Source: Opitutaceae bacterium
Lineage (GTDB): Bacteria > Verrucomicrobiota > Verrucomicrobiia > Opitutales > Opitutaceae
Direction: 5' to 3'
DNA length: 64,000 bases
Assembly (NCBI GenBank): GCA_002694885.1
Contig: NZNM01000140.1
Coordinates: 1 to 64,000, forward strand
The first letter of the stretch is position 1; every line of letters starts with the position of its first letter. Shown here one piece after another: positions 1-64,000 of this stretch. Below the pieces are notes generated by a model. That model was given only the letters and a program-made list of their open reading frames with translations, made no database searches and was not told the origin of the DNA. The position numbers were made by a program, and so were the translations under genes.

Positions 1-72
1 ACGCGAAGACGCAAAAGAACTAAAGCTGGAGGATTCTCCAATCTGTCTCCAAGTCACCTATTTGACGATAAG

Positions 73-279
73 TCAGAGCTCAGACTCATCAATGTCAGTT
101 AGCTTCATTAACACTCTCGGCAAGCCGATCTTGGGAGGCTTACTGCCATGAACTGGAATCGATTCTCCTTCGGTCCTTCCTTCCATGGTAAAAATGTGGT
201 GGCTTCCCCAAATTCTGGCGAGTTGCCACCCTTTCTTTTCAATGACCTTGCAGAAGTCTTTTCCCGATATTTGCTTCAC
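73..279 (-). CDS. hicA: HicA-family mRNA interferase toxin
   Basis: 68 aa; HicA-like fold signature KDFCKVIEKKGWQLARIWGSHHIF with conserved GSHH; 4-nt overlap with upstream hicB. Confidence 0.85.
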   Translation of the reverse strand: MKQISGKDFCKVIEKKGWQLARIWGSHHIFTMEGRTEGESIPVHGSKPPKIGLPRVLMKLTDIDESEL

Positions 280-479
280 ACAGCAATTTCGATTATTTCC
301 GAATTTTGGTCGGTAATGTCGGTATCAAATTCAACGTCCAAGCAGCCTTCGATAGCCTCAAGGACGTTTTCCCTTAATTCTTCTTTTGTCTCCCCTTGAG
401 AGACGCACCCCGTAATAGCTGGCACTTTCGCCCAAAATCCGCCCTCTTCAACTTTATGTATTATGACCTTAAGCTTCAC
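276..479 (-). CDS. hicB: HicB-family antitoxin (short form)
   Basis: 67 aa; HicB N-terminal pattern GGFWAKVPAITGCVSQGETKEELRENVLEAIEGCL; lies immediately upstream of hicA on the same strand. Confidence 0.85.
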   Translation of the reverse strand: MKLKVIIHKVEEGGFWAKVPAITGCVSQGETKEELRENVLEAIEGCLDVEFDTDITDQNSEIIEIAV

Positions 480-642
480 TTGTAAAAGAATGAGGCAATG
501 CTGAAAACCTCAATCAAATCGTCCTTCTCAACGCTGTCAAAAAGCGCTTGAAAGCGAGCCACTTGAGCGTGCGTTTTTTCAGGTGCTCGAGTGAACCAAA
601 ATATGCCACGTGATTTGTTAGTCTGGGTGTTGTGATTACGTG

Positions 643-1616
643 GTTAAGGTTGTGTAGGAAGTCAAGGCTCTGGCGGAAGGGGCCGCAGGCCGAGTGCAGT
701 CGGAGCCTTGCTCGGATTCCTCTGAGTTTAACTGCTGAGCGAATCTGATGGGGCTGATCTAGCCGAGGGAGCGGTGCGAGCGGATGTTTTTATACTTCCA
801 ACGCCAGTCGCCGATGACCACTCTTGCTTCGGTCAGGGTCCATGGTTGTTCGCGATTCAGACACTCTTCCCGGAGGCGGGCATTGAAGCTCTCCACGTAT
901 CCATTATGACATGGGCTTCCCGGTTCGATATAGATTGTCTTGATTCGCTTTTCGGCAAGCCAGCGTCGAAGCCCGTTTTCGATCAACTCCGAGCCGTTGT
1001 CGCTGCGGAAGCGATCTGGAACTCGGCGACGATTGATCAGCGAGGACGTAATCCGCCTGACCTTTCAGGTTTATCCGGCGGTCCACGTGGATGCATAGGC
1101 ACTCGCGCGTGTGCTCGTCGATCACGTCGAGCACGCAAAGGTTGCCTCCGCGCATGGTGCTGTCGTGAACAAAGCCCTAGGTCCAGATGTGATTGCGATG
1201 CCTCGCCTCGGTCGGAAGGCCCGTAGAGGGTCCCCGACGCCTTCGCTTTAGCTTCTTGGCCGGAACGGCCAGGCCGAGTTCGCGACGCAGCCACTGGACC
1301 ATGCGGGCACCTGCCGTCCAGCCCTCCCATTTACGAAGGCGGGCTATCTTCGGGTATCCCATTTCCGGATATTGGTTGGAGACTCGACGAATGGAGGATT
1401 TCAGCTTCGAGAGCCAAGCGTTGGGCTGTTTCGCCCGATAGGCGAACGTGCAGCGCTCCCCGGACACGAACTCGTCGGCGGGCATCCGCTTCAGATGGAG
1501 GCTCTGCTCGCTGATGCCTTGCTCGCGGCATACCTAGATAATGGTCTTGTCCGCCCGCTCGGCCTCCCGAGGAATGCGGTTCTCCTGCTCTGTGGTGTAT
1601 TTTTTGCCTTTCATTG
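643..1616 (-). mobile_element. Decayed IS3-family insertion sequence (orfA/orfB remnants in several frames)
   Basis: orfA-like MKGKKYTTEQENRIPREAERADKTII*VCREQGISEQSLHLKR; orfB pieces including YPEMGYPKIARLRKWEGW...GLAVPAKKLKRRRRG, VLDVIDEHTRECL, and IYIEPGSPCHNGYVESFNARLREECLN...NIRSHRSLG; broken by stops and frameshifts. Confidence 0.85.
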
Positions 1617-1815
1617 TCTTGGTCCTTTCTAGTGGCCCAGACTAACTTTCCAAGCGGCCCAGTTTAGCTCACCTCGACCACTGTTGATGCCAAGCGATCG
1701 TCCCGTCTTGAGGCAGGCGCATCTGGACGGAACCGACACATATTCCGATTTTTTGGACACTTTCTGAGGAAACTTTTGCCTAAACCTCGTCCCTACTGAG
1801 CCGTTTTTAATCGCA

Positions 1816-4017
1816 ATGAATAGCTTTTTCCCCAACTTTGTGGACATGAGGAGAGAACTTCTGCCCAAAACTGTAGCCCTCAAACTAGCAGCGGCGACGC
1901 TCTTGATCGCAACGACTGCCTGCTCTTCACAATCAAGGCTCGAGAGACACATGGCTAAGGCGGAAGAGCATTTCGCAAATGGGGACTTTCGAGCGGCAGA
2001 GATAGAATACAAAAACGCGCTGCAGATCGACTCAACCGTCGCTGAGGCTCCGGGCCAGCTAGGACTAATTTACTTCGAGCAAGGACGTCAGCGATTGGCC
2101 CTGCCTTTGCTTTCGCAAGCCACTCAGATTGACCCCGAGAATGCCAAATTTCTGGGCCCACTTTTATCGATCCGATCTCAAATCGAGCCCCCAGAGGAAG
2201 TCTGGAAGACTGCCAAGGACTTACTGGCGAAGGATCCCGCCAATCAATACGCCCTCTCCGCTCTGCAATCGTCGGCCATGAAGCTTGGGCGCGCCGACGA
2301 GGCCCGCTCGATACTGGAAAACTTGGCTAGCCAGGGAAACTCCGCAGGGGCGACGACTGCCCTGGCAATGCTCGATGCATCGTCGGGCAATCTGGATGCC
2401 GCCGTGGCGATTTTGGAACGCGCCATCCAAATCGATCCATCTTACTCGCTTGCCCATCTCGCCAAGGCGAACCTTCTGTGGGCAAAAAAAGATCTGGAAG
2501 CCGCCGAAAAATCGTTTTCCGCTGCCTCTGCCGGCACTGCAGTAAAGCCGAACATCATTTTGGCGCACGCCCAATTCAAGCTGCAAACCGGTAACCAACA
2601 AGACGCCAAAGCTATCCTTGAGCGCGTTGCAGCCAACTATCCTGATTTTGTACCAGGCCTTTTGGCCAGAGCCCGCCTCTTTACTATCGAAGGATCCACG
2701 GACGATGCTCTGGAGTTGACGAAACGAGCCGAGCAATTGGATCCGATGAGTCCTGAGATTGCGATACTCGCCTCCCAATTAGATTTGAGAGTGGGCGATG
2801 CCGCATCTGCCATAAACCGAATGAAGATCGTAACACAGCGATATCCCAATTTCGCAGGGGGCCATTACGCTCTGTCGTTAGCCTTGATTGCCGACGATCA
2901 ACCTCTGCAAGCCAGTAGCAGCCTTCTCAAGACACTCTCTCTGCAGTCCGACCACATCGGAGCTATTTTGGCTTTGTCGAATCTTGAAATCGGTCAAGGA
3001 GACTTCGGTAGTGCTGAAGCCAGATTGCTTAAGGCGGTCGAGATAGCTCCCGATAATCATCAAGCGAGCCTTCTTCTCGCCAAAGGATACGCCTTGGAAA
3101 AGAACTTTTCTAAAGCCCTCGAACTCTATCTTTCTTTGGCCGAAAAAATCCCCAACGATCCTGCGCTGCCTTACCAAGCAGCATTGGTTCAGATGGAACT
3201 TGGCGATTCTGATATAGCTCGGAAATCTCTCGAAACCTCGCTTGAGCGCAACCCTGCGTACATACCCGCCCTTGAGCAGGTACTCCTGCTAGACGCCAGC
3301 GAAAATAATTTCGAAATCGCCAGCGATCGGCTGGCTCCGCTCATCAAGAAAGAGCCCGATTCCGCTATTCTACAATTTCTCAGTGGTAAGTTGGCTCTCG
3401 CCCAAAATGATTCACAGGCCGGAATCTACCGGCTAAAGAGGGCATTATCCCTCGACCCGACCCTCAGGCCAGCTTCCTACGCTCTCGCCCAAGCCTTCCT
3501 CGCCGTTGGCAATTTAGAAGAGGCGCAAGAGATTCTCAATGCGGTAATCGCCGCCAATCCGGAGGATCTGGAAGCGATTTTCAGTTTGGGGAATTTGTAC
3601 GAGGAAAGTTCGGACTACACTACCGCGATGGAACACTACAATACCGTATTGAACATCGACTCCAATCATTACAAAGCATTGAACAACCTAGCCTACCTTC
3701 TGAGTAATGAGTCTGGGGACATCGAAGGTGCCTACTCAATGGCTCTTCGGGCCCGCGAGTTGGCCCCCAACGATCCTGCCGTCGCCGATACCCTGGGATG
3801 GATTGCCTACCTGAGAGGGGACTTTGCGTTTGCTAGGGATCTTCTTTTGGAAAGCAGCAAGAAGATGGAAGCGCCTTTAATCTTTTATCATTTGGCGAAG
3901 GTGTATGTCGCCCTTGACATGATTGCAGAAGCAAAAACCACGTTAGAGGGAGCTATCAGCCTCGGCTTACCAGATGAAGAGGCAGATGACGCGAAGGCTT
4001 TGATCCAAAATTTGTAA
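1816..4017 (+). CDS. prsT: TPR-repeat lipoprotein of the exosortase system (PrsT-like)
   Basis: 733 aa, lipoprotein-type signal (LLIATTACSS), TPR repeats throughout, adjacent to VPDSG-CTERM protein, PrsK-like, exosortase and PrsR-like genes. Confidence 0.8.
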   Translation: MNSFFPNFVDMRRELLPKTVALKLAAATLLIATTACSSQSRLERHMAKAEEHFANGDFRAAEIEYKNALQIDSTVAEAPGQLGLIYFEQGRQRLALPLLSQATQIDPENAKFLGPLLSIRSQIEPPEEVWKTAKDLLAKDPANQYALSALQSSAMKLGRADEARSILENLASQGNSAGATTALAMLDASSGNLDAAVAILERAIQIDPSYSLAHLAKANLLWAKKDLEAAEKSFSAASAGTAVKPNIILAHAQFKLQTGNQQDAKAILERVAANYPDFVPGLLARARLFTIEGSTDDALELTKRAEQLDPMSPEIAILASQLDLRVGDAASAINRMKIVTQRYPNFAGGHYALSLALIADDQPLQASSSLLKTLSLQSDHIGAILALSNLEIGQGDFGSAEARLLKAVEIAPDNHQASLLLAKGYALEKNFSKALELYLSLAEKIPNDPALPYQAALVQMELGDSDIARKSLETSLERNPAYIPALEQVLLLDASENNFEIASDRLAPLIKKEPDSAILQFLSGKLALAQNDSQAGIYRLKRALSLDPTLRPASYALAQAFLAVGNLEEAQEILNAVIAANPEDLEAIFSLGNLYEESSDYTTAMEHYNTVLNIDSNHYKALNNLAYLLSNESGDIEGAYSMALRARELAPNDPAVADTLGWIAYLRGDFAFARDLLLESSKKMEAPLIFYHLAKVYVALDMIAEAKTTLEGAISLGLPDEEADDAKALIQNL

Positions 4018-4192
4018 CAATTTATCTATTTCCTAGTCAGGTTGAAGTTATGGGGATAGCTAATGTTTTATACGTACCTATCCTAGAGATTTAACAGTCG
4101 GTACTTCACGATAAAATTGGGAATGAATTCGGGATTCAGCCCACAAATTAACGCTCTTTACTTGCCGTTTTACCATCGTGTCACTTTCCTTT

Positions 4193-4204
4193 ACACTTTA
4201 GTGT
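4193..4204. promoter_or_regulatory. Palindrome ACACTTTAGTGT, candidate upstream activator element 1
   Basis: ACACT-TT-AGTGT inverted repeat upstream of the sigma-54-type promoter of the VPDSG-CTERM gene. Confidence 0.4.
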
Positions 4205-4265
4205 TTTTCATAAGTTGTTGCTGTTCAGCTTTTTAAGAAAGGCTTCTTTGGGTCAGGCTGAAAAG

Positions 4266-4282
4266 TGTAAAAATTCTTTACA
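4266..4282. promoter_or_regulatory. Inverted repeat TGTAAA-AATTC-TTTACA, candidate PrsR upstream activating sequence
   Basis: Perfect 6-bp arms, 5-bp spacer, about 100 bp upstream of the -24/-12 element. Confidence 0.55.
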
Positions 4283-4377
4283 GCCTAAAAACTTGTTAAA
4301 AAAAATTATTTCTTATTTTTTTCATAAATTCCTGCTAACCAGCACTTTAGAAAACCCCGGTAAACTCGCTGGCTACA

Positions 4378-4394
4378 TTGGCACCTGATTTGCT
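4378..4394 (+). promoter_or_regulatory. Sigma-54 (-24/-12) promoter of the VPDSG-CTERM gene
   Basis: TTGGCACCTGATTTGCT matches TTGGCAC-N5-TTGC(A/T) with GG/GC spacing of 10 nt, 62 bp upstream of the ATG. Confidence 0.8.
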
Positions 4395-4455
4395 AAAGTT
4401 GTGCTAACCGTCATATTTTTGGCGAACCACTAAAAATATTAACAATATAAACAAA

Positions 4456-5031
4456 ATGAACAAAATACTTAGCTTAAAAATTCTTGTAGCTACTGCTCTA
4501 GGATTGATTGCTTCCGTTGGAGCAGTTGCTGCTCCCCTCAACGGAGACATCAAATTCCAGGGTTCAGCCACACTTGACGCTGTTGCTGCTTCTGCTACCA
4601 AAATCACGTTTAACAACGACGTTGAAGTGAACGCTTCAGGGTCGACTGGAGATTATGCCGGCATTGCTAACGGCACAAGTGCTACATTCAAGGTGCTTGA
4701 CTTCAGTAGTTCAGGTTACGTCGGTAATCTTGCTATTGATAACCTGTGGACTGTCGTATACTCCGGAACAACGTATACTTTCGATCTCGAGAGAATCACT
4801 GTTAACTCCGTGATTGGCACAACGCTCATTATCGAAGGTTTCGGTACAGCTGAATCTACTGATGCGAGTCAAGACGACTGGGTCGCAGCGTTCCAGTTAA
4901 GCACATCTGGAAGCGGCACCGAAATCAACTTCTCCTCCACCACAGAAGTCCCAGATTCCGGCACTACTGCCGCACTTCTGGGTCTAGGTATGCTGGGCCT
5001 TGCCGGAGCAGCTAGACGTCTGAAAAAGTAA
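4456..5031 (+). CDS. Secreted protein with VPDSG-CTERM sorting signal
   Basis: N-terminal signal peptide; C-terminus VPDSGTTAALLGLGMLGLAGAARRLKK is a classic VPDSG motif, hydrophobic helix and basic tail. Confidence 0.92.
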   Translation: MNKILSLKILVATALGLIASVGAVAAPLNGDIKFQGSATLDAVAASATKITFNNDVEVNASGSTGDYAGIANGTSATFKVLDFSSSGYVGNLAIDNLWTVVYSGTTYTFDLERITVNSVIGTTLIIEGFGTAESTDASQDDWVAAFQLSTSGSGTEINFSSTTEVPDSGTTAALLGLGMLGLAGAARRLKK

Positions 5032-5058
5032 CTTTTAACGGACACCCTATCTATTTAC

Positions 5059-5095
5059 AAAGGCCGCTGCGTTCAATGCAGCGGCCTTTTTATTT
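5059..5095 (+). terminator. Intrinsic terminator after the VPDSG-CTERM gene
   Basis: AAAGGCCGCTGC-N7-GCAGCGGCCTTTTTATTTTT. Confidence 0.9.
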
Positions 5096-5266
5096 TTGCA
5101 CAAATCACTAAGTCCTCTAGGATGCTATTGCACTATCTCTTGCTTCCAAATAATTATTAAATCGAGGGCCTCGCTTAGTAAAATTTTGAAAGGCTTCTGT
5201 AATTTTTACCTACTCGAAGAATAATCCCCTTTGATTGAATTTTCCCCAACCATCATAATCTCCCCC

Positions 5267-7393
5267 ATGAGCCAAACTTATGCCATATTGCTTTTCGCCG
5301 CAGTAATGCTTTGCGGCATTTATGTATTGGCCTGCTGCTCTTTACCTAGGGTCTGGCGACACAAATCGTTAACTACTTGGGTTTTGGCAATTAACAGCGC
5401 TCTGCTGCTTGCTGAAAGTATCGCTGTTTTATTGAGCACAAAATCTGATATCGGTGCTGGTATAACTTGGTACAATGCAAGAATTATCATTTCGTCTTTT
5501 CTGCCCGGTACTTGGATTGTTTTAAGCCTCGTCTACGCTCGAGGTCAAAGTTTGAGGTTTGTGGGCCGCTGGCGTTGGACGATACTTGGTTTCCTGCTGC
5601 TGCCTGCGATTATAGCCGTTTTTTTCGCAGATAGATATTTTATCTCCAGCCAACCAATCACCCTCGCTTACCCCAATCTAATACTCGGCTTTGCTGGGCA
5701 GACCATACAAGTAATTATAATAGCGGGTTGCGTAATCGCTTTGATGAATCTTGAGCGAACCTACCGTGCAGCTATCGGAACCCTCCGATGGAGAGTTAAA
5801 TATACACTCCTCGGTATGGCCACGCTATTGGTACTTCGGTTCTACACAAGTAGCCAAGCCATTCTTTTCGGTAGCATTAGCCCAGCCATGGATGCTATTT
5901 GTGCCGCAGGCACAATCGTCTCTATCCTCATTATGCTAAGAGGCCTTCCCAGAGAGGGTAATTTAGAAATCGATCTATATCCCTCGCATCAGGTCATCAG
6001 TAACTCCATCACGATCATTCTAGCTGGGGCTTATCTTTTCGTTGTTGGAGTGCTCGCAAAAGCGGTGACCTATTTCGGAGGTGACGTTGCTTTCCCAATC
6101 AAAGCACTCGGTGTTTTAGTCGCGATAGTGCTACTCGCGACTTTATTGCAATCAGACCGATTTCAACTGTCCATAAGGCAATTCGTAAGCCGGCATTTCA
6201 AGCGACCTAAATATGACTACCGCAAAATCTGGAAACGTTTTACTGAGGAAGCTGCTCACTCGCTTCAGCAAGACACATTTTGCCAATCACTTGCTAGACT
6301 TAGTAGTGAAACTTTCGACGTCCTGTCCGTAAGCATATGGCTCTTTGAAGAAGATAAACGTCGTCTACGCCTTCAATCCTCCACTATTATTACCGATTAT
6401 AATGAATCGCTAGCTCAATTGATTCAGCATGATTTCGAATCGTTAAGTTCAACCTTTGTGAAGGATTCTCGCCCAATCGATCTTGAAAATTGCACAGAGC
6501 AATGGGCCCGAAGTTTCGTCAAACTAAATCCTAAAAAGTTCACAGATGGTGGAAACAGGATTTGTGTTCCGATGACTACAAGAAATTCGCTGCTCGGCGT
6601 AATGGTTCTTGGAGACCGCGTTAATGGTATTCCTTTTTCAGAAGAGGAAGTCGACGTACTTGCCAGCATTGGTGACCACGCCGCCTCGAGTCTGCTTAAT
6701 TTGCAGCTTTCGTGCAGGCTCATCGAGAATCGCGAGCTCGAAGCCTTTCAAAAAATGGCAACTTTTTTCGTTCACGATCTGAAAAATGCCGCTTCAACTC
6801 TTAACATGATGGTCAAGAACCTTCCTTTGCATTGGAATAAACCTGAATTTCGCGAGGATGCTCTTAGGGGTATTTCACGTACGGGAGATAGAATTAATCA
6901 GCTTATTGAACGTCTTGGGACTATGAGAAAAGGACTCGAGATAAATGTTAGGTCCTGCAACTTTGATACCTTTATAATCTCAACCCTCTCCGATTGGGAC
7001 ACTCCACCTCGAATAGATCTTAACCGTTCGCTAAATTGCCAAACTTGTGCTTCGATCGATACAGAGCAATTGGGAAAGGTGATTATCAATCTCCTTATCA
7101 ATGCATCCGAGGCCATGGATGAAGTCGGCGAAGTTGACATTATGACCGGTATTGAAGGTAGCCACATCTATCTTAAAGTAAAAGATGATGGATGTGGAAT
7201 GACCCCTGAGTTTCTTGAAAAACGGCTGTTCCGACCATTTCAAACAACAAAGCAGCGGGGTATCGGTATTGGTATGTTCCAAAGCAAGATGATTGTAGAA
7301 GCCCACGGCGGCCAGCTATCGGCGGAAAGTGAGGAGGGGAAAGGAGCAACCTTTTCAATGGTTTTGCCTACGAGAGATAATCAAACCAGCTAA
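5267..7393 (+). CDS. prsK: PEP-CTERM/exosortase-system membrane histidine kinase (PrsK-like)
   Basis: N-terminal multi-TM region, GAF-like domain, FFVHDLKNAASTLNMMVKN H-box, N/G boxes (NLLINASEAMDEVG, DDGCGMTPEF); ATG at 5267 preferred over the upstream TTG. Confidence 0.85.
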   Translation: MSQTYAILLFAAVMLCGIYVLACCSLPRVWRHKSLTTWVLAINSALLLAESIAVLLSTKSDIGAGITWYNARIIISSFLPGTWIVLSLVYARGQSLRFVGRWRWTILGFLLLPAIIAVFFADRYFISSQPITLAYPNLILGFAGQTIQVIIIAGCVIALMNLERTYRAAIGTLRWRVKYTLLGMATLLVLRFYTSSQAILFGSISPAMDAICAAGTIVSILIMLRGLPREGNLEIDLYPSHQVISNSITIILAGAYLFVVGVLAKAVTYFGGDVAFPIKALGVLVAIVLLATLLQSDRFQLSIRQFVSRHFKRPKYDYRKIWKRFTEEAAHSLQQDTFCQSLARLSSETFDVLSVSIWLFEEDKRRLRLQSSTIITDYNESLAQLIQHDFESLSSTFVKDSRPIDLENCTEQWARSFVKLNPKKFTDGGNRICVPMTTRNSLLGVMVLGDRVNGIPFSEEEVDVLASIGDHAASSLLNLQLSCRLIENRELEAFQKMATFFVHDLKNAASTLNMMVKNLPLHWNKPEFREDALRGISRTGDRINQLIERLGTMRKGLEINVRSCNFDTFIISTLSDWDTPPRIDLNRSLNCQTCASIDTEQLGKVIINLLINASEAMDEVGEVDIMTGIEGSHIYLKVKDDGCGMTPEFLEKRLFRPFQTTKQRGIGIGMFQSKMIVEAHGGQLSAESEEGKGATFSMVLPTRDNQTS

Positions 7394-7835
7394 CACAATA
7401 GTTTGCATGCTAGGTAAATCGGCCCCAAAGTAAGCTGAGCTTCTGCTGCTGGACTGACGGACCCGCACAGGCACCTTTGTAATACCAAATGCAAAAAGAA
7501 TTGTGCACGGCGCATGGCAGCGTAAATCAGCTCCTAAGAAAGCTAAACATCACCGATATTCGATTCAAAGATGGGAAAGAGAAACCGGGAAATACCTGTC
7601 CATGCTGGCTCTGATTCGACAACATCGACGTCTCAAAGCCAGCTCGAAATGAGCCCGAACTCACGAAATCAAACTCCACCAAAAACCACGGTTCCGAGGA
7701 GAGCGAGACAGATTCCTTCGTGCGAGACCTCGCACTTAGGAATGGCATGCTCGACACATAAACCCCTTTATCTGGAAGCTTAATTGACGATAGATAACCA
7801 GCGGATCGGTCACGACAACGGTACGCCTCGCTAAA

Positions 7836-8756
7836 ATGGTTAATCTTAATATTTCCGCGACCAAAGCTTTGAAAACCAAATCGAAGGTAACGGGCGACAA
7901 TTGGCGCTGGTTTGTTATCGCAGCGATGGCCCTCACCGGCGCGTTTGCCCTACCCCTGTGGAATCTGGCTCAATATGGTCTCGAAACCGAACTCTACTCC
8001 CACTGCTGGCTCATGCCGCTGGTCAGCGCCTACTTGATCTGGACAGACAGAGGCACTCTCGTAGGCCGTGGGCGCGGCAATTCAAATCGTATTTTCGCTA
8101 TCATCCCTGCCGCTTTTGCCGTCCTTCTGATAGTTCTTTTCCAGGTAAACCATAGCGTTTGGGTCGGGAATCTGTACGAGAATGCTCTGAGTAGCTTGGC
8201 CTTCGCCTACGTTTTTTCGATCTATACAGCCGCCATATTGTGCCTCAGGCCTAACACACTTCGGAAGATCGCCTTTCCCTTGGCGGTCGCTCTTTTCACC
8301 GCGCCTTTCCCCGTTGCCTTAAAAGATGCAACGGTAACCTTCTTTCAGTACACCTCAGCTGAGGCTGCTTACTGGATGCTTAAACTTGCCGGGAACACTA
8401 TTTATCGCGACGGTCTCGTATTCGTTCTGCCCTCTGTCACCATGGAAGTGGCGCCTCAGTGTAGCGGTATTCGTTCAAGCTTGGTGCTTTTTCTCGTAAG
8501 CTTGGTCGCATCTCAACTTTTCTTAAAAACTGCTTGGAAAAAAATTTCGCTAGTAATCTTCGTAATTCCACTGGCAATCGGACGCAATGGATTGCGTATT
8601 TTCACTCTCGGCGAACTGTGCGAGCGCGTAGGGCCACACATGATCGATCACTGGATACACCATAGCGGAGGGCCGATATTCTTCGCGCTTTCATTAACCG
8701 CTTTCTTTGCATTTTTATTCTACCTCGTCAGGAATGAGCCCAAAACGACGAGCTAA
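7836..8756 (+). CDS. xrtC: Exosortase (VPDSG-CTERM type, XrtC-like)
   Basis: Multi-TM; catalytic motifs APQCSGIRSS (Cys), GRNGLRI (Arg) and HHSGG (His). Confidence 0.88.
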   Translation: MVNLNISATKALKTKSKVTGDNWRWFVIAAMALTGAFALPLWNLAQYGLETELYSHCWLMPLVSAYLIWTDRGTLVGRGRGNSNRIFAIIPAAFAVLLIVLFQVNHSVWVGNLYENALSSLAFAYVFSIYTAAILCLRPNTLRKIAFPLAVALFTAPFPVALKDATVTFFQYTSAEAAYWMLKLAGNTIYRDGLVFVLPSVTMEVAPQCSGIRSSLVLFLVSLVASQLFLKTAWKKISLVIFVIPLAIGRNGLRIFTLGELCERVGPHMIDHWIHHSGGPIFFALSLTAFFAFLFYLVRNEPKTTS

Positions 8757-8767
8757 ATAGCGACCTC

Positions 8768-10120
8768 ATGAAACCAACCTTGCTAATCGTCGATGATGAC
8801 GAGGAAATTCGCGCTCAACTCAAGTGGGGGCTGTCTGATAGTTATGATATCGTCCAAGCTGCTGACCGAAGAACCGCGCTGGAAAAATTTCGCCTTCATC
8901 GCCCGTTAGTGATAATGCTGGACTTGGGATTGCCGCCAAACTCAAACGGGCCAGAAGAGGGCTTAGCAGCTCTTTCGGAAATACTCGAAGAATCCCCGCT
9001 AACCAAGGTAGTGATCGCTTCAGGCCAAAATGAAAGAGCCAACACGCTGTCCGCTATTGGGGCGGGAGCCTACGATTTCCTTCCCAAGCCTGTCGAAATA
9101 GAGGAGTTCAAACTCCTGCTGAAAAGGTGTTTTAACGTCGCTCAACTCGAGCGCGAATTTATCCAATACAAGCAGCAAATTCAGGGGGATACCTTCGAAG
9201 GGATGCTGGGGACTAGCGAGCCCATGCAGGCCGTGTTCGATTCTATTCGCAAGGTAGCGAACACCCGAGCATCAGTCATGATTCTCGGTGAAAGCGGTAC
9301 GGGCAAAGAGATGGCCGCCCGAGCGATTCATCAGCGGAGTGATCGGTCGGCGGGCCCCTTCGTGGCGATCAACTGCAGTGCCATTCCTGATAATCTACTG
9401 GAGAGCGAGCTGTTCGGGCATGAAAAAGGCTCTTTTACCGGGGCTCACACCCAGCACATCGGCAAAATCGAGCAGTCCCAGGGTGGGACCCTGTTTTTGG
9501 ACGAAATTGGAGAGGTCCCCTTGCAAACCCAGGTAAAGCTCCTGCGTTTTTTGCAAGAAGGCACCATCGAGCGCGTTGGGGGCCGCAAAACCATTTCCGT
9601 CGACTCCCGAATCCTGACCGCCACCAACGCAGACCTTAAAAAAGGGATGACTGACGGTACCTTTCGCGAGGATTTCTACTATCGCCTGAGCGTTGTCGAG
9701 CTCAGCTTACCGCCTCTCCGGGATCGCGGAAACGATATCCATCTAGTCGCTCGAGCCTTGCTTCAACGCTTTGGGGCGGAGAACAACAAGCCGGAACTCT
9801 CTTTCAGCAAGCGGGCGCTTTTCGCCATTTCCAACCACTCATGGGCCGGCAATATTCGCGAGCTTCAGAATCGCATACGACGGGCGGTTATTATGTGCGA
9901 GGGAGGGACGATTTCGCCCACTGATCTGGAGTTAGCCGATCAAAATCTGGACCGCTTGCCCGTTAAGACCCTCAAAGCCGCCAAAGAGGACCTCGAACGA
10001 GAAATGATCGAAGCCGCTATGAGGCGCAATCTAGGCAAAATTACTACCACCGCTAGTGATTTAGGAATCAGCCGTCCGACACTTTACGAGCTACTGGAAC
10101 GGTATGGGATTGAAAGGTGA
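8768..10120 (+). CDS. prsR: PEP-CTERM-box sigma-54-dependent response regulator (PrsR-like)
   Basis: Receiver LIVDDDEEIR, Walker A GESGTGKE, GAFTGA as GSFTGA, C-terminal HTH LGISRPTLYELLERYGIE. Confidence 0.92.
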   Translation: MKPTLLIVDDDEEIRAQLKWGLSDSYDIVQAADRRTALEKFRLHRPLVIMLDLGLPPNSNGPEEGLAALSEILEESPLTKVVIASGQNERANTLSAIGAGAYDFLPKPVEIEEFKLLLKRCFNVAQLEREFIQYKQQIQGDTFEGMLGTSEPMQAVFDSIRKVANTRASVMILGESGTGKEMAARAIHQRSDRSAGPFVAINCSAIPDNLLESELFGHEKGSFTGAHTQHIGKIEQSQGGTLFLDEIGEVPLQTQVKLLRFLQEGTIERVGGRKTISVDSRILTATNADLKKGMTDGTFREDFYYRLSVVELSLPPLRDRGNDIHLVARALLQRFGAENNKPELSFSKRALFAISNHSWAGNIRELQNRIRRAVIMCEGGTISPTDLELADQNLDRLPVKTLKAAKEDLEREMIEAAMRRNLGKITTTASDLGISRPTLYELLERYGIER

Positions 10121-10441
10121 AATAGGAGCTCTACCTTATTGGCCCGCTTTCTTTAAGCAATACATCCATAAAGTTTTTCCTTCTATTGTAATACCATCCG
10201 CCATCCCACGCAGAGAGATATGCAGAATAGCTAGCTTTTGCTCATAGGGAGACTACGAAGCAGAAAGCGCTGCACTCATTGGCGTACTTTGCGATCTCAT
10301 AGACTCGCTGTAATGCATAAAGGAGATTTGCGGATGGAATTCTAGAATCAGGCTACTCCACTATTGGGAAGTCAGCGATTCTCTTAGGTGATAAAAAGAA
10401 TTGAATGGGATGGCTTGAAACGGGATACTCGACGACTGACT

Positions 10442-11659
10442 ATGAATCCTATGAATCCACAATTCCTGGCTATCGCGTCTCTTAGTCTCTCCGTCGCCGC
10501 AACCTCGCTACAGGCTCAAAATCTGGTTGCTCCCAACGATGGGGCCTATCGGGAATCCCGATCCGCGCCCATGACCTCCTCCCAAGCATCTTCGAGGTCT
10601 TACGCCCGCAATATCGGGGCTATGGGGGTGGATTCCTCAGCCTACTATCGATTCACGACTGGGGACGATTTGAGAGGCGGTTCCAGCGAGAGTGGGGCCG
10701 AAGATTTTACTTCCAATGAATATGGCCTGCGATTCAGCGGAGTGATTGGCGAGGCCACGACGTTTTCCTACTCTCCCAATTGGCGGACCTATTCCGGTGG
10801 GCGCTACGATGACGAGTTTGGTCAAAGTCTCGGACTCAATGGATCCGTAAATGCGGGCGGCTGGCAGCTAGGCTTGGCGCAAACGTATTCGGATTCTTCT
10901 TACATTATCACGGAGACAGCAGCGCAAACCGACGAAGAAACCATCGGGACGCGGGTAACTGGAAACTATCAACTCAATAGCTCATTGACCGCGGGGCTGG
11001 GAGCGAGTTGGAACACTCGCGACAGCGAACGCTTCAATTCAAGCGACACGACTACTTTCAACGCCCAGATTAGCCAGCTGCTTCCATCCAATGCGTCGGT
11101 GGCCTTGATATTGTCAGCCGGAGAGGAAGACACCAATGAAGGGTTTAATGCCGACTTCACTCAAATCAGCGGCAGCTTCAACTATCAGCCATCCGAGCAA
11201 CTGTACGTATCCGCTTTGCTCGGACAGCACGTACGCTCATTCAATATTTCCGGAGCTCCAGACCTTGATAGCGCGATTTACTCGCTAGCATTAAACTTTA
11301 CTCCAGCGGATTTTACGGAAATTTCCATTCGAGCTAACAGTTCGGTCGGTGCCTCACTATTTTCCAACCAGACCCGCGAAGACGAAACCTTCAGCATCAA
11401 CTTGAGCCAACGCTTGCTGGATATGCTCGATCTCAGCTTGAGTTACGGCGAAACTTCAGCCAGCTACCTGGCAGCTATCGCGGCCAATGATGAAACCCGC
11501 TCGGACGAATACGAGTTCTTCGATGCCCGCCTGAGCTTCGACATTATGGAACGGGGAGCGATATCCATCTTTTTCAGGGATCAATCCAACGATTCCGATG
11601 ATGCTTTCTTTGGGTACGATGGCAGCCAGCACGGTGTAGAGGCAAGTGTAGCATTTTGA
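10442..11659 (+). CDS. Outer-membrane beta-barrel protein, possibly exosortase-system associated
   Basis: Signal peptide MNPMNPQFLAIASLSLSVAATSLQAQ (ATG at 10442) followed by alternating amphipathic strands ending in aromatic/hydrophobic GVEASVAF. Confidence 0.6.
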   Translation: MNPMNPQFLAIASLSLSVAATSLQAQNLVAPNDGAYRESRSAPMTSSQASSRSYARNIGAMGVDSSAYYRFTTGDDLRGGSSESGAEDFTSNEYGLRFSGVIGEATTFSYSPNWRTYSGGRYDDEFGQSLGLNGSVNAGGWQLGLAQTYSDSSYIITETAAQTDEETIGTRVTGNYQLNSSLTAGLGASWNTRDSERFNSSDTTTFNAQISQLLPSNASVALILSAGEEDTNEGFNADFTQISGSFNYQPSEQLYVSALLGQHVRSFNISGAPDLDSAIYSLALNFTPADFTEISIRANSSVGASLFSNQTREDETFSINLSQRLLDMLDLSLSYGETSASYLAAIAANDETRSDEYEFFDARLSFDIMERGAISIFFRDQSNDSDDAFFGYDGSQHGVEASVAF

Positions 11660-11966
11660 GAGAGTGTCTTGTAGGTCAAAATGCAGTCTAATATACATGG
11701 AGGAAAGACTGACGATTGAGTTACAGCTATTTCGAAAAGGGTATTCGCGGCTGCTGAGGGTTGCGTCTTCGTCATTCAGGTCGGAACTACGGCCGCCGGG
11801 CAAGCAGCCCCACCTTTTTGCATGTGGTATTTAGTGGATGTGGCTTTTTGGAAACAGGTTTTATAACTAGTAACCTAAATGAAGGGTCCTGACAATTTCG
11901 CTATGGCGAAAGGATCTTGGCCTGATCTCGCGAATGCGGGTGAAGGATCCAGCGAAGCGATGTTAA

Positions 11967-12405
11967 TTATAATCGATTGGCTGCATCCTCCCGTTCGCTT
12001 GCACGAGGCTTCCGCATTAAAACTCTATGGCGAGACGGGGCGGCGAGACGCGCAAGCCGCCCTACCCTAATGCTAATTTGCGATACGCGATAAGCGATTG
12101 CGTCAAAGGCCTGCGCACTGCGCTGCTGTTTGCAGGGGTCGATGACTTCGAGGTCGGGGAATTTGAGGAAGTCTCGCTCGAGGATGAAGATGCGTTTGAC
12201 GCCGTTGGAGAGGAGCAGACCCGCCAGCTGGGCATCGGCTACAATGTTTCCGCGAATGACTTGGGCGGCGTTTTGCTTTTTGTAGGCCGCCCAGACGTCT
12301 TCGCCTTCACCGATGATTCTCGTGCTTCGGGCCTCCAGTAGGGAATCAATGTTCTTCACGGCCATCTGAGGAGAAAGCGGTTTCAGGCTGCTTAGTACCA
12401 GACTG
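11967..12405 (-). pseudogene. VapC-like PIN-domain toxin remnant (N-terminal half missing, aberrant C-terminal extension)
   Basis: Readable as ...LKPLSPQMAVKNIDSLLEARSTRIIGEGEDVWAAYKKQ...VIRGNIVADAQLAGLLLSNGVKRIFILERDFLKFPDLEVIDP, the C-terminal half of a PIN toxin; no antitoxin seen. Confidence 0.6.
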
Positions 12406-12789
12406 CATCAATACATTGCCACGCTGAAAAAATAAGAAGGGTTCCGATGTTCAAACTTTGCGATCTTCGTGCTCATTGCGGCTAATAATAGAAGTCAAAT
12501 ACTCGATCACGGGATTAAGCGAGCTTTGCCTAATTTTCGCAGGAAATACGAGCTAGCTTAAAATCTCTGGTTCCTAATGATTGTTGTATAAGTCACTCTG
12601 TATTAACTACTCAAAATATTTCACCCCTTAACTAACTACAGGATACACTTAGGCTTTTGTTGGTTTTTTCATATTTTACTTATTTTTTGCTTGTATAAAT
12701 GTAGTGATTCCCTAGCTTAAAACCCTAATAGCTACTCTTCGCGGTCCAGGAATCCAACTGATCCGCCAACTCTAACCCCAATAACCTCA

Positions 12790-13461
12790 TTGCCTATGAA
12801 TGCCTGCTTTGCTGCGCCTAATGCACTTGCTGTTGCCCTAGCTGCGCTAATAATAATACCCCAACTCTCCGCTATTAGCGTCTGGATAAATGAATTTCAT
12901 TATGACAATAATGGCGGAGACGTTGGGGAGTTTGTGGAGATCGCCGGAGTGGCGGGGACCGATCTCAGCCTCTACTCTCTAATGCTCTACAATGGAAACA
13001 ATGGCGAGAGCTATGGAAACATCTCTCTTTCAGGCTTAGTGCCTGACGAATCGAATGGATTCGGAGCTCTTTCTTTCCTTAAATCTGGAATTGAAAATGG
13101 CTCGCCCGATGGGCTCTACTTATCTGGGCCAAGTGGGAGCCAATTTCTGAGCTACGAGGGCTCCTTCACCGCAAGTAATGGAGCAGCCAATGGCCTGCTG
13201 AGCACTGATATCGGGTTGGACGAAACAAGTTCGACTCCTATTGGGCAATCCCTACAATTGACGGGATTGGGTGCTGAATATGCCGACTTTAGCTGGACTG
13301 GTCCAGCGTTTGAATCGCCGGGCACACTTAACTCGGGCCAATCGATGCCCCAGCCAACGGGTTCCACTTCCGGGGCGTCTTCTGTACCTGACAATGGCTC
13401 TTCAGGTCTGCTTATAACGCTGGCATTGAGCGGACTATTGGTTCTTCGACGGATGATCTAG
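12790..13461 (+). CDS. Secreted lamin-tail-domain-like protein with divergent VPDNG-CTERM tail
   Basis: Signal peptide; ISVWINEFHYDNNGGDVGEFVEIAGVAG resembles LTD domains; C-terminus SVPDNGSSGLLITLALSGLLVLRRMI. Confidence 0.75.
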   Translation: MPMNACFAAPNALAVALAALIIIPQLSAISVWINEFHYDNNGGDVGEFVEIAGVAGTDLSLYSLMLYNGNNGESYGNISLSGLVPDESNGFGALSFLKSGIENGSPDGLYLSGPSGSQFLSYEGSFTASNGAANGLLSTDIGLDETSSTPIGQSLQLTGLGAEYADFSWTGPAFESPGTLNSGQSMPQPTGSTSGASSVPDNGSSGLLITLALSGLLVLRRMI

Positions 13462-13618
13462 ATGGAGTCTTTCAGTTGCTCCGCAAAGTGCCGCTAGCAC
13501 GGCACAAGGATCGCTTCGCGAACAGGTTGTCACTAAATCCTGTTGATCCAGAGGATCATCTTCGTCCCGCAAACGCGGGATTTGGCCGCAGGACACTGTT
13601 GGAGAAAGACCACTATAG

Positions 13619-13672
13619 AGGCATCCTGCCTGTTTTCTCCAATCTTGAACACAGGCAGGATGCCTGTGCTAC
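13619..13672. repeat. Intergenic palindromic repeat (AGGCATCCTGCCTGT family)
   Basis: 15-bp perfect inverted repeat AGGCATCCTGCCTGT / ACAGGCAGGATGCCT, 17-nt spacer, followed by GTGCTACC. Confidence 0.85.
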
Positions 13673-13764
13673 CCTTTCGAATGGTCGCTCCGCCCATCGA
13701 CAGGCTCAGGGTGGTGAGTTGCCTCGAACCAAGATCAACCGCTACCAGATGAAATCTAGGCCTC

Positions 13765-14646
13765 TCAATCGATCAGGGTTCTCAGGTAAGTCGCGTAGCT
13801 GGTTTTGCCAAGAAACATAATGCGGGCTTCCAAGCCGTCGCGGGATAGCCATTCTTGCTCAAAGGCGATGGCTTCCAGACAAGCCATCTTGAGTCCTTGG
13901 CGCTCTTCGATAACCCGCACGAACTCGGCAGCGTCCAATAAAGACCTATGGGTACCCGTATCCAGCCAGGCAGTGCCGCGCCCAAGTAGCTCTACATTAA
14001 GCTCACCTCGATCAAGATACACTTGGTTGAGATCAGTGATCTCCAGCTCACCCCTCGCAGACGGCTTGATTTGCTTGGCAATCTCTACGACGCGGTTATC
14101 GTAAAAATAGAGCCCGGGAATAGCGAATTTCGATTTTGGCTTTTCCGGCTTTTCCTCGATGGAGAGAACACGTCCATCGTCAGCGAACTCCACCACGCCA
14201 TAGGCGGTTGGATTGGAAACAGGATAACCAAAAATACTAGCGCCCGCTTGTCGCGCATCGGCCGCTTTGACCGTATTCACTAACGAGTGACCATAGAAGA
14301 GATTGTCGCCCAAAACCAAAGCAGCTGGAGCACTCCCGAGAAATTTCTCTCCAATCAAGAAAGCTTGAGCCAAGCCTTCGGGTCGTGGCTGCACTTCGTA
14401 TTCAAATTTCACGCCAAAATCGCTACCGTCGCCTAGCAATCGCTGGAAGAGCGGCGTATCCTGGGGTGTCGATATGATGAGGATATCCCTGATTCCTGCC
14501 AGCATGAGCAAGGAAATCGGATAGTAAATCATGGGCTTGTCGTAAATCGGCATCAACTGTTTGGATACCGCTATGGTGCAAGGGTAGAGCCGCGTGCCGG
14601 ACCCGCCGGCGAGTACGATGCCTTTTCGTTTGGATTCAGAAGTCAT
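13765..14646 (-). CDS. rfbA: Glucose-1-phosphate thymidylyltransferase
   Basis: [38 protein letters not shown]. Confidence 0.95.
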
Positions 14647-14662
14647 TGTTCGGAAGGGTTAG

Positions 14663-14991
14663 TTAACCGCAGAGGTCGGAGAGAAAGCGGAGTATAGCTA
14701 AAAATAAAAGAGAAATTTGGAAATAGGAGAATTTGCTAATCAAGGAGATCGATGAGAGCACCTAGAGATTATTATGAAACTTATTTTTTTTAATACCCAC
14801 AAAGCACGCTTATCCCGCAAAGGCTTTATGTTGGAAATTTTTATCTGTGAATGATCTTCAAGACGACTAAACAAAAAATAAATGGCTAGGCAATCCTCCG
14901 CGACCTCCGAGGGCCCTTTATCTAGCCATAGCCCTTTCGAAGCGGGAAGGCGGATGCGGTTTAGTCTTTGAGACAATCCTTTGCGGTTAAT
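14663..14991. repeat. Intergenic insert bounded by TTAACCGCAGAGG / CCTTTGCGGTTAA inverted repeats
   Basis: 12/13 matching terminal inverted repeats at 14663-14675 and 14979-14991. Confidence 0.55.
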
Positions 14992-14994
14992 TAC

Positions 14995-16095
14995 TCAGCC
15001 TGTTCCCAGGCGTTCGCGGGCGTACTTCTTTTCCGCTATGTCTTGGCACCAGTCTTTATTTTCTAGATACCACTCCACTGTTTTGCGGATGCCGGTATCG
15101 AAGGTTTCCGCGGGATTCCAGCCACACTCTGCTTCAATGCGGCCACAATTGATGGCGTAGCGGCGATCATGTCCCGGGCGGTCTTTGACGTAAGTAATTA
15201 AATCATCGTAGGAATTATTGCCCTCTAAGTTCGGATTCTCTGAAGCGGGTCTGAGCTCATCGAGGATGGCGCAAATCCGCCTTACAATTTGAATGTTCTC
15301 CATCTCGCTACGCCCGCCAACACAATAGGTTTCTCCCAGTTGCCCTTTGGTCAAGGCCGCCAGGATGCCCGTGCAGTGATCCTCCACGTAAAGCCAGTCC
15401 CGTATCTGCTTACCGTCTCCGTAGATGGGAAGCGGTTTTCCTTCCAGAGCGTTGAGTAGTACCAGGGGAATTAGTTTTTCTGGGAATTGATAAGGTCCAT
15501 AGTTGTTGGAACAATTCGTGGTAACAACCGGCATACCGTATGTGTGAAAGTAGGCGCGGACGAGAAAATCACTAGACGCCTTGGATGCGGAATACGGGCT
15601 GTTGGGGGCGTAAGGTGTGGCCTCGCAAAAAGCAGGATCATCCGGCGCCAGAGTACCGTATACTTCGTCTGTGGATACGTGGAGAAATCGGAACGCATCT
15701 CTGCGAACGTCATCTAAAGATTCCCATCTGCCTTTGGCGGCCTGGAGCAAACGGAGGGTGCCCACTACGTTTGTTTGCACAAAAGGTTCAGGTCCATCGA
15801 TCGAGCGGTCGACATGGCTCTCGGCAGCAAAGTGGACGATAGTGTCGACCTCGTTCTCCTCCAGGAGTGAGGACACCAGGGCTTGATCGCAAATATCACC
15901 TTCAACGAAACGATAAGATTGACTGTCTTCAAACTCAGTTAGGTTGGCTCGATTACCTGCGTAAGTTAGAGCATCGAGGTTAATGAGGCGATCGTATCCA
16001 CTTTCTGATAGCAAGGCTCCATCGTTTTGAAGTAGCAAGCGGACGAAGTTCGATCCGATAAAGCCGCAACCGCCAGTGACAAGAATTGATTTCAT
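14995..16095 (-). CDS. rfbB: dTDP-glucose 4,6-dehydratase
   Basis: ILVTGGCGFIGSNFVRLLL, HVSTDEVYGTL, YSASKASSDFLVRAY. Confidence 0.95.
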   Translation of the reverse strand: MKSILVTGGCGFIGSNFVRLLLQNDGALLSESGYDRLINLDALTYAGNRANLTEFEDSQSYRFVEGDICDQALVSSLLEENEVDTIVHFAAESHVDRSIDGPEPFVQTNVVGTLRLLQAAKGRWESLDDVRRDAFRFLHVSTDEVYGTLAPDDPAFCEATPYAPNSPYSASKASSDFLVRAYFHTYGMPVVTTNCSNNYGPYQFPEKLIPLVLLNALEGKPLPIYGDGKQIRDWLYVEDHCTGILAALTKGQLGETYCVGGRSEMENIQIVRRICAILDELRPASENPNLEGNNSYDDLITYVKDRPGHDRRYAINCGRIEAECGWNPAETFDTGIRKTVEWYLENKDWCQDIAEKKYARERLGTG

Positions 16096-16111
16096 AGTTA
16101 ACTAATTTTAT

Positions 16112-16424
16112 GTCCGCTAAATACGCGAAAATTCGCTAAATGGATAAATTTGTATGGGATGTGGGACCTTGCCCCAATTTTATGAGTGTGAAAAAACAAG
16201 TAGGCTGCCAGCTTGAATACACAGTCTGGAAAGCTGTGCTACTTCATTATCGCGGGGTAAAACCGCTCCTACAGTAATTCGAAAGAAATATTATACCACG
16301 CGTCATCATGAACTTAATACCCCGCATTGGAGCGCGCCCTCCAAAAAAGCCTTCCAGATGTTTAATTCTTAACGGCATAAGGTATTTTAATGAGTTTTCG
16401 CGTCATTTAGCGTGTTTAGCGGAC
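16112..16424. repeat. Intergenic insert bounded by GTCCGCTAAATACGCGAAAA / TTTTCGCG...GTTTAGCGGAC inverted repeats
   Basis: Arms at 16112-16141 and 16395-16424; also contains a CGCGGGGTAAAACCGCTCCTACAG repeat at 16250-16274. Confidence 0.55.
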
Positions 16425-16434
16425 CCATTATTCT

Positions 16435-17355
16435 TCAACTTTCCCGTTTCCAGTTTTTCAGGGACCTGTCTAGGGCTTCTTGGACGGGTCGCATGTGGAT
16501 GCCGACACTTTGCATTTTGGCTGTATCCAAAACGCAGTTGGAGCGTGGCGTTTTTGCCGCTTTGGACATGAATTCCTCTTCGCTGTCGAAGAACTTGTAG
16601 TCCTTGTTGTTGACCCCATGCTTGAGGATGAGCTCGACGACGTCGGAGGTGGTTACCGACCCTGGATTGGTGACATTGTAAATTCCGTAGGGCACTTCTT
16701 TTTCTACGCAGCTCCAGCAAGCTTCCACAAAGTCCTCTAGATGGCTTAGCGAGTTTCGTGCTTGGAGAAGATTCTCGTACCGCTGCAATTTCGACAAGTA
16801 ATTACGAGGCCCATCAATCTCGTTAAACGGTATTCGCAAGCGCCATACATAGCCCGTCGCCTCGCTTTCATGTTCCCAGGCTGGCCATTCGTCTCCTCGA
16901 TCGGCTGCCCGCCAACCTAGCATTTCTTCGCCCAAGGCTTTTGTCCCACTGTAAAACGAGCAGGGCGGTTGGCGGAAACAGAAGTTCGGGGCATCGTCTT
17001 CCCTCCAGCCACCTCCGCCGGGGCGTTCGCTGCCAAAAATGCAGCCGCTGGAAACATGACCCCAGCCAATCCCCACTTCCTCGCACACTTCGCGGATGAC
17101 GGAGGGGAGAATCGCATTGCCATCGAGGCAGTTGCCCTTGTCCAGCTCGCAGGCATCCACGTTGGGCTTACCGGTATAGCCCGCGCAATTGATAAGGAAA
17201 GAGGCTTTTTTTGTTTTTAGCGAACCGACCAAGTCAGCCTTGTTGGCGAATGTGAATTGGCGGCCGCTTAGCGCCTCCCATTGGATCGATCTGTCAGAAA
17301 GCCGCTTTTGAAACACTTGACCCACATAGCCGGTGCTGCCGAGGAGGATTATCAT
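16435..17355 (-). CDS. Nucleotide-sugar epimerase/reductase of the UER1 (NRS/ER) type, NAD(P)-binding SDR
   Basis: ILLGSTGYVGQ, NCAGYTGKPNVDACE, SSGCIF, EDDAPNF, SFYSGTKALGEEML, YNVTNPGSVTTSDVVE, TPRSNCVLDTAKM. Confidence 0.75.
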   Translation of the reverse strand: MIILLGSTGYVGQVFQKRLSDRSIQWEALSGRQFTFANKADLVGSLKTKKASFLINCAGYTGKPNVDACELDKGNCLDGNAILPSVIREVCEEVGIGWGHVSSGCIFGSERPGGGGWREDDAPNFCFRQPPCSFYSGTKALGEEMLGWRAADRGDEWPAWEHESEATGYVWRLRIPFNEIDGPRNYLSKLQRYENLLQARNSLSHLEDFVEACWSCVEKEVPYGIYNVTNPGSVTTSDVVELILKHGVNNKDYKFFDSEEEFMSKAAKTPRSNCVLDTAKMQSVGIHMRPVQEALDRSLKNWKRES

Positions 17356-17397
17356 ACTGCCGCCGAGCTGGAAGGTTCTTGGGAGTTTTGCAGCTGT

Positions 17398-18027
17398 CTA
17401 TCGCCGACCCGTCCAAATAAATTTTTCCGGCACCATAACGATGTCTGAAGGCTTGAGGAAGAAAGGTTCCACGTCCTCGCCTTCCAAAACGGCTTGGAGG
17501 TCTAAATTGAAGTTCTTGCGGCGATCCCCCTCAGTGCGGATGACTCTCACTTTCTTGAGATTGGCCTGCTTCGGGTCGTAACCCGCTTTGAGGACTGCTT
17601 CCAAAGCGGTAAGATGCCGGTCACTCATAATCTCGCCCGGTTGGAGGACGGTTCCTTGGACATAGATGGGAAAAGTCGACGAAAGAAGCGTGACGGTCAC
17701 TTCTTTGGTGACGATCTGGTCGTCGTACCACTCCAGCAGCTTATCTTCTAGCTGGGAAGAAGTGTAACCGATCACTTCCTTTTCGCCAACGAAAGCCAAG
17801 GTGATCCTGCCATCTCGGCGGATCCGCTGCTCGCCGCTCAACTCTGGGGCGCCCGGGAAGGAGAGCCGTATCTCATCGCCCACCAATAGCTCCAGCGAGT
17901 CGCTGGATTCCGTATCACTTCGGGAGTCGGTCTCAGCCGCATAGGACCGAAAAGCCGCGGCGAGAGCGAGCACAAGAGTCAGTATAACTAAGTGGATCCT
18001 GAAATGTGATTCCATTTTCATAATCAA
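17398..18027 (-). CDS. Polysaccharide export (Wza-like, SLBB/BexD) periplasmic protein
   Basis: Signal peptide; LLVGDEIRLSFPGAPELSGEQRIRRDGRITLAFVGEKEVIGYTSSQLEDKL. Confidence 0.85.
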   Translation of the reverse strand: MIMKMESHFRIHLVILTLVLALAAAFRSYAAETDSRSDTESSDSLELLVGDEIRLSFPGAPELSGEQRIRRDGRITLAFVGEKEVIGYTSSQLEDKLLEWYDDQIVTKEVTVTLLSSTFPIYVQGTVLQPGEIMSDRHLTALEAVLKAGYDPKQANLKKVRVIRTEGDRRKNFNLDLQAVLEGEDVEPFFLKPSDIVMVPEKFIWTGRR

Positions 18028-18163
18028 GGGAGGCTGTATTGTTTGTTATGAGCGGTGGGCCGGTTCCAGCAAGGCGAAACCCGCAGACACCACTCAACCC
18101 ATAGTAGAACGACACATTTAGCCAAAAATTGATCTCACTTGAGTGGATTTTTGGGATTACAGC

Positions 18164-18299
18164 TAACCGCAGAGCCCACGGAGATCGCGGAGAAATCTAT
18201 ATTTTTTGCGTCTCGGTAGCCCAACTAAATCAACCAGAAGTCAGATCGTTTTGCGTTCGTTACAGGCTCCTCCGCGAGCTCTGCGTTATCCCCGGTTAA
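18164..18299. repeat. Intergenic insert bounded by TAACCGCAGAG...GGAGATCGCGGAG and CTCCTCCGCGAGCTCTGCG...GGTTAAG inverted arms
   Basis: Imperfect long inverted arms at 18164-18195 and 18267-18299. Confidence 0.55.
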
Positions 18300-18354
18300 G
18301 TAATTCGCGGCTAATTTATATTTTGGTCGAGCTAAAGCAACGACCTACTTAAAA

Positions 18355-21300
18355 CTAATCCACCTCGTATACCTCGACGAGAACCACGCCCCGTGTCGAA
18401 TTGGTGCTCTGGACGACTGCAGTATACACACCTGGATCGAGCCAAATAACTTTCGCCGAGGACCGTGAATTTTGGTCGAAGTCAAACGCGCCCGATCGGC
18501 TAGCCGCATCCGTTACCACTGAGCCCTCGTCCTGCCAGTCGTCGTTCTCGGCTATAAAAGTCGAGCCTTCGCTCGTGCTCTGATAGATGCTCAGCAAGGG
18601 ATTCTCTAGGGCGTTAGATACTCCGAGTGCTTCTAGCTCCGAGCCCATCGCTCGAATGAGCATCCGTTTCGGGGCATCGCCAGTGACGGCAAATCCAGCG
18701 ACGGTTACCTGGTTTCCCCGGGCAACTTCACCTCGCATGGAAATGTTAGCCAACGTTGCTGCTTTTGGATCACCTATCGCTTCCGAAACATCGAATACTT
18801 CAACTAAAGCCGTGCCATCAGTCCCGGTGGCGTTTTTCACCACCGCGGTGTAAACTCCCTGCGGCAGTTCAAGAACCATGGCAGCATCGAGACTGCCGAC
18901 TGATAGGGCCGAGGCTCCTACCTGTTGGGAACTGATCGATATTTCAGATGCATTGGCCGCCTCCTGCCAATTATCGTTCGTCGCGAAGGGATCGGTTTCT
19001 CCCAAACGGTAAAGTGATAGTCGCGGGTCCCCGATCGCGTTAAACACACCCCGATTCGCTAGTTCAGGCCCCAAACCTCGGATAAGCACTTTCGTTTTCC
19101 CACCGCCGCTGACAACGAAACCAGCGATCATCGTACTAGATCCCGCTCCAACTTGGCCCCGCATAGAGGTATTCACAAGGAGCTGGCGAGCGGCGACGCC
19201 CTCACGCTGCCCATCAACCGCGTAATTGTCAGAGCCGATCAACAGGCTACCGTTAAGGCCCTTGACTGAATCATCCAACTGCAGAGCCAATGCATATTCA
19301 CCCTTTAGGTCGGCAGTAAGCACTCCTTGGCTATCGATCGACGCCTCTCCCGATGCACCCGATACCCCTAAGCCAAAAGATACAAAAGCCTGCCCATCAG
19401 GACCCGCGATAACGAGAACTTGACCGTCTGACGTATTGGGCAAGACCGCGGTGTAGAATCCATCAAAGTCGGTGCTCGCTCCTCGGCCATTAGCCCTTTC
19501 TCCAGTAAAACTGTAGGATGAATCGGTGAAGAAACCGCTTACACTTTCGAGGTCAGCATTCCCCTCCATTACAACGAGTCCATTTTCATCCCGGTATTGG
19601 AAGGACCCAGATTCCGAAATTTGAAGATCGACGATCTCCATTGGCTCGGAGCCAAAATCTGACAGAAAAACCGCCGACTTGTCCTCTCGCACCATCAAAG
19701 CGAACGTTCCCCCGTCAGGCGAAACAGATCCAAAGTAGAACCTGCGAGAGGGAGCAATGTTGACCTCGATGGTAGCGCTCTCAACCGCTTCCAACCCTTG
19801 AGCAATGCCCCCCGTTTTGATCTCCACCCAATACTGGGTATCTTCCGTTAGGGTATCTGTAGTGTAGCTAGGGCCAGTCGCCCCTTCGATAGGCTTACTA
19901 CGATCTCCCGACACGCCACGATACCACTGGTACGAAAGGCCTGGTCCGGATGCAGCCACAGAGAGCTTTGCCTTTCCTTCTCGCTCGATTAAGACATCCA
20001 CCGGACTCTCAACAATTTTAATCAGGCTCTCCACGGTCAATTGAACGACATTACTGGAAACACCGCCCAGCTCGTTGAATACCTCGACCGAATATGCACC
20101 TGCATCCTCCAAGCTCACCTGGTTGAACAGCAACTCCGTACTATTCGCCCCTTCGATGGGTTGGCCATTACGGAGCCACTGGATATTGGCAGCCGGATAT
20201 GCAGACACCTCGACATCGAGGGCCGTAATGTCACCAACAATAGCCTCCGTGTTCACCGGTTGGCTGACAATAACCGGGGCGGTCTGCACTACCACGTCCA
20301 AGGTTTCTACAGCATCTGTCACACCATCGTTCACTGTCACGGTTACCGTAGTCACACCCAACTCTCCAGCCGCTGGAATGATGAACAGATTGCGGTTCTC
20401 TCCGCTTCCACCGACAGCGATATTCTCATTCGGCAACAAAAGCGTATTCGAGCTTTCCACAGCAATCGATAGATCCGAGGCAGGCGTTTCATCGTCCTGC
20501 ACCGAGAACGCTATTGGGGTGATCGATTCGCCGATCGAAGTAAAGATGGCATCGAGAGGACTGATAGTGGGAGCGGACACCTCTCGTACCTCAAGCTCGA
20601 AGGTTTCGATGACAGTGTTTGCGCCGTCGCTTATTGAAATCGTGATGGTAGCCGTTCCGCTTCTGCCTTCCGTCGCCGAAAGTCCAATCGAGCGATTTCG
20701 GCCTGAACCGCTCAAAACGATCCCCGATTCCCCAATCAAAGCAGTATCGGAGGAAGTCGCCGATACGACTAGATCTGACAAAGTCGTATCAGCATCTCCA
20801 ATTGTGAACTCAAGCAGAGCTGAGGTTACTCCCTCAGGAAGAGAGAGATCGGTCAGTTCGCCAATTATAGGCGATAGGTTGACCGGAGTATCAACAGTGA
20901 CGAACACCGATTCTTCATAAACCCCAAAGTCAGTGGTCACTACCGCCTTCAGTGCATGCGTACCCTCTGACACCGGACTGAAGGTGAAGTCGTAAGGGTC
21001 AGAATTCCCCGTCGCGACAAAGTTGTCGTTATCAAAAAACTGGACGTTTTGCACCGCAGATTCCGTTCCGCTGACGACAACCTGAAAGTCGTCGGCTTGT
21101 CCTGGCTCGTAAGTGCCTCCTAGCAAGCCAACAAAGCTGACAGCAATCGTATCCGCTTCAGTATTACTCCGTTCTACAGAAACAACTACTGTCTCTTCAT
21201 AAACGCCCAATCCGGTCGTGACCACCGCTCTAAACGAGTGGCTACCTTCTGCGGTGGAACTGAATGTGAAATCGTAGGGGGCCGCATTATCGGTAGCAAC

Positions 21301-21834
21301 AAGGTTGTTGTTGTCGAAATATTGCACGCTTTGAATCGTCGACTGGGTCCCGCTTACCGAAACTTGAAAGGCGTACGTCTGTCCTGGCTCGTAGACACCC
21401 CCTTCTAGGCCGCTGAACCCGATAACAATCGTATCCGCCTCGTTGTTACCAGTAGATCCCACGGAACCGGAGGCCGAATTCGAGTAACCTGAATCACCAA
21501 ATTCGTTGAAAGCCCGGACCCGGTAAGTGTAGTTTTGACCCTCTGCGATCGTCGTGTCCTGATAGAACGCCACGTTCGCCCCCACTGTGGCGATCTCAGT
21601 AAAGGATGAACCATCCAAGGAGCGCTCGATGCGGAAGCCGTCTTCGTTGTTGGAATTGTCGTTCCAAGAAAGCGTCAGTTCGGCCGCACTCGCCATGTGA
21701 CCGATGGTGGCAACACCTAGGATCAGCCCAATGAAACGGCGAAGCAACCCTCTGCTCCGGACACCGATTGCTTGAAGATATGATACTGTAAAATGAGTCT
21801 CGCCTGTCATGCTCAGGACAAGGCTTCGTCTCAT
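18355..21834 (-). CDS. Large secreted Fn3/Ig-like repeat protein with duplicated C-terminal domain
   Basis: Fn3 LSWNDNSNNEDGFRIERSLDG; duplicated GG(V/T)YEPGQ...VYEE(T/S)V domain; Ig-like QPVNTEAIVGD; two C-terminal MRG...AGF.V.G...LIR.(L/M)G copies. Confidence 0.8.
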   Translation of the reverse strand: MRRSLVLSMTGETHFTVSYLQAIGVRSRGLLRRFIGLILGVATIGHMASAAELTLSWNDNSNNEDGFRIERSLDGSSFTEIATVGANVAFYQDTTIAEGQNYTYRVRAFNEFGDSGYSNSASGSVGSTGNNEADTIVIGFSGLEGGVYEPGQTYAFQVSVSGTQSTIQSVQYFDNNNLVATDNAAPYDFTFSSTAEGSHSFRAVVTTGLGVYEETVVVSVERSNTEADTIAVSFVGLLGGTYEPGQADDFQVVVSGTESAVQNVQFFDNDNFVATGNSDPYDFTFSPVSEGTHALKAVVTTDFGVYEESVFVTVDTPVNLSPIIGELTDLSLPEGVTSALLEFTIGDADTTLSDLVVSATSSDTALIGESGIVLSGSGRNRSIGLSATEGRSGTATITISISDGANTVIETFELEVREVSAPTISPLDAIFTSIGESITPIAFSVQDDETPASDLSIAVESSNTLLLPNENIAVGGSGENRNLFIIPAAGELGVTTVTVTVNDGVTDAVETLDVVVQTAPVIVSQPVNTEAIVGDITALDVEVSAYPAANIQWLRNGQPIEGANSTELLFNQVSLEDAGAYSVEVFNELGGVSSNVVQLTVESLIKIVESPVDVLIEREGKAKLSVAASGPGLSYQWYRGVSGDRSKPIEGATGPSYTTDTLTEDTQYWVEIKTGGIAQGLEAVESATIEVNIAPSRRFYFGSVSPDGGTFALMVREDKSAVFLSDFGSEPMEIVDLQISESGSFQYRDENGLVVMEGNADLESVSGFFTDSSYSFTGERANGRGASTDFDGFYTAVLPNTSDGQVLVIAGPDGQAFVSFGLGVSGASGEASIDSQGVLTADLKGEYALALQLDDSVKGLNGSLLIGSDNYAVDGQREGVAARQLLVNTSMRGQVGAGSSTMIAGFVVSGGGKTKVLIRGLGPELANRGVFNAIGDPRLSLYRLGETDPFATNDNWQEAANASEISISSQQVGASALSVGSLDAAMVLELPQGVYTAVVKNATGTDGTALVEVFDVSEAIGDPKAATLANISMRGEVARGNQVTVAGFAVTGDAPKRMLIRAMGSELEALGVSNALENPLLSIYQSTSEGSTFIAENDDWQDEGSVVTDAASRSGAFDFDQNSRSSAKVIWLDPGVYTAVVQSTNSTRGVVLVEVYEVD

Positions 21835-22132
21835 TTGCAGAAAACCTGAGGTCGCGCAGAGCGATTTGACGACACTTTTAAAGGCGTAGATAAGCTCCCT
21901 AAATTACCACTGAGGGCTATTCCAATCGAAGCCCGCGGATATCCGCTAAGTCCACTCGTGAAAAAGAGGGCGGATTCTAAAGCAGTAGAGGGCGGCAGTC
22001 GCGGGATCAGTTTCAACCCTCGATTCAAACTACCGCTTTAATACCGAATTCTGCCCCGATTTCCACAAATTCGCCCTCTAGGAAACTAAGGAGCAAAGTT
22101 TTTGGGCAAAGCGCCGACTATCCTAGCTACCG

Positions 22133-23308
22133 ATGGCTCTAATTACGACAAAACGCACTTCTTCCTCGAAATTCCAACTGCGGCACAAGAATGCCAGCTC
22201 TTCAGTTGGATTTCTGGAATCGCAAAAGCTCGCTCGGCAAAAGGGTTATGAAAAGAAAGCCAAACGCTATAAGCTGAAACTGGAGGCCCTCGCTGTTTTC
22301 ACCCAGCAGCTGTCTTCCATGCTAGAAGCCGGACTTCCGCTCGTATCCTCCCTTGAAGCCCTGCAAGACCAGACGGAGGATCAGGTATTCGCCGTCATCA
22401 TTCGCGAAGTTCGTACCGACGTATCCCAAGGTAACAGCTTCTCGGCAGCCTGTCGCAAGTACCCTAATGCTTTCAACAATCTCTTTGTATCCATGGTCGA
22501 AGCCGGAGAGGCCAGCGGAGGCCTGGCAGAGATTCTCGGCAAGGGGGCGAACTACTTCGAATCTACCAACAAACTGATCAAAAAAGTGAAGTCCGCGATG
22601 ACCTATCCAGTCGCTGTAATCGGCCTAGCGGTCATTCTGGTCAATATTCTGTTGATATTGGTTATTCCTGTCTTCGCCGACATGTTTGCCGATTTCGGCA
22701 AAGAACTGCCTGGCCCGACCCTATTCCTCATTAATCTGAGTAACTGGATGCAAGGGAATATTCTTTGGGTGATCGCTGGCGGATTCATATTCTTCCAAGT
22801 GTGGACGCGATTTACGAAAACGCCGAAGGGCAAGCGCTTTCAGGACAACCTCCTTTTCAGGCTGCCCGTATTCGGCAATCTGCTGAAGAAGATCACGCTT
22901 TCTCGCTTTTGCCGCACTTACGCGACGCTTCTGCGAAGCGGCGTGCCCATCCTTCGTTGCTTGGAGATCGTCTCGTCTAGTAGCGGCCGCACTCAGATCG
23001 AGGGCGCTTGTAAAGCAATCAGCAAGGCTATATCCGAAGGTGGCCAAGTCTCGGAAACGGTCGCCAGTATCCAGTTCTTCCCACCTATGATGAAGCATAT
23101 GACCAAGGCCGGGGAACAGACAGGCAACGTTGACGGCATGATGAACAAGATCGCCGACTTCTATGATACAGAAGCTGATGCCATCATCGCCTCACTCACC
23201 TCTTTGATCGAGCCCATGCTCATCGTATTCCTCGGGGTAGTCGTTGGCGGTATCGTTATGGCGATGTTCCTCCCGATCTTCCACCTTTCCTCTGTTGCCG
23301 GTGGCTAA
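22133..23308 (+). CDS. Type II secretion / type IV pilus inner-membrane platform protein (GspF/PilC)
   Basis: FTQQLSSMLEAGLPLVSSLEAL, FCRTYATLLRSGVPILRCLEIV, C-terminal IEPMLIVFLGVVVGGIVMAMFLPIF. Confidence 0.93.
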   Translation: MALITTKRTSSSKFQLRHKNASSSVGFLESQKLARQKGYEKKAKRYKLKLEALAVFTQQLSSMLEAGLPLVSSLEALQDQTEDQVFAVIIREVRTDVSQGNSFSAACRKYPNAFNNLFVSMVEAGEASGGLAEILGKGANYFESTNKLIKKVKSAMTYPVAVIGLAVILVNILLILVIPVFADMFADFGKELPGPTLFLINLSNWMQGNILWVIAGGFIFFQVWTRFTKTPKGKRFQDNLLFRLPVFGNLLKKITLSRFCRTYATLLRSGVPILRCLEIVSSSSGRTQIEGACKAISKAISEGGQVSETVASIQFFPPMMKHMTKAGEQTGNVDGMMNKIADFYDTEADAIIASLTSLIEPMLIVFLGVVVGGIVMAMFLPIFHLSSVAGG

Positions 23309-23309
23309 A

Positions 23310-24446
23310 ATCGGCCCCGCTGAATCACCGAAAATTTCGATCTACAAGGAGAAATGCCCCGACCTGGTTCTGACGGACTTGAAGATGGAACAGATGGACG
23401 GACTCGAGCTCATGAGGCGTCTCAAAGAAATTGATCCCAACGTATTCGTGATCGTCATGACAGCTCATGCTGACGTCGAGAACGCGATGGCATCGATCAA
23501 ACTGGGGGCTTTCGACTACTTGACCAAGCCCTTTAAGCTAGACCAACTCATGGCAGCGATTAATCGGGCCGATGAGCGGATCGATGCGATGATCGCTAGC
23601 GAGGGGCACGATTCGAATTTCGCTTTGCTCTGAGATTCCGACGCATCGCGAAAACTCAAACAATCGGTCAGCCGTATCGCCGAATCCAATTCACCCGTCT
23701 TAATTAAAGGGCCCAAGGGAACGCAAAAGGAACTGGTGGCCTCCGCGATTCATGGGGCAAGTGTGGGGGAGGATGAAAATGAACAGCCCTTCGAATCTAT
23801 TGACTGCGCCAATAGCGCCTCAGATGAAATCGTCGATCGGCTAATCGGCTCCGACAAGTGCGGCGGTGGACTCGTAAAAGATGCGGCTAGAGGTACGGTT
23901 CTAGTGGAGAACGTCGATCAGCTTCCCATCGAACTCCAGCCCGACTTGGGGAGTCCTATGCGCAAAGCTAAAGACGAAGCCCGTTTCTTGTTCACGACGG
24001 CTGCGGACTTGGATGGAGCTGTCGCGGACGAGAGCTTTGACGAATCTCTCTTTTATAGAATTTCGACGCAGTCTATCGATTGCCCGAGTCTAGAGAAACG
24101 CTTGGAAGATATTCCCCTATTTGCTGAATCCGTTTTGCAAGGTCTTGGAAAAGAATCCGTGCAGATCAGCGAGGCCGCCCGGCGGCTCTTGCAAAGCTAT
24201 GGGTGGCCCGGAAATTTCACCGAGTTTCGACAAGTGATCGAGAATGCCGCTGCGGACTGCAGTGACGACACAATCGAAGAGGCCGACCTGCCCGACTGTA
24301 TCCGCGAAACCAATCAATGGTCCTCGCTAGCAGATCATCTTGAGGCAGCCAGTCGCGAATACAAAGCTCGGATTTTGAATGCTTGCCAAGGCGACTCCAA
24401 GAAGGCTGCCAAAATTCTGGACTGCAAGCCTTCCGAGTTGTCGTAA
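23310..24446 (+). pseudogene. Degenerate NtrC-type response regulator split by an in-frame TGA
   Basis: Receiver C-terminal half EKCPDLVLTDLKMEQMDGLELMRRL...SIKLGAFDYLTKPF; TGA at 23631-23633; same-frame continuation DSDASRKLKQSVSRIAESNSPVLIKGPKGTQKELVASAIHG...; no N-terminal DD pocket, no canonical Walker A, no GAFTGA. Confidence 0.75.
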
Positions 24447-24695
24447 GCGCGATCCGGCAAAACTCTTCCGGAATCTTTGAGTTTAGCCCGCTCCGTTCGC
24501 TCGGAGATCGCGCTTGGCTATTCTCAGGCCTTGAGAAAGCATGATGATAACTAGCAATTTCGGTCATGCGGGAGTAACAGGTAGCAAGGAGAATCTTCTT
24601 ATTAATTCCGAATTTGGCTTTCGACTGATATGCCCGTCCGTTTCGCCTTGCGCCTCTTTCCAACAGTGTGACACAACTTGGGCAAATCTCACCAC

Positions 24696-27600
24696 ATGCC
24701 CAAGCGTACTGACATCGAAACAATTCTTATTATCGGGGCTGGCCCTATCGTCATTGGCCAAGCCTGCGAATTTGACTATTCAGGAACACAGGCCTGCAAG
24801 GCGCTAAAAGAAGAAGGCTACAAAGTCATTCTGATTAATAGCAATCCCGCCACCATCATGACGGATCCCGAGTTCGCGGACGTCACTTACATCGAACCTT
24901 TGACGATAGAAGCCGTTGAAAAGATTATCGCGAAAGAAAAACCGGATGCTCTCTTGCCAACGCTCGGCGGACAAACGGCTTTGAATTTATCGCTAGATCT
25001 CGAGAAAGCAGGCATTCTAGCGGAACACGGCGTGGAAATGATCGGGGCCCGACCCGATGCGATTAAAAAGGGGGAGGACCGTGAGCTCTTTAAGGAAGCC
25101 ATGCTGAAGATTGGGCTCGATGTCGCCCGATCCCAGACCGTGAAATCTCTAGCCGCAGCCAAAGAAGCTGCGGTAGCGATCGGCACGTACCCCTTCATTA
25201 TTCGCCCCAGCTTTACGCTCGGCGGCTCAGGCGGAGGCATCGCTTACAATAAGGAGGAGTTCGAGCAAATCGTCTCCCATGGATTGGAGGTTTCCCCCGT
25301 ACATGAGGTGCTCATCGAAGAGTGCTTGCTCGGCTGGAAGGAATACGAGATGGAGGTCATGCGGGACCGGAAGGACCAGTGCGTCGTCATTTGCTCCATC
25401 GAAAATTTCGACCCCATGGGAGTCCATACAGGGGACTCCATTACCGTGGCCCCTTCGATGACTCTAACCGATCGCGAATACCAATCCATGCGCGACGCCT
25501 CCTTCGCCGTAATCCGGGAGATCGGCGTGGAGACGGGAGGTTCGAATATCCAGTTCTCTGTTTGCCCGGATACCGGACGCATGGTTGTCATCGAGATGAA
25601 TCCACGCGTATCCAGAAGTTCCGCTCTAGCCTCGAAAGCAACTGGATTCCCAATCGCCAAGTTCGCTGCCAAGCTCGCTGTAGGCTACAGTCTGGACGAA
25701 ATCCCGAATGATATCACTCAGAAAACGCCGGCCAGCTTTGAGCCAACCATAGACTACGTCGTCACTAAAATTCCCCGCTTCACATTCGAAAAATTCCCGG
25801 GCACCGATGATACGCTGACTTCATCCATGAAGTCGGTCGGGGAAACCATGGCCATCGGTATGACATTCAAGGAAAGTTTTCAGAAGGCGTTGCGTTCATT
25901 GGAGATCGGTTCGTGGGGGTTCGGGGGTGGTAAACTTGGGGACGACGAGTTGCCTAGCAAAGACGTCATCAAAGGGAAACTCGTTCGCCCAAATGCGGAA
26001 CGGGTTTTCTATCTTCGGTACGCCTTCAAGGCAGGCTTTTCTGCGGAGGAGATATTCGAGCTAACCAAGATAGATCCCTGGTTTATACGCCAATTAGAAC
26101 AAATTAGCGAACTAGAGGATGAGATAAAATCCAAAAATTTGGATACAATTGATCCAGACCGGCTACGTTTGGCTAAAGAGTACGGATTTTCGGATCGCCA
26201 GTTGGGTGGGCTTCTAGATTGCCCATGGAATCAGGTTAAAGAAAAACGCAAGAGCCTGGAAATCGAGACGGTATATCGGTTGGTCGATACTTGCGCGGCT
26301 GAGTTTTCTGCAGAAACTCCGTATTATTATTCTTCATACGGAATTGAGAACGAGATCTCTCCTTCCGAAAAGGAGAAGATCATGATTATCGGTGGGGGGC
26401 CCAATCGAATTGGACAGGGAATCGAGTTCGACTACTGTTGCGTGCACGCCTCCTTCGCGCTTCAAGAACTTGGATACGAGTCGGTGATGGTTAATTCCAA
26501 TCCGGAAACTGTATCCACAGACTACGACACTTCCGACAGATTGTTTTTCGAGCCTCTCACCTTGGAGGATGTCCTAGAGATCTACAATCAAGAAGGTTGC
26601 GCCGGAGCTATCGTTCAATACGGCGGGCAAACGCCACTGAACCTAGCTTCGCAATTGAAAGCCCATGGGGTTAACATAATAGGCACGTCTCCCGAAAGCA
26701 TCGACACGGCTGAAGACCGCGAGCTATTTAAGCGCGTCCTCGATGAAGTCGGACTCAAGCAACCGGAGAATCTAACGGCACTCAACGAAACTGAAGCCTA
26801 CGAGATGGCGGAACAAGTAGGCTTCCCGATTCTCGTGCGCCCATCTTTCGTTCTTGGCGGCCGCGGCATGTTTATCGTCTACAGTATGGATGAGCTGAGA
26901 GGCGTCATTCGAGAGGCCTTTGAAGCTTCCCCGGGAAAGCCTGTGCTTCTCGACAAGTTTCTCGAGGACGCGATCGAGCTCGATGTCGATTGTATTTCCG
27001 ATGGCGAAACCACGCTGATCGGCGGTATGCTCGAGCATATCGAGTTCGCTGGCGTTCACAGCGGCGATGCAGCGATGGTTCTACCGCCGCACACGTTGGG
27101 CGAGGAAATGATCGAAACGGTTAGGCAAGCCAGCTATCGCCTGGCAAAAGCTCTCAACGTGGTTGGATTAATGAATATCCAGTTCGCTATCAAAGACGAT
27201 CAGCTCTACGTGCTGGAAGTAAATCCACGAGCCTCGCGAACCGTTCCTTTCGTTTCGAAAGCGATTGGCGTGCCGTTGGCAAAGCTTGCCGCCAAGATCA
27301 TGACCGGGAAGACGCTACCTGAGCTCGGATTTACCGAAGAAATGACCCCGAAGCACTGGTGTATCAAGGAGTCGGTCTTCCCCTTCGTCCGCTTCCCCGG
27401 CACTACCATTCGATTAGGCCCGGAAATGCGTTCGACCGGAGAGGTCATGGGACTTGATACAGATTTCGGAATCGCATTCGCCAAGACGCAAGCGGCCGCA
27501 AAGCCGGGTCTTCCCACCGAAGGCAACGTCTTCCTAAGTGTTAAGGACAGCGACAAGTCTAAGGCAGTAGAACTCGCGAAGGACCTCGCTTCACTGGGCT

Positions 27601-27932
27601 TTCAGATCTATTCGACCAGTGGTACTGCTGGCTACCTCAAAGAGAATGGCATCGAAACAAAGAAGCTATTTCGCATCGCGGAAGGCCGGCCCAACGTTAT
27701 TGATCTCATCAAGAACGGAGAGATGCAGATGGTCATCAATACGCCCTCCGGTATGATTCCACGCAAAGACGAGAACCACATCCGATCGGTCGCCTACGCC
27801 AACAGCATCTGCATCATGACTACTATCACTGGAGCAATGGCGGCCGTAGCAGGTATCGGCTCTTTGAAGGAGAAGGATTTCGAGGTACGGTCTCTGCAAA
27901 GCTACGTGGCTAAGAACGTGGCTACGGTCTAG
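24696..27932 (+). CDS. carB: Carbamoyl-phosphate synthase large subunit
   Basis: [37 protein letters not shown]; duplicated ATP-grasp halves; ATG at 24696. Confidence 0.97.
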
Positions 27933-28003
27933 ATCACAGAATCCTTCTTGTGAAAGGCAATTAAGAGCCCTTCGCTCTAAGTCGATATACCGCTTTACAA
28001 GTT

Positions 28004-28864
28004 ATGAGCAGCCAACCATCAAGACTGGTCGCATTACTCTCCGGTCCCGACCAAAGGGGCCTTGTGGCCATGGTCTCCAACTGGATATTCGAGCGCCAAG
28101 GGAACATCATCCATGCCGACCAGCATCGCGACCAAGAGGAGGGCGTGTTTTTTCAGCGCATCGAGTGGGCTATTGAGCCAGATACCGATCCTGCCGAGGA
28201 AGCTGAAGCGTTCGGGGTGTTCGGCGACTCGCTAGGAATGCGCACTCAAGTCGCTATCGCCGGCGTGAAACCAAGGGTCGCCATTCTCGTTTCCAAAGCG
28301 GATCACTGTTTTCACGACTTGATGCTCCGCTGGAAAGCTGGGGACCACCCATGCGATATCGTCTTGGTGATCTCCAACCACGACGATCTAAGAGCCGCAT
28401 CAGAACAATACGGCGTTCACTACGAACACATTCCGGTGACAAAGGATACTAAGTCCGAAGCCGAGGCCCAACAGCTTTCACTGCTCAAGCAAAACGGCAT
28501 CGAACTAGTCATTATGGCTCGCTACATGCAAATCCTATCCAGCATCTTTCTCGATACCTTTGGCAAGCCCGTTATCAATATCCACCACTCGTTCCTACCC
28601 GCCTTCGCCGGGGCTAAGCCCTACCACCAGGCGCACAAAAAAGGAGTCAAACTGATCGGGGCCACGGCCCACTACACCACCGCCGATCTCGACCAAGGGC
28701 CAATAATCCACCAAGCTGTAGCCCAGATCACCCATCGTAACAGCGTTCGCGACCTCATCCGCAAAGGGCGAGACCTGGAAAAACTCACCCTAGCCCAAGC
28801 AGTTTCCTGGCACTTGGAAAACCGTATTCTCGTCTACGAGAACAAAACCGTGGTTTTCGATTAG
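28004..28864 (+). CDS. purU: Formyltetrahydrofolate deformylase
   Basis: N-terminal ACT-like region (LLSGPDQRGLVAMVSNWIFERQGNIIHADQH) and formyltransferase fold INIHHSFLPAFAGAKPYHQAHKKGVKLIGATAHY. Confidence 0.95.
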   Translation: MSSQPSRLVALLSGPDQRGLVAMVSNWIFERQGNIIHADQHRDQEEGVFFQRIEWAIEPDTDPAEEAEAFGVFGDSLGMRTQVAIAGVKPRVAILVSKADHCFHDLMLRWKAGDHPCDIVLVISNHDDLRAASEQYGVHYEHIPVTKDTKSEAEAQQLSLLKQNGIELVIMARYMQILSSIFLDTFGKPVINIHHSFLPAFAGAKPYHQAHKKGVKLIGATAHYTTADLDQGPIIHQAVAQITHRNSVRDLIRKGRDLEKLTLAQAVSWHLENRILVYENKTVVFD

Positions 28865-28878
28865 AGGAAATTCCGAGC

Positions 28879-29034
28879 TTATCGAAACCCACCGCGCCTA
28901 GTAAAATCAACCACCAGCTCTCCGCTATAACCCATCAGGCGACCAGTTTCCTGCATAACCTTAGACAAATAACTGGTCATATGCGGTGATCTTGCCCGCT
29001 TCTTACTCGTACTCGGGCGGTGGCCCCAATTCAT
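28879..29034 (-). CDS. Candidate 51-aa basic small protein (absent from the ORF track)
   Basis: ATG...TAA: MNWGHRPSTSKKRARSPHMTSYLSKVMQETGRLMGYSGELVVDFTRRGGFR; fills the purU-29142 gap; no strong Shine-Dalgarno. Confidence 0.3.
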   Translation of the reverse strand: MNWGHRPSTSKKRARSPHMTSYLSKVMQETGRLMGYSGELVVDFTRRGGFR

Positions 29035-29141
29035 GCGGCAAGGGCCTGGTGTGGGAATCTTAGCCTTCCTGCTGCGAAATTGCTTTAAATTGGGCTGAAA
29101 ACGCGCTCAATCACCCATTCTCATCAACAAGCCCAGGTAAA

Positions 29142-29831
29142 ATGGCCCAATCAAAAGACGACAACCCGAAACCCAAAAGCGACGAGCGCAATATCGTGGA
29201 TGCCGCCGCATCAAGCGGAGCCGATCTCGAGGATCAGCTCGCTCTGATTTGGGAGGAGAACAAGAAATTCATCATTTACTGCGTAGCGGGCATCTTCGCC
29301 GTTTTCGGGATCTACCACTTCAGCAAATTCATGGTTGCCCAGGCTGAGGCCTCGCTTAAGGAGGATTATGCCTCGGCTGACGACAGTGCCTCCAAGCTAG
29401 TCTTTGCAGAAAAGGAATCTGGTAACCCGCTTGGCGGCTTCGCCTATAGCGAGCTGGCTGGAGAAGCTTATGAGAACGGGGATTTTCAAAAAGCGGCTGA
29501 TTACTATAGCAGCGCGGCGAAATCAGCGAAAGGGGCCATTCGGGACGCAGCTCTGATGGGGCAAGCCATGTCGTTGATGCAAAGCGGTCGCAGCGGAGAG
29601 GCCAGAGAGATTTTGGAAGATATCGCCTCCAATGAGGAGGCCGGAAACGCGGCTGAGGCACGATATCGCCTAGCGGAGCTGGCCGTTGCTGATGAAGATT
29701 ACGAAGTCGCTCGCAATCTTATTACCGAGATACAATCCAACTTTTCGCAAGAGACGTTTTATTGGATACAAAAAGCCATGTCTCTGCAGAGCAAACTGCC
29801 TCCAGTAGAGAACGCCGCTGGCGAAAGCTGA
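29142..29831 (+). CDS. Tetratricopeptide membrane-anchored protein (YfgM-like)
   Basis: Single TM KFIIYCVAGIFAVFGIYHF and TPR-like region EAYENGDFQKAADYYSSAAK. Confidence 0.65.
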   Translation: MAQSKDDNPKPKSDERNIVDAAASSGADLEDQLALIWEENKKFIIYCVAGIFAVFGIYHFSKFMVAQAEASLKEDYASADDSASKLVFAEKESGNPLGGFAYSELAGEAYENGDFQKAADYYSSAAKSAKGAIRDAALMGQAMSLMQSGRSGEAREILEDIASNEEAGNAAEARYRLAELAVADEDYEVARNLITEIQSNFSQETFYWIQKAMSLQSKLPPVENAAGES

Positions 29832-29896
29832 GCGAATCGTGGCCACTCGGCATGGGCTGGATTCGGTTCGAGTTCTTCGGTGACAAGACTCACGCT

Positions 29897-30048
29897 AGTA
29901 GCGCGGTGCTTCAGCCCGCGTTCTACCTGTAAATGCATACTATCACGACGGGTCTGTCGTCTCTAGTTGACTGAACACACCTACGATCTCGGCTGACAAG
30001 GGACAGTCAGCCCTACCATTTAAACGCGGGCTGAAGCACCGCGCTACT
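29897..30048. repeat. 26-bp perfect long-range inverted repeat overlapping the argG stop codon
   Basis: AGTAGCGCGGTGCTTCAGCCCGCGTT (29897-29922) / AACGCGGGCTGAAGCACCGCGCTACT (30023-30048). Confidence 0.9.
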
Positions 30049-31273
30049 GCTTGATAAATCCCTTTTGAGCTCCGAAACGAGCCCTCAACCGGAGTCCTTG
30101 TATGCGAATGAACCCTGTCGCATCATCAGGATTGTAGTCGCTTTGAACGCCCTCCATAGAGGCGACGTCTTCATCGTAAAGTGAATACGGGCTTTTGCGA
30201 CCTACAGTCGTTATGTTGCCCTTGTACAACTTGAGCCTAACTGTTCCAGCCACCGACTTTTGGCTATCATCAATCAAGGCCTGCAGGGCCTCCCGCTCGG
30301 GCGCATACCAGAAACCATTATAGACTAATTCCGCGTACTTCGGAATCAAACCGTCGCGCAGGTGTTCGAGATCCCGATCCATAGTCAGAGACTCGATCTG
30401 CTTGTGCCCCATCATTAGAATCGTCCCACCTGGCGTTTCATAGACTCCGCGGCTCTTCATGCCAACGAAGCGATTCTCGACGATATCCACTCGACCAATA
30501 CCGTGTTTGCCCGCCAGGGCGTTGAGCGTTTTCAAAACTTGAGCTGGGTTCATCGACTGGCCATCGACAGCGACGCAATCGCCTTTCTCGAATTCTAGAT
30601 CAACATATCGGGCTTCGTTCGGAGCGTCTTCAGGATCTACCGTCAACTTGTACATGTCTTTGTTGTCAGGCGTTGTCGGATCGAACCAGGGGTCTTCTAG
30701 TATGCCAGCTTCGTAGGATATATGGAGCAGATTCCTATCCATCGAGTAAGGCTTGGAAGCGGAAGCTTCCACGTTGATTCCATGCTCCGCGCAATAGCCG
30801 ATCATCTCGCTTCTGCCGGGAAAGGCGTTGCGGAAGACGTCCATTCGCCAGGGCGAAATAGTCTTCAGATCCGGGGCTAGAGCAGCATAGGAAAGCTCGA
30901 ACCTAACTTGATCGTTTCCTTTGCCAGTCGCGCCATGAGCCAAGGCGTCTGCCCCCACTTTGCGAGCCAGATCGATTTGGGCTTTCCCGATAAGAGGTCG
31001 AGCAATCGACGTTCCCAGAAAGTACTGGCCCTCGTATATCGCGTTGGCCCGCATGATGGGATAAATAAAATCCGCGGCAAACTCTTCCACCAAATCAAGC
31101 GTGTAATGCTCGCTCGCGCCCGTAGCTTTCGCCTTCTCTTCCAAGCCTTCCAGCTCTTCTTCTTGGCCAACATCCGCCGCGAAGGTGACAACTTCTGCAC
31201 TGTAGTGGTCTTTCAACCACCGAACAAGGACCGACGTATCGAGTCCACCTGAATAGGCTAGTACGATTTTCAT
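30044..31273 (-). CDS. argG: Argininosuccinate synthase
   Basis: [24 protein letters not shown]. Confidence 0.97.
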
Positions 31274-31548
31274 TAAAGTATAACTTTTGATTGATTAACC
31301 ACTAATCTCACGAATTCACACGAACATTTTTTTAAAATCTTAACTACAACTATTTTGTATCGAATCGCGGTCCACGCAAAGCGCGTGTACGTCAACTAAA
31401 GCTCGCCCGGAGGTCGAGCTCCACCTTTTGCAATGGATTCAAGGGTGGACCCCGATCCCGCGACTGCGGGAGCGGGTTTTTAAGCCTATACGAGTTAAGT
31501 TGAAACGCATGCGCTTTGCAGGACCGCTCCTACAAGCTAAAAATCTCA

Positions 31549-32493
31549 TCACGCTTTGACGCCCTGGGCCAGTACTGCCATGATCGCTTTCTGGGTATGA
31601 AGCCGATTCTCGGCTTGATCGAAAATGATCGATTGGTCCCCATAGAGAACCTCCTCCTGTACTTCCATCCCCTTGTACGCAGGAAGGTCGTGCATGAATA
31701 GAGCGTCAGGCTTGCCCAATTTCATCAACTCCTTGGTCACCGAGTACGGCTTCATCACTTCGATGCGCTCAGCGGACTCTTCTTCCTGCCCCATACTCAC
31801 CCAGGTATCCGTGTAAAGAACGTCGGCATCGCGAGCCGCCTCCTCGGGGTCGCTGGTGAATTGGTAGCTTGGAGCATGTCCCGATTTTTGGAGCAGCTCC
31901 TGGATTTCATCGCCCGGGGCGTAGTCCGGCGGTCCCGCCAGAACGAGTTCCATTTGAAATAAGGCTGCTCCCAATATCCAGGAGTTGGCGATGTTGTTAG
32001 CTGTATCTCCGAAGTAGGCGATTTTCTTGCCCTCTAGCGACTCCATCAAGTCGCCCCCGCCCGACCATTTCTCAGCCATGGAGAACGCATCGGTAAAGGT
32101 CTGGCAAGGATGCAGAAGATCAGTCAGAGCATTGACTACTGGTATCGTCCCCATTTGGGCCAGCTCTTCCAATTCGCTATGTTCGTATGTGCGCACGATC
32201 AAGCCGTGCACGAATCTCGATAGAACATTAGCGGTGTCGTAAATCGATTCGCCTCGCCCCAATTGGATATCATTTTTGTTCAGGAATATCGGATGTCCGC
32301 CTAGCTCGTGGATCCCAACGTCAAAGGAAACGCGGGTACGCGTACTGGACTTGGAAAAGATCATCGCCCAGGTCTGGCCTTTCAATGATGGAGGCGTGTG
32401 GCGGCCGCGGCCTTGCTTAAAGCTCCGAGCCAAAGCGAATACTTCGCTCGCTTGGTGCGGAGCAAAATCGGTTTCTTTTAAAAAGTGAGCCAT
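31549..32493 (-). CDS. argF: Ornithine carbamoyltransferase
   Basis: FSKSSTRTRVSFDVGIHELGG, HPCQ, MHDLPAY. Confidence 0.95.
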   Translation of the reverse strand: MAHFLKETDFAPHQASEVFALARSFKQGRGRHTPPSLKGQTWAMIFSKSSTRTRVSFDVGIHELGGHPIFLNKNDIQLGRGESIYDTANVLSRFVHGLIVRTYEHSELEELAQMGTIPVVNALTDLLHPCQTFTDAFSMAEKWSGGGDLMESLEGKKIAYFGDTANNIANSWILGAALFQMELVLAGPPDYAPGDEIQELLQKSGHAPSYQFTSDPEEAARDADVLYTDTWVSMGQEEESAERIEVMKPYSVTKELMKLGKPDALFMHDLPAYKGMEVQEEVLYGDQSIIFDQAENRLHTQKAIMAVLAQGVKA

Positions 32494-32525
32494 TATATTT
32501 AGTTATCTAAAGCTAGTGTGTTCAA

Positions 32526-33761
32526 TTAAGCGCTCTGAGTTTCAGGCAGCGTTGCCGACCGGTTTTTAATTACGCTCTCGAATATACCGAGCGCTTCATC
32601 AAAGTCGTCTTTCGTCGCGGTCAAAGCCGGCAGGAATCGGATTACATTGGATCCAGCCGGTGGGACAATGAGACCATTGTCTCTTAGTTGAGTGACCACT
32701 TCGGCTGGGGATTCCGCGATTTGAATACCAATCATGAAACCGAGACCTCTAACATCAAAGATATAGTTCGGATTCTTCGATTTCAGTTCAGCCAATCGCT
32801 GCATGACATAAGCGCCGTTATCTATGACATTCTCCAGAAGGCCTTCATCTTCGATCGTCTCTATAACCGTCAACGCGGCAGCGGAAATCAAGGGGGTTCC
32901 ACCGAATGTGGTGCCGTGGCTACCCGGCTTAAAAAGCTTTGCGTATTGATCGCTCACCCAAACTCCACCTATGGGAACTCCACCTCCTAAACCCTTGGCC
33001 ATTCCAATGGCGTCTGGTTCTATTCCCGCATGTTCGAACGCGAAAAAGCGTCCAGTCCGGCCAAGCCCGCATTGCACTTCGTCGATCATGAGCAAGACTT
33101 CCCTTTCCGAACAAAGGCTGCGCAAATCTTTCAAAAACGGTTTCTCCGCTGGGTAAACTCCCCCTTCTCCCTGTATCGTTTCAATAAATACAGCAGCAGT
33201 ATTCGCATCTATGGCAGCGGCAAAACTGTCGATATCATTTAGCTCAGCAAAAGCGAATCCTTCGACAAGAGGAGAGAACCCCTGACGCACGTTTTCCTTA
33301 GGCGTCGCGCTCATGCCTCCGAATGTCCGTCCATGAAAGGCATTCTTGGCGCAAACTATTTTGTATTGCTTGCCATCCTGGCCAGACTTTTGGCAGCCAT
33401 GGAGTCGGGCTAATTTAATCAGGGCTTCGTTCGCTTCCGTTCCGCTGTTGCAGAAAAACACTTTTCCGTTGCCGCCCGCTTTTCCATTTAGCTTAGCCGC
33501 CAACCGGGCTTGAACATCGTTTCGATAGAGATTGCTAACGCAGATGAGTTCGTTGACCTGCTCTTCGATAGCGGCTACTAGTTTGGGGTGACAATGTCCC
33601 AAGCTGGTTACAGCGATGGCCGAACAAAAATCTAGATACTCTTTACCTGAATCATCCCACAAACGCAAACCGCGACCACGGGCAAAGGTGATGGGCGGCA
33701 ATCCGTAATTGCCGAGTACGTTGTCCTTGTAGAGCTGCTCGGTATTCGTATTCGCGTTCAT
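32526..33761 (-). CDS. argD: Acetylornithine aminotransferase
   Basis: FCNSGTEANEALIKLAR, AFHGRTFGGMSAT, IDEVQCGLGRTG, GMAKGLGGG. Confidence 0.95.
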   Translation of the reverse strand: MNANTNTEQLYKDNVLGNYGLPPITFARGRGLRLWDDSGKEYLDFCSAIAVTSLGHCHPKLVAAIEEQVNELICVSNLYRNDVQARLAAKLNGKAGGNGKVFFCNSGTEANEALIKLARLHGCQKSGQDGKQYKIVCAKNAFHGRTFGGMSATPKENVRQGFSPLVEGFAFAELNDIDSFAAAIDANTAAVFIETIQGEGGVYPAEKPFLKDLRSLCSEREVLLMIDEVQCGLGRTGRFFAFEHAGIEPDAIGMAKGLGGGVPIGGVWVSDQYAKLFKPGSHGTTFGGTPLISAAALTVIETIEDEGLLENVIDNGAYVMQRLAELKSKNPNYIFDVRGLGFMIGIQIAESPAEVVTQLRDNGLIVPPAGSNVIRFLPALTATKDDFDEALGIFESVIKNRSATLPETQSA

Positions 33762-33800
33762 GATAACAATGTTTGGGATCAGGCCTTTTCCCGCGGGCGA

Positions 33801-34694
33801 TCAATGCACGATCTCCGTGCCGATCCCCTTGTCGGTAAAGATTTCCAGCAACAAACTATGGGGCAATCTCCCATCGATGAAGTGAACCCGGTGCACACCC
33901 GCATCCAGAGCTTTCATCGAACTGTCGATTTTCGGCAGCATCCCAGCGCTAATTGTACCGTTGGCTTTGAGCGTATCCACATCCACGACTTTAAGCGTGG
34001 ATATGAGAGAGTCCATATCCTCGGGATCGCTCAGCAAGCCAGGGACATCGCTCAAGTAGACCAAGCGCCTGGCCCTTAAAGCAGTAGCAACGCAGGCCGC
34101 GGCAACATCGGCATTCACGTTGTAGAGCGCCCCATCCTTACCTTTGGCTACCGGAGAGATTACGGGCGTATAGTCGTCGGAAATCGCTTTTTCAATGGAG
34201 CGAGTATGGACTGAAACGATATTGCCAACGAAACCAAGATCGACGGCCTTTCCATGACTATCTACTGAGTATTTCTCTCCCTCAAAAACCGTGGGACCTG
34301 GGATGCCGATTGGCCGGTCATTCCTGATTTGCAGCATCTCGCAAACTTCTCCATTGACCTTCCGGCTCAGCACGTCGTCGACAACCTTTACTGTATCCGC
34401 ATCCGTATAACGAAGCCCATTGACGAATTTCGCTTCGATCCCTTTTTCATTAAGGGCCCGGCTGATCGCTTTGCCGCCCCCATGAACTACCACTGCATGG
34501 ATACCAACGGCAGAGAGAAAAGCGATGTCGCCGGCCACTCGGGATCTAATTTCAGGATCTGGATCGTCCATAAAACTTCCGCCGTATTTCACCACGAATA
34601 CTGCGCCTCTAAACTCTTGGACGTATGGTAGGGCTTCTACCAATACGGCAGCCTTCGAAATGATATCCTGCATGTGATCCGAATCCATCAGCAA
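33801..34694 (-). CDS. argB: Acetylglutamate kinase
   Basis: [34 protein letters not shown]. Confidence 0.95.
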
Positions 34695-34701
34695 TCCACT
34701 T

Positions 34702-35922
34702 TCACTCGCTTTTGTTAAAGTCGACGTAACCTTCCGTTAGATCTGTTGATCTCAACCTGAACTGCCCATCGCCTTGATGGAGATTGATTTTGATCGAGAA
34801 CCGAGATCTTGATACGATTTCCTTCCAGAGAGGCTTGTTTTCCGGAACAGGATCTCCTCCAATCAATGCAGGTGTATCATCATAGCTGATATCTATCACA
34901 TGCTGATCGATCATGGCTTCGGCATACCCCAACGCATCCATCAGCCGCCCCCAATTGGGATCGCTCCCATACCAGGAGGTTTTAACCAACAAGGAGTTAC
35001 CGATCGCCCGGCTCACATTCTCAGCCTCCTGATCATTTGCCGCCCCGGATATGAGAATCTCTACGACTTTGGTGATCCGCTCGCCATCGGCTACGATCTT
35101 TTCTGCTAGACAATCGCAAACCTCGAAAAGCGCTTGCTCGAATAGGGGTTCACTTTCGCCATTGAGCTCTACCCCGGACTGTCCGTTTGCCAACAAGAGC
35201 ACCGTGTCGTTTGTACTCATGTCTCCATCCACCGTTATGGCGTTGAACGTGCGATCTGTAACGGATGTCAGCACCAATTTGAGCGACTCGGAGCTAGCCT
35301 GAACGTCCGTCGTCAAAAAGGCCAGCATGGTAGCCATATCCGGTTGAATCATACCCGCTCCTTTAGCAGCCCCGCCAATGGTTACTGTCTTTCCATCTAC
35401 CAAGAAGGTGGCAGTCGCGGTTTTCGTTCTCGTATCGGAAGTCAGGATGCTGGACGCGAATTCGATTCCTTCATTGGCGCCTTGCCTAGCCGCTTCACCA
35501 ATTTCTTCGATCCCCGGCTTTAGCCGATCCATGGGAAGCAAATCCCCTATTCTGCCCGTCGAGCAAACTAGGAAAGAGTTCTCCGCACTGCCAGTAGACG
35601 ATACAGCGAATCTAAGCATTTCACGAGAATCCGCCATTCCTTGCTTCCCGGTGCAAGCATTGGCATTTCCACTATTAACGATAACTCCGTGGATATCTCT
35701 ACCAGTATCCAGAATTCGCTGGCAGTCTAAAACTGGAGCTGCCTTGACAGCGTTTTTAGTAAAGACGCCAGCGGCGGAGCAAGGCGTTTCAGAATAGATA
35801 ATCCCTGTATCGAGTCGCCCATCTTGCTTACCTCTGATATCAGAATGGGTAGCCGCGGCGCAAAACCCTTTGGGTTCCGTAATCCCTCCAGTATCCACTT
35901 TGAATTCTATAGTCTTATCCAT
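34702..35922 (-). CDS. argJ: Bifunctional ornithine acetyltransferase / N-acetylglutamate synthase
   Basis: [43 protein letters not shown] cleavage motif. Confidence 0.95.
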
Positions 35923-36946
35923 GGGTCAACCCCTCAGTCTCGTCCCATCCTTGCCAGAGATTCATGATTTGAACCGCTTGACCGGCCAAGCCCTTCATCA
36001 AATTGTCTTCAGCCGAGGTGATAACGAAATTCCCGGTCCGCTCATCTTTGATAGCCGAGATATCGATTCTGTTGGTATCGATCGTATATTTGGATTCCGG
36101 CCGCGTATCCGCTGGTAGAATATGCACAAATGGACGTTTACCATACCAATTTTCCCAGGCGCTATAGAGATCATCAATCGACGCTCCCGATGATGGTACC
36201 GTAATCGTGGTTATAATACCGCGATTCATTGGGGCCAAGTGAGGATTGAACTGCAAAACGACCTCACCCTGGCCCGCTTGTCCAAGTTGCTCCTCGATCT
36301 CCGATAAATGCCGATGCTTGGGAATCCCATAGGCCTTGGCGCTCTCATTAACTTCGCAATAAGAGAAGGATGCGCTCGATTGCTTACCCGCTCCACTCAC
36401 GCCGCTAAATGAATTAGCCACTATCCCCGAAGTTCCTACGATCTTTGCGCTAATGAGGGGGAACAAAGGCACCAGAATACTCGTTGGGTAGCATCCCGGG
36501 CAGGCGAAAACGGACGCGTCCGTCCACCCATCTTTGGCGATTTCCGGGAGGACGTACACAGCCCGGCTTAGAACGTCCGTATCTGGATGTGGTTGGCCAT
36601 AGTACTCTTCATAGATCGCCGGGTCGGATATCCGAAAATCCGCGCTACAGTCAATAACCTGTTTACCCGAGCGGGCAATCGGCCCCGCATACTCCGAGGC
36701 CACACCGTGTGGCACGGCAAGAAAGACGCATTCGATGTCATCCCTAGCAGCAATCGCTTCAGGATCGGATTTCTCGAACACCAATCCGTCTAGCGATCCT
36801 CGGAGCTGAGGCATGACCTGACTGACCGGCTTACCCGCTTCGCTTCTCGAGGTGATGGCCACGAGATTCGCTTTCGGATGAGCCGCTAGGAGTTTGACGA
36901 GGACTTCCCCGCCATATCCTGATGCCCCTACGATTGCTGTGTTCAT
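35915..36946 (-). CDS. argC: N-acetyl-gamma-glutamyl-phosphate reductase
   Basis: AIVGASGYGGEVLVKLL, CPGCYPTS active-site Cys, overlaps argJ by 8 nt. Confidence 0.95.
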   Translation of the reverse strand: MNTAIVGASGYGGEVLVKLLAAHPKANLVAITSRSEAGKPVSQVMPQLRGSLDGLVFEKSDPEAIAARDDIECVFLAVPHGVASEYAGPIARSGKQVIDCSADFRISDPAIYEEYYGQPHPDTDVLSRAVYVLPEIAKDGWTDASVFACPGCYPTSILVPLFPLISAKIVGTSGIVANSFSGVSGAGKQSSASFSYCEVNESAKAYGIPKHRHLSEIEEQLGQAGQGEVVLQFNPHLAPMNRGIITTITVPSSGASIDDLYSAWENWYGKRPFVHILPADTRPESKYTIDTNRIDISAIKDERTGNFVITSAEDNLMKGLAGQAVQIMNLWQGWDETEGLTHG

Positions 36947-36970
36947 TTGATTCTGAGGTTAGTTGAAAAT

Positions 36971-37011
36971 AAAAAGACCCTCCACGGTTGATAAACCAGA
37001 GAGGGCCTTTT
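36971..37011 (-). terminator. Probable intrinsic terminator of rplM-rpsI
   Basis: Minus-strand AAAGGCCCTC...GAGGGTCTTTTT hairpin with T-tract downstream of the rpsI stop. Confidence 0.6.
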
Positions 37012-37035
37012 GGAAAAATTCTTTCTGAAAGTAGC

Positions 37036-37434
37036 TTAACGCTTGGAGAATTGGAATTTCTTACGCGCTCCTGGTTGTCCCGACTTTTTACGTTCCTTCA
37101 TTCGGGGATCTCGAGTGAGATGTCCCGCTTGCTTCAAGGGCGTTCGCAGTTCGCCATCGAACTTTAGCAACGCTCTAGCGATACCAAGCGCCAATGCGCC
37201 AGCCTGACCGCTGTCACCGCCGCCATGGACTTTCGCTTCCATGTCAAACTTGTCCTTCGCTTCGATAGTCGCGAGTGGAAGCAAGGCGAAACGAGAGAAG
37301 TTCTCGTGGGAAAAGAATTCATCAACGGATTTGTCGTTAATGCTGACCTTGCCGCTGCCTTCGATCAAACGAACGCGAGCGACTGCGGTCTTGCGACGTC
37401 CGGTTCCGAGGTAAACGCTTTTGGTTTCTGCCAT
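37036..37434 (-). CDS. rpsI: 30S ribosomal protein S9
   Basis: YLGTGRRKTAVARVRL ... TRDPRMKERKKSGQPGARKKFQFSKR. Confidence 0.97.
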   Translation of the reverse strand: MAETKSVYLGTGRRKTAVARVRLIEGSGKVSINDKSVDEFFSHENFSRFALLPLATIEAKDKFDMEAKVHGGGDSGQAGALALGIARALLKFDGELRTPLKQAGHLTRDPRMKERKKSGQPGARKKFQFSKR

Positions 37435-37456
37435 TTTCTAGAGGGCTTGTGTAAAA

Positions 37457-37885
37457 TTAAAGGGATACTGCCTTTGGCTCTTGGGCTTGGTGAGGATGCT
37501 CTTCCCCTGCGTAAACTTTGAGCTTGGTGAGCATCTTCCGGGCAAGACGATTCTTGGGGAGCATCCCCTTAACCGCGTGCTTGACGACGAAATCCGGCTG
37601 ACGGGCTTGCATCTGAGAAACGCTGAGGTGTTTTTCGCCACCTACGTAGCCACTGTAGAACATATACTGCTTTTGCTCTTCCTTCTTACCGGTCAGGACG
37701 ATCTTGTCGGCATTGATGACGACAACGAAATTGCCCGTGTCCACATGAGGCGTGTAGGTCGGCTTATCCCGACCTCTTAGCAGATTGGCTATCTTGACCG
37801 CTAATCGACCGAGAACCTGGTCCTTCGCGTCGACGATGACCCAGTCGCGTTTTACGGTTTCTTTCTTGGCAAGATACGTTTTCAT
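37457..37885 (-). CDS. rplM: 50S ribosomal protein L13
   Basis: [50 protein letters not shown]. Confidence 0.97.
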
Positions 37886-37995
37886 CGGATTTCGAGAAAA
37901 AGAGGGAAACTCCTAGGCTCTCGCAAAGGCATGTCAACGATTTTGAGAGTTTTTTTGGCCCGCTTGTGAGGAGTTTGGCTTCTTCTGTGAGTTTG

Positions 37996-38123
37996 GTAGC
38001 GGGCCCTCGGAGATCGCCCGCTTTGAAAGGTAGAACAGGCATCTTGCCTGTATAGAGGTATTCAGACCACAGGCTGGAAGCCTATGTTACCATTTGTGCC
38101 CGCTCGGAGATCGGTCGCTACCA
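37996..38123. repeat. Nested composite intergenic palindrome (copy 1)
   Basis: Outer arms GGTAGCGGGCCCTCGGAGATCGCCCGC / GCCCGCTCGGAGATCGGTCGCTACC enclosing inner arms GGTAGAACAGGCATCTTGCCTGT / ACAGGCTGGAAGCCTATGTTACC. Confidence 0.85.
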
Positions 38124-38168
38124 TAGTTACCCAGGCTATTTCACTTACGAGATCGCTCGACCTTATTA

Positions 38169-38852
38169 CTAAAATCCGATAGTTATCGACGTGGATCCGT
38201 GGAAGTGGCTATCAGGCGTGGGCGAGCCCTCGTCGCTATCATCGTAATGGACTCCAAAGGAAAAAATCGCGTTTTCCTTAAGCTGAATCGGGACCACGAC
38301 GTCAGCCCCATAATAAAGGTACTTTCCGAAGTTATCGCCATCTATCAATCCGAAGTGGGCTCCTAAATCGAGCGACGTCTTCCCGCTGAGAGGCAAGCTG
38401 TAGCGGGCCGAGCCTTCGGAGGTAGTCACATCCAAATCGAGGTCCCGGTAAAGGTACACGGAAGCGGCAACATTGCTAATTTCACGCGTCAGCCCGATAA
38501 ATGGTTCGGTCGAGTCTTTTCCTGTCGGAAAATAGTAGTGAGCAGCCCCAATATCCAGACTGGTCTTTTCCCCAAGAGCCCAGCCTTGGCCGACATAAAA
38601 ATCGAGTTCGTCCGTCCACTCTTCCGGAGCCCCCCGATTTTCGATTGGCTGAGCTGCCCAGATCCCAGCATAAAAATCGCCCTGGGCAAATTCGACGGAT
38701 GGATGAAAGACATCATCCGCTAGCTGCGTTCCTCGAAAAACGTACTTCGTATCGAAGGTGAGATCCACATTTATGGTGTACTCCTCGGCATGGCTTATCG
38801 CGGTGGAGACGACAAGCATAACGGGCAGTAACAGACGGCGGAAGGCTTTCAT
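38169..38852 (-). CDS. TorF-family putative porin / outer-membrane protein
   Basis: Signal peptide MKAFRRLLLPVMLVVSTAISHA (ATG at 38852); NVDLTFDTKYVFRGTQLADDVFHPSVEF...GFYAGIW-like pattern. Confidence 0.75.
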   Translation of the reverse strand: MKAFRRLLLPVMLVVSTAISHAEEYTINVDLTFDTKYVFRGTQLADDVFHPSVEFAQGDFYAGIWAAQPIENRGAPEEWTDELDFYVGQGWALGEKTSLDIGAAHYYFPTGKDSTEPFIGLTREISNVAASVYLYRDLDLDVTTSEGSARYSLPLSGKTSLDLGAHFGLIDGDNFGKYLYYGADVVVPIQLKENAIFSFGVHYDDSDEGSPTPDSHFHGSTSITIGF

Positions 38853-38961
38853 GGAGCAGTGATCTTCGTTGTAAGCAATTTCGTGACCAGAGCAAACTTC
38901 CTGAGTTGCTGAATTTGTGGTTAAACCAGTATAGATCTTCGCAAAAACCAAAAAACGACCA

Positions 38962-39360
38962 ATGGAAACCTCAACTGCAGTCACGATTACCATTCACCAG
39001 CGTATTGGCGCCGCCCTGGCAGCTATCGCGATCGGCCTTGGAGCCTTTGGCGCTCACGGGCTCGAGAACCGTCTAGAAACCGCTGGAATGATGGAAGTCT
39101 GGCGGACTGCAGTGTTCTACCATTTGATTCACGCAGTTGGCATCTACTTTCTCGCCTCAATGGCGGGCGGAAAGCCTTCTCGAGGTTTAAGCCTAACCAT
39201 GAACCTTTGGATTGCTGGAGTGGTCCTTTTTTCCGGATCCCTTTACGGATTGGCACTGACTAGCTGGGGCGTACTCGGTCCCATAACGCCAATTGGCGGG
39301 TTGTGCCTGATCGCTGGCTGGATAGTCGCCTTCGGGGCGAAATTCATCCCATCCTCTTAG
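38962..39360 (+). CDS. DUF423 family membrane protein
   Basis: AALAAIAIGLGAFGAHGLE, LYGLALT, GPITPIGGLCLIAGW. Confidence 0.85.
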   Translation: METSTAVTITIHQRIGAALAAIAIGLGAFGAHGLENRLETAGMMEVWRTAVFYHLIHAVGIYFLASMAGGKPSRGLSLTMNLWIAGVVLFSGSLYGLALTSWGVLGPITPIGGLCLIAGWIVAFGAKFIPSS

Positions 39361-39367
39361 TAGCCTC

Positions 39368-40792
39368 ATGCCAAATAAATTCAAACGTATCGATTTCGAT
39401 CTTCCGATTCCGGAGTCCCTCGATGAGGCGCTAGCCCTTCTGAAGGAAAGCGGGGGAAGCTGCTTTCTCGTGGGGGGTTGTGTGCGAGATGCTCTCGAAG
39501 GGATTTCGCCCACCGATTTCGACGTGGAGGTGTTCGGTTTAGAGCTCGATGAAATTGCCGCTATCCTCTCGACGGTCGGCAAAACGGATCTCGTCGGAAG
39601 ATCCTTTGCGGTGGTTAAGCTTTGGTCCAAAGGAGCCGAGTACGACTTTTCGGTTCCACGAACAGAGACAAAATCGGGACAAGGGCACCGAGGTTTCGAC
39701 ATAAAGACCGATCCCAATCTCGATCCCAAATCAGCTCTCAAGCGACGTGATTTTACGATCAATGCTCTGCAATACGATCCCTATGAGAAGACAATCATCG
39801 ATTATTTCGGAGGGCTAGATGACCTGAAGGGTAAGGAACTAAGGCATGTTAGCAGCGCCTTTTCGGAAGATCCCTTGCGGGCTTTGCGAGCAATGCAATT
39901 CGCCGGTCGCTTCGGGCTTTCTCTAAACCCAGAGACAGCCGAACTTTGCCAGGAAATGAAGCGGGAGTTCGCCTATGTGGCTACTGAACGCATTTGGGGC
40001 GAGTGGCAAAAGTGGGCGTGCCAATCGACCACTCCATCTAAAGGACTGATTGCGCTTAAAGCGAGCGGTTGGATTTCCTTCTTTCCTGAAATCAACGCCC
40101 TACTCCGACTACCGCAAGAACCTGAATGGCATCCGGAAGGCGATGTATTTACACATACACTACACTGTATCGATGCACTCGCCGCTCACCCGGATTGGTC
40201 AAGCTTCGACTCGGAAACGAAAACCACGCTTATGTTAGCAACTTTGTGCCATGATTTTGGAAAGGCTCGTCGCACGCGGTACGTCGAGTTCAAAGGCGCG
40301 CTACGCTGGACAAGTCCGGGTCATGATCAAGAAAGCGGTTGGCTCTCGGAGTCTCTGATGACCCGGATTGGAGCACCCAACGCTCTGAAAGAGAAGATTC
40401 GAACTTTAGTTGTGAATCATCACTTCCTGAGTTCCTTCGTCGATGCTCAACCATCCGATGCGAGCCTTAAACGACTATCAACACGTATCCAGCCTGCGAA
40501 GACAAACGAACTCTACTACGTCATGTGGGCGGATCACAATGGTCGCCCTCCTCTTCTATCGGAAAAACAAGAAAAGCGTCTCGACTATTTCAACAAGAGG
40601 ATTCGCGAACTGGCTGTAGAGGACGAGGTGCCAAGACCTATCCTGCAGGGTAGGCACTTAATCGAAGAGGGTCTAGAGCCGGGACCGCAGTTCAAATCGA
40701 TTCTTTCAAAGGCCTATGATGCTCAATTGAAAGGGGCATTTGACGACGTGGATGGAGCTGTGACGTGGGTGAAGAACGAGTCTTTGATTTGA
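39368..40792 (+). CDS. tRNA nucleotidyltransferase (CCA-adding type) with HD domain
   Basis: FLVGGCVRDALEGISPTDFDVEV, KRRDFTINAL, DPLRALRAMQFAGRFG, HDFGKA. Confidence 0.9.
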   Translation: MPNKFKRIDFDLPIPESLDEALALLKESGGSCFLVGGCVRDALEGISPTDFDVEVFGLELDEIAAILSTVGKTDLVGRSFAVVKLWSKGAEYDFSVPRTETKSGQGHRGFDIKTDPNLDPKSALKRRDFTINALQYDPYEKTIIDYFGGLDDLKGKELRHVSSAFSEDPLRALRAMQFAGRFGLSLNPETAELCQEMKREFAYVATERIWGEWQKWACQSTTPSKGLIALKASGWISFFPEINALLRLPQEPEWHPEGDVFTHTLHCIDALAAHPDWSSFDSETKTTLMLATLCHDFGKARRTRYVEFKGALRWTSPGHDQESGWLSESLMTRIGAPNALKEKIRTLVVNHHFLSSFVDAQPSDASLKRLSTRIQPAKTNELYYVMWADHNGRPPLLSEKQEKRLDYFNKRIRELAVEDEVPRPILQGRHLIEEGLEPGPQFKSILSKAYDAQLKGAFDDVDGAVTWVKNESLI

Positions 40793-40800
40793 CGGGGGTA

Positions 40801-40916
40801 TTAGGGCGGCGCGAGCGGCGCCCCTACGCGTAATCGAGTGAAGGAGCGGGTTTATCCCGCGATATTCTTATGGTTAATTATTCCTGGGGAGATCGCGGCG
40901 TAAAGCCGCTCCTACA
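40801..40916. repeat. Tandem pair of intergenic palindromes, including a REP-like TTTATCCCGCGAT ... CGCTCCTACA unit
   Basis: TAGGGCGGCG-CGAG-CGGCGCCCCTA (40802-40826), then AGGAGCGGGTTTATCCCGCGAT (40842-40863) / ATCGCGGCGTAAAGCCGCTCCTACA (40892-40916). Confidence 0.8.
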
Positions 40917-41087
40917 GCCAGCAACGAAGCTAGAGTTTTTCTTTCGAGCGGATAAGTCAACGCCAGTGGCCATTGCGGGACGAAGACTGATCCTTAAGCA
41001 GCTGAAAACAATTTACCCGCCAGACGCGGCTGACTATCCCCAATCAGCCCCACCCCCTAATAGTATTCAGAACTCTTTGGTCGCTAC

Positions 41088-42062
41088 CTAGGACAGCTTT
41101 GACTGAATCATTGTCTCCAGCTTTCGGATATCGGCGGCAAAGTTACGGATTCCCTCGGCGGTTTTCTCCGTCGCCATGGCATCTTCATTAAACAACCAAC
41201 GGAATGATTTTTCTGTGATTTCGATGCGTTCGATATCCATTTTTGAAGCCTCTTCTTGGCTCAATTTGCGATCGATTGGATCCGAGCTGTCTTGCAGTTC
41301 TCCGAGCAAGCCAGGTGAAATGGTGAGCAGATCGCATCCTGCAAGCTCGATAATCTCTCCCTTGTTCCGGAAGCTGGCGCCCATAACTTCGGTCTTGTAT
41401 CCAAATTTCTTATAGTAATTGTATGTCGTTTGTACGGATTGCACACCGGGATCTTCGTGAGCGGCATAGTCGCGGCCTGTCTTCGCTTTGTTCCAATCCA
41501 GAATGCGTCCTACAAAAGGAGAAATGAGCGTGGCCCCTGATTCCGCGCAATGCACTGCCTGGACTAGCGAGAACAATAGAGTGAGATTACAATGGATACC
41601 TTCGTTTTCCAGCGTCTTGGCAGCATTGATTCCCTCCCAAGTGGAAGCGATCTTTACGAGGATTCGATCCGAATCGATTCCTTTGGACCGGTAGAGTTTG
41701 ATTATCTCTCGAGCTTTGTCGACAGTGCCCTCAGTATCGTAGGACAAGCGAGCGTCCTTCTACGTGGAAACACGGCCGGGGACGATTTTCAGAATTTCCA
41801 TGCCGAAACGAACAAGCAGCTCGTTGCCGATGGCATCGACCAGCGCTTGCCCACCCAATCCTTGGTCTTGGCAGGCCGCTACAGCTTCGTCTGCCAAGGA
41901 GGCATACTCCTCCTTCTCTACCGCTTTGAAAATCAATGTAGGATTCGTGATCGCATCTTGGGGAGCGAATTCCTTCATTGCTTGAAAGTCGCCCGTGTCG
42001 GCGACTACCGTTGTGAACTGCTTGAGCTGATCGAGCTGATTAGAAGTGGCGACTTCGGTCAT
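41088..42062 (-). pseudogene. tal: Transaldolase interrupted by an in-frame TAG codon
   Basis: Two same-frame ORFs (42062-41760 and 41747-41088) read through as ...[32 protein letters not shown]...; stop at 41762-41760 replaces the conserved Glu of RVSTE. Confidence 0.85.
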
Positions 42063-42226
42063 AGTGATTCCTTTTTTGGCTAGCGCTTCAAAGTCGACCC
42101 AGGACTCTAGTCCAAGATTCCAGGCGAATTAGAACTGGCTTATTGCAAATCTGCAGTCTCGAGCAATTTATAAATCCTTTGAACGAGCTGTTTTAAAAGT
42201 CCTTACAATATCGCAACAAATATTCC

Positions 42227-42949
42227 ATGCTTAAAGAAAGCTACCTCAAGACTAGCCTTAGTCTGCTAGACCGCGTTTTCCTGCAGAATCAATCGACGAT
42301 CGAAACGATCGCGCCTCTCATCGCGGACTCCGTTGAATCCGGCGGCGTGATCCATACGTTCGGAAGCGGGCATTCGGAGATCATCGGTCGGGAAATGGTC
42401 GGGCGAGCAGGTGGGCTCGTATGCGTTAGCGCCATTTTGGATACAACCGGCGGATTCGTGGAGAACTTGCAGGGATACGGTCGGGCCCTAGCGGAAAGGT
42501 ACGATCGGAATCATCACCTCAAAGCGGGAGAATTCATTATCATCATCTCCAACTCCGGCAAAAACTGCTCGCCAATCGAAATCGCCGAATACGCAAAGGG
42601 CAAGGGCCTCAAGGTCGTCGCAATCACTTCCATGGAAATGACCCGGAAGGTTAAGACTACGCATCCATCTGGGAAGAAACTGTATGAAGTCGCCGACTAC
42701 ACGCTAGACAATTGCGGTGTGATGGGAGACGCCATCGTGGATCTGCCCGGGAAAGAGCAATCCGCTGGTCCCACATCGACAATGGCAGGGGCCCTACTGA
42801 TAAATCTTCTGCAAATGGAGGTGCTGGAGAGGCTATTGAATCGCGGCGCTGACACCCCATTGCTGCGCAGCCAGAATACCGAGGGGGCCATGGAGGCGAA
42901 TATCGAACTCGCTCGAAGCTACAAAGGGAGGCTTAGTAAGCCTTTGTAG
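42227..42949 (+). CDS. SIS-domain sugar isomerase-like protein
   Basis: GGVIHTFGSGHSEIIGREMVGRAGG, FIIIISNSGKNCSPIEIAEYAKGKGLKVVAITS. Confidence 0.88.
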   Translation: MLKESYLKTSLSLLDRVFLQNQSTIETIAPLIADSVESGGVIHTFGSGHSEIIGREMVGRAGGLVCVSAILDTTGGFVENLQGYGRALAERYDRNHHLKAGEFIIIISNSGKNCSPIEIAEYAKGKGLKVVAITSMEMTRKVKTTHPSGKKLYEVADYTLDNCGVMGDAIVDLPGKEQSAGPTSTMAGALLINLLQMEVLERLLNRGADTPLLRSQNTEGAMEANIELARSYKGRLSKPL

Positions 42950-42970
42950 GCGGTATTTGTAGTTGAGAAA

Positions 42971-43039
42971 TAGGAGCGAGTTTATCCCGCGATAATGATT
43001 GGAGTAATGGGTAATTATCACGGGATAAACCCGCTCCTA
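42971..43039. repeat. REP-like palindromic repeat (GGGTTTATCCCG / CGGGATAAACCCGCTCCTA)
   Basis: TAGGAGCGAGTTTATCCCGCGATAAT / ATTATCACGGGATAAACCCGCTCCTA, 24/26 paired. Confidence 0.88.
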
Positions 43040-43127
43040 CAACCCGCAATGGATACCAATCTGGTGCATCCTAGCTGAAGCAAACTTCCCTCAGTACGCT
43101 ATTGCCTCCAACGAACAGAAGAGCAAG

Positions 43128-43529
43128 ATGGTCGCTTTTCGGGATAGAACCACTAAGGAACCTAGCGGGAAAATGTTTCAAGTAACGTTCAGCGACCAAA
43201 GCTTGGCTGAGCTCAAAAAGATCGATACGCTAGAGCAACTCGAGGTGATCGGCCCGTTGAGTCAGCTGACGGAATCGCAGTTAGCGGTCCCGAAGGAGCC
43301 GCTAGGCAAGTTTTCCAGAGGCAAGAAGACGATCTATCGCCTGCGTTCAGGAGAGTACCGCATGTATTTCGAGCGGGATGGCATCACCCTGCACACAATC
43401 TGCATTCTCCATAAGAATACATTGACCGACTTCGTTTTCAGAACGAAGCTCCCGATTTCCGAGGAACAGCTCATCGAGCAGCATTCCTCATTCTGGAAGT
43501 ACCTGGAAACACTGACTCGATCCGATTAA
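43128..43529 (+). CDS. Orphan RelE/ParE-superfamily-like protein upstream of pssA
   Basis: VTFSDQSLAELKKID ... KTIYRLRSGEYRMYFERDGITLHTICILHKNTLTDF resembles the RelE core; 1-nt gap to the next CDS. Confidence 0.6.
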   Translation: MVAFRDRTTKEPSGKMFQVTFSDQSLAELKKIDTLEQLEVIGPLSQLTESQLAVPKEPLGKFSRGKKTIYRLRSGEYRMYFERDGITLHTICILHKNTLTDFVFRTKLPISEEQLIEQHSSFWKYLETLTRSD

Positions 43530-43530
43530 T

Positions 43531-44412
43531 TTGACTGCCCCGAACAAATCGACGGAATCATCCGAAAACCGGATAGATAGCTCGCAAGCTAGCCGCATTT
43601 ACCTGCTACCGAATCTCTTCACAGCAGGGAATCTGTTTTGCGGCTTCATGGCTATCATGAAGTGCATTCAGGCGCGCTACAATGTAATGCTCGACGAACC
43701 GATCGAGAATCCCGCCCAACTCTACACAGAAGCTGTTATCTTCATACTTGGAGCCATGCTATGCGATTCACTCGACGGACGAGTGGCTCGCCTGGGAGGA
43801 CGCGAATCGCTCTTTGGCAAAGAATTCGACTCCATTGTCGATATGGTGTCATTCGGATTAGCTCCAGCTCTCATGGTGCTTTTCCTGATTCTCAGCCCCG
43901 AGGAGAGCCTTTTCTTCAAGAATATTGGCGGCTTTCTGAGCTTCATCTACCTCCTTTGCGCAGGCGTTCGGCTCGCTCGTTTCAATGTAATCACACACCC
44001 GCTAATCTACCCTGCCAATATAGATCGCTCCAACAGCGACTTTATAGGGCTACCCGTTCCTGCTGCTGCCGGCATAATCTCTACCTTGGTTCTGGTAATC
44101 AATCAGCTCGACATGCAGCGGTGGGCGATAGGGCTACCCTTTCTGATGCTTTTTATATCCTACCTGATGGTGAGCCCAATTCGCTACCCAAGTTTCAAGA
44201 GCGTGGATTGGAACACGAAGGTTAGGCTTCGCACCTTTATTCTACTCCTGGCATCCGGGGCGATTATCTTCATGTACCGACAGTACGCCCTGGTTCTACT
44301 ATTCATCGGCTACTTGATTTTCGGTGTCGTCCGGCACCTGTTGATGCTTAAGCGGATTAGGCGGCAATCTAGGCCCTCAAAACCAGAAGAGAAATCCACT
44401 AATAACTCGTGA
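43531..44412 (+). CDS. pssA: CDP-diacylglycerol-serine O-phosphatidyltransferase
   Basis: IYLLPNLFTAGNLFCGFMAI; DSLDGRVARLGGRESLFGKEFDSIVD CDP-alcohol transferase motif; TTG start. Confidence 0.93.
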   Translation: MTAPNKSTESSENRIDSSQASRIYLLPNLFTAGNLFCGFMAIMKCIQARYNVMLDEPIENPAQLYTEAVIFILGAMLCDSLDGRVARLGGRESLFGKEFDSIVDMVSFGLAPALMVLFLILSPEESLFFKNIGGFLSFIYLLCAGVRLARFNVITHPLIYPANIDRSNSDFIGLPVPAAAGIISTLVLVINQLDMQRWAIGLPFLMLFISYLMVSPIRYPSFKSVDWNTKVRLRTFILLLASGAIIFMYRQYALVLLFIGYLIFGVVRHLLMLKRIRRQSRPSKPEEKSTNNS

Positions 44413-44648
44413 AAAACCTCGTAACAGACCGAAAATTCGAGGAATTTTTTAACATGTTGGTGGGCAATCCCTGATTCCCCCAATTAAACCAACAGATTTT
44501 GCAGCCTATAACTTATTTATGAGCAACCACTTGACTAAGTTGTCAGGGATATTCACAAAGCATAGTAATAGGAGTGATTTAAATAAGATATTAGATCCTT
44601 ATTCATTCGAATTGTCAGTAACTAGAAATTCATCCTAATTACATCCCA

Positions 44649-45794
44649 ATGAAGTTCAAAATTAACCGCGATCATTTCAGCAATGGTCTCCAGCAAGTTC
44701 TCAACGTAGTTGGATCGAAGGCATCGATGCCGATCCTGAGTAACGTGCTCATCGAAGCGGTGGGAGAAACGCTTTCTGTAACCACCACCAATTTGGATCT
44801 GGGAATTTGCGCTCGGATCAAGGCAAGCGTGGAAGACGAGGGGGCTATCACGCTACCGGTTAAGCGTTTAGCAACAATCGTCAAAGAGTTGCCTAACAGC
44901 GACGTCAGTGTGGAGGCTTCGCCGAACAATCAGGTGAAAATAGCTTCTGGAGGCTCGCTCTTCAAGATCATGGGAATCAGCCGTGACGAGTTCCCTGCCC
45001 TGCCTGAATTCGCGGACGACCGGTCTTTCACGATCGAGCAATCAACTTTGGCTGGGATGCTGCGCAGCGTCTCCTATGCTCAATCTTCGGACGAAACCCG
45101 CTACATGCTCAACGGAGTATATTTCAAATTCTCTGAGCCTGAGGATGCTGATGGATCTGGAAAATTGAGCTTGGTGGCTACCGACGGGCGCCGATTGGCC
45201 AAGATCGACCACGATATGGAAGTGGGAGAAGGCCTGTCAGGCAGCCTCATACTTCCGGCCAAAACAGTATCCGAATTGACACGCCTTTTGGATAAGGGAG
45301 AAACGCTCAAGATTGCGTTTAATGACCGCCGGGTATCCTTCCAAATTCATACTAAGGACGAAGCTGATGGATTCGTGGGAGATATCCTTCTCGTCTCGAA
45401 AGTGGTGGAAGGCAATTACCCGAATTATCAGCAAGTCATCCCCAAAGAAACGCACCAGCGTATCAAGGTGGAACGCGAGCTCTTTCTCCAATCGATCCAT
45501 CGAGCCGCCTTGGTGGCGACCGACAAGTCGAATTCAGTAAAAATCCAGATCAGCAATAATCTAATGGAGCTGAGTGCCTCCAGCCCTGATTTTGGAGAGT
45601 CTCACGAATCGCTGGCTATCGATTATAGTGGACCGGATTTGCAGGTCGCCTTCAATCCTGCCTTCCTAATGGATCCATTGAGGGCGCTAACAAAGGATGA
45701 GATTTTCTTCGAACTAAAGGATGAAGTTAGTCCTGGCGTATTCAAAACTCTCGAGAGTTTCCTTTGTGTCATTATGCCGGTTCGCTACACGTGA
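44649..45794 (+). CDS. dnaN: DNA polymerase III beta subunit (sliding clamp)
   Basis: [43 protein letters not shown]-type YMLNGVYF; C-terminal VIMPVRYT. Confidence 0.95.
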
Positions 45795-45870
45795 ATGGCA
45801 AAATCGACTGATACATAAACCGGACTAATTCTATTGGCGTCAATGGAAGGCGACCATTTCCGTAGATTGA

Positions 45871-46764
45871 ATGAATCTGAGCGATCTAGTCTCTTTGGAT
45901 ATCCAGTTCTTGGTGTCGATCTTGGTGATCGTATCCATTTTATTGGGAGTAATAAACAGCAAAGTTAATTCCCTCACTGTGGGCGTTTTGAATCGCTGGT
46001 CACGCTGGTTTTGCGTTTCCATCGGGCTGGCCTTTCTAGTGGATAAGCTAGAATGGGCTAATCGGCCCTTTTGGGCCCTTGCCATTATATTCTTCCTTTG
46101 CTGGCTGCTTTTGGAAACGCTATACACCTGGCTAGCGATTAGCGCGATGAGCCAGAGTAGTGTATCGCTATTTCCCAGATTCCGGAACAACCAATCTGGC
46201 GAAGAATGGCCTGCCCAGAAAAAGCTGATACAGCTTAGAGATTGGCTCCGCGACAACGGTTTTAAGAAACTGCAGGCGTTGGTAGCCGATATTGGCAATG
46301 GGATTGATATCCGCTCTTCCATCTATCAGGATTCGCGTGGAATAGTAAGAGCTCAAATACTGTTTATTCCCCAGCCGAACGGCTTGATAAATTACAGCCT
46401 ATCCTTTACCTCGGAAACGGCCGATGGGGAAAGACTTGTAACGGATAACATGCACACGCCTTATGGCGGATTCTACCCAGACAATTGGAATGTAGTAAGG
46501 CGTCCTTGGACGCGTTCAGCGAATACGCTATTCAAGCTACACGAGAAACGTATCTTAAATTTGGATCTAGAAGAGTATGAAGTAGATCCTGTCGACGATC
46601 TGAATCAGCAGCAAGGGGTGTTGGAACGGAAAAATATTGAAGAGGGATTCTTGTTCCCTCCCCATTTGCAGGAAGAAAACGGGAGAATAACCTGGGAAGG
46701 TCGTTACCGAGTCTGGAAAGAAGTCTGGCTGCTCAATTATTTTGGCATAGCGAGCAGAAGCTAG
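45871..46764 (+). CDS. Hypothetical membrane protein
   Basis: 297 aa with two or three N-terminal TM segments and a soluble C-terminal domain; no family recognised. Confidence 0.65.
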   Translation: MNLSDLVSLDIQFLVSILVIVSILLGVINSKVNSLTVGVLNRWSRWFCVSIGLAFLVDKLEWANRPFWALAIIFFLCWLLLETLYTWLAISAMSQSSVSLFPRFRNNQSGEEWPAQKKLIQLRDWLRDNGFKKLQALVADIGNGIDIRSSIYQDSRGIVRAQILFIPQPNGLINYSLSFTSETADGERLVTDNMHTPYGGFYPDNWNVVRRPWTRSANTLFKLHEKRILNLDLEEYEVDPVDDLNQQQGVLERKNIEEGFLFPPHLQEENGRITWEGRYRVWKEVWLLNYFGIASRS

Positions 46765-46786
46765 CTGGGGTTTCGGAGGACAGCTT

Positions 46787-46856
46787 GGTAGGGAGGACCG
46801 TCTCGGTCCTCCGCGAAGGCTGCTATATTCGGAGGACCGAGACGGTCCTCCCTACC
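46787..46856. repeat. Intergenic palindrome with 27-bp perfect arms, each arm itself palindromic
   Basis: GGTAGGGAGGACCGTCTCGGTCCTCCG (46787-46813) / CGGAGGACCGAGACGGTCCTCCCTACC (46830-46856). Confidence 0.92.
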
Positions 46857-46894
46857 CTCGGCGCTCTTGATAAGAATTGCACGTTAGTTTGTTA

Positions 46895-46968
46895 GGTAGG
46901 GCTTCTTGTCCTCAAGCAGCCGCAACATCAGTATTCGACCCGGCTGCTTGAGGACAAGCAGCCCTACC
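46895..46968. repeat. Intergenic palindrome with 28-bp arms (27/28 paired)
   Basis: GGTAGGGCTTCTTGTCCTCAAGCAGCCG / CGGCTGCTTGAGGACAAGCAGCCCTACC. Confidence 0.92.
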
Positions 46969-46987
46969 AAAAGGTTATCGGGCCGAC

Positions 46988-47998
46988 TCAGCCGCCAATA
47001 TACGACATTTCAATTTTGTTCGAATCTTGAATACCGCTGGCTCGTTTCTCGGAGTACCGATCATGTCGATTCATCCAAATTTTGGATATGGTATCGACAA
47101 TTCTCTCTTCGTCAATTTGAGAACGTACCAGTGCCTTCAGGTCATGACCGTCAGAAGCGAAAAGGCAGGTATACAATTTGCCGTCGGCTGAGAGTCGAGC
47201 TCTATTGCAATCCGAGCAAAACGGTTTAGTGATCGAATTGATCAAGCCGAACTCCACGGGGATATCGGTGTAGCGATATCTAGCTGCGACTTCTCCACGA
47301 TAACCAGGATCGACAGGTTCGAAATCGTAGTGCGAACTGATTGTATCCAATATCTTCTTAGCTGGATAAACTTCATCGAGTTTCCATTGATTGGTATTGC
47401 CAACATCCATGTACTCGATGAACCGCAACGTGATTCTTCGATCTCGGAAGTAGCTAACCATGGGAACTATTTCGCTCTCATTCACACCTTTTCTGACAAC
47501 CATGTTGGTCTTAACGGAAAGTCCGGCTTCAAGAGATGCATCGATGCCCGCGATTACCGATTTCGGATCGCCTCGGCCGCCTGCCATCTTCTGAAAAACC
47601 TCTTTGTTCAAACTATCGAGGCTGACATTGATTCTGCTGAGGCCAGCCTTTTCGAGTTGCTTGGCGTAGCGAGGTAGGAGCGAGCCATTTGTAGTGAGCG
47701 ACAAGTCGCGTACTCCCTCTACATCGCTAATGTCATGAACGAGCTGGACTAGATCCTTTCTTAGAAGAGGTTCGCCACCCGTAAGCCTAACTTTCTCGAT
47801 ACCCAGCTTAGCGAAAGCGCGGACGAGTAAGACGACTTCGTCATTTCCCAGAAGCTGTTTTTGAGGGAGGAAAGCGTACCCGGGGCCAAATACCTCCTTT
47901 GGCATGCAATAGCTACAGCGAAAATTACACTGATCTGTAAGAGAGATACGAAGATCCCTAATAGGGCGACCAAGTTTATCTGTAGCGGATTTGTTCAT
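46988..47998 (-). CDS. moaA: GTP 3',8-cyclase (molybdenum cofactor biosynthesis)
   Basis: LRISLTDQCNFRCSYCMP radical-SAM motif, LTGGEPLLRKDL, C-terminal Cys cluster FCSDCNRARLSADGKLYTCLF, terminal GG. Confidence 0.95.
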   Translation of the reverse strand: MNKSATDKLGRPIRDLRISLTDQCNFRCSYCMPKEVFGPGYAFLPQKQLLGNDEVVLLVRAFAKLGIEKVRLTGGEPLLRKDLVQLVHDISDVEGVRDLSLTTNGSLLPRYAKQLEKAGLSRINVSLDSLNKEVFQKMAGGRGDPKSVIAGIDASLEAGLSVKTNMVVRKGVNESEIVPMVSYFRDRRITLRFIEYMDVGNTNQWKLDEVYPAKKILDTISSHYDFEPVDPGYRGEVAARYRYTDIPVEFGLINSITKPFCSDCNRARLSADGKLYTCLFASDGHDLKALVRSQIDEERIVDTISKIWMNRHDRYSEKRASGIQDSNKIEMSYIGG

Positions 47999-48035
47999 TG
48001 ATACCCAACAGTCAGTTTACGAATAGCGAAATCTA

Positions 48036-49286
48036 TTAGCTGCCGACAAGCTTTCGGCGGAGAAGATCCAGTGCCGTATGAAGAGCGCGGCGCTTGATTG
48101 CCAGGCGACCGATCTTCCACTCATAGCGATGAACCTCGGTGCCGTCGGGCGAATGGAGACCTAAAAATACGGTCCCCACTGGAGTGTCCTTGGATCCTCG
48201 ATCGGGCCCTGCGTAGCCGGTAGCGCTTATAGCGTAGGTTGCGTTCAGCGATTTCGCTGCCCCAACAGCCATCGCTTCAGCTACGGATTGGCTAACAGCA
48301 GTGTACTTTTGTACCGTTTCGCGCGGGACTCCTAGTAGGTTCATTTTAGCTTCGTCGCTATAGCAGACAATAGAGCCACTGAAGACACTAGAGGCTCCAG
48401 GGATGTCGGTAATCGCATTGGCGATTTGCCCTCCTGTGAAACTTTCCGCCAGGGCGAGTGAGCCATTCTGCCCTTTCAAAAGATTCAAAACGATTTCCGG
48501 TAGCGAGTCGTGACCATAGCCGAGAAAGTCCGCTCCGAGCATACGTCGGCATTCTTCGCCGATTTTATGGAGTTCCTCCTCCCGTTCGCTGCTGTCTTGG
48601 AAACTGATGCGACAATCGACCTGTCCTTGATGTGCGCAATAGGCGACAGCAAGATTTTCGTATTGGTCAAACAGAGGTCGAAGCTCCGTCTCCAAGGCTG
48701 ACTCGCCTATACCGATACTTCGAATTTGCAAGTAGCTCTCCCCTTGATCGATCAGGCCGAGTCGTTCCAGCCGAGGAATGACTTGATTTTCGAACATGGG
48801 CTGAAGCTCGTTCGGCGGACCGGGAAGCATGATCAAAATTTTGCCATCCTTTTCAAGCCATAGGCCGGGGGCGGTTCCGTTAGGATTCTCGATGGCGACC
48901 GCGCTCTCGGGACGGTAGGCTTGTTTGCGATTGTTGTCGCTCATAGGCCTCCCGATTTGGCGGAATCGCTCCTTTATGGATTCGAGAATGGACTCGTCGA
49001 ATATCAGGGATTCTCCGAGAGCGTCCGCGATGGCCTCTTTGGTTCTGTCATCGACGGTGGGACCGAGGCCGCCGGTAGTGATCAGTACATCCGCTCGACC
49101 CCAGCAAAATGCGAACTGATCGTCGATGTCATGGTTTTCGTCGGAGATCGTATAATTGCTGTGCAAGGTGATGCCTCGCTGACGCAGTTGATCGCCTATA
49201 TAAGTTAGATGACCGTTCCGTGTGAGTCCGAGAAGCAGCTCCTCACCGAGTGTAATGAGCATGTAGGTTGTCGCTTTATCGGGCAT
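48036..49286 (-). CDS. cinA: CinA-family protein (competence/damage-inducible, nicotinamide-nucleotide amidase)
   Basis: LITLGEELLLGLTRNGHLTYIGDQL, TTGGLGPTVDDRTKEAIA, C-terminal AESFTGGQIANAITDIPGASSVFSGSIVCYS. Confidence 0.93.
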   Translation of the reverse strand: MPDKATTYMLITLGEELLLGLTRNGHLTYIGDQLRQRGITLHSNYTISDENHDIDDQFAFCWGRADVLITTGGLGPTVDDRTKEAIADALGESLIFDESILESIKERFRQIGRPMSDNNRKQAYRPESAVAIENPNGTAPGLWLEKDGKILIMLPGPPNELQPMFENQVIPRLERLGLIDQGESYLQIRSIGIGESALETELRPLFDQYENLAVAYCAHQGQVDCRISFQDSSEREEELHKIGEECRRMLGADFLGYGHDSLPEIVLNLLKGQNGSLALAESFTGGQIANAITDIPGASSVFSGSIVCYSDEAKMNLLGVPRETVQKYTAVSQSVAEAMAVGAAKSLNATYAISATGYAGPDRGSKDTPVGTVFLGLHSPDGTEVHRYEWKIGRLAIKRRALHTALDLLRRKLVGS

Positions 49287-49353
49287 ATCGTTCTGGTGAT
49301 GGCAGCGGATTTAGGCTTCTCAAGAGGAGAGGGTTCTAGATAATAACGGGGCA

Positions 49354-50832
49354 ATGCCAACGCTTGGTTCGAGCAAATTGAAAGAAAAGGTTCGTCGACT
49401 TCCGTCCAAGCCGGGCGTGTACCTCATGAAGGATCGCTTGGGCTCGGTAATCTACGTAGGCAAAGCCAAAAACCTGAAAAAGCGGGTGTCGACCTATTTT
49501 CAGCCTTCCCGTTCATTTACTCAGCAGCCTAAAATTCGAGCGTTGGTTGAAATGATCCGCGACTTTGAAACTATTGAAGTCAAGTCTGAGCCGGAAGCTT
49601 TGATATTGGAAGGCCAGCTTATCAAGAAGTGGAAGCCTAAATACAATACGGATTTCACAGACGATAAACGATTTCTTCTGGTTCGTTTGGATCGGTCAAG
49701 AGAGTTGCCTCGGTTCACCTTGGCTCGATTCAAAAAGGAAGATGGGGCTCGTTACTTCGGACCGTTCGCGCAGGCCTATCAGATTCGCAAGACATTGGGC
49801 GAGATGCGTCGCGAATTCGGTATCTTACTGAGCGACTCCAATCCCAAGCGACTGGACGATGGCCGTTTCCGACTATATGAGGATGTGCGATCAGAATTGT
49901 ATGGGCATGATAATATTGTTACTCGGGAAATGTATTTGGATCGTGTCGACAGGGCTTGCAATTTTCTCCAAGGTAAATCTAAGGAATGGCTCGAAGACCT
50001 GAAAGCGAAGATGAACGCTGCTTCTGAGAAGAAGCATTTCGAGAAAGCTGCGGAGTACCGAGATATTGTATACGCGCTTGAAGCATCTCTTAAAAAGACT
50101 CGCAAATTCGAGCGGGAGGCTATGCCAACGGAAGACAGGAGCGGAACGCTTGATCAGCTAAAAGAGGCGCTGGAATTGCCTACGCGACCTGTCGCGATCG
50201 AGTGTTTCGACATTTCCCATATTTCGGGCACCTTCGTCGTCGCATCTATGGTTCGATTCGAGAATGGGGTCCCCAACAAGCAGCAATACCGTCGCTATAA
50301 AATTCGGAGTTTCGAGGGAAATGACGATTTTCGGTCCATGGAAGAAGTCGTTGGGCGCCGCTACCGTAGGTTAGATCGGGAAGACAAACCCTTTCCCGAT
50401 CTGGTGGTAATTGATGGTGGCAAGGGCCAGGTGACTGCAGCTGTCAAAGCTTTTTTGATACAGGACCTTGAAGTACCGCCTTTGGTTGGATTGGCTAAAA
50501 AGGAAGAGACCATAATTTTTCCCGATGAACGCAAGCCACTGGTACTGGATGCCAATAGCAGAGCATTGCGATTGTTGCAGCGGCTCCGCGACGAAGCTCA
50601 TCGATTTGCCAATACCTACAATGCGGATCTCAGAAGCAAAAAGCTAAAGGAAAGCTTGCTGGACGACTTCACTGGATTGGGACCGGAAAAAAGATCCCGG
50701 CTCTTGGCTCGTTTCAAGAGCATCGATGGCTTGCGTCAGGCGAACATCGATGAACTTGAATCGGTAGAAGGCATTGGCCGCATAACAGCCGAACGCCTTC
50801 AGAAATTTCTGGATACCAATCGCAAGCGGTAG
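49354..50832 (+). CDS. uvrC: UvrC-type excinuclease subunit (short form)
   Basis: GIY-YIG LPSKPGVYLMKDRLGSVIYVGKAKNLKKRVSTYF; UVR motif; ECFDISHISGTFVVASMV endonuclease domain; C-terminal HhH. Confidence 0.93.
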   Translation: MPTLGSSKLKEKVRRLPSKPGVYLMKDRLGSVIYVGKAKNLKKRVSTYFQPSRSFTQQPKIRALVEMIRDFETIEVKSEPEALILEGQLIKKWKPKYNTDFTDDKRFLLVRLDRSRELPRFTLARFKKEDGARYFGPFAQAYQIRKTLGEMRREFGILLSDSNPKRLDDGRFRLYEDVRSELYGHDNIVTREMYLDRVDRACNFLQGKSKEWLEDLKAKMNAASEKKHFEKAAEYRDIVYALEASLKKTRKFEREAMPTEDRSGTLDQLKEALELPTRPVAIECFDISHISGTFVVASMVRFENGVPNKQQYRRYKIRSFEGNDDFRSMEEVVGRRYRRLDREDKPFPDLVVIDGGKGQVTAAVKAFLIQDLEVPPLVGLAKKEETIIFPDERKPLVLDANSRALRLLQRLRDEAHRFANTYNADLRSKKLKESLLDDFTGLGPEKRSRLLARFKSIDGLRQANIDELESVEGIGRITAERLQKFLDTNRKR

Positions 50833-50863
50833 AGAGGGTCGATTCCTTTAGGCATTAGATATT

Positions 50864-50991
50864 GGTAGCGGGCGATCTCCGAGCGCCCACCAGTAGTAGA
50901 ATAGGCTTCCAGCGTGTTATCTTTTCGAATGGATACAGGCAGGATGCCTGTGCTACCATTTTAATTGGGCGCTTGGAGATCGCCCGCTACC
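50864..50991. repeat. Nested composite intergenic palindrome (copy 2)
   Basis: Outer arms GGTAGCGGGCGATCTCCGAGCGCCC / GGGCGCTTGGAGATCGCCCGCTACC (24/25) enclosing the inner ACAGGCAGGATGCCTGTGCTACC unit. Confidence 0.92.
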
Positions 50992-51039
50992 GTTACCTCC
51001 TCGTAGGTGATACGAGGATTTTAAGTGAAGAATACTCCT

Positions 51040-54000
51040 CTATACCCGTGCAGGAATATTGAGAGACTCCAGTTTAAGAACGTTTTTGGGCGTTTCCGCA
51101 CTCGAAGGGTGAGGAACGACTTTCCAGAATTTAGCTACTGTTGTTTCCCACTCGTTCAAAAGCGTTCTCGCTAGCGGGCTTGTGGTGGCATCGGCGTGCG
51201 CTGAAATCACTTTCTTGAGAGCGTCGATTTCGCCGCTTTCGTTGAGGCGTTCGATATCCACCATGGCGGGATTGTACCGCTGGTCGAAATGGCCATCCTC
51301 ATCGTAGATGAAGGCGAGGCCTCCGCTCATTCCTGCTCCAAAATTAACGCCAGTCTTTCCGAGGCTGACGATGAGGCCGCCGGTCATATACTCGCATCCA
51401 TGATCTCCCAGTCCCTCGATCACAGCGACTGCGCCGCTATTTCGTACGCCGAACCGCTCCCCAGCGGTACCCGCGGCAAATAGGTGTCCTCCAGTGGCCC
51501 CGTACAAGCAGGTGTTTCCAGCAATGGTGTTCTTGGACCACTCGTAGGTCTCGCTTTCCCGAGGGCGGATGACAATCTCGCCTCCGCTCATCCCTTTGCC
51601 GACGTAGTCGTTGGCCTCGCCGAACAGGTGCATACGAATTCCTGGCGAGAGGAAGGTTCCGAAGCTTTGGCCAGCGGTTCCTTTGAAGACCAGGTCGATG
51701 GAGGCGGGTGGCAGGTGGTTGGACCCGCGAATGTAAGCGACTTCCCCGGACAGATGGGTTCCTATGCAGCGATCCGTATTCCCGATTTTGTATTTGCCCC
51801 GGAATGACGCAATTTTTCCGGAAATGACATCCTTAGATTCCTGGATGATCGTTTGGTCCAGGCATCCTTCGAAACCGAGCCGCTCATTGCGTGGTCTTGT
51901 GTGTATTCGCGGAGACTCTGCTGTCGGATCAGGATCGTGAAGCAGTCCGCTCAAATTGACCATGCGAGTCTTTGGATTTTCCGGATCATCTATTTGCTGG
52001 AGTAGATCGACTCGTCCAATCAGATCGTCCATCTTTCTAAAACCGAGTTGGGCTAAGTAGGCTCGGACATCCTCAGCAACAGCATTGAAATAGGTGATAA
52101 CGTTTTCTGGAGTGCCTTTGTACTTGGCGCGCAGATCTCCGCGTTGGGTGGCTACGCCAACTGGGCATGTATTCAAATGGCAAACACGGAACATCGCGCA
52201 GCTAGCGGCAATCATGGCTGCCGTACCGAAATTGTATTCTTCAGCTCCTAGCATCGCGGCGATGATGATATCGCGACCAGTCTTCATTCCACCGTCGGTC
52301 CTGAGTGTAACACGATTTCGAAGCCCGTTCATCATTAGGACTTGGTGCGTTTCGGCCAGACCGATCTCCCAAGACGAACCGGCGCTCTTAATGGATGACA
52401 ACGGGGAGGCGCCCGTCCCGCCATCGTGTCCTGAAACGAGAATGACATCCGCGTAGGCTTTGGCTACGCCGGCGGCAACCGTGCCAACGCCAGAACTGGA
52501 CACCAGTTTGACGCAGACCTTGGCCCGAGGGTTGACCTCTTTAAGATCGAAGATCAATTGAGCAAGGTCTTCGATAGAGTAGATGTCGTGATGCGGGGGC
52601 GGCGAAATGAGCGTTACGCCAGGCACGCTGAATCTGAGCCGGGCGATCATGGGAGAAACTTTGTGCCCGGGCAGTTGACCGCCCTCCCCTGGCTTGGCTC
52701 CTTGAGCCATCTTAATTTCGATCTCCTTAGCTGTGGATAGGTACTCGGCTGTCACGCCAAAGCGCCCTGAAGCCACTTGCTTGATTGCGGATGAGGCGTT
52801 GTCTCCATTTTCCAACAACGAATAGCGACGCGGATCTTCGCCGCCCTCCCCGGAATTCGATTTGCCACCGATGCGGTTCATAGCGATGGCCAACGTTTCA
52901 TGGCATTCGGGCGAAAGGGCTCCAAGCGACATGGCGGCGGTGGTGAACCTGCGGCGAATGTCTTCGATAGGCTCGACTTGCTCTAGAGAAATATCGGTCG
53001 AGCTAGGAAATTCGATTTTCAGAAGATCCTTGATCGCGTAGGGCTGGTGGTTGTCGGACTCGTTTTTGTACTTGTCGAAGTCCTCGGAGTTGCCGCGTTT
53101 CAGGAAGCGGTGCATGCCTCCCACGACTTTGGGATTCCAAGCATGGAATTCGCCGCCTTTGCGAACGACTTTGTAGTAGCCGGCGCTGGCGAAATCGATC
53201 TCTTCCTCGGTGTAGGCTGCTTGGTGGCGGGCCAGGAGTTCCTCGCCGATCTCCCGGTATCCGATTCCGCCGATAGGTGTGGGCGTGCCGAAAAAGCATT
53301 CGTCCACAAGTCTTTGCGATAGGCCGATCACCTCGAAAATCTGGGCCCGGCAATAACTGAAGAGCGTGCTGATGCCCATTTTACCCATAATTTTGAGCAA
53401 TCCTTTTTCGATGGCGGCCCGATAGTTTTGGCAGGCTTGATTGGCGTCGATACCTTCTAGCTCCTCCGACTCGCCGAAGCGATTCATGATGGCCAGGGCG
53501 ATGTACGGATTCACCGCATTCGCCCCGAATCCGAGCAAGCAAGCGATTTGATGGACATCGCGAGCTTCTCCCGTTTCAGCGACAATGTCGCACTTAAGCC
53601 GGAGGCCGGCTTTGACCAAAGTTTGGTGGACAGCTCCGGTTGCCATGAGCATGGGAATTCCGGCACGGTTCTTGTCCACATTGCGATCTGTGAGAATCAG
53701 GACCTTTGCCAATTTCTCCTCAACGGTTGCCCGAGCCCGCTCCATTAGGTCTTTGACTGCTTTTTCCAGTCCGTCTGCTCCCGCTGATGCATCAAAGGTG
53801 ACGTCTAAACGGATCACACGGTCTTTGACGCCATCGACTCCAAACAAGGTATCGATTTCGCTATTATATAGAACCGGCGAGGAGATCTTGGCGAAGCCGG
53901 CGGTTTGCGGCGTATCTTCGAAGAGCCCTAAGCGTCCACCCAAGAACATATTGATAGACATCACTGATCGCTCGCGAATGGAATCGATGGGCGGGTTCGT

Positions 54001-55569
54001 GACCTGAGCGAAAAGCTGCTTGAAATAAGTGTAGAGCAGGCGCGGCTTGCGGCTGATGAAGGCCAGCGGCGTATCGTCGCCCATAGAACCAGTCGCTTCC
54101 ATACCGGTTTCGGCCATAGGCTTCAAAATCACGTCGAACTCGTCCTTCTCGTATCCAAAGGCAAGTTGGCGGCGTATTTCCTCGTCCTCTGGGTTGGCCA
54201 GGCTAATGGTCGATGAGCTCGCCTGCTCGTGAAGATCGGTTAAGTGCTCTTGGCACCAGGTTTTGAACTTAGGATCCTTGCCGATGGCGCTCTTGATCTC
54301 GTCATTGTCGAGGAAGCGCTTTTCCTCGAGGTCGACGGCCACCATCTTTCCCGGACCGAGGCGGCCGGATCGTACGGTCCTAAGATCGGTCTCGTCTATG
54401 AGCCCTAGTTCGGAGGCTAGTAAAACGGTACCATCGTCATATATCTTATAGCGGGCCGGGCGAAGACCATTGCGATCTAGGGAAGCGGCCACGTAGCGGC
54501 CATCAGTGAAGGCGATAGCGGCTGGGCCATCCCAAGGCTCCAGCATACAGGCGTGGTATTCGTAGAATCCTTTCAGGTCTTCGCTTATCCGCTGGTTGTT
54601 CTCCCAGGCGGGCGGCATCATCATCATAGCGGAATGCAAGGCGCTGCGCCCTCCGAGGGTAATGAGTTGAAGGGCATTGTCGAAGCTGGCGGAATCCGAG
54701 AGATCTGGCTGGACGATGGGACGGAGATCGGAGAATCGGTCCCCCCACACCCCGTGGACGTTCGACCGCTCTCGAGCCCGCATCAAATTCCGATTTCCCC
54801 GGATGGTGTTGATTTCGCCGTTGTGGGCCATCATCCGAAAAGGCTGAGCCAGATGCCAGAAGGGAAATGTGTTGGTCGAGTAGCGCTGATGGAAAATCGC
54901 GAATGCGGTCTCGTATTTCTCGTTTTTCAGATCCTTGAAATAGGGTCGCATTTGCGGCGAGTTCAGCATTCCCTTGTAGACGATAGTCTGATTGGAGAAG
55001 GAGCAGATGTAGAATTCTTCGATTCCTTGCTCCAGGGCTTTGCGTTCCGCCGACTTCTGGGCCAAGAATAGTTTTCTTTCGTAGCTGGATATGTCGAGAT
55101 CGTCCGTTTTGGCCGTTAGGATTTGCACGATCTTCGGCTGAGTCTCCTTGGCCTTTTGTCCTAGGCAACTGTCGTCCACTGGTACTTCGCGCCAACCCAG
55201 GATGGAAAGGCCTTCGTTTTTTACTGCGGTCTCAACGATTTGCTTGGCGTGCGATTGAGCGTATTCATCGTCCCTAGGAAGAAATATAACACCGACGCCT
55301 AGGTCGTCATCGTTATACAGGTGCTTCCCCTTCTCTTCTAAAAAGTCCCGGAATAGCGGATAAGGTATCTGAGTGAGAACTCCGGCTCCGTCCCCCGTAA
55401 TGGCGTCGGCATCGATGGCTCCTCGATGAGCGAGATTCTTCAGTGCCTGAATGGTCTTCTTGAGGAGGCTGTGGCTGCGCTCGCCATTGATATTGGCTAG
55501 GAACCCGACCCCGCAGGCATCGTGTTCGTACTCGCGTTTGTAAAGAGGCGACGGTTTTAGGGAATTCAT
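51040..55569 (-). CDS. gltB: Glutamate synthase large subunit
   Basis: CGVGFLANINGERSH glutaminase N-terminus; FMN/Fe-S region CHLNTCPVGVATQ; GXGXG C-terminal domain; ATG at 55569. Confidence 0.96.
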   Translation of the reverse strand: MNSLKPSPLYKREYEHDACGVGFLANINGERSHSLLKKTIQALKNLAHRGAIDADAITGDGAGVLTQIPYPLFRDFLEEKGKHLYNDDDLGVGVIFLPRDDEYAQSHAKQIVETAVKNEGLSILGWREVPVDDSCLGQKAKETQPKIVQILTAKTDDLDISSYERKLFLAQKSAERKALEQGIEEFYICSFSNQTIVYKGMLNSPQMRPYFKDLKNEKYETAFAIFHQRYSTNTFPFWHLAQPFRMMAHNGEINTIRGNRNLMRARERSNVHGVWGDRFSDLRPIVQPDLSDSASFDNALQLITLGGRSALHSAMMMMPPAWENNQRISEDLKGFYEYHACMLEPWDGPAAIAFTDGRYVAASLDRNGLRPARYKIYDDGTVLLASELGLIDETDLRTVRSGRLGPGKMVAVDLEEKRFLDNDEIKSAIGKDPKFKTWCQEHLTDLHEQASSSTISLANPEDEEIRRQLAFGYEKDEFDVILKPMAETGMEATGSMGDDTPLAFISRKPRLLYTYFKQLFAQVTNPPIDSIRERSVMSINMFLGGRLGLFEDTPQTAGFAKISSPVLYNSEIDTLFGVDGVKDRVIRLDVTFDASAGADGLEKAVKDLMERARATVEEKLAKVLILTDRNVDKNRAGIPMLMATGAVHQTLVKAGLRLKCDIVAETGEARDVHQIACLLGFGANAVNPYIALAIMNRFGESEELEGIDANQACQNYRAAIEKGLLKIMGKMGISTLFSYCRAQIFEVIGLSQRLVDECFFGTPTPIGGIGYREIGEELLARHQAAYTEEEIDFASAGYYKVVRKGGEFHAWNPKVVGGMHRFLKRGNSEDFDKYKNESDNHQPYAIKDLLKIEFPSSTDISLEQVEPIEDIRRRFTTAAMSLGALSPECHETLAIAMNRIGGKSNSGEGGEDPRRYSLLENGDNASSAIKQVASGRFGVTAEYLSTAKEIEIKMAQGAKPGEGGQLPGHKVSPMIARLRFSVPGVTLISPPPHHDIYSIEDLAQLIFDLKEVNPRAKVCVKLVSSSGVGTVAAGVAKAYADVILVSGHDGGTGASPLSSIKSAGSSWEIGLAETHQVLMMNGLRNRVTLRTDGGMKTGRDIIIAAMLGAEEYNFGTAAMIAASCAMFRVCHLNTCPVGVATQRGDLRAKYKGTPENVITYFNAVAEDVRAYLAQLGFRKMDDLIGRVDLLQQIDDPENPKTRMVNLSGLLHDPDPTAESPRIHTRPRNERLGFEGCLDQTIIQESKDVISGKIASFRGKYKIGNTDRCIGTHLSGEVAYIRGSNHLPPASIDLVFKGTAGQSFGTFLSPGIRMHLFGEANDYVGKGMSGGEIVIRPRESETYEWSKNTIAGNTCLYGATGGHLFAAGTAGERFGVRNSGAVAVIEGLGDHGCEYMTGGLIVSLGKTGVNFGAGMSGGLAFIYDEDGHFDQRYNPAMVDIERLNESGEIDALKKVISAHADATTSPLARTLLNEWETTVAKFWKVVPHPSSAETPKNVLKLESLNIPARV

Positions 55570-55681
55570 TTGTGCTGGAAAGTGTCTGATAGGTTTGGCC
55601 AATGGGCGTCAGAGAGCGTTAGGGCCGGATTGGATGCCGGCCCGTTCAGCGATTTCCGCAGATGCGGTTGGATCGGATGGA

Positions 55682-56026
55682 CTATAAGAAGCGAATCTCT
55701 TGAGATTGCCCCTGCCGCATTTTCTCATGCTCTTCATCGGAGCACCCGCGGTCTGTGGGCGAGCCGGCCTCGTTCTCGGTGGGAGCGACGAGATTGTTCT
55801 TAATCATGTAAGTTTCCACTTCTTCGCCGCTCACATCAGCGAGCATAATCCCGTCTATTTCTACGCAGGGCGATAGAGGTTGTCCGGACTTGGCCACCAT
55901 CTCGGCATAGTTCTCTTGGCTGTTGATGATGTCGATGTCCTCGTACCCGAGTTCGTACTTAGACATTATAGCCCTTACGCCCATGCTCCATCCGCACTGC
56001 GGCTTCAAATATGCTTTTATCTTCAT
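55682..56026 (-). CDS. Glutaredoxin-like protein (CxxS active site)
   Basis: MKIKAYLKPQCGWSMGVRAIMSKYELGYEDIDI ... LSPCVEIDG. Confidence 0.8.
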   Translation of the reverse strand: MKIKAYLKPQCGWSMGVRAIMSKYELGYEDIDIINSQENYAEMVAKSGQPLSPCVEIDGIMLADVSGEEVETYMIKNNLVAPTENEAGSPTDRGCSDEEHEKMRQGQSQEIRFL

Positions 56027-56192
56027 GCTGTCTCAATTATTGCAGGTTTCGCGCCTATCGACAAGGTTTGGAGTCGTCATGTTCAACTGTGGAGCCCGAT
56101 TGCTGGCAAGAATATTTCGATACTGGCATCTCGGTTGTTTGAGAGAAAATGGGTAAAATGCGGGCGAAATGGGAGCTAGATCCTATTTCGCG

Positions 56193-56225
56193 AATATAAC
56201 TTATTGTGGAAAAACAAGTTATATT
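56193..56225. promoter_or_regulatory. 10-bp perfect inverted repeat upstream of recA
   Basis: AATATAACTT-N13-AAGTTATATT in the divergent glutaredoxin/recA region. Confidence 0.45.
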
Positions 56226-56469
56226 AAATTCCCCAGTTGAAACTGGGAAGCACGATGCCGGCCTGGGACTCGCCTCACCGAGGGATCGGGGCCGTTAAGA
56301 CCTGTAAATGTGTCGGAACTGGGCAAATTCTTATAGCCTATGACAGGGAATGTCTGATGCCTATGGATATCCTTTGCAAATTATCGGCGCTTATTCTTGC
56401 CCTGAGATTTTTAGAAGGGCAGATTTGATCACCAACTAACCTAAAACGACAACGATTATATCAACTCTA

Positions 56470-57531
<1,062 letters not shown>

Positions 57532-57554
57532 GCAATTCGCTTCCAGACTTTTTC

Positions 57555-57582
57555 GAAAAGGCCGATTTGTTCGGCCTTTTTT
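57555..57582 (+). terminator. Intrinsic terminator after recA
   Basis: GAAAAGGCCGATTTGTTCGGCCTTTTTT. Confidence 0.9.
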
Positions 57583-57658
57583 GTTTGTCCTTGTACGGTT
57601 GCAGCGACTATGTCGGTGATCGCTCGAGGAGGAATGATGGAAATTTAAATACCGCTGT

Positions 57659-59017
57659 ATGCACGTGTCTGATACAATTGTGGCAGTGGCCACTCCGAAC
57701 GGGGAAAGCGCGTTGGCGATGTTGCGGGCCACGGGCCCTGAATGCGAGTCGCTGTGCCGCTCGATCTTTCACCACAAAGGCTCCCTTCTGCCACGCCATG
57801 CTTACTACGATGCCTACCGTTCTTTGGATGGCGAGTCTATCGACGATGTCGTCTATTGCTTTTTCAAAGGTCCGCGTTCTTTTACTGGCGAAGATGTTCT
57901 GGAGATTTCTTGCCACGGAAATCCGCTTATCGCTACCCGGCTCCTCGAGGATTTGATTGCCAGGGGATGCCGCCAATCGGAACCGGGTGAGTTCTCCCGC
58001 CGAGCTTTTGAGAATGGCCGTATGGACCTAACTCAAGCCGAGGCGGTCATGGAGTTGATCCAAGCTCGAAGCGACAAGGCAATTCGCGCGGCCAACAATC
58101 AGTTGCGAGGAGCATTCGGAAGGCAATTGAATTCACTGAGGCAAAAGCTCATAGCCAGCATTGCTACTATTGAAGCGTACATCGATTTTCCCGAGGAAGA
58201 TTTGCCGCCAGAGGAGAAAGAAGTTTACGTTAGCGGTATCCAGGAACTTATGACTTATTGTTCCAGGCTGATCGACAGTGGGCGGTACGCGGCATTTTTG
58301 AGGGACGGGGTCAAAACTTTGATCCTGGGGGAGCCGAACGCGGGGAAGAGCTCCTTATTGAACGCTCTCTTGGGATTTGATAGGGCGATCGTTAGCAGAG
58401 AACCCGGCACTACCCGGGACTTTCTCAGAGAGCGAGTAATTATTGGAGATCATAGTATACAGCTACTGGATACGGCTGGCTTGAGAACTGCTCGAAATGA
58501 TATCGAACAGGAAGGCATTCGACGAACGATGGAGCTAGCGGATGAAACGGATCTGTTTCTGGTGGTGGAAGATTCCTCCGCCCCCTCCCCTAGCCTTCCA
58601 GATGGGATCCTCTCTCGGTTATCTTCGTCCAACTGTCTGCTGATCCGCAACAAAATCGATCTAGGTAAACAAGTGCCGGATGAGGCCGGAATCGAATGTT
58701 TCAGAAAAATAGAGCTATCAGCCCTGACTGGCGAAGGGATAGATCGATTACGATCAGCCATCGTCGATCTAATAGACTCGCACATCAGTTCAGACGAAGA
58801 CGACCTGATCTTGGTGAATGCCCGTCATAGCTTAGCCTTGGGCGATCTGAAATCCTGTCTTGAATCGGCTTTAATGAAGCTGGAAGCGGATGAGGCTATT
58901 GAACTCATCGCCAGCGATATGCGGGGAGCCTTGGATGCAATTGGCTCGATACTCGGGAAGATCGATAACGAATCCGTACTGGATGAATTGTTTTCGACAT
59001 TTTGTATCGGCAAGTAG
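57659..59017 (+). CDS. mnmE: tRNA modification GTPase
   Basis: DTIVAVATPNGESALAMLRATGP, GEPNAGKSSLLNALLG, DTAGLRTARNDIEQEGI, C-terminal FCIGK. Confidence 0.97.
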   Translation: MHVSDTIVAVATPNGESALAMLRATGPECESLCRSIFHHKGSLLPRHAYYDAYRSLDGESIDDVVYCFFKGPRSFTGEDVLEISCHGNPLIATRLLEDLIARGCRQSEPGEFSRRAFENGRMDLTQAEAVMELIQARSDKAIRAANNQLRGAFGRQLNSLRQKLIASIATIEAYIDFPEEDLPPEEKEVYVSGIQELMTYCSRLIDSGRYAAFLRDGVKTLILGEPNAGKSSLLNALLGFDRAIVSREPGTTRDFLRERVIIGDHSIQLLDTAGLRTARNDIEQEGIRRTMELADETDLFLVVEDSSAPSPSLPDGILSRLSSSNCLLIRNKIDLGKQVPDEAGIECFRKIELSALTGEGIDRLRSAIVDLIDSHISSDEDDLILVNARHSLALGDLKSCLESALMKLEADEAIELIASDMRGALDAIGSILGKIDNESVLDELFSTFCIGK

Positions 59018-59146
59018 ATGGGAGCGATGGCGGCCATCCTTTTACAAGCGCTTTACCTATCCTATCAATTTTGAGCTAATCCTGGAGCGTTTTTAGGCTG
59101 CTTTCTCGCTTGAGGTCCCCTACTCTCCTCGCCTTTATCGGCTCCG

Positions 59147-61000
59147 ATGGAAGATCGCCGAAAGGACTACGACGTTATTGTTTGTGGAGCGGGCCATGCG
59201 GGTTGCGAAGCCGCTTTAGCCGCTTCGCGAATGGGGGCTCGCACCCTAGTCCTGAGCGGTAACATCGACACAATTGCGGCTATGAGTTGCAATCCTGCCA
59301 TTGGTGGAGTCGCCAAGGGTCAAATCGTCCGGGAGATTGACGCGTTGGGCGGCGAAATGGCCATTAACACGGATGTCTCTGGGATTCAATTTCGTCTGCT
59401 CAATGCGTCCAAGGGCCCAGCGGTACAATCTCCTCGGGCGCAGTGCGACAAGAAGGTGTACGCCTTGCGCATGAAACACATCCTCGAGCATCAAAAAAAC
59501 CTGGACGTTTTCCAGGCCACGGTAACTGGGCTGATTTTCAAGGGAGTCGCTGTTGTCGGATGTCGGACGAATTTGGACGTAGAATTCTACGGCAAGACCG
59601 TGATCATAACCACAGGAACCTTCCTGCGGGGACTCATGCACATTGGAAAGAATAAAAATGAAGGCGGTCGTATGGGAGACTATTCGGCTAAGACGCTTTC
59701 AGGGAGTTTCTTGGATGCGGGTATTGAGTTGGAGCGATTAAAAACGGGGACGCCGCCAAGATTGCTGGGCCGATCGATCGATTTCAGCTGCCTTGACGAG
59801 CAACGCGGCGACGAGAATCCGACATTTTTCGCCTTCCACGACACGCGCCAGGATTCTGAAATGTTCCACGTGGAACATTCCGGCGAAACCTTTGCGGGCT
59901 GGGAGCCTGGAACGGACACGGTATCTTGCTGGGTAACTTACACAACGGAAGAGACGGCGGAAATCGTTACGAAGAATCTGACCCAATCGGCCATGTACAG
60001 CGGGGAAATCGCAGGTACGGGCCCTCGATATTGTCCTAGTATCGAGGACAAGTTCGTCAGATTCGAGGGTAGGCCGCGTCATATGCTCTTTCTCGAACCA
60101 GAGGGCAGAAACACGAATGAGTATTACATCAACGGACTATCAACGAGTTTACCGTTCGACGTTCAGATTGAGATGATCGTCACCATTCCCGGGCTGGAGA
60201 GAGCCCATTTGCTGCGGCCCGCCTATGCGGTAGAATACGATTTCGCCCCGCCAACGCAGCTATATCCCCACCTAGAGTCCAAAAAGGTGGAGGGGCTTTT
60301 TTTTGCCGGACAGATTAATGGAACGTCGGGCTATGAGGAAGCCGCCTGCCAAGGATTGGTAGCTGGGATCAATGCGGTTTTGAAGGTTAGGGGAGATGAC
60401 CCCTTTATATTGAAGCGCTACGATGGGTATACCGGAGTGTTGATCGATGATTTGGTAACTAAAGGCACGCAGGAACCCTATCGGATGTTTACAAGCCGGG
60501 CTGAGTACCGGTTGCTTTTCAATCACGGCAGTGCGGAGCTCAGGCTCCTGGATTATGCTGCCAGGTTTGGATTGGTATCACCAAGGCGGATCGAGCTGAT
60601 GAGGCAAAAGAAAGCCAGCGTCGAAAAGGCAAAAAAATGGATGGAGGCGAATCGAAACGGAGAGCAGAGTTGGGCTACCTTGGTACGAAGAAACGAGACC
60701 GCTCTAACGCTGCCTCAAGAAGTAGGGAGCTTGCCGCGAGAGGTTCTCGACCAGACGCTTTACGAGATCAAGTACGACGGCTATTTGCAGAGAGAGTTGC
60801 GGCAGATTGAGAAACTATCTAATGTTGAATCGGTTCGAATCCCTGACAATTTTGAGTTCCTGACTGTTAAAGGTCTCAAGCGAGAATCCGCGTTGAAGCT
60901 GAATGAGTTGAGACCTGCCAACTTAGGGCAGGCGAGTCGAGTAAGCGGCGTGAACCCGACCGACATCAGTATATTGCTGGTAGCGTTATCGGCTAATTAA
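59147..61000 (+). CDS. mnmG: tRNA uridine-5-carboxymethylaminomethyl modification enzyme
   Basis: [60 protein letters not shown]. Confidence 0.97.
59862..59877. promoter_or_regulatory. parS: parS-like ParB-binding site within mnmG
   Basis: TGTTCCACGTGGAACA, perfect 16-bp palindrome (18 bp including flanking A/T). Confidence 0.8.
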
Positions 61001-61148
61001 CCTGTTTGTAACCAACAACTTAAGGAAATTCGCTTAGGTTTTCGCTATTCCGCGATTCTTGGACTCGGCGTAACCGAATTGTAACGCTTCGGCAGTTGCG
61101 CTAAACTAATGGATTCTAACACTTTTTACTGTTTTAAAGTCATTTAGC

Positions 61149-61853
61149 ATGGTCGCGACAGAACAGCCGAAAAAGATACTGGTCGTTGATGACGAGGTCG
61201 ATGTCACAGAGCTCCTCAGTTACAACTTAAAGCAGCGTGGATTCGTATCCCAGTCGGTGAATGATCCCAAGCGGGCCTTAGAGGTGGCGAAGACATTCAA
61301 ACCGGACTTGATCGTCTTGGACATTATGATGCCGGAGTTGAACGGTTTGCAGGTCTGTCGCATGATTCGGCAGGAATCATCCTTGAAAGGCATTCCGATT
61401 ATTTTTCTCAGCGCGAAAACGGAGGAGGGTGATCGTATCGAAGGATTCGAAAGCGGAGCTGACGACTATGTTTGCAAGCCATTTAGTCCTAAGGAGTTGA
61501 TGTTGAGAGTGTTAGTCATTCTCAAAAGGGCAGGGGATGCTGATGGCGGCGAAACCATTCTCCAAGTCAACGGCATCAATCTCGATGTGGAACATCACAG
61601 TGTACATGTCCACAACAAGTCGGTCGAGCTGACCGCCACGGAGTTTCGTCTGCTACGTTTGCTGATGCAGGAGCGCGGGAAAGTACAGACTCGGGAAACG
61701 CTTTTGCAGAAGGTTTGGAATTACGAGAACGACATGGAAACTCGGACGGTCGACACGCACATGCGTCGTCTGAGGGAAAAGCTGGGCGAAGAAGGATCTG
61801 GGCTTGAGACGGTTAGAGGAGTAGGGTATCGGATGGTTGAAAGCCGGTCTTAG
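61149..61853 (+). CDS. phoB: PhoB-like OmpR-family response regulator
   Basis: ILVVDDEVDVTELLSYNL, C-terminal winged helix EFRLLRLLMQERGKVQTRETLLQKVW...ETRTVDTHMRRLREKLG. Confidence 0.85.
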   Translation: MVATEQPKKILVVDDEVDVTELLSYNLKQRGFVSQSVNDPKRALEVAKTFKPDLIVLDIMMPELNGLQVCRMIRQESSLKGIPIIFLSAKTEEGDRIEGFESGADDYVCKPFSPKELMLRVLVILKRAGDADGGETILQVNGINLDVEHHSVHVHNKSVELTATEFRLLRLLMQERGKVQTRETLLQKVWNYENDMETRTVDTHMRRLREKLGEEGSGLETVRGVGYRMVESRS

Positions 61854-61868
61854 CGGCTTTAATCACCG

Positions 61869-63167
61869 ATGTCGTCGTATCTCCTTTTCGCTTTAGCGGC
61901 CCTGGTTGCGGTCATTTTCGCCTTAAAATACTATAAACAAAAAAGGGCGATTCGTCTACTGGCGGAGTCATTGTCCACTCGAACGTCGATCTTGACTCAT
62001 TCTAAGGAGTTTCGAGGGACGAACGAGAATTGGATTCGCCTAGTAGAAGAGCTGAATTCGCTATTGAGCGACATCGATCGGCTAGAAAAGCAAAGCTCGG
62101 ATCGGCTCAGGCAGATCGAAACGACGCTTGGAAACATCCAAGAAGGCGTTCTCATCATTGATCGCGACAACTACATTTTGCTAGTCAACGATGCGTTAAC
62201 CAAAGACTTCGAAGTTTTGAACGACAGCGTCGGCAAACGCGTGGAAAGCGCCCTGCATAGTTCGGAGTTTCTGGAATTTATCCGTGTAGTGAAACGGGAT
62301 GAAGGGGGTATTGGCCGGGAGATCGTTTTTTCGGAGCCAGAACAGGATATTTGGATGGAAGTGTCTGCTTCTAGATTGGAGGCTGCAGAGGAGGGAAAGG
62401 CGCCATGGTATCTCTTTGTCCTTCATAATATTACGCGCTTGAAGGTGTTGGAAAACATGCGGAAGCAATTCGTAGCCAACGCATCTCACGAGCTCAAGAC
62501 GCCGGTTTCAGTGATCAAGGGGTACGCGGAGACCTTGGTCGGAGATCATGGAAGCATGGTCGAAGAAGATCAGCTAAGGTTTCTCGACGTGATTCATCGC
62601 CACGCGGAGCGGTTGGCTCTGTTGATCAATGACCTTCTGAGTTTGTCTCGCTTGGAAAACGAGTCTCCATCGTTGCATTGGTCCAATGCGGATATTTTCA
62701 ACTGGATTAAGGAAGTTTCTTTCGATTACGGGCAAAGTTTGAAGGCTGATGGCCGCGATTTGATTATCGACCTGCCAGCAGGCGAATCGGCAACCGTACG
62801 AATCGACGTAGTGAAGATCCGCCAGGTACTGGATAATCTGATCGAGAACGCCCGCAAATACACCCCCGCTGAAGGCAAAATACGACTAGGGTGCACGGTG
62901 ATTAATAAGGCGGTAGATATTTGGGTTGAAGATGAGGGCCCGGGAGTTCCCAAGATGGACGTGGCCAAGATCTTCGAGAGGTTTTATCGCGTCGATAAAG
63001 GGCGTTCTAGGGACACGGGAGGCACGGGGCTTGGGCTGAGTATCGTCAAGCATATCGTGGAATGGCATAAAGGGCGCGTTTGGGCAGAAAACATAGACGG
63101 CAGGGGACTGCGGGTCACATTTCGCTTACCAATCGTGGAGATGCCTGCTAAAGCGGAGGTGGTTTAG
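61869..63167 (+). CDS. phoR: PhoR-like sensor histidine kinase
   Basis: PAS-like region, FVANASHELKTPVSVIKGYAETL H-box, GTGLGLSIVKHIVEWHKGRVW; 15 nt after phoB. Confidence 0.85.
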   Translation: MSSYLLFALAALVAVIFALKYYKQKRAIRLLAESLSTRTSILTHSKEFRGTNENWIRLVEELNSLLSDIDRLEKQSSDRLRQIETTLGNIQEGVLIIDRDNYILLVNDALTKDFEVLNDSVGKRVESALHSSEFLEFIRVVKRDEGGIGREIVFSEPEQDIWMEVSASRLEAAEEGKAPWYLFVLHNITRLKVLENMRKQFVANASHELKTPVSVIKGYAETLVGDHGSMVEEDQLRFLDVIHRHAERLALLINDLLSLSRLENESPSLHWSNADIFNWIKEVSFDYGQSLKADGRDLIIDLPAGESATVRIDVVKIRQVLDNLIENARKYTPAEGKIRLGCTVINKAVDIWVEDEGPGVPKMDVAKIFERFYRVDKGRSRDTGGTGLGLSIVKHIVEWHKGRVWAENIDGRGLRVTFRLPIVEMPAKAEVV

Positions 63168-63221
63168 AACTTCGATCCGAACCTCAGGTATTATGGGGCG
63201 CGCCGTTTTTTAGAACGGTTC

Positions 63222-63848
63222 TTGGTTGCCCTGTTGGGTCTCCGGATTTTTATGCCCGCCAAAGTGGTTTCTGAAGTCCATAAGAAGCATGTAGAGGCTC
63301 GCCAGGCGAGACTCAAAAAGGAGCTGGATTCCGTTCTTGGCAGTGTCGATCGGTTAGGCCTGGAGATTGGATGCGGTCATGGACATTGGTTAACCGATTT
63401 CGCGGCTAGTCAAAATAGCGGATTCTTTCTTGGGGTCGATCTGATTGGCGACAGGATTGAAAGGGCGAACCGCAAGGCCCAGCGAGCGGAGCTTGATAAC
63501 ATCGCTTTCATCAAGGCCGAGGCCTCGGAATTGATCGAGCTTTTGCCCAGAGGGGTATCGATTGAAGCTGTCTATCTTCTCTTTCCCGATCCTTGGCCGA
63601 AAAAGCGGCATTGGAAGAATCGGCTGGTAAATCCTGCGTTTTTAGAGCGATTGGCCGATCGGTGCTCGCGGGATTGCAGTCTCTATTTCCGTACGGACCA
63701 TGAAGAGTATTTCGACTGGGCATTGGACACCTTGGAATCTGTGGACTCCTGGAGCTTAATCGACGGAGCGGAATGGCCCTTCGAGCGAGAGACCGTTTTT
63801 CAAGCCAAGGCCCAGAGCTATCAATCTTTGGTGGCCGAAAGAGCTTAG
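63222..63848 (+). CDS. trmB: tRNA (guanine-N7-)-methyltransferase
   Basis: LEIGCGHGHWLTDFA, FLGVDLIGDRIERA, VYLLFPDPWPKKRHWKNRLVNPAFL. Confidence 0.95.
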   Translation: MVALLGLRIFMPAKVVSEVHKKHVEARQARLKKELDSVLGSVDRLGLEIGCGHGHWLTDFAASQNSGFFLGVDLIGDRIERANRKAQRAELDNIAFIKAEASELIELLPRGVSIEAVYLLFPDPWPKKRHWKNRLVNPAFLERLADRCSRDCSLYFRTDHEEYFDWALDTLESVDSWSLIDGAEWPFERETVFQAKAQSYQSLVAERA

Positions 63849-63854
63849 GCTCCT

Positions 63855-64000
63855 TTAGCTGTAGAACGCTAGAGCGACGACTTGCACCACGATCGCCAGG
63901 AATAGCAAAAGAACGCAAAACAGGTAGAACGTATCGAAAGACCGACGCTTGAAGAGCGACGGGTTTTTCGGTGGAGGGTTGTATTTGCTGCGACGCGATT
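63855..64000 (-). CDS. Small single-TM membrane protein, C-terminal part (runs off the window)
   Basis: Minus-strand ...SRRSKYNPPPKNPSLFKRRSFDTFYLFCVLLLFLAIVVQVVALAFYS*. Confidence 0.55.
   Translation of the reverse strand, partial: SRRSKYNPPPKNPSLFKRRSFDTFYLFCVLLLFLAIVVQVVALAFYS

What the first reader, a model, noticed from the sequence alone, without database searches (positions are those of the whole stretch)
4193..4394. Sigma-54 promoter plus TGTAAA-N5-TTTACA upstream elements form a readable regulatory module for the sorted protein
Seen: TTGGCACCTGATTTGCT (excellent -24/-12) 62 bp before the ATG, with a perfect TGTAAA/TTTACA inverted repeat ~100 bp upstream and a second palindrome ACACTTTAGTGT ~70 bp further up. 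Enhancer-binding proteins of the NtrC class normally bind paired dyads at such distances. Inference: these are the PrsR binding sites and give a search motif for the regulon. I could not find an equally good combination before prsT, prsK, xrtC or the VPDNG gene.
Basis: partly seen in the sequence, partly recalled or inferred. Interest (0 to 1): 0.6.

Follow-up and report, generated by a model that had tools for sequence, protein, structure and literature searches.

The report
PrsR enhancer–sigma-54 promoter of VPDSG-CTERM gene
The stretch is a bacterial on-switch (two activator boxes, a probable DNA-bending site and a sigma-54 promoter) in front of a gene for a surface-sorted protein; it is the 'PEP-CTERM box' switch reported in 2006 as confined to Proteobacteria, shown here to be widespread in Verrucomicrobiota in a longer form whose parts are spaced by whole turns of the DNA helix.

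Summary
The letters are as described. The sigma-54 promoter (4378-4394) and a PrsR-box reading of the nearby repeat hold up, but the proposed search motif does not. Motif discovery on promoters of sorted-protein genes from other Verrucomicrobiota prsR loci, with the window left out, gave YGTCGG-N5-YTTACA plus a -24/-12 element. The same pairing, with a 17-nt motif ending in TTTACA, was published in 2006 as the PEP-CTERM box, proposed PrsR target, only in Proteobacteria (PMC1569441). The TGTAAA-N5-TTTACA repeat (4266-4282) is a diverged proximal box at the usual position; its perfect symmetry is peculiar to this copy. ACACTTTAGTGT merely overlaps the distal box. New here: the module occurs across Verrucomicrobiota; its spacer is longer (mostly 95-122 nt, against a mean of 62.8) and helically phased; and many spacers hold an IHF-like site (window 4337-4349, one mismatch). 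In this genome no other VPDSG-CTERM gene has the module, and three carry in-frame stops. The mechanism (phospho-PrsR plus IHF looping onto sigma-54 polymerase) is inferred; no binding or expression was measured.

The parts
1816..4017 (+). prsT-like TPR protein gene, upstream neighbour; no module before it
   Evidence: TIGR02917 291 bits against cut-off 312; promoter scan
   Evidence: best of 127,968 positions with a PWM trained without the window, 14.4 bits
4193..4204 (.).
   Evidence: not recovered by motif discovery
4266..4282 (+). proximal PrsR box TGTAAAAATTCTTTACA; diverged left half makes it a perfect dyad
   Evidence: 12.3 bits, rank 5 of 127,968; spacer 95 nt lies in the main cluster (95-100) of relatives
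4337..4349 (+). IHF-like site AACCAGCACTTTA, one mismatch to WATCAR-N4-TTR, 28 nt before the promoter
4378..4394 (+). sigma-54 -24/-12 promoter TTGGCACCTGATTTGCT (GG 4380-4381, GC 4392-4393); start site predicted near 4405
   Evidence: 18.5 bits, best in the window; perfect TGGCAY-N6-TGCW once in the window
4456..5031 (+). VPDSG-CTERM sorted protein, 191 aa; homologous to CTERM proteins of relatives that carry the same promoter module
   Evidence: TIGR03778 33 bits against 22; PF18205; 32-41% identity over most of its length to the best matches
5059..5089 (+). intrinsic terminator, so the gene is probably a single-gene transcript
   Evidence: -24.3 kcal/mol for 5050-5100, z -6.2
5231..7393 (+). 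prsK histidine kinase
   Evidence: TIGR02916 372 bits against 300
7836..8756 (+). xrtC exosortase
   Evidence: TIGR04151 264 bits (cut-off 300, best of all exosortase models); PF09721
8768..10120 (+). prsR, sigma-54-activating response regulator with Fis-type HTH, proposed binder of the boxes
   Evidence: TIGR02915 576 bits against 502.6; domains; HTH alignment
12790..13461 (+). second CTERM gene (VPDNG), without the module

Best explanation
4179-4394 is a PrsR-dependent sigma-54 promoter of the PEP-CTERM-box type driving one VPDSG-CTERM gene. It has two PrsR boxes 87 bp apart (centres about -218 and -131 from the predicted start), an IHF-like bend site (about -62) and a -24/-12 promoter. Inferred mechanism: PrsK phosphorylates PrsR; PrsR oligomers on the boxes are brought by IHF/HU bending onto the sigma-54 polymerase and open the promoter; the short transcript ends at 5059-5089 and its protein is processed by XrtC. 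Shown here: the sites, their clade-wide recurrence and fixed geometry, and the presence of PrsR, RpoN and an IHF-like protein. Inferred: binding, activation, signal.
For: EM motif discovery on 31 upstream regions of sorted-protein genes, window and Nitrospirae held out, gave the box (LLR 219; four shuffles at most 64) and a -24/-12 element; the held-out window has its best sites of both kinds here. In PrsR-centred loci 25 of 29 sorted-protein genes carry the module against 1 of 802 other ORFs. Strict module: 46+11 matches in 62 PrsR- or XrtC-bearing genomes, 0 with the reversed control pattern; in 388 genomes of the phylum it occurs in 5 of 12 XrtC-positive and 1 of 376 others, control in 2. 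Spacers are phased (period about 11, p about 3e-4). IHF consensus with up to 1 mismatch: 32 of 61 spacers, shuffles mean 7.9, max 15. RpoN once in the genome, an IHF/HU-family protein closest to IHF-beta models. PrsR recognition helix SRPTLYEL is near-identical in Verrucomicrobiota and Nitrospirae and TRPTLYHL in Vibrio. A Vibrio plasmid PEP-CTERM gene has TGTCGATATATTTTACA plus a -24/-12 element.
Against: The proximal box lacks CGG (TGTAAA), so the strict pattern misses it. No other VPDSG-CTERM gene of this genome has the module, so regulon logic cannot be shown here. The models were trained on many of the same sorted-protein genes, so its first row is partly circular; the window, the other ORFs and the genome controls are not. 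The IHF-like word is also raised upstream of the boxes (14 of 60) and on the reverse strand (23 of 61), so part of the signal may be AT-rich composition. No binding or expression data.
Confidence: 0.85

Rival explanations
1. The sigma-54 promoter is real, but the boxes bind a different enhancer-binding protein than PrsR.
For: No binding data. Verrucomicrobiota carry other NtrC-like regulators, e.g. L122.
Against: Sites were found by scanning loci that contain prsR; PrsR was independently proposed in 2006 from matching phylogenetic profiles (PMC1569441); its HTH is conserved across the phyla that share the box. G277 is a draft in 110 contigs.
Confidence: 0.1
2. The third element in the spacer is not an IHF site but a second regulator's site or low-affinity PrsR half-sites, since its core CTTAY resembles the right half of the box.
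For: Core similarity; position 4 of the IHF consensus (C) is only 0.32.
Against: All the other fixed positions of WATCAR-N4-TTR are reproduced, including A/G 0.46/0.46 at the R; exact matches in 7 of 61 spacers against 0.5 expected; IHF between enhancer and sigma-54 promoter is a known arrangement (PMC7962754).
Confidence: 0.3
3. The gene is expressed from a sigma-70 promoter and the -24/-12 match is chance.
For: Weak sigma-70-like matches at 4277-4306 and 4439-4466.
Against: Such matches are at chance level (4 found, 2.7 expected); the -24/-12 element recurs before homologous genes of relatives at the same place.
Confidence: 0.04
4. The perfect TGTAAA/TTTACA dyad is the operator of an unrelated dyad-binding regulator, superimposed on the module.
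For: Perfect symmetry; the left half departs from the YGTCGG consensus.
Against: It sits at the spacing expected for the proximal box (95 nt) with a second box 87 nt upstream; the dyad recurs nowhere else in the genome.
Confidence: 0.08

Closest known systems
PEP-CTERM box of Proteobacteria: motif 1 + sigma-54 motif 2, with PrsK/PrsR/PrsT (Haft et al. 2006, PMC1569441)
   Same: 17-nt upstream motif ending in TTTACA, sometimes repeated; -24/-12 element; single sorted-protein gene with a long upstream region; prsT, prsK and prsR at the locus; 61 nt from promoter to ATG (71 on average there)
   Different: Reported only in Proteobacteria. Here Verrucomicrobiota with XrtC/VPDSG, spacer 95 nt (clade mostly 95-122; 2006 mean 62.8, maximum 92), helically phased spacers and an IHF-like site, neither of which appears in the passages I read
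RpoN-dependent pepA of Aquincola tertiaricarbonis (PMC9850573)
   Same: sorted-protein gene whose transcript start maps to a -24/-12 TGGCAC...CTGCTT promoter, dependent on rpoN1, with the predicted enhancer upstream
   Different: Betaproteobacterium; experimental there, sequence only here; an effect of PrsR was not shown there either
NtrC/NifA-type sigma-54 promoters with IHF between enhancer and promoter (described in PMC7962754)
   Same: order enhancer - IHF site - -24/-12 promoter
   Different: different activator family member and box sequence

Membership tests
PEP-CTERM box promoter (Haft 2006) | 17-nt motif 1 ending in TTTACA upstream of a sorted-protein gene | tested here: met
   Two copies, 4179-4195 and 4266-4282; motif found without using the window. 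The 2006 logo itself could not be read (figure not held)
PEP-CTERM box promoter (Haft 2006) | sigma-54 -24/-12 motif 2 about 23-221 nt before the ATG | tested here: met
   4378-4394, 61 nt before the ATG
PEP-CTERM box promoter (Haft 2006) | spacer 32-92 nt between motif 1 and motif 2 | tested here: not met
   95 nt here; Verrucomicrobiota spacers are mostly longer than 92. Hence filed as a variant, not a plain member
PEP-CTERM box promoter (Haft 2006) | PrsR present in the genome | tested here: met
   TIGR02915 over cut-off, 4.3 kb downstream of the gene start
PEP-CTERM box promoter (Haft 2006) | restricted to Proteobacteria | tested here: not met
   Module found in many Verrucomicrobiota and two Nitrospirae records
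sigma-54 promoter | GG and GC dinucleotides at -24/-12, 12 nt apart, and rpoN in the genome | tested here: met
   GG 4380, GC 4392; rpoN C43:5234-6652
sigma-54 promoter | transcription lost without rpoN | not testable with these tools
   no expression data
IHF site | match to WATCAR-N4-TTR between enhancer and promoter | tested here: met
   4337-4349 with one mismatch at the modal place of relatives
IHF site | bound and bent by IHF | not testable with these tools
   an IHF-like gene exists, C43:9673-9948, below the IHF equivalog cut-offs
VPDSG-CTERM / XrtC system | CTERM signal plus XrtC | tested here: met
   TIGR03778 over cut-off; exosortase best matched by TIGR04151, 264 bits, below its curated 300

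The most novel reading that the evidence does not exclude
In Verrucomicrobiota the PEP-CTERM-box regulon uses a stereotyped, helically phased enhancer-IHF-sigma-54 architecture: activator boxes and bend site slide only by whole helical turns. The box and PrsR recognition helix are shared with Nitrospirae and a Vibrio, so the circuit is older or more mobile than the Proteobacteria and serves exosortases other than XrtA.
Probability: 0.65. Interest if true: 0.55.

Novelty: new variant of a known kind. Interest (0 to 1): 0.45.

Why it matters
The 2006 report limited this cis-regulatory site to Proteobacteria and left the regulation of other exosortase systems open. A clade-wide motif for Verrucomicrobiota gives a direct genome-level test of which sorted proteins are PrsR targets, links PrsR rather than a particular exosortase to the box, and offers a natural set of more than 50 promoters in which helical phasing of a sigma-54 enhancer can be studied.

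Tried and rejected
(1) TGTAAA-N5-TTTACA as regulon motif: one copy in the genome, absent before the other genes scanned. (2) ACACTTTAGTGT as an element: not recovered by motif discovery; overlaps the distal box. (3) My first sigma-54 scan had an indexing error and returned nothing; corrected. (4) Enrichment inside the own genome: seven other VPDSG-CTERM hits, none with the module, several of them broken genes or remnants. (5) A loose genome pattern: two hits in the own genome, one of them this site; too loose for regulon calling; no excess over the control in the XrtC-negative genomes of the family. (7) Nitratidesulfovibrio, Alteromonas and Photobacterium plasmid loci gave no module at my thresholds; only the Vibrio locus did. 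(8) Literature: no paper in the held library names VPDSG; none found that links the box to Verrucomicrobiota.

Full report
OBSERVATION. The locus is prsT-like, VPDSG gene, prsK, xrtC, prsR. By itself the dyad is thin evidence: one exact copy in 3.68 Mb.

COMPARISON. Loci with relatives of PrsR were fetched from named genomes. Genes with a VPDSG/PDGG-type sorting tail were listed and their upstream regions examined. Motif discovery by expectation-maximisation on 31 regions, with the window and the Nitrospirae left out, returned YGTCGGAAAnYTTTACA (log-likelihood ratio 219) and a TGGCAY-N6-TGC element (160); four dinucleotide shuffles gave at most 64. prsT, prsK, xrtC, prsR, the EpsL-like gene and the VPDNG gene lack the module. 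So the region has two activator boxes 87 bp apart, and the perfect symmetry of the proximal one arises because its left half has changed from YGTCGG to TGTAAA, the mirror of its right half.

SPECIFICITY. In the PrsR-centred loci 25 of 29 sorted-protein genes have the module against 1 of 802 other ORFs of 200 aa or more (first row partly circular). The strict module GTCG-N6-YTTACA-N(61-91 or 92-122)-TGGCAY-N6-TGC has 57 matches in 62 PrsR- or XrtC-bearing genomes and none for the reversed pattern. Of 41 distinct modules fetched, a script called 23 as lying before sorted-protein genes, and at least five more look so by eye. Across 388 genomes of the phylum, with the long-spacer form, it occurs in 5 of 12 XrtC-positive genomes and 1 of 376 others, with the reversed control in 2. 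The window's protein is homologous to sorted proteins of relatives (32-41% identity for the best matches) that carry the same module.

GEOMETRY. Spacers from box to promoter cluster at about 74-76, 82-88, 95-100, 106-110 and 118-122 nt. A periodicity near 11 bp exceeds a jitter null (p about 2e-4, 3e-4 on 62 de-duplicated spacers; the genomes are related, so the p-values are indicative). The window's 95 nt falls in the main cluster. Within the spacers a third motif emerged (LLR 132, shuffles at most 66). Its model, trained without the window, reads W-A-T-(A/C)-A-R-N4-T-T-R, nearly the E. coli IHF consensus WATCAR-N4-TTR (quoted in PMC7962754). With up to one mismatch that consensus is in 32 of 61 spacers (shuffles mean 7.9, max 15) but also in 14 of 60 stretches upstream of the boxes. 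In the window AACCAGCACTTTA, 4337-4349, has one mismatch and lies 28 nt before the promoter, the commonest place in relatives. The positions of the third motif are phased too.

PROTEINS. The genome has one RpoN and two HU/IHF-family proteins, one closest to IHF-beta models but below their curated cut-offs. PrsR has receiver, sigma-54 interaction and Fis-type HTH domains. Its recognition helix SRPTLYEL is near-identical in Verrucomicrobiota and Nitrospirae and is TRPTLYHL in Vibrio, while an Idiomarina NtrC-like homologue has SPRTLRYKL. A strong terminator follows the VPDSG gene, fitting a single-gene transcript.

KNOWN. Haft et al. 2006 (PMC1569441) described a 17-nt motif 1 ending in TTTACA, a spacer of 62.8 nt on average (32-92), and a sigma-54 motif 2, proposed PrsR as binder, and stated that only Proteobacteria had it. 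RpoN dependence and the start site of such a promoter were shown in Aquincola (PMC9850573). The kind is therefore known. The Verrucomicrobiota/XrtC occurrence, longer phased spacer and IHF-like site are, as far as the held library shows, not described (subscription papers are missing).

LIMITS. Binding, activation and signal are inferred.

Noticed in passing
G000 contigs C29, C150, C139 (L040, L044, L045); C60, C165 (L042, L043): Other VPDSG-CTERM genes look broken: in-frame stops in three, and only 27-30-aa open frames with the tail in two. The system seems to be decaying in this genome (assembly error not excluded).
   Followed up: partly
G311 (same genus): No XrtC (E <= 1e-40) and no PrsR (E <= 1e-140) found in a 97%-complete relative: apparent loss of the system within the genus.
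   Followed up: no
window 774-1660: Stretch just upstream of the prsT-like gene that looks like a remnant of an IS3-type transposase (by reading only, no search made).
   Followed up: no
G000 C43:5234-6652 and 9673-9948: rpoN and the IHF-beta-like gene lie about 3 kb apart.
   Followed up: no
L065, L066, L068: Contigs labelled Porticoccaceae, Planctomycetes and Gammaproteobacteria MAGs encode PrsR 67-68% identical to the window's; possibly mis-binned Verrucomicrobiota contigs.
   Followed up: no
G224:C1:538838, 543196, 2213613 (L237, L265, L266): Three near-identical modules in one same-genus genome, before PDTG-tail genes: paralogous family with copied promoter.
   Followed up: partly
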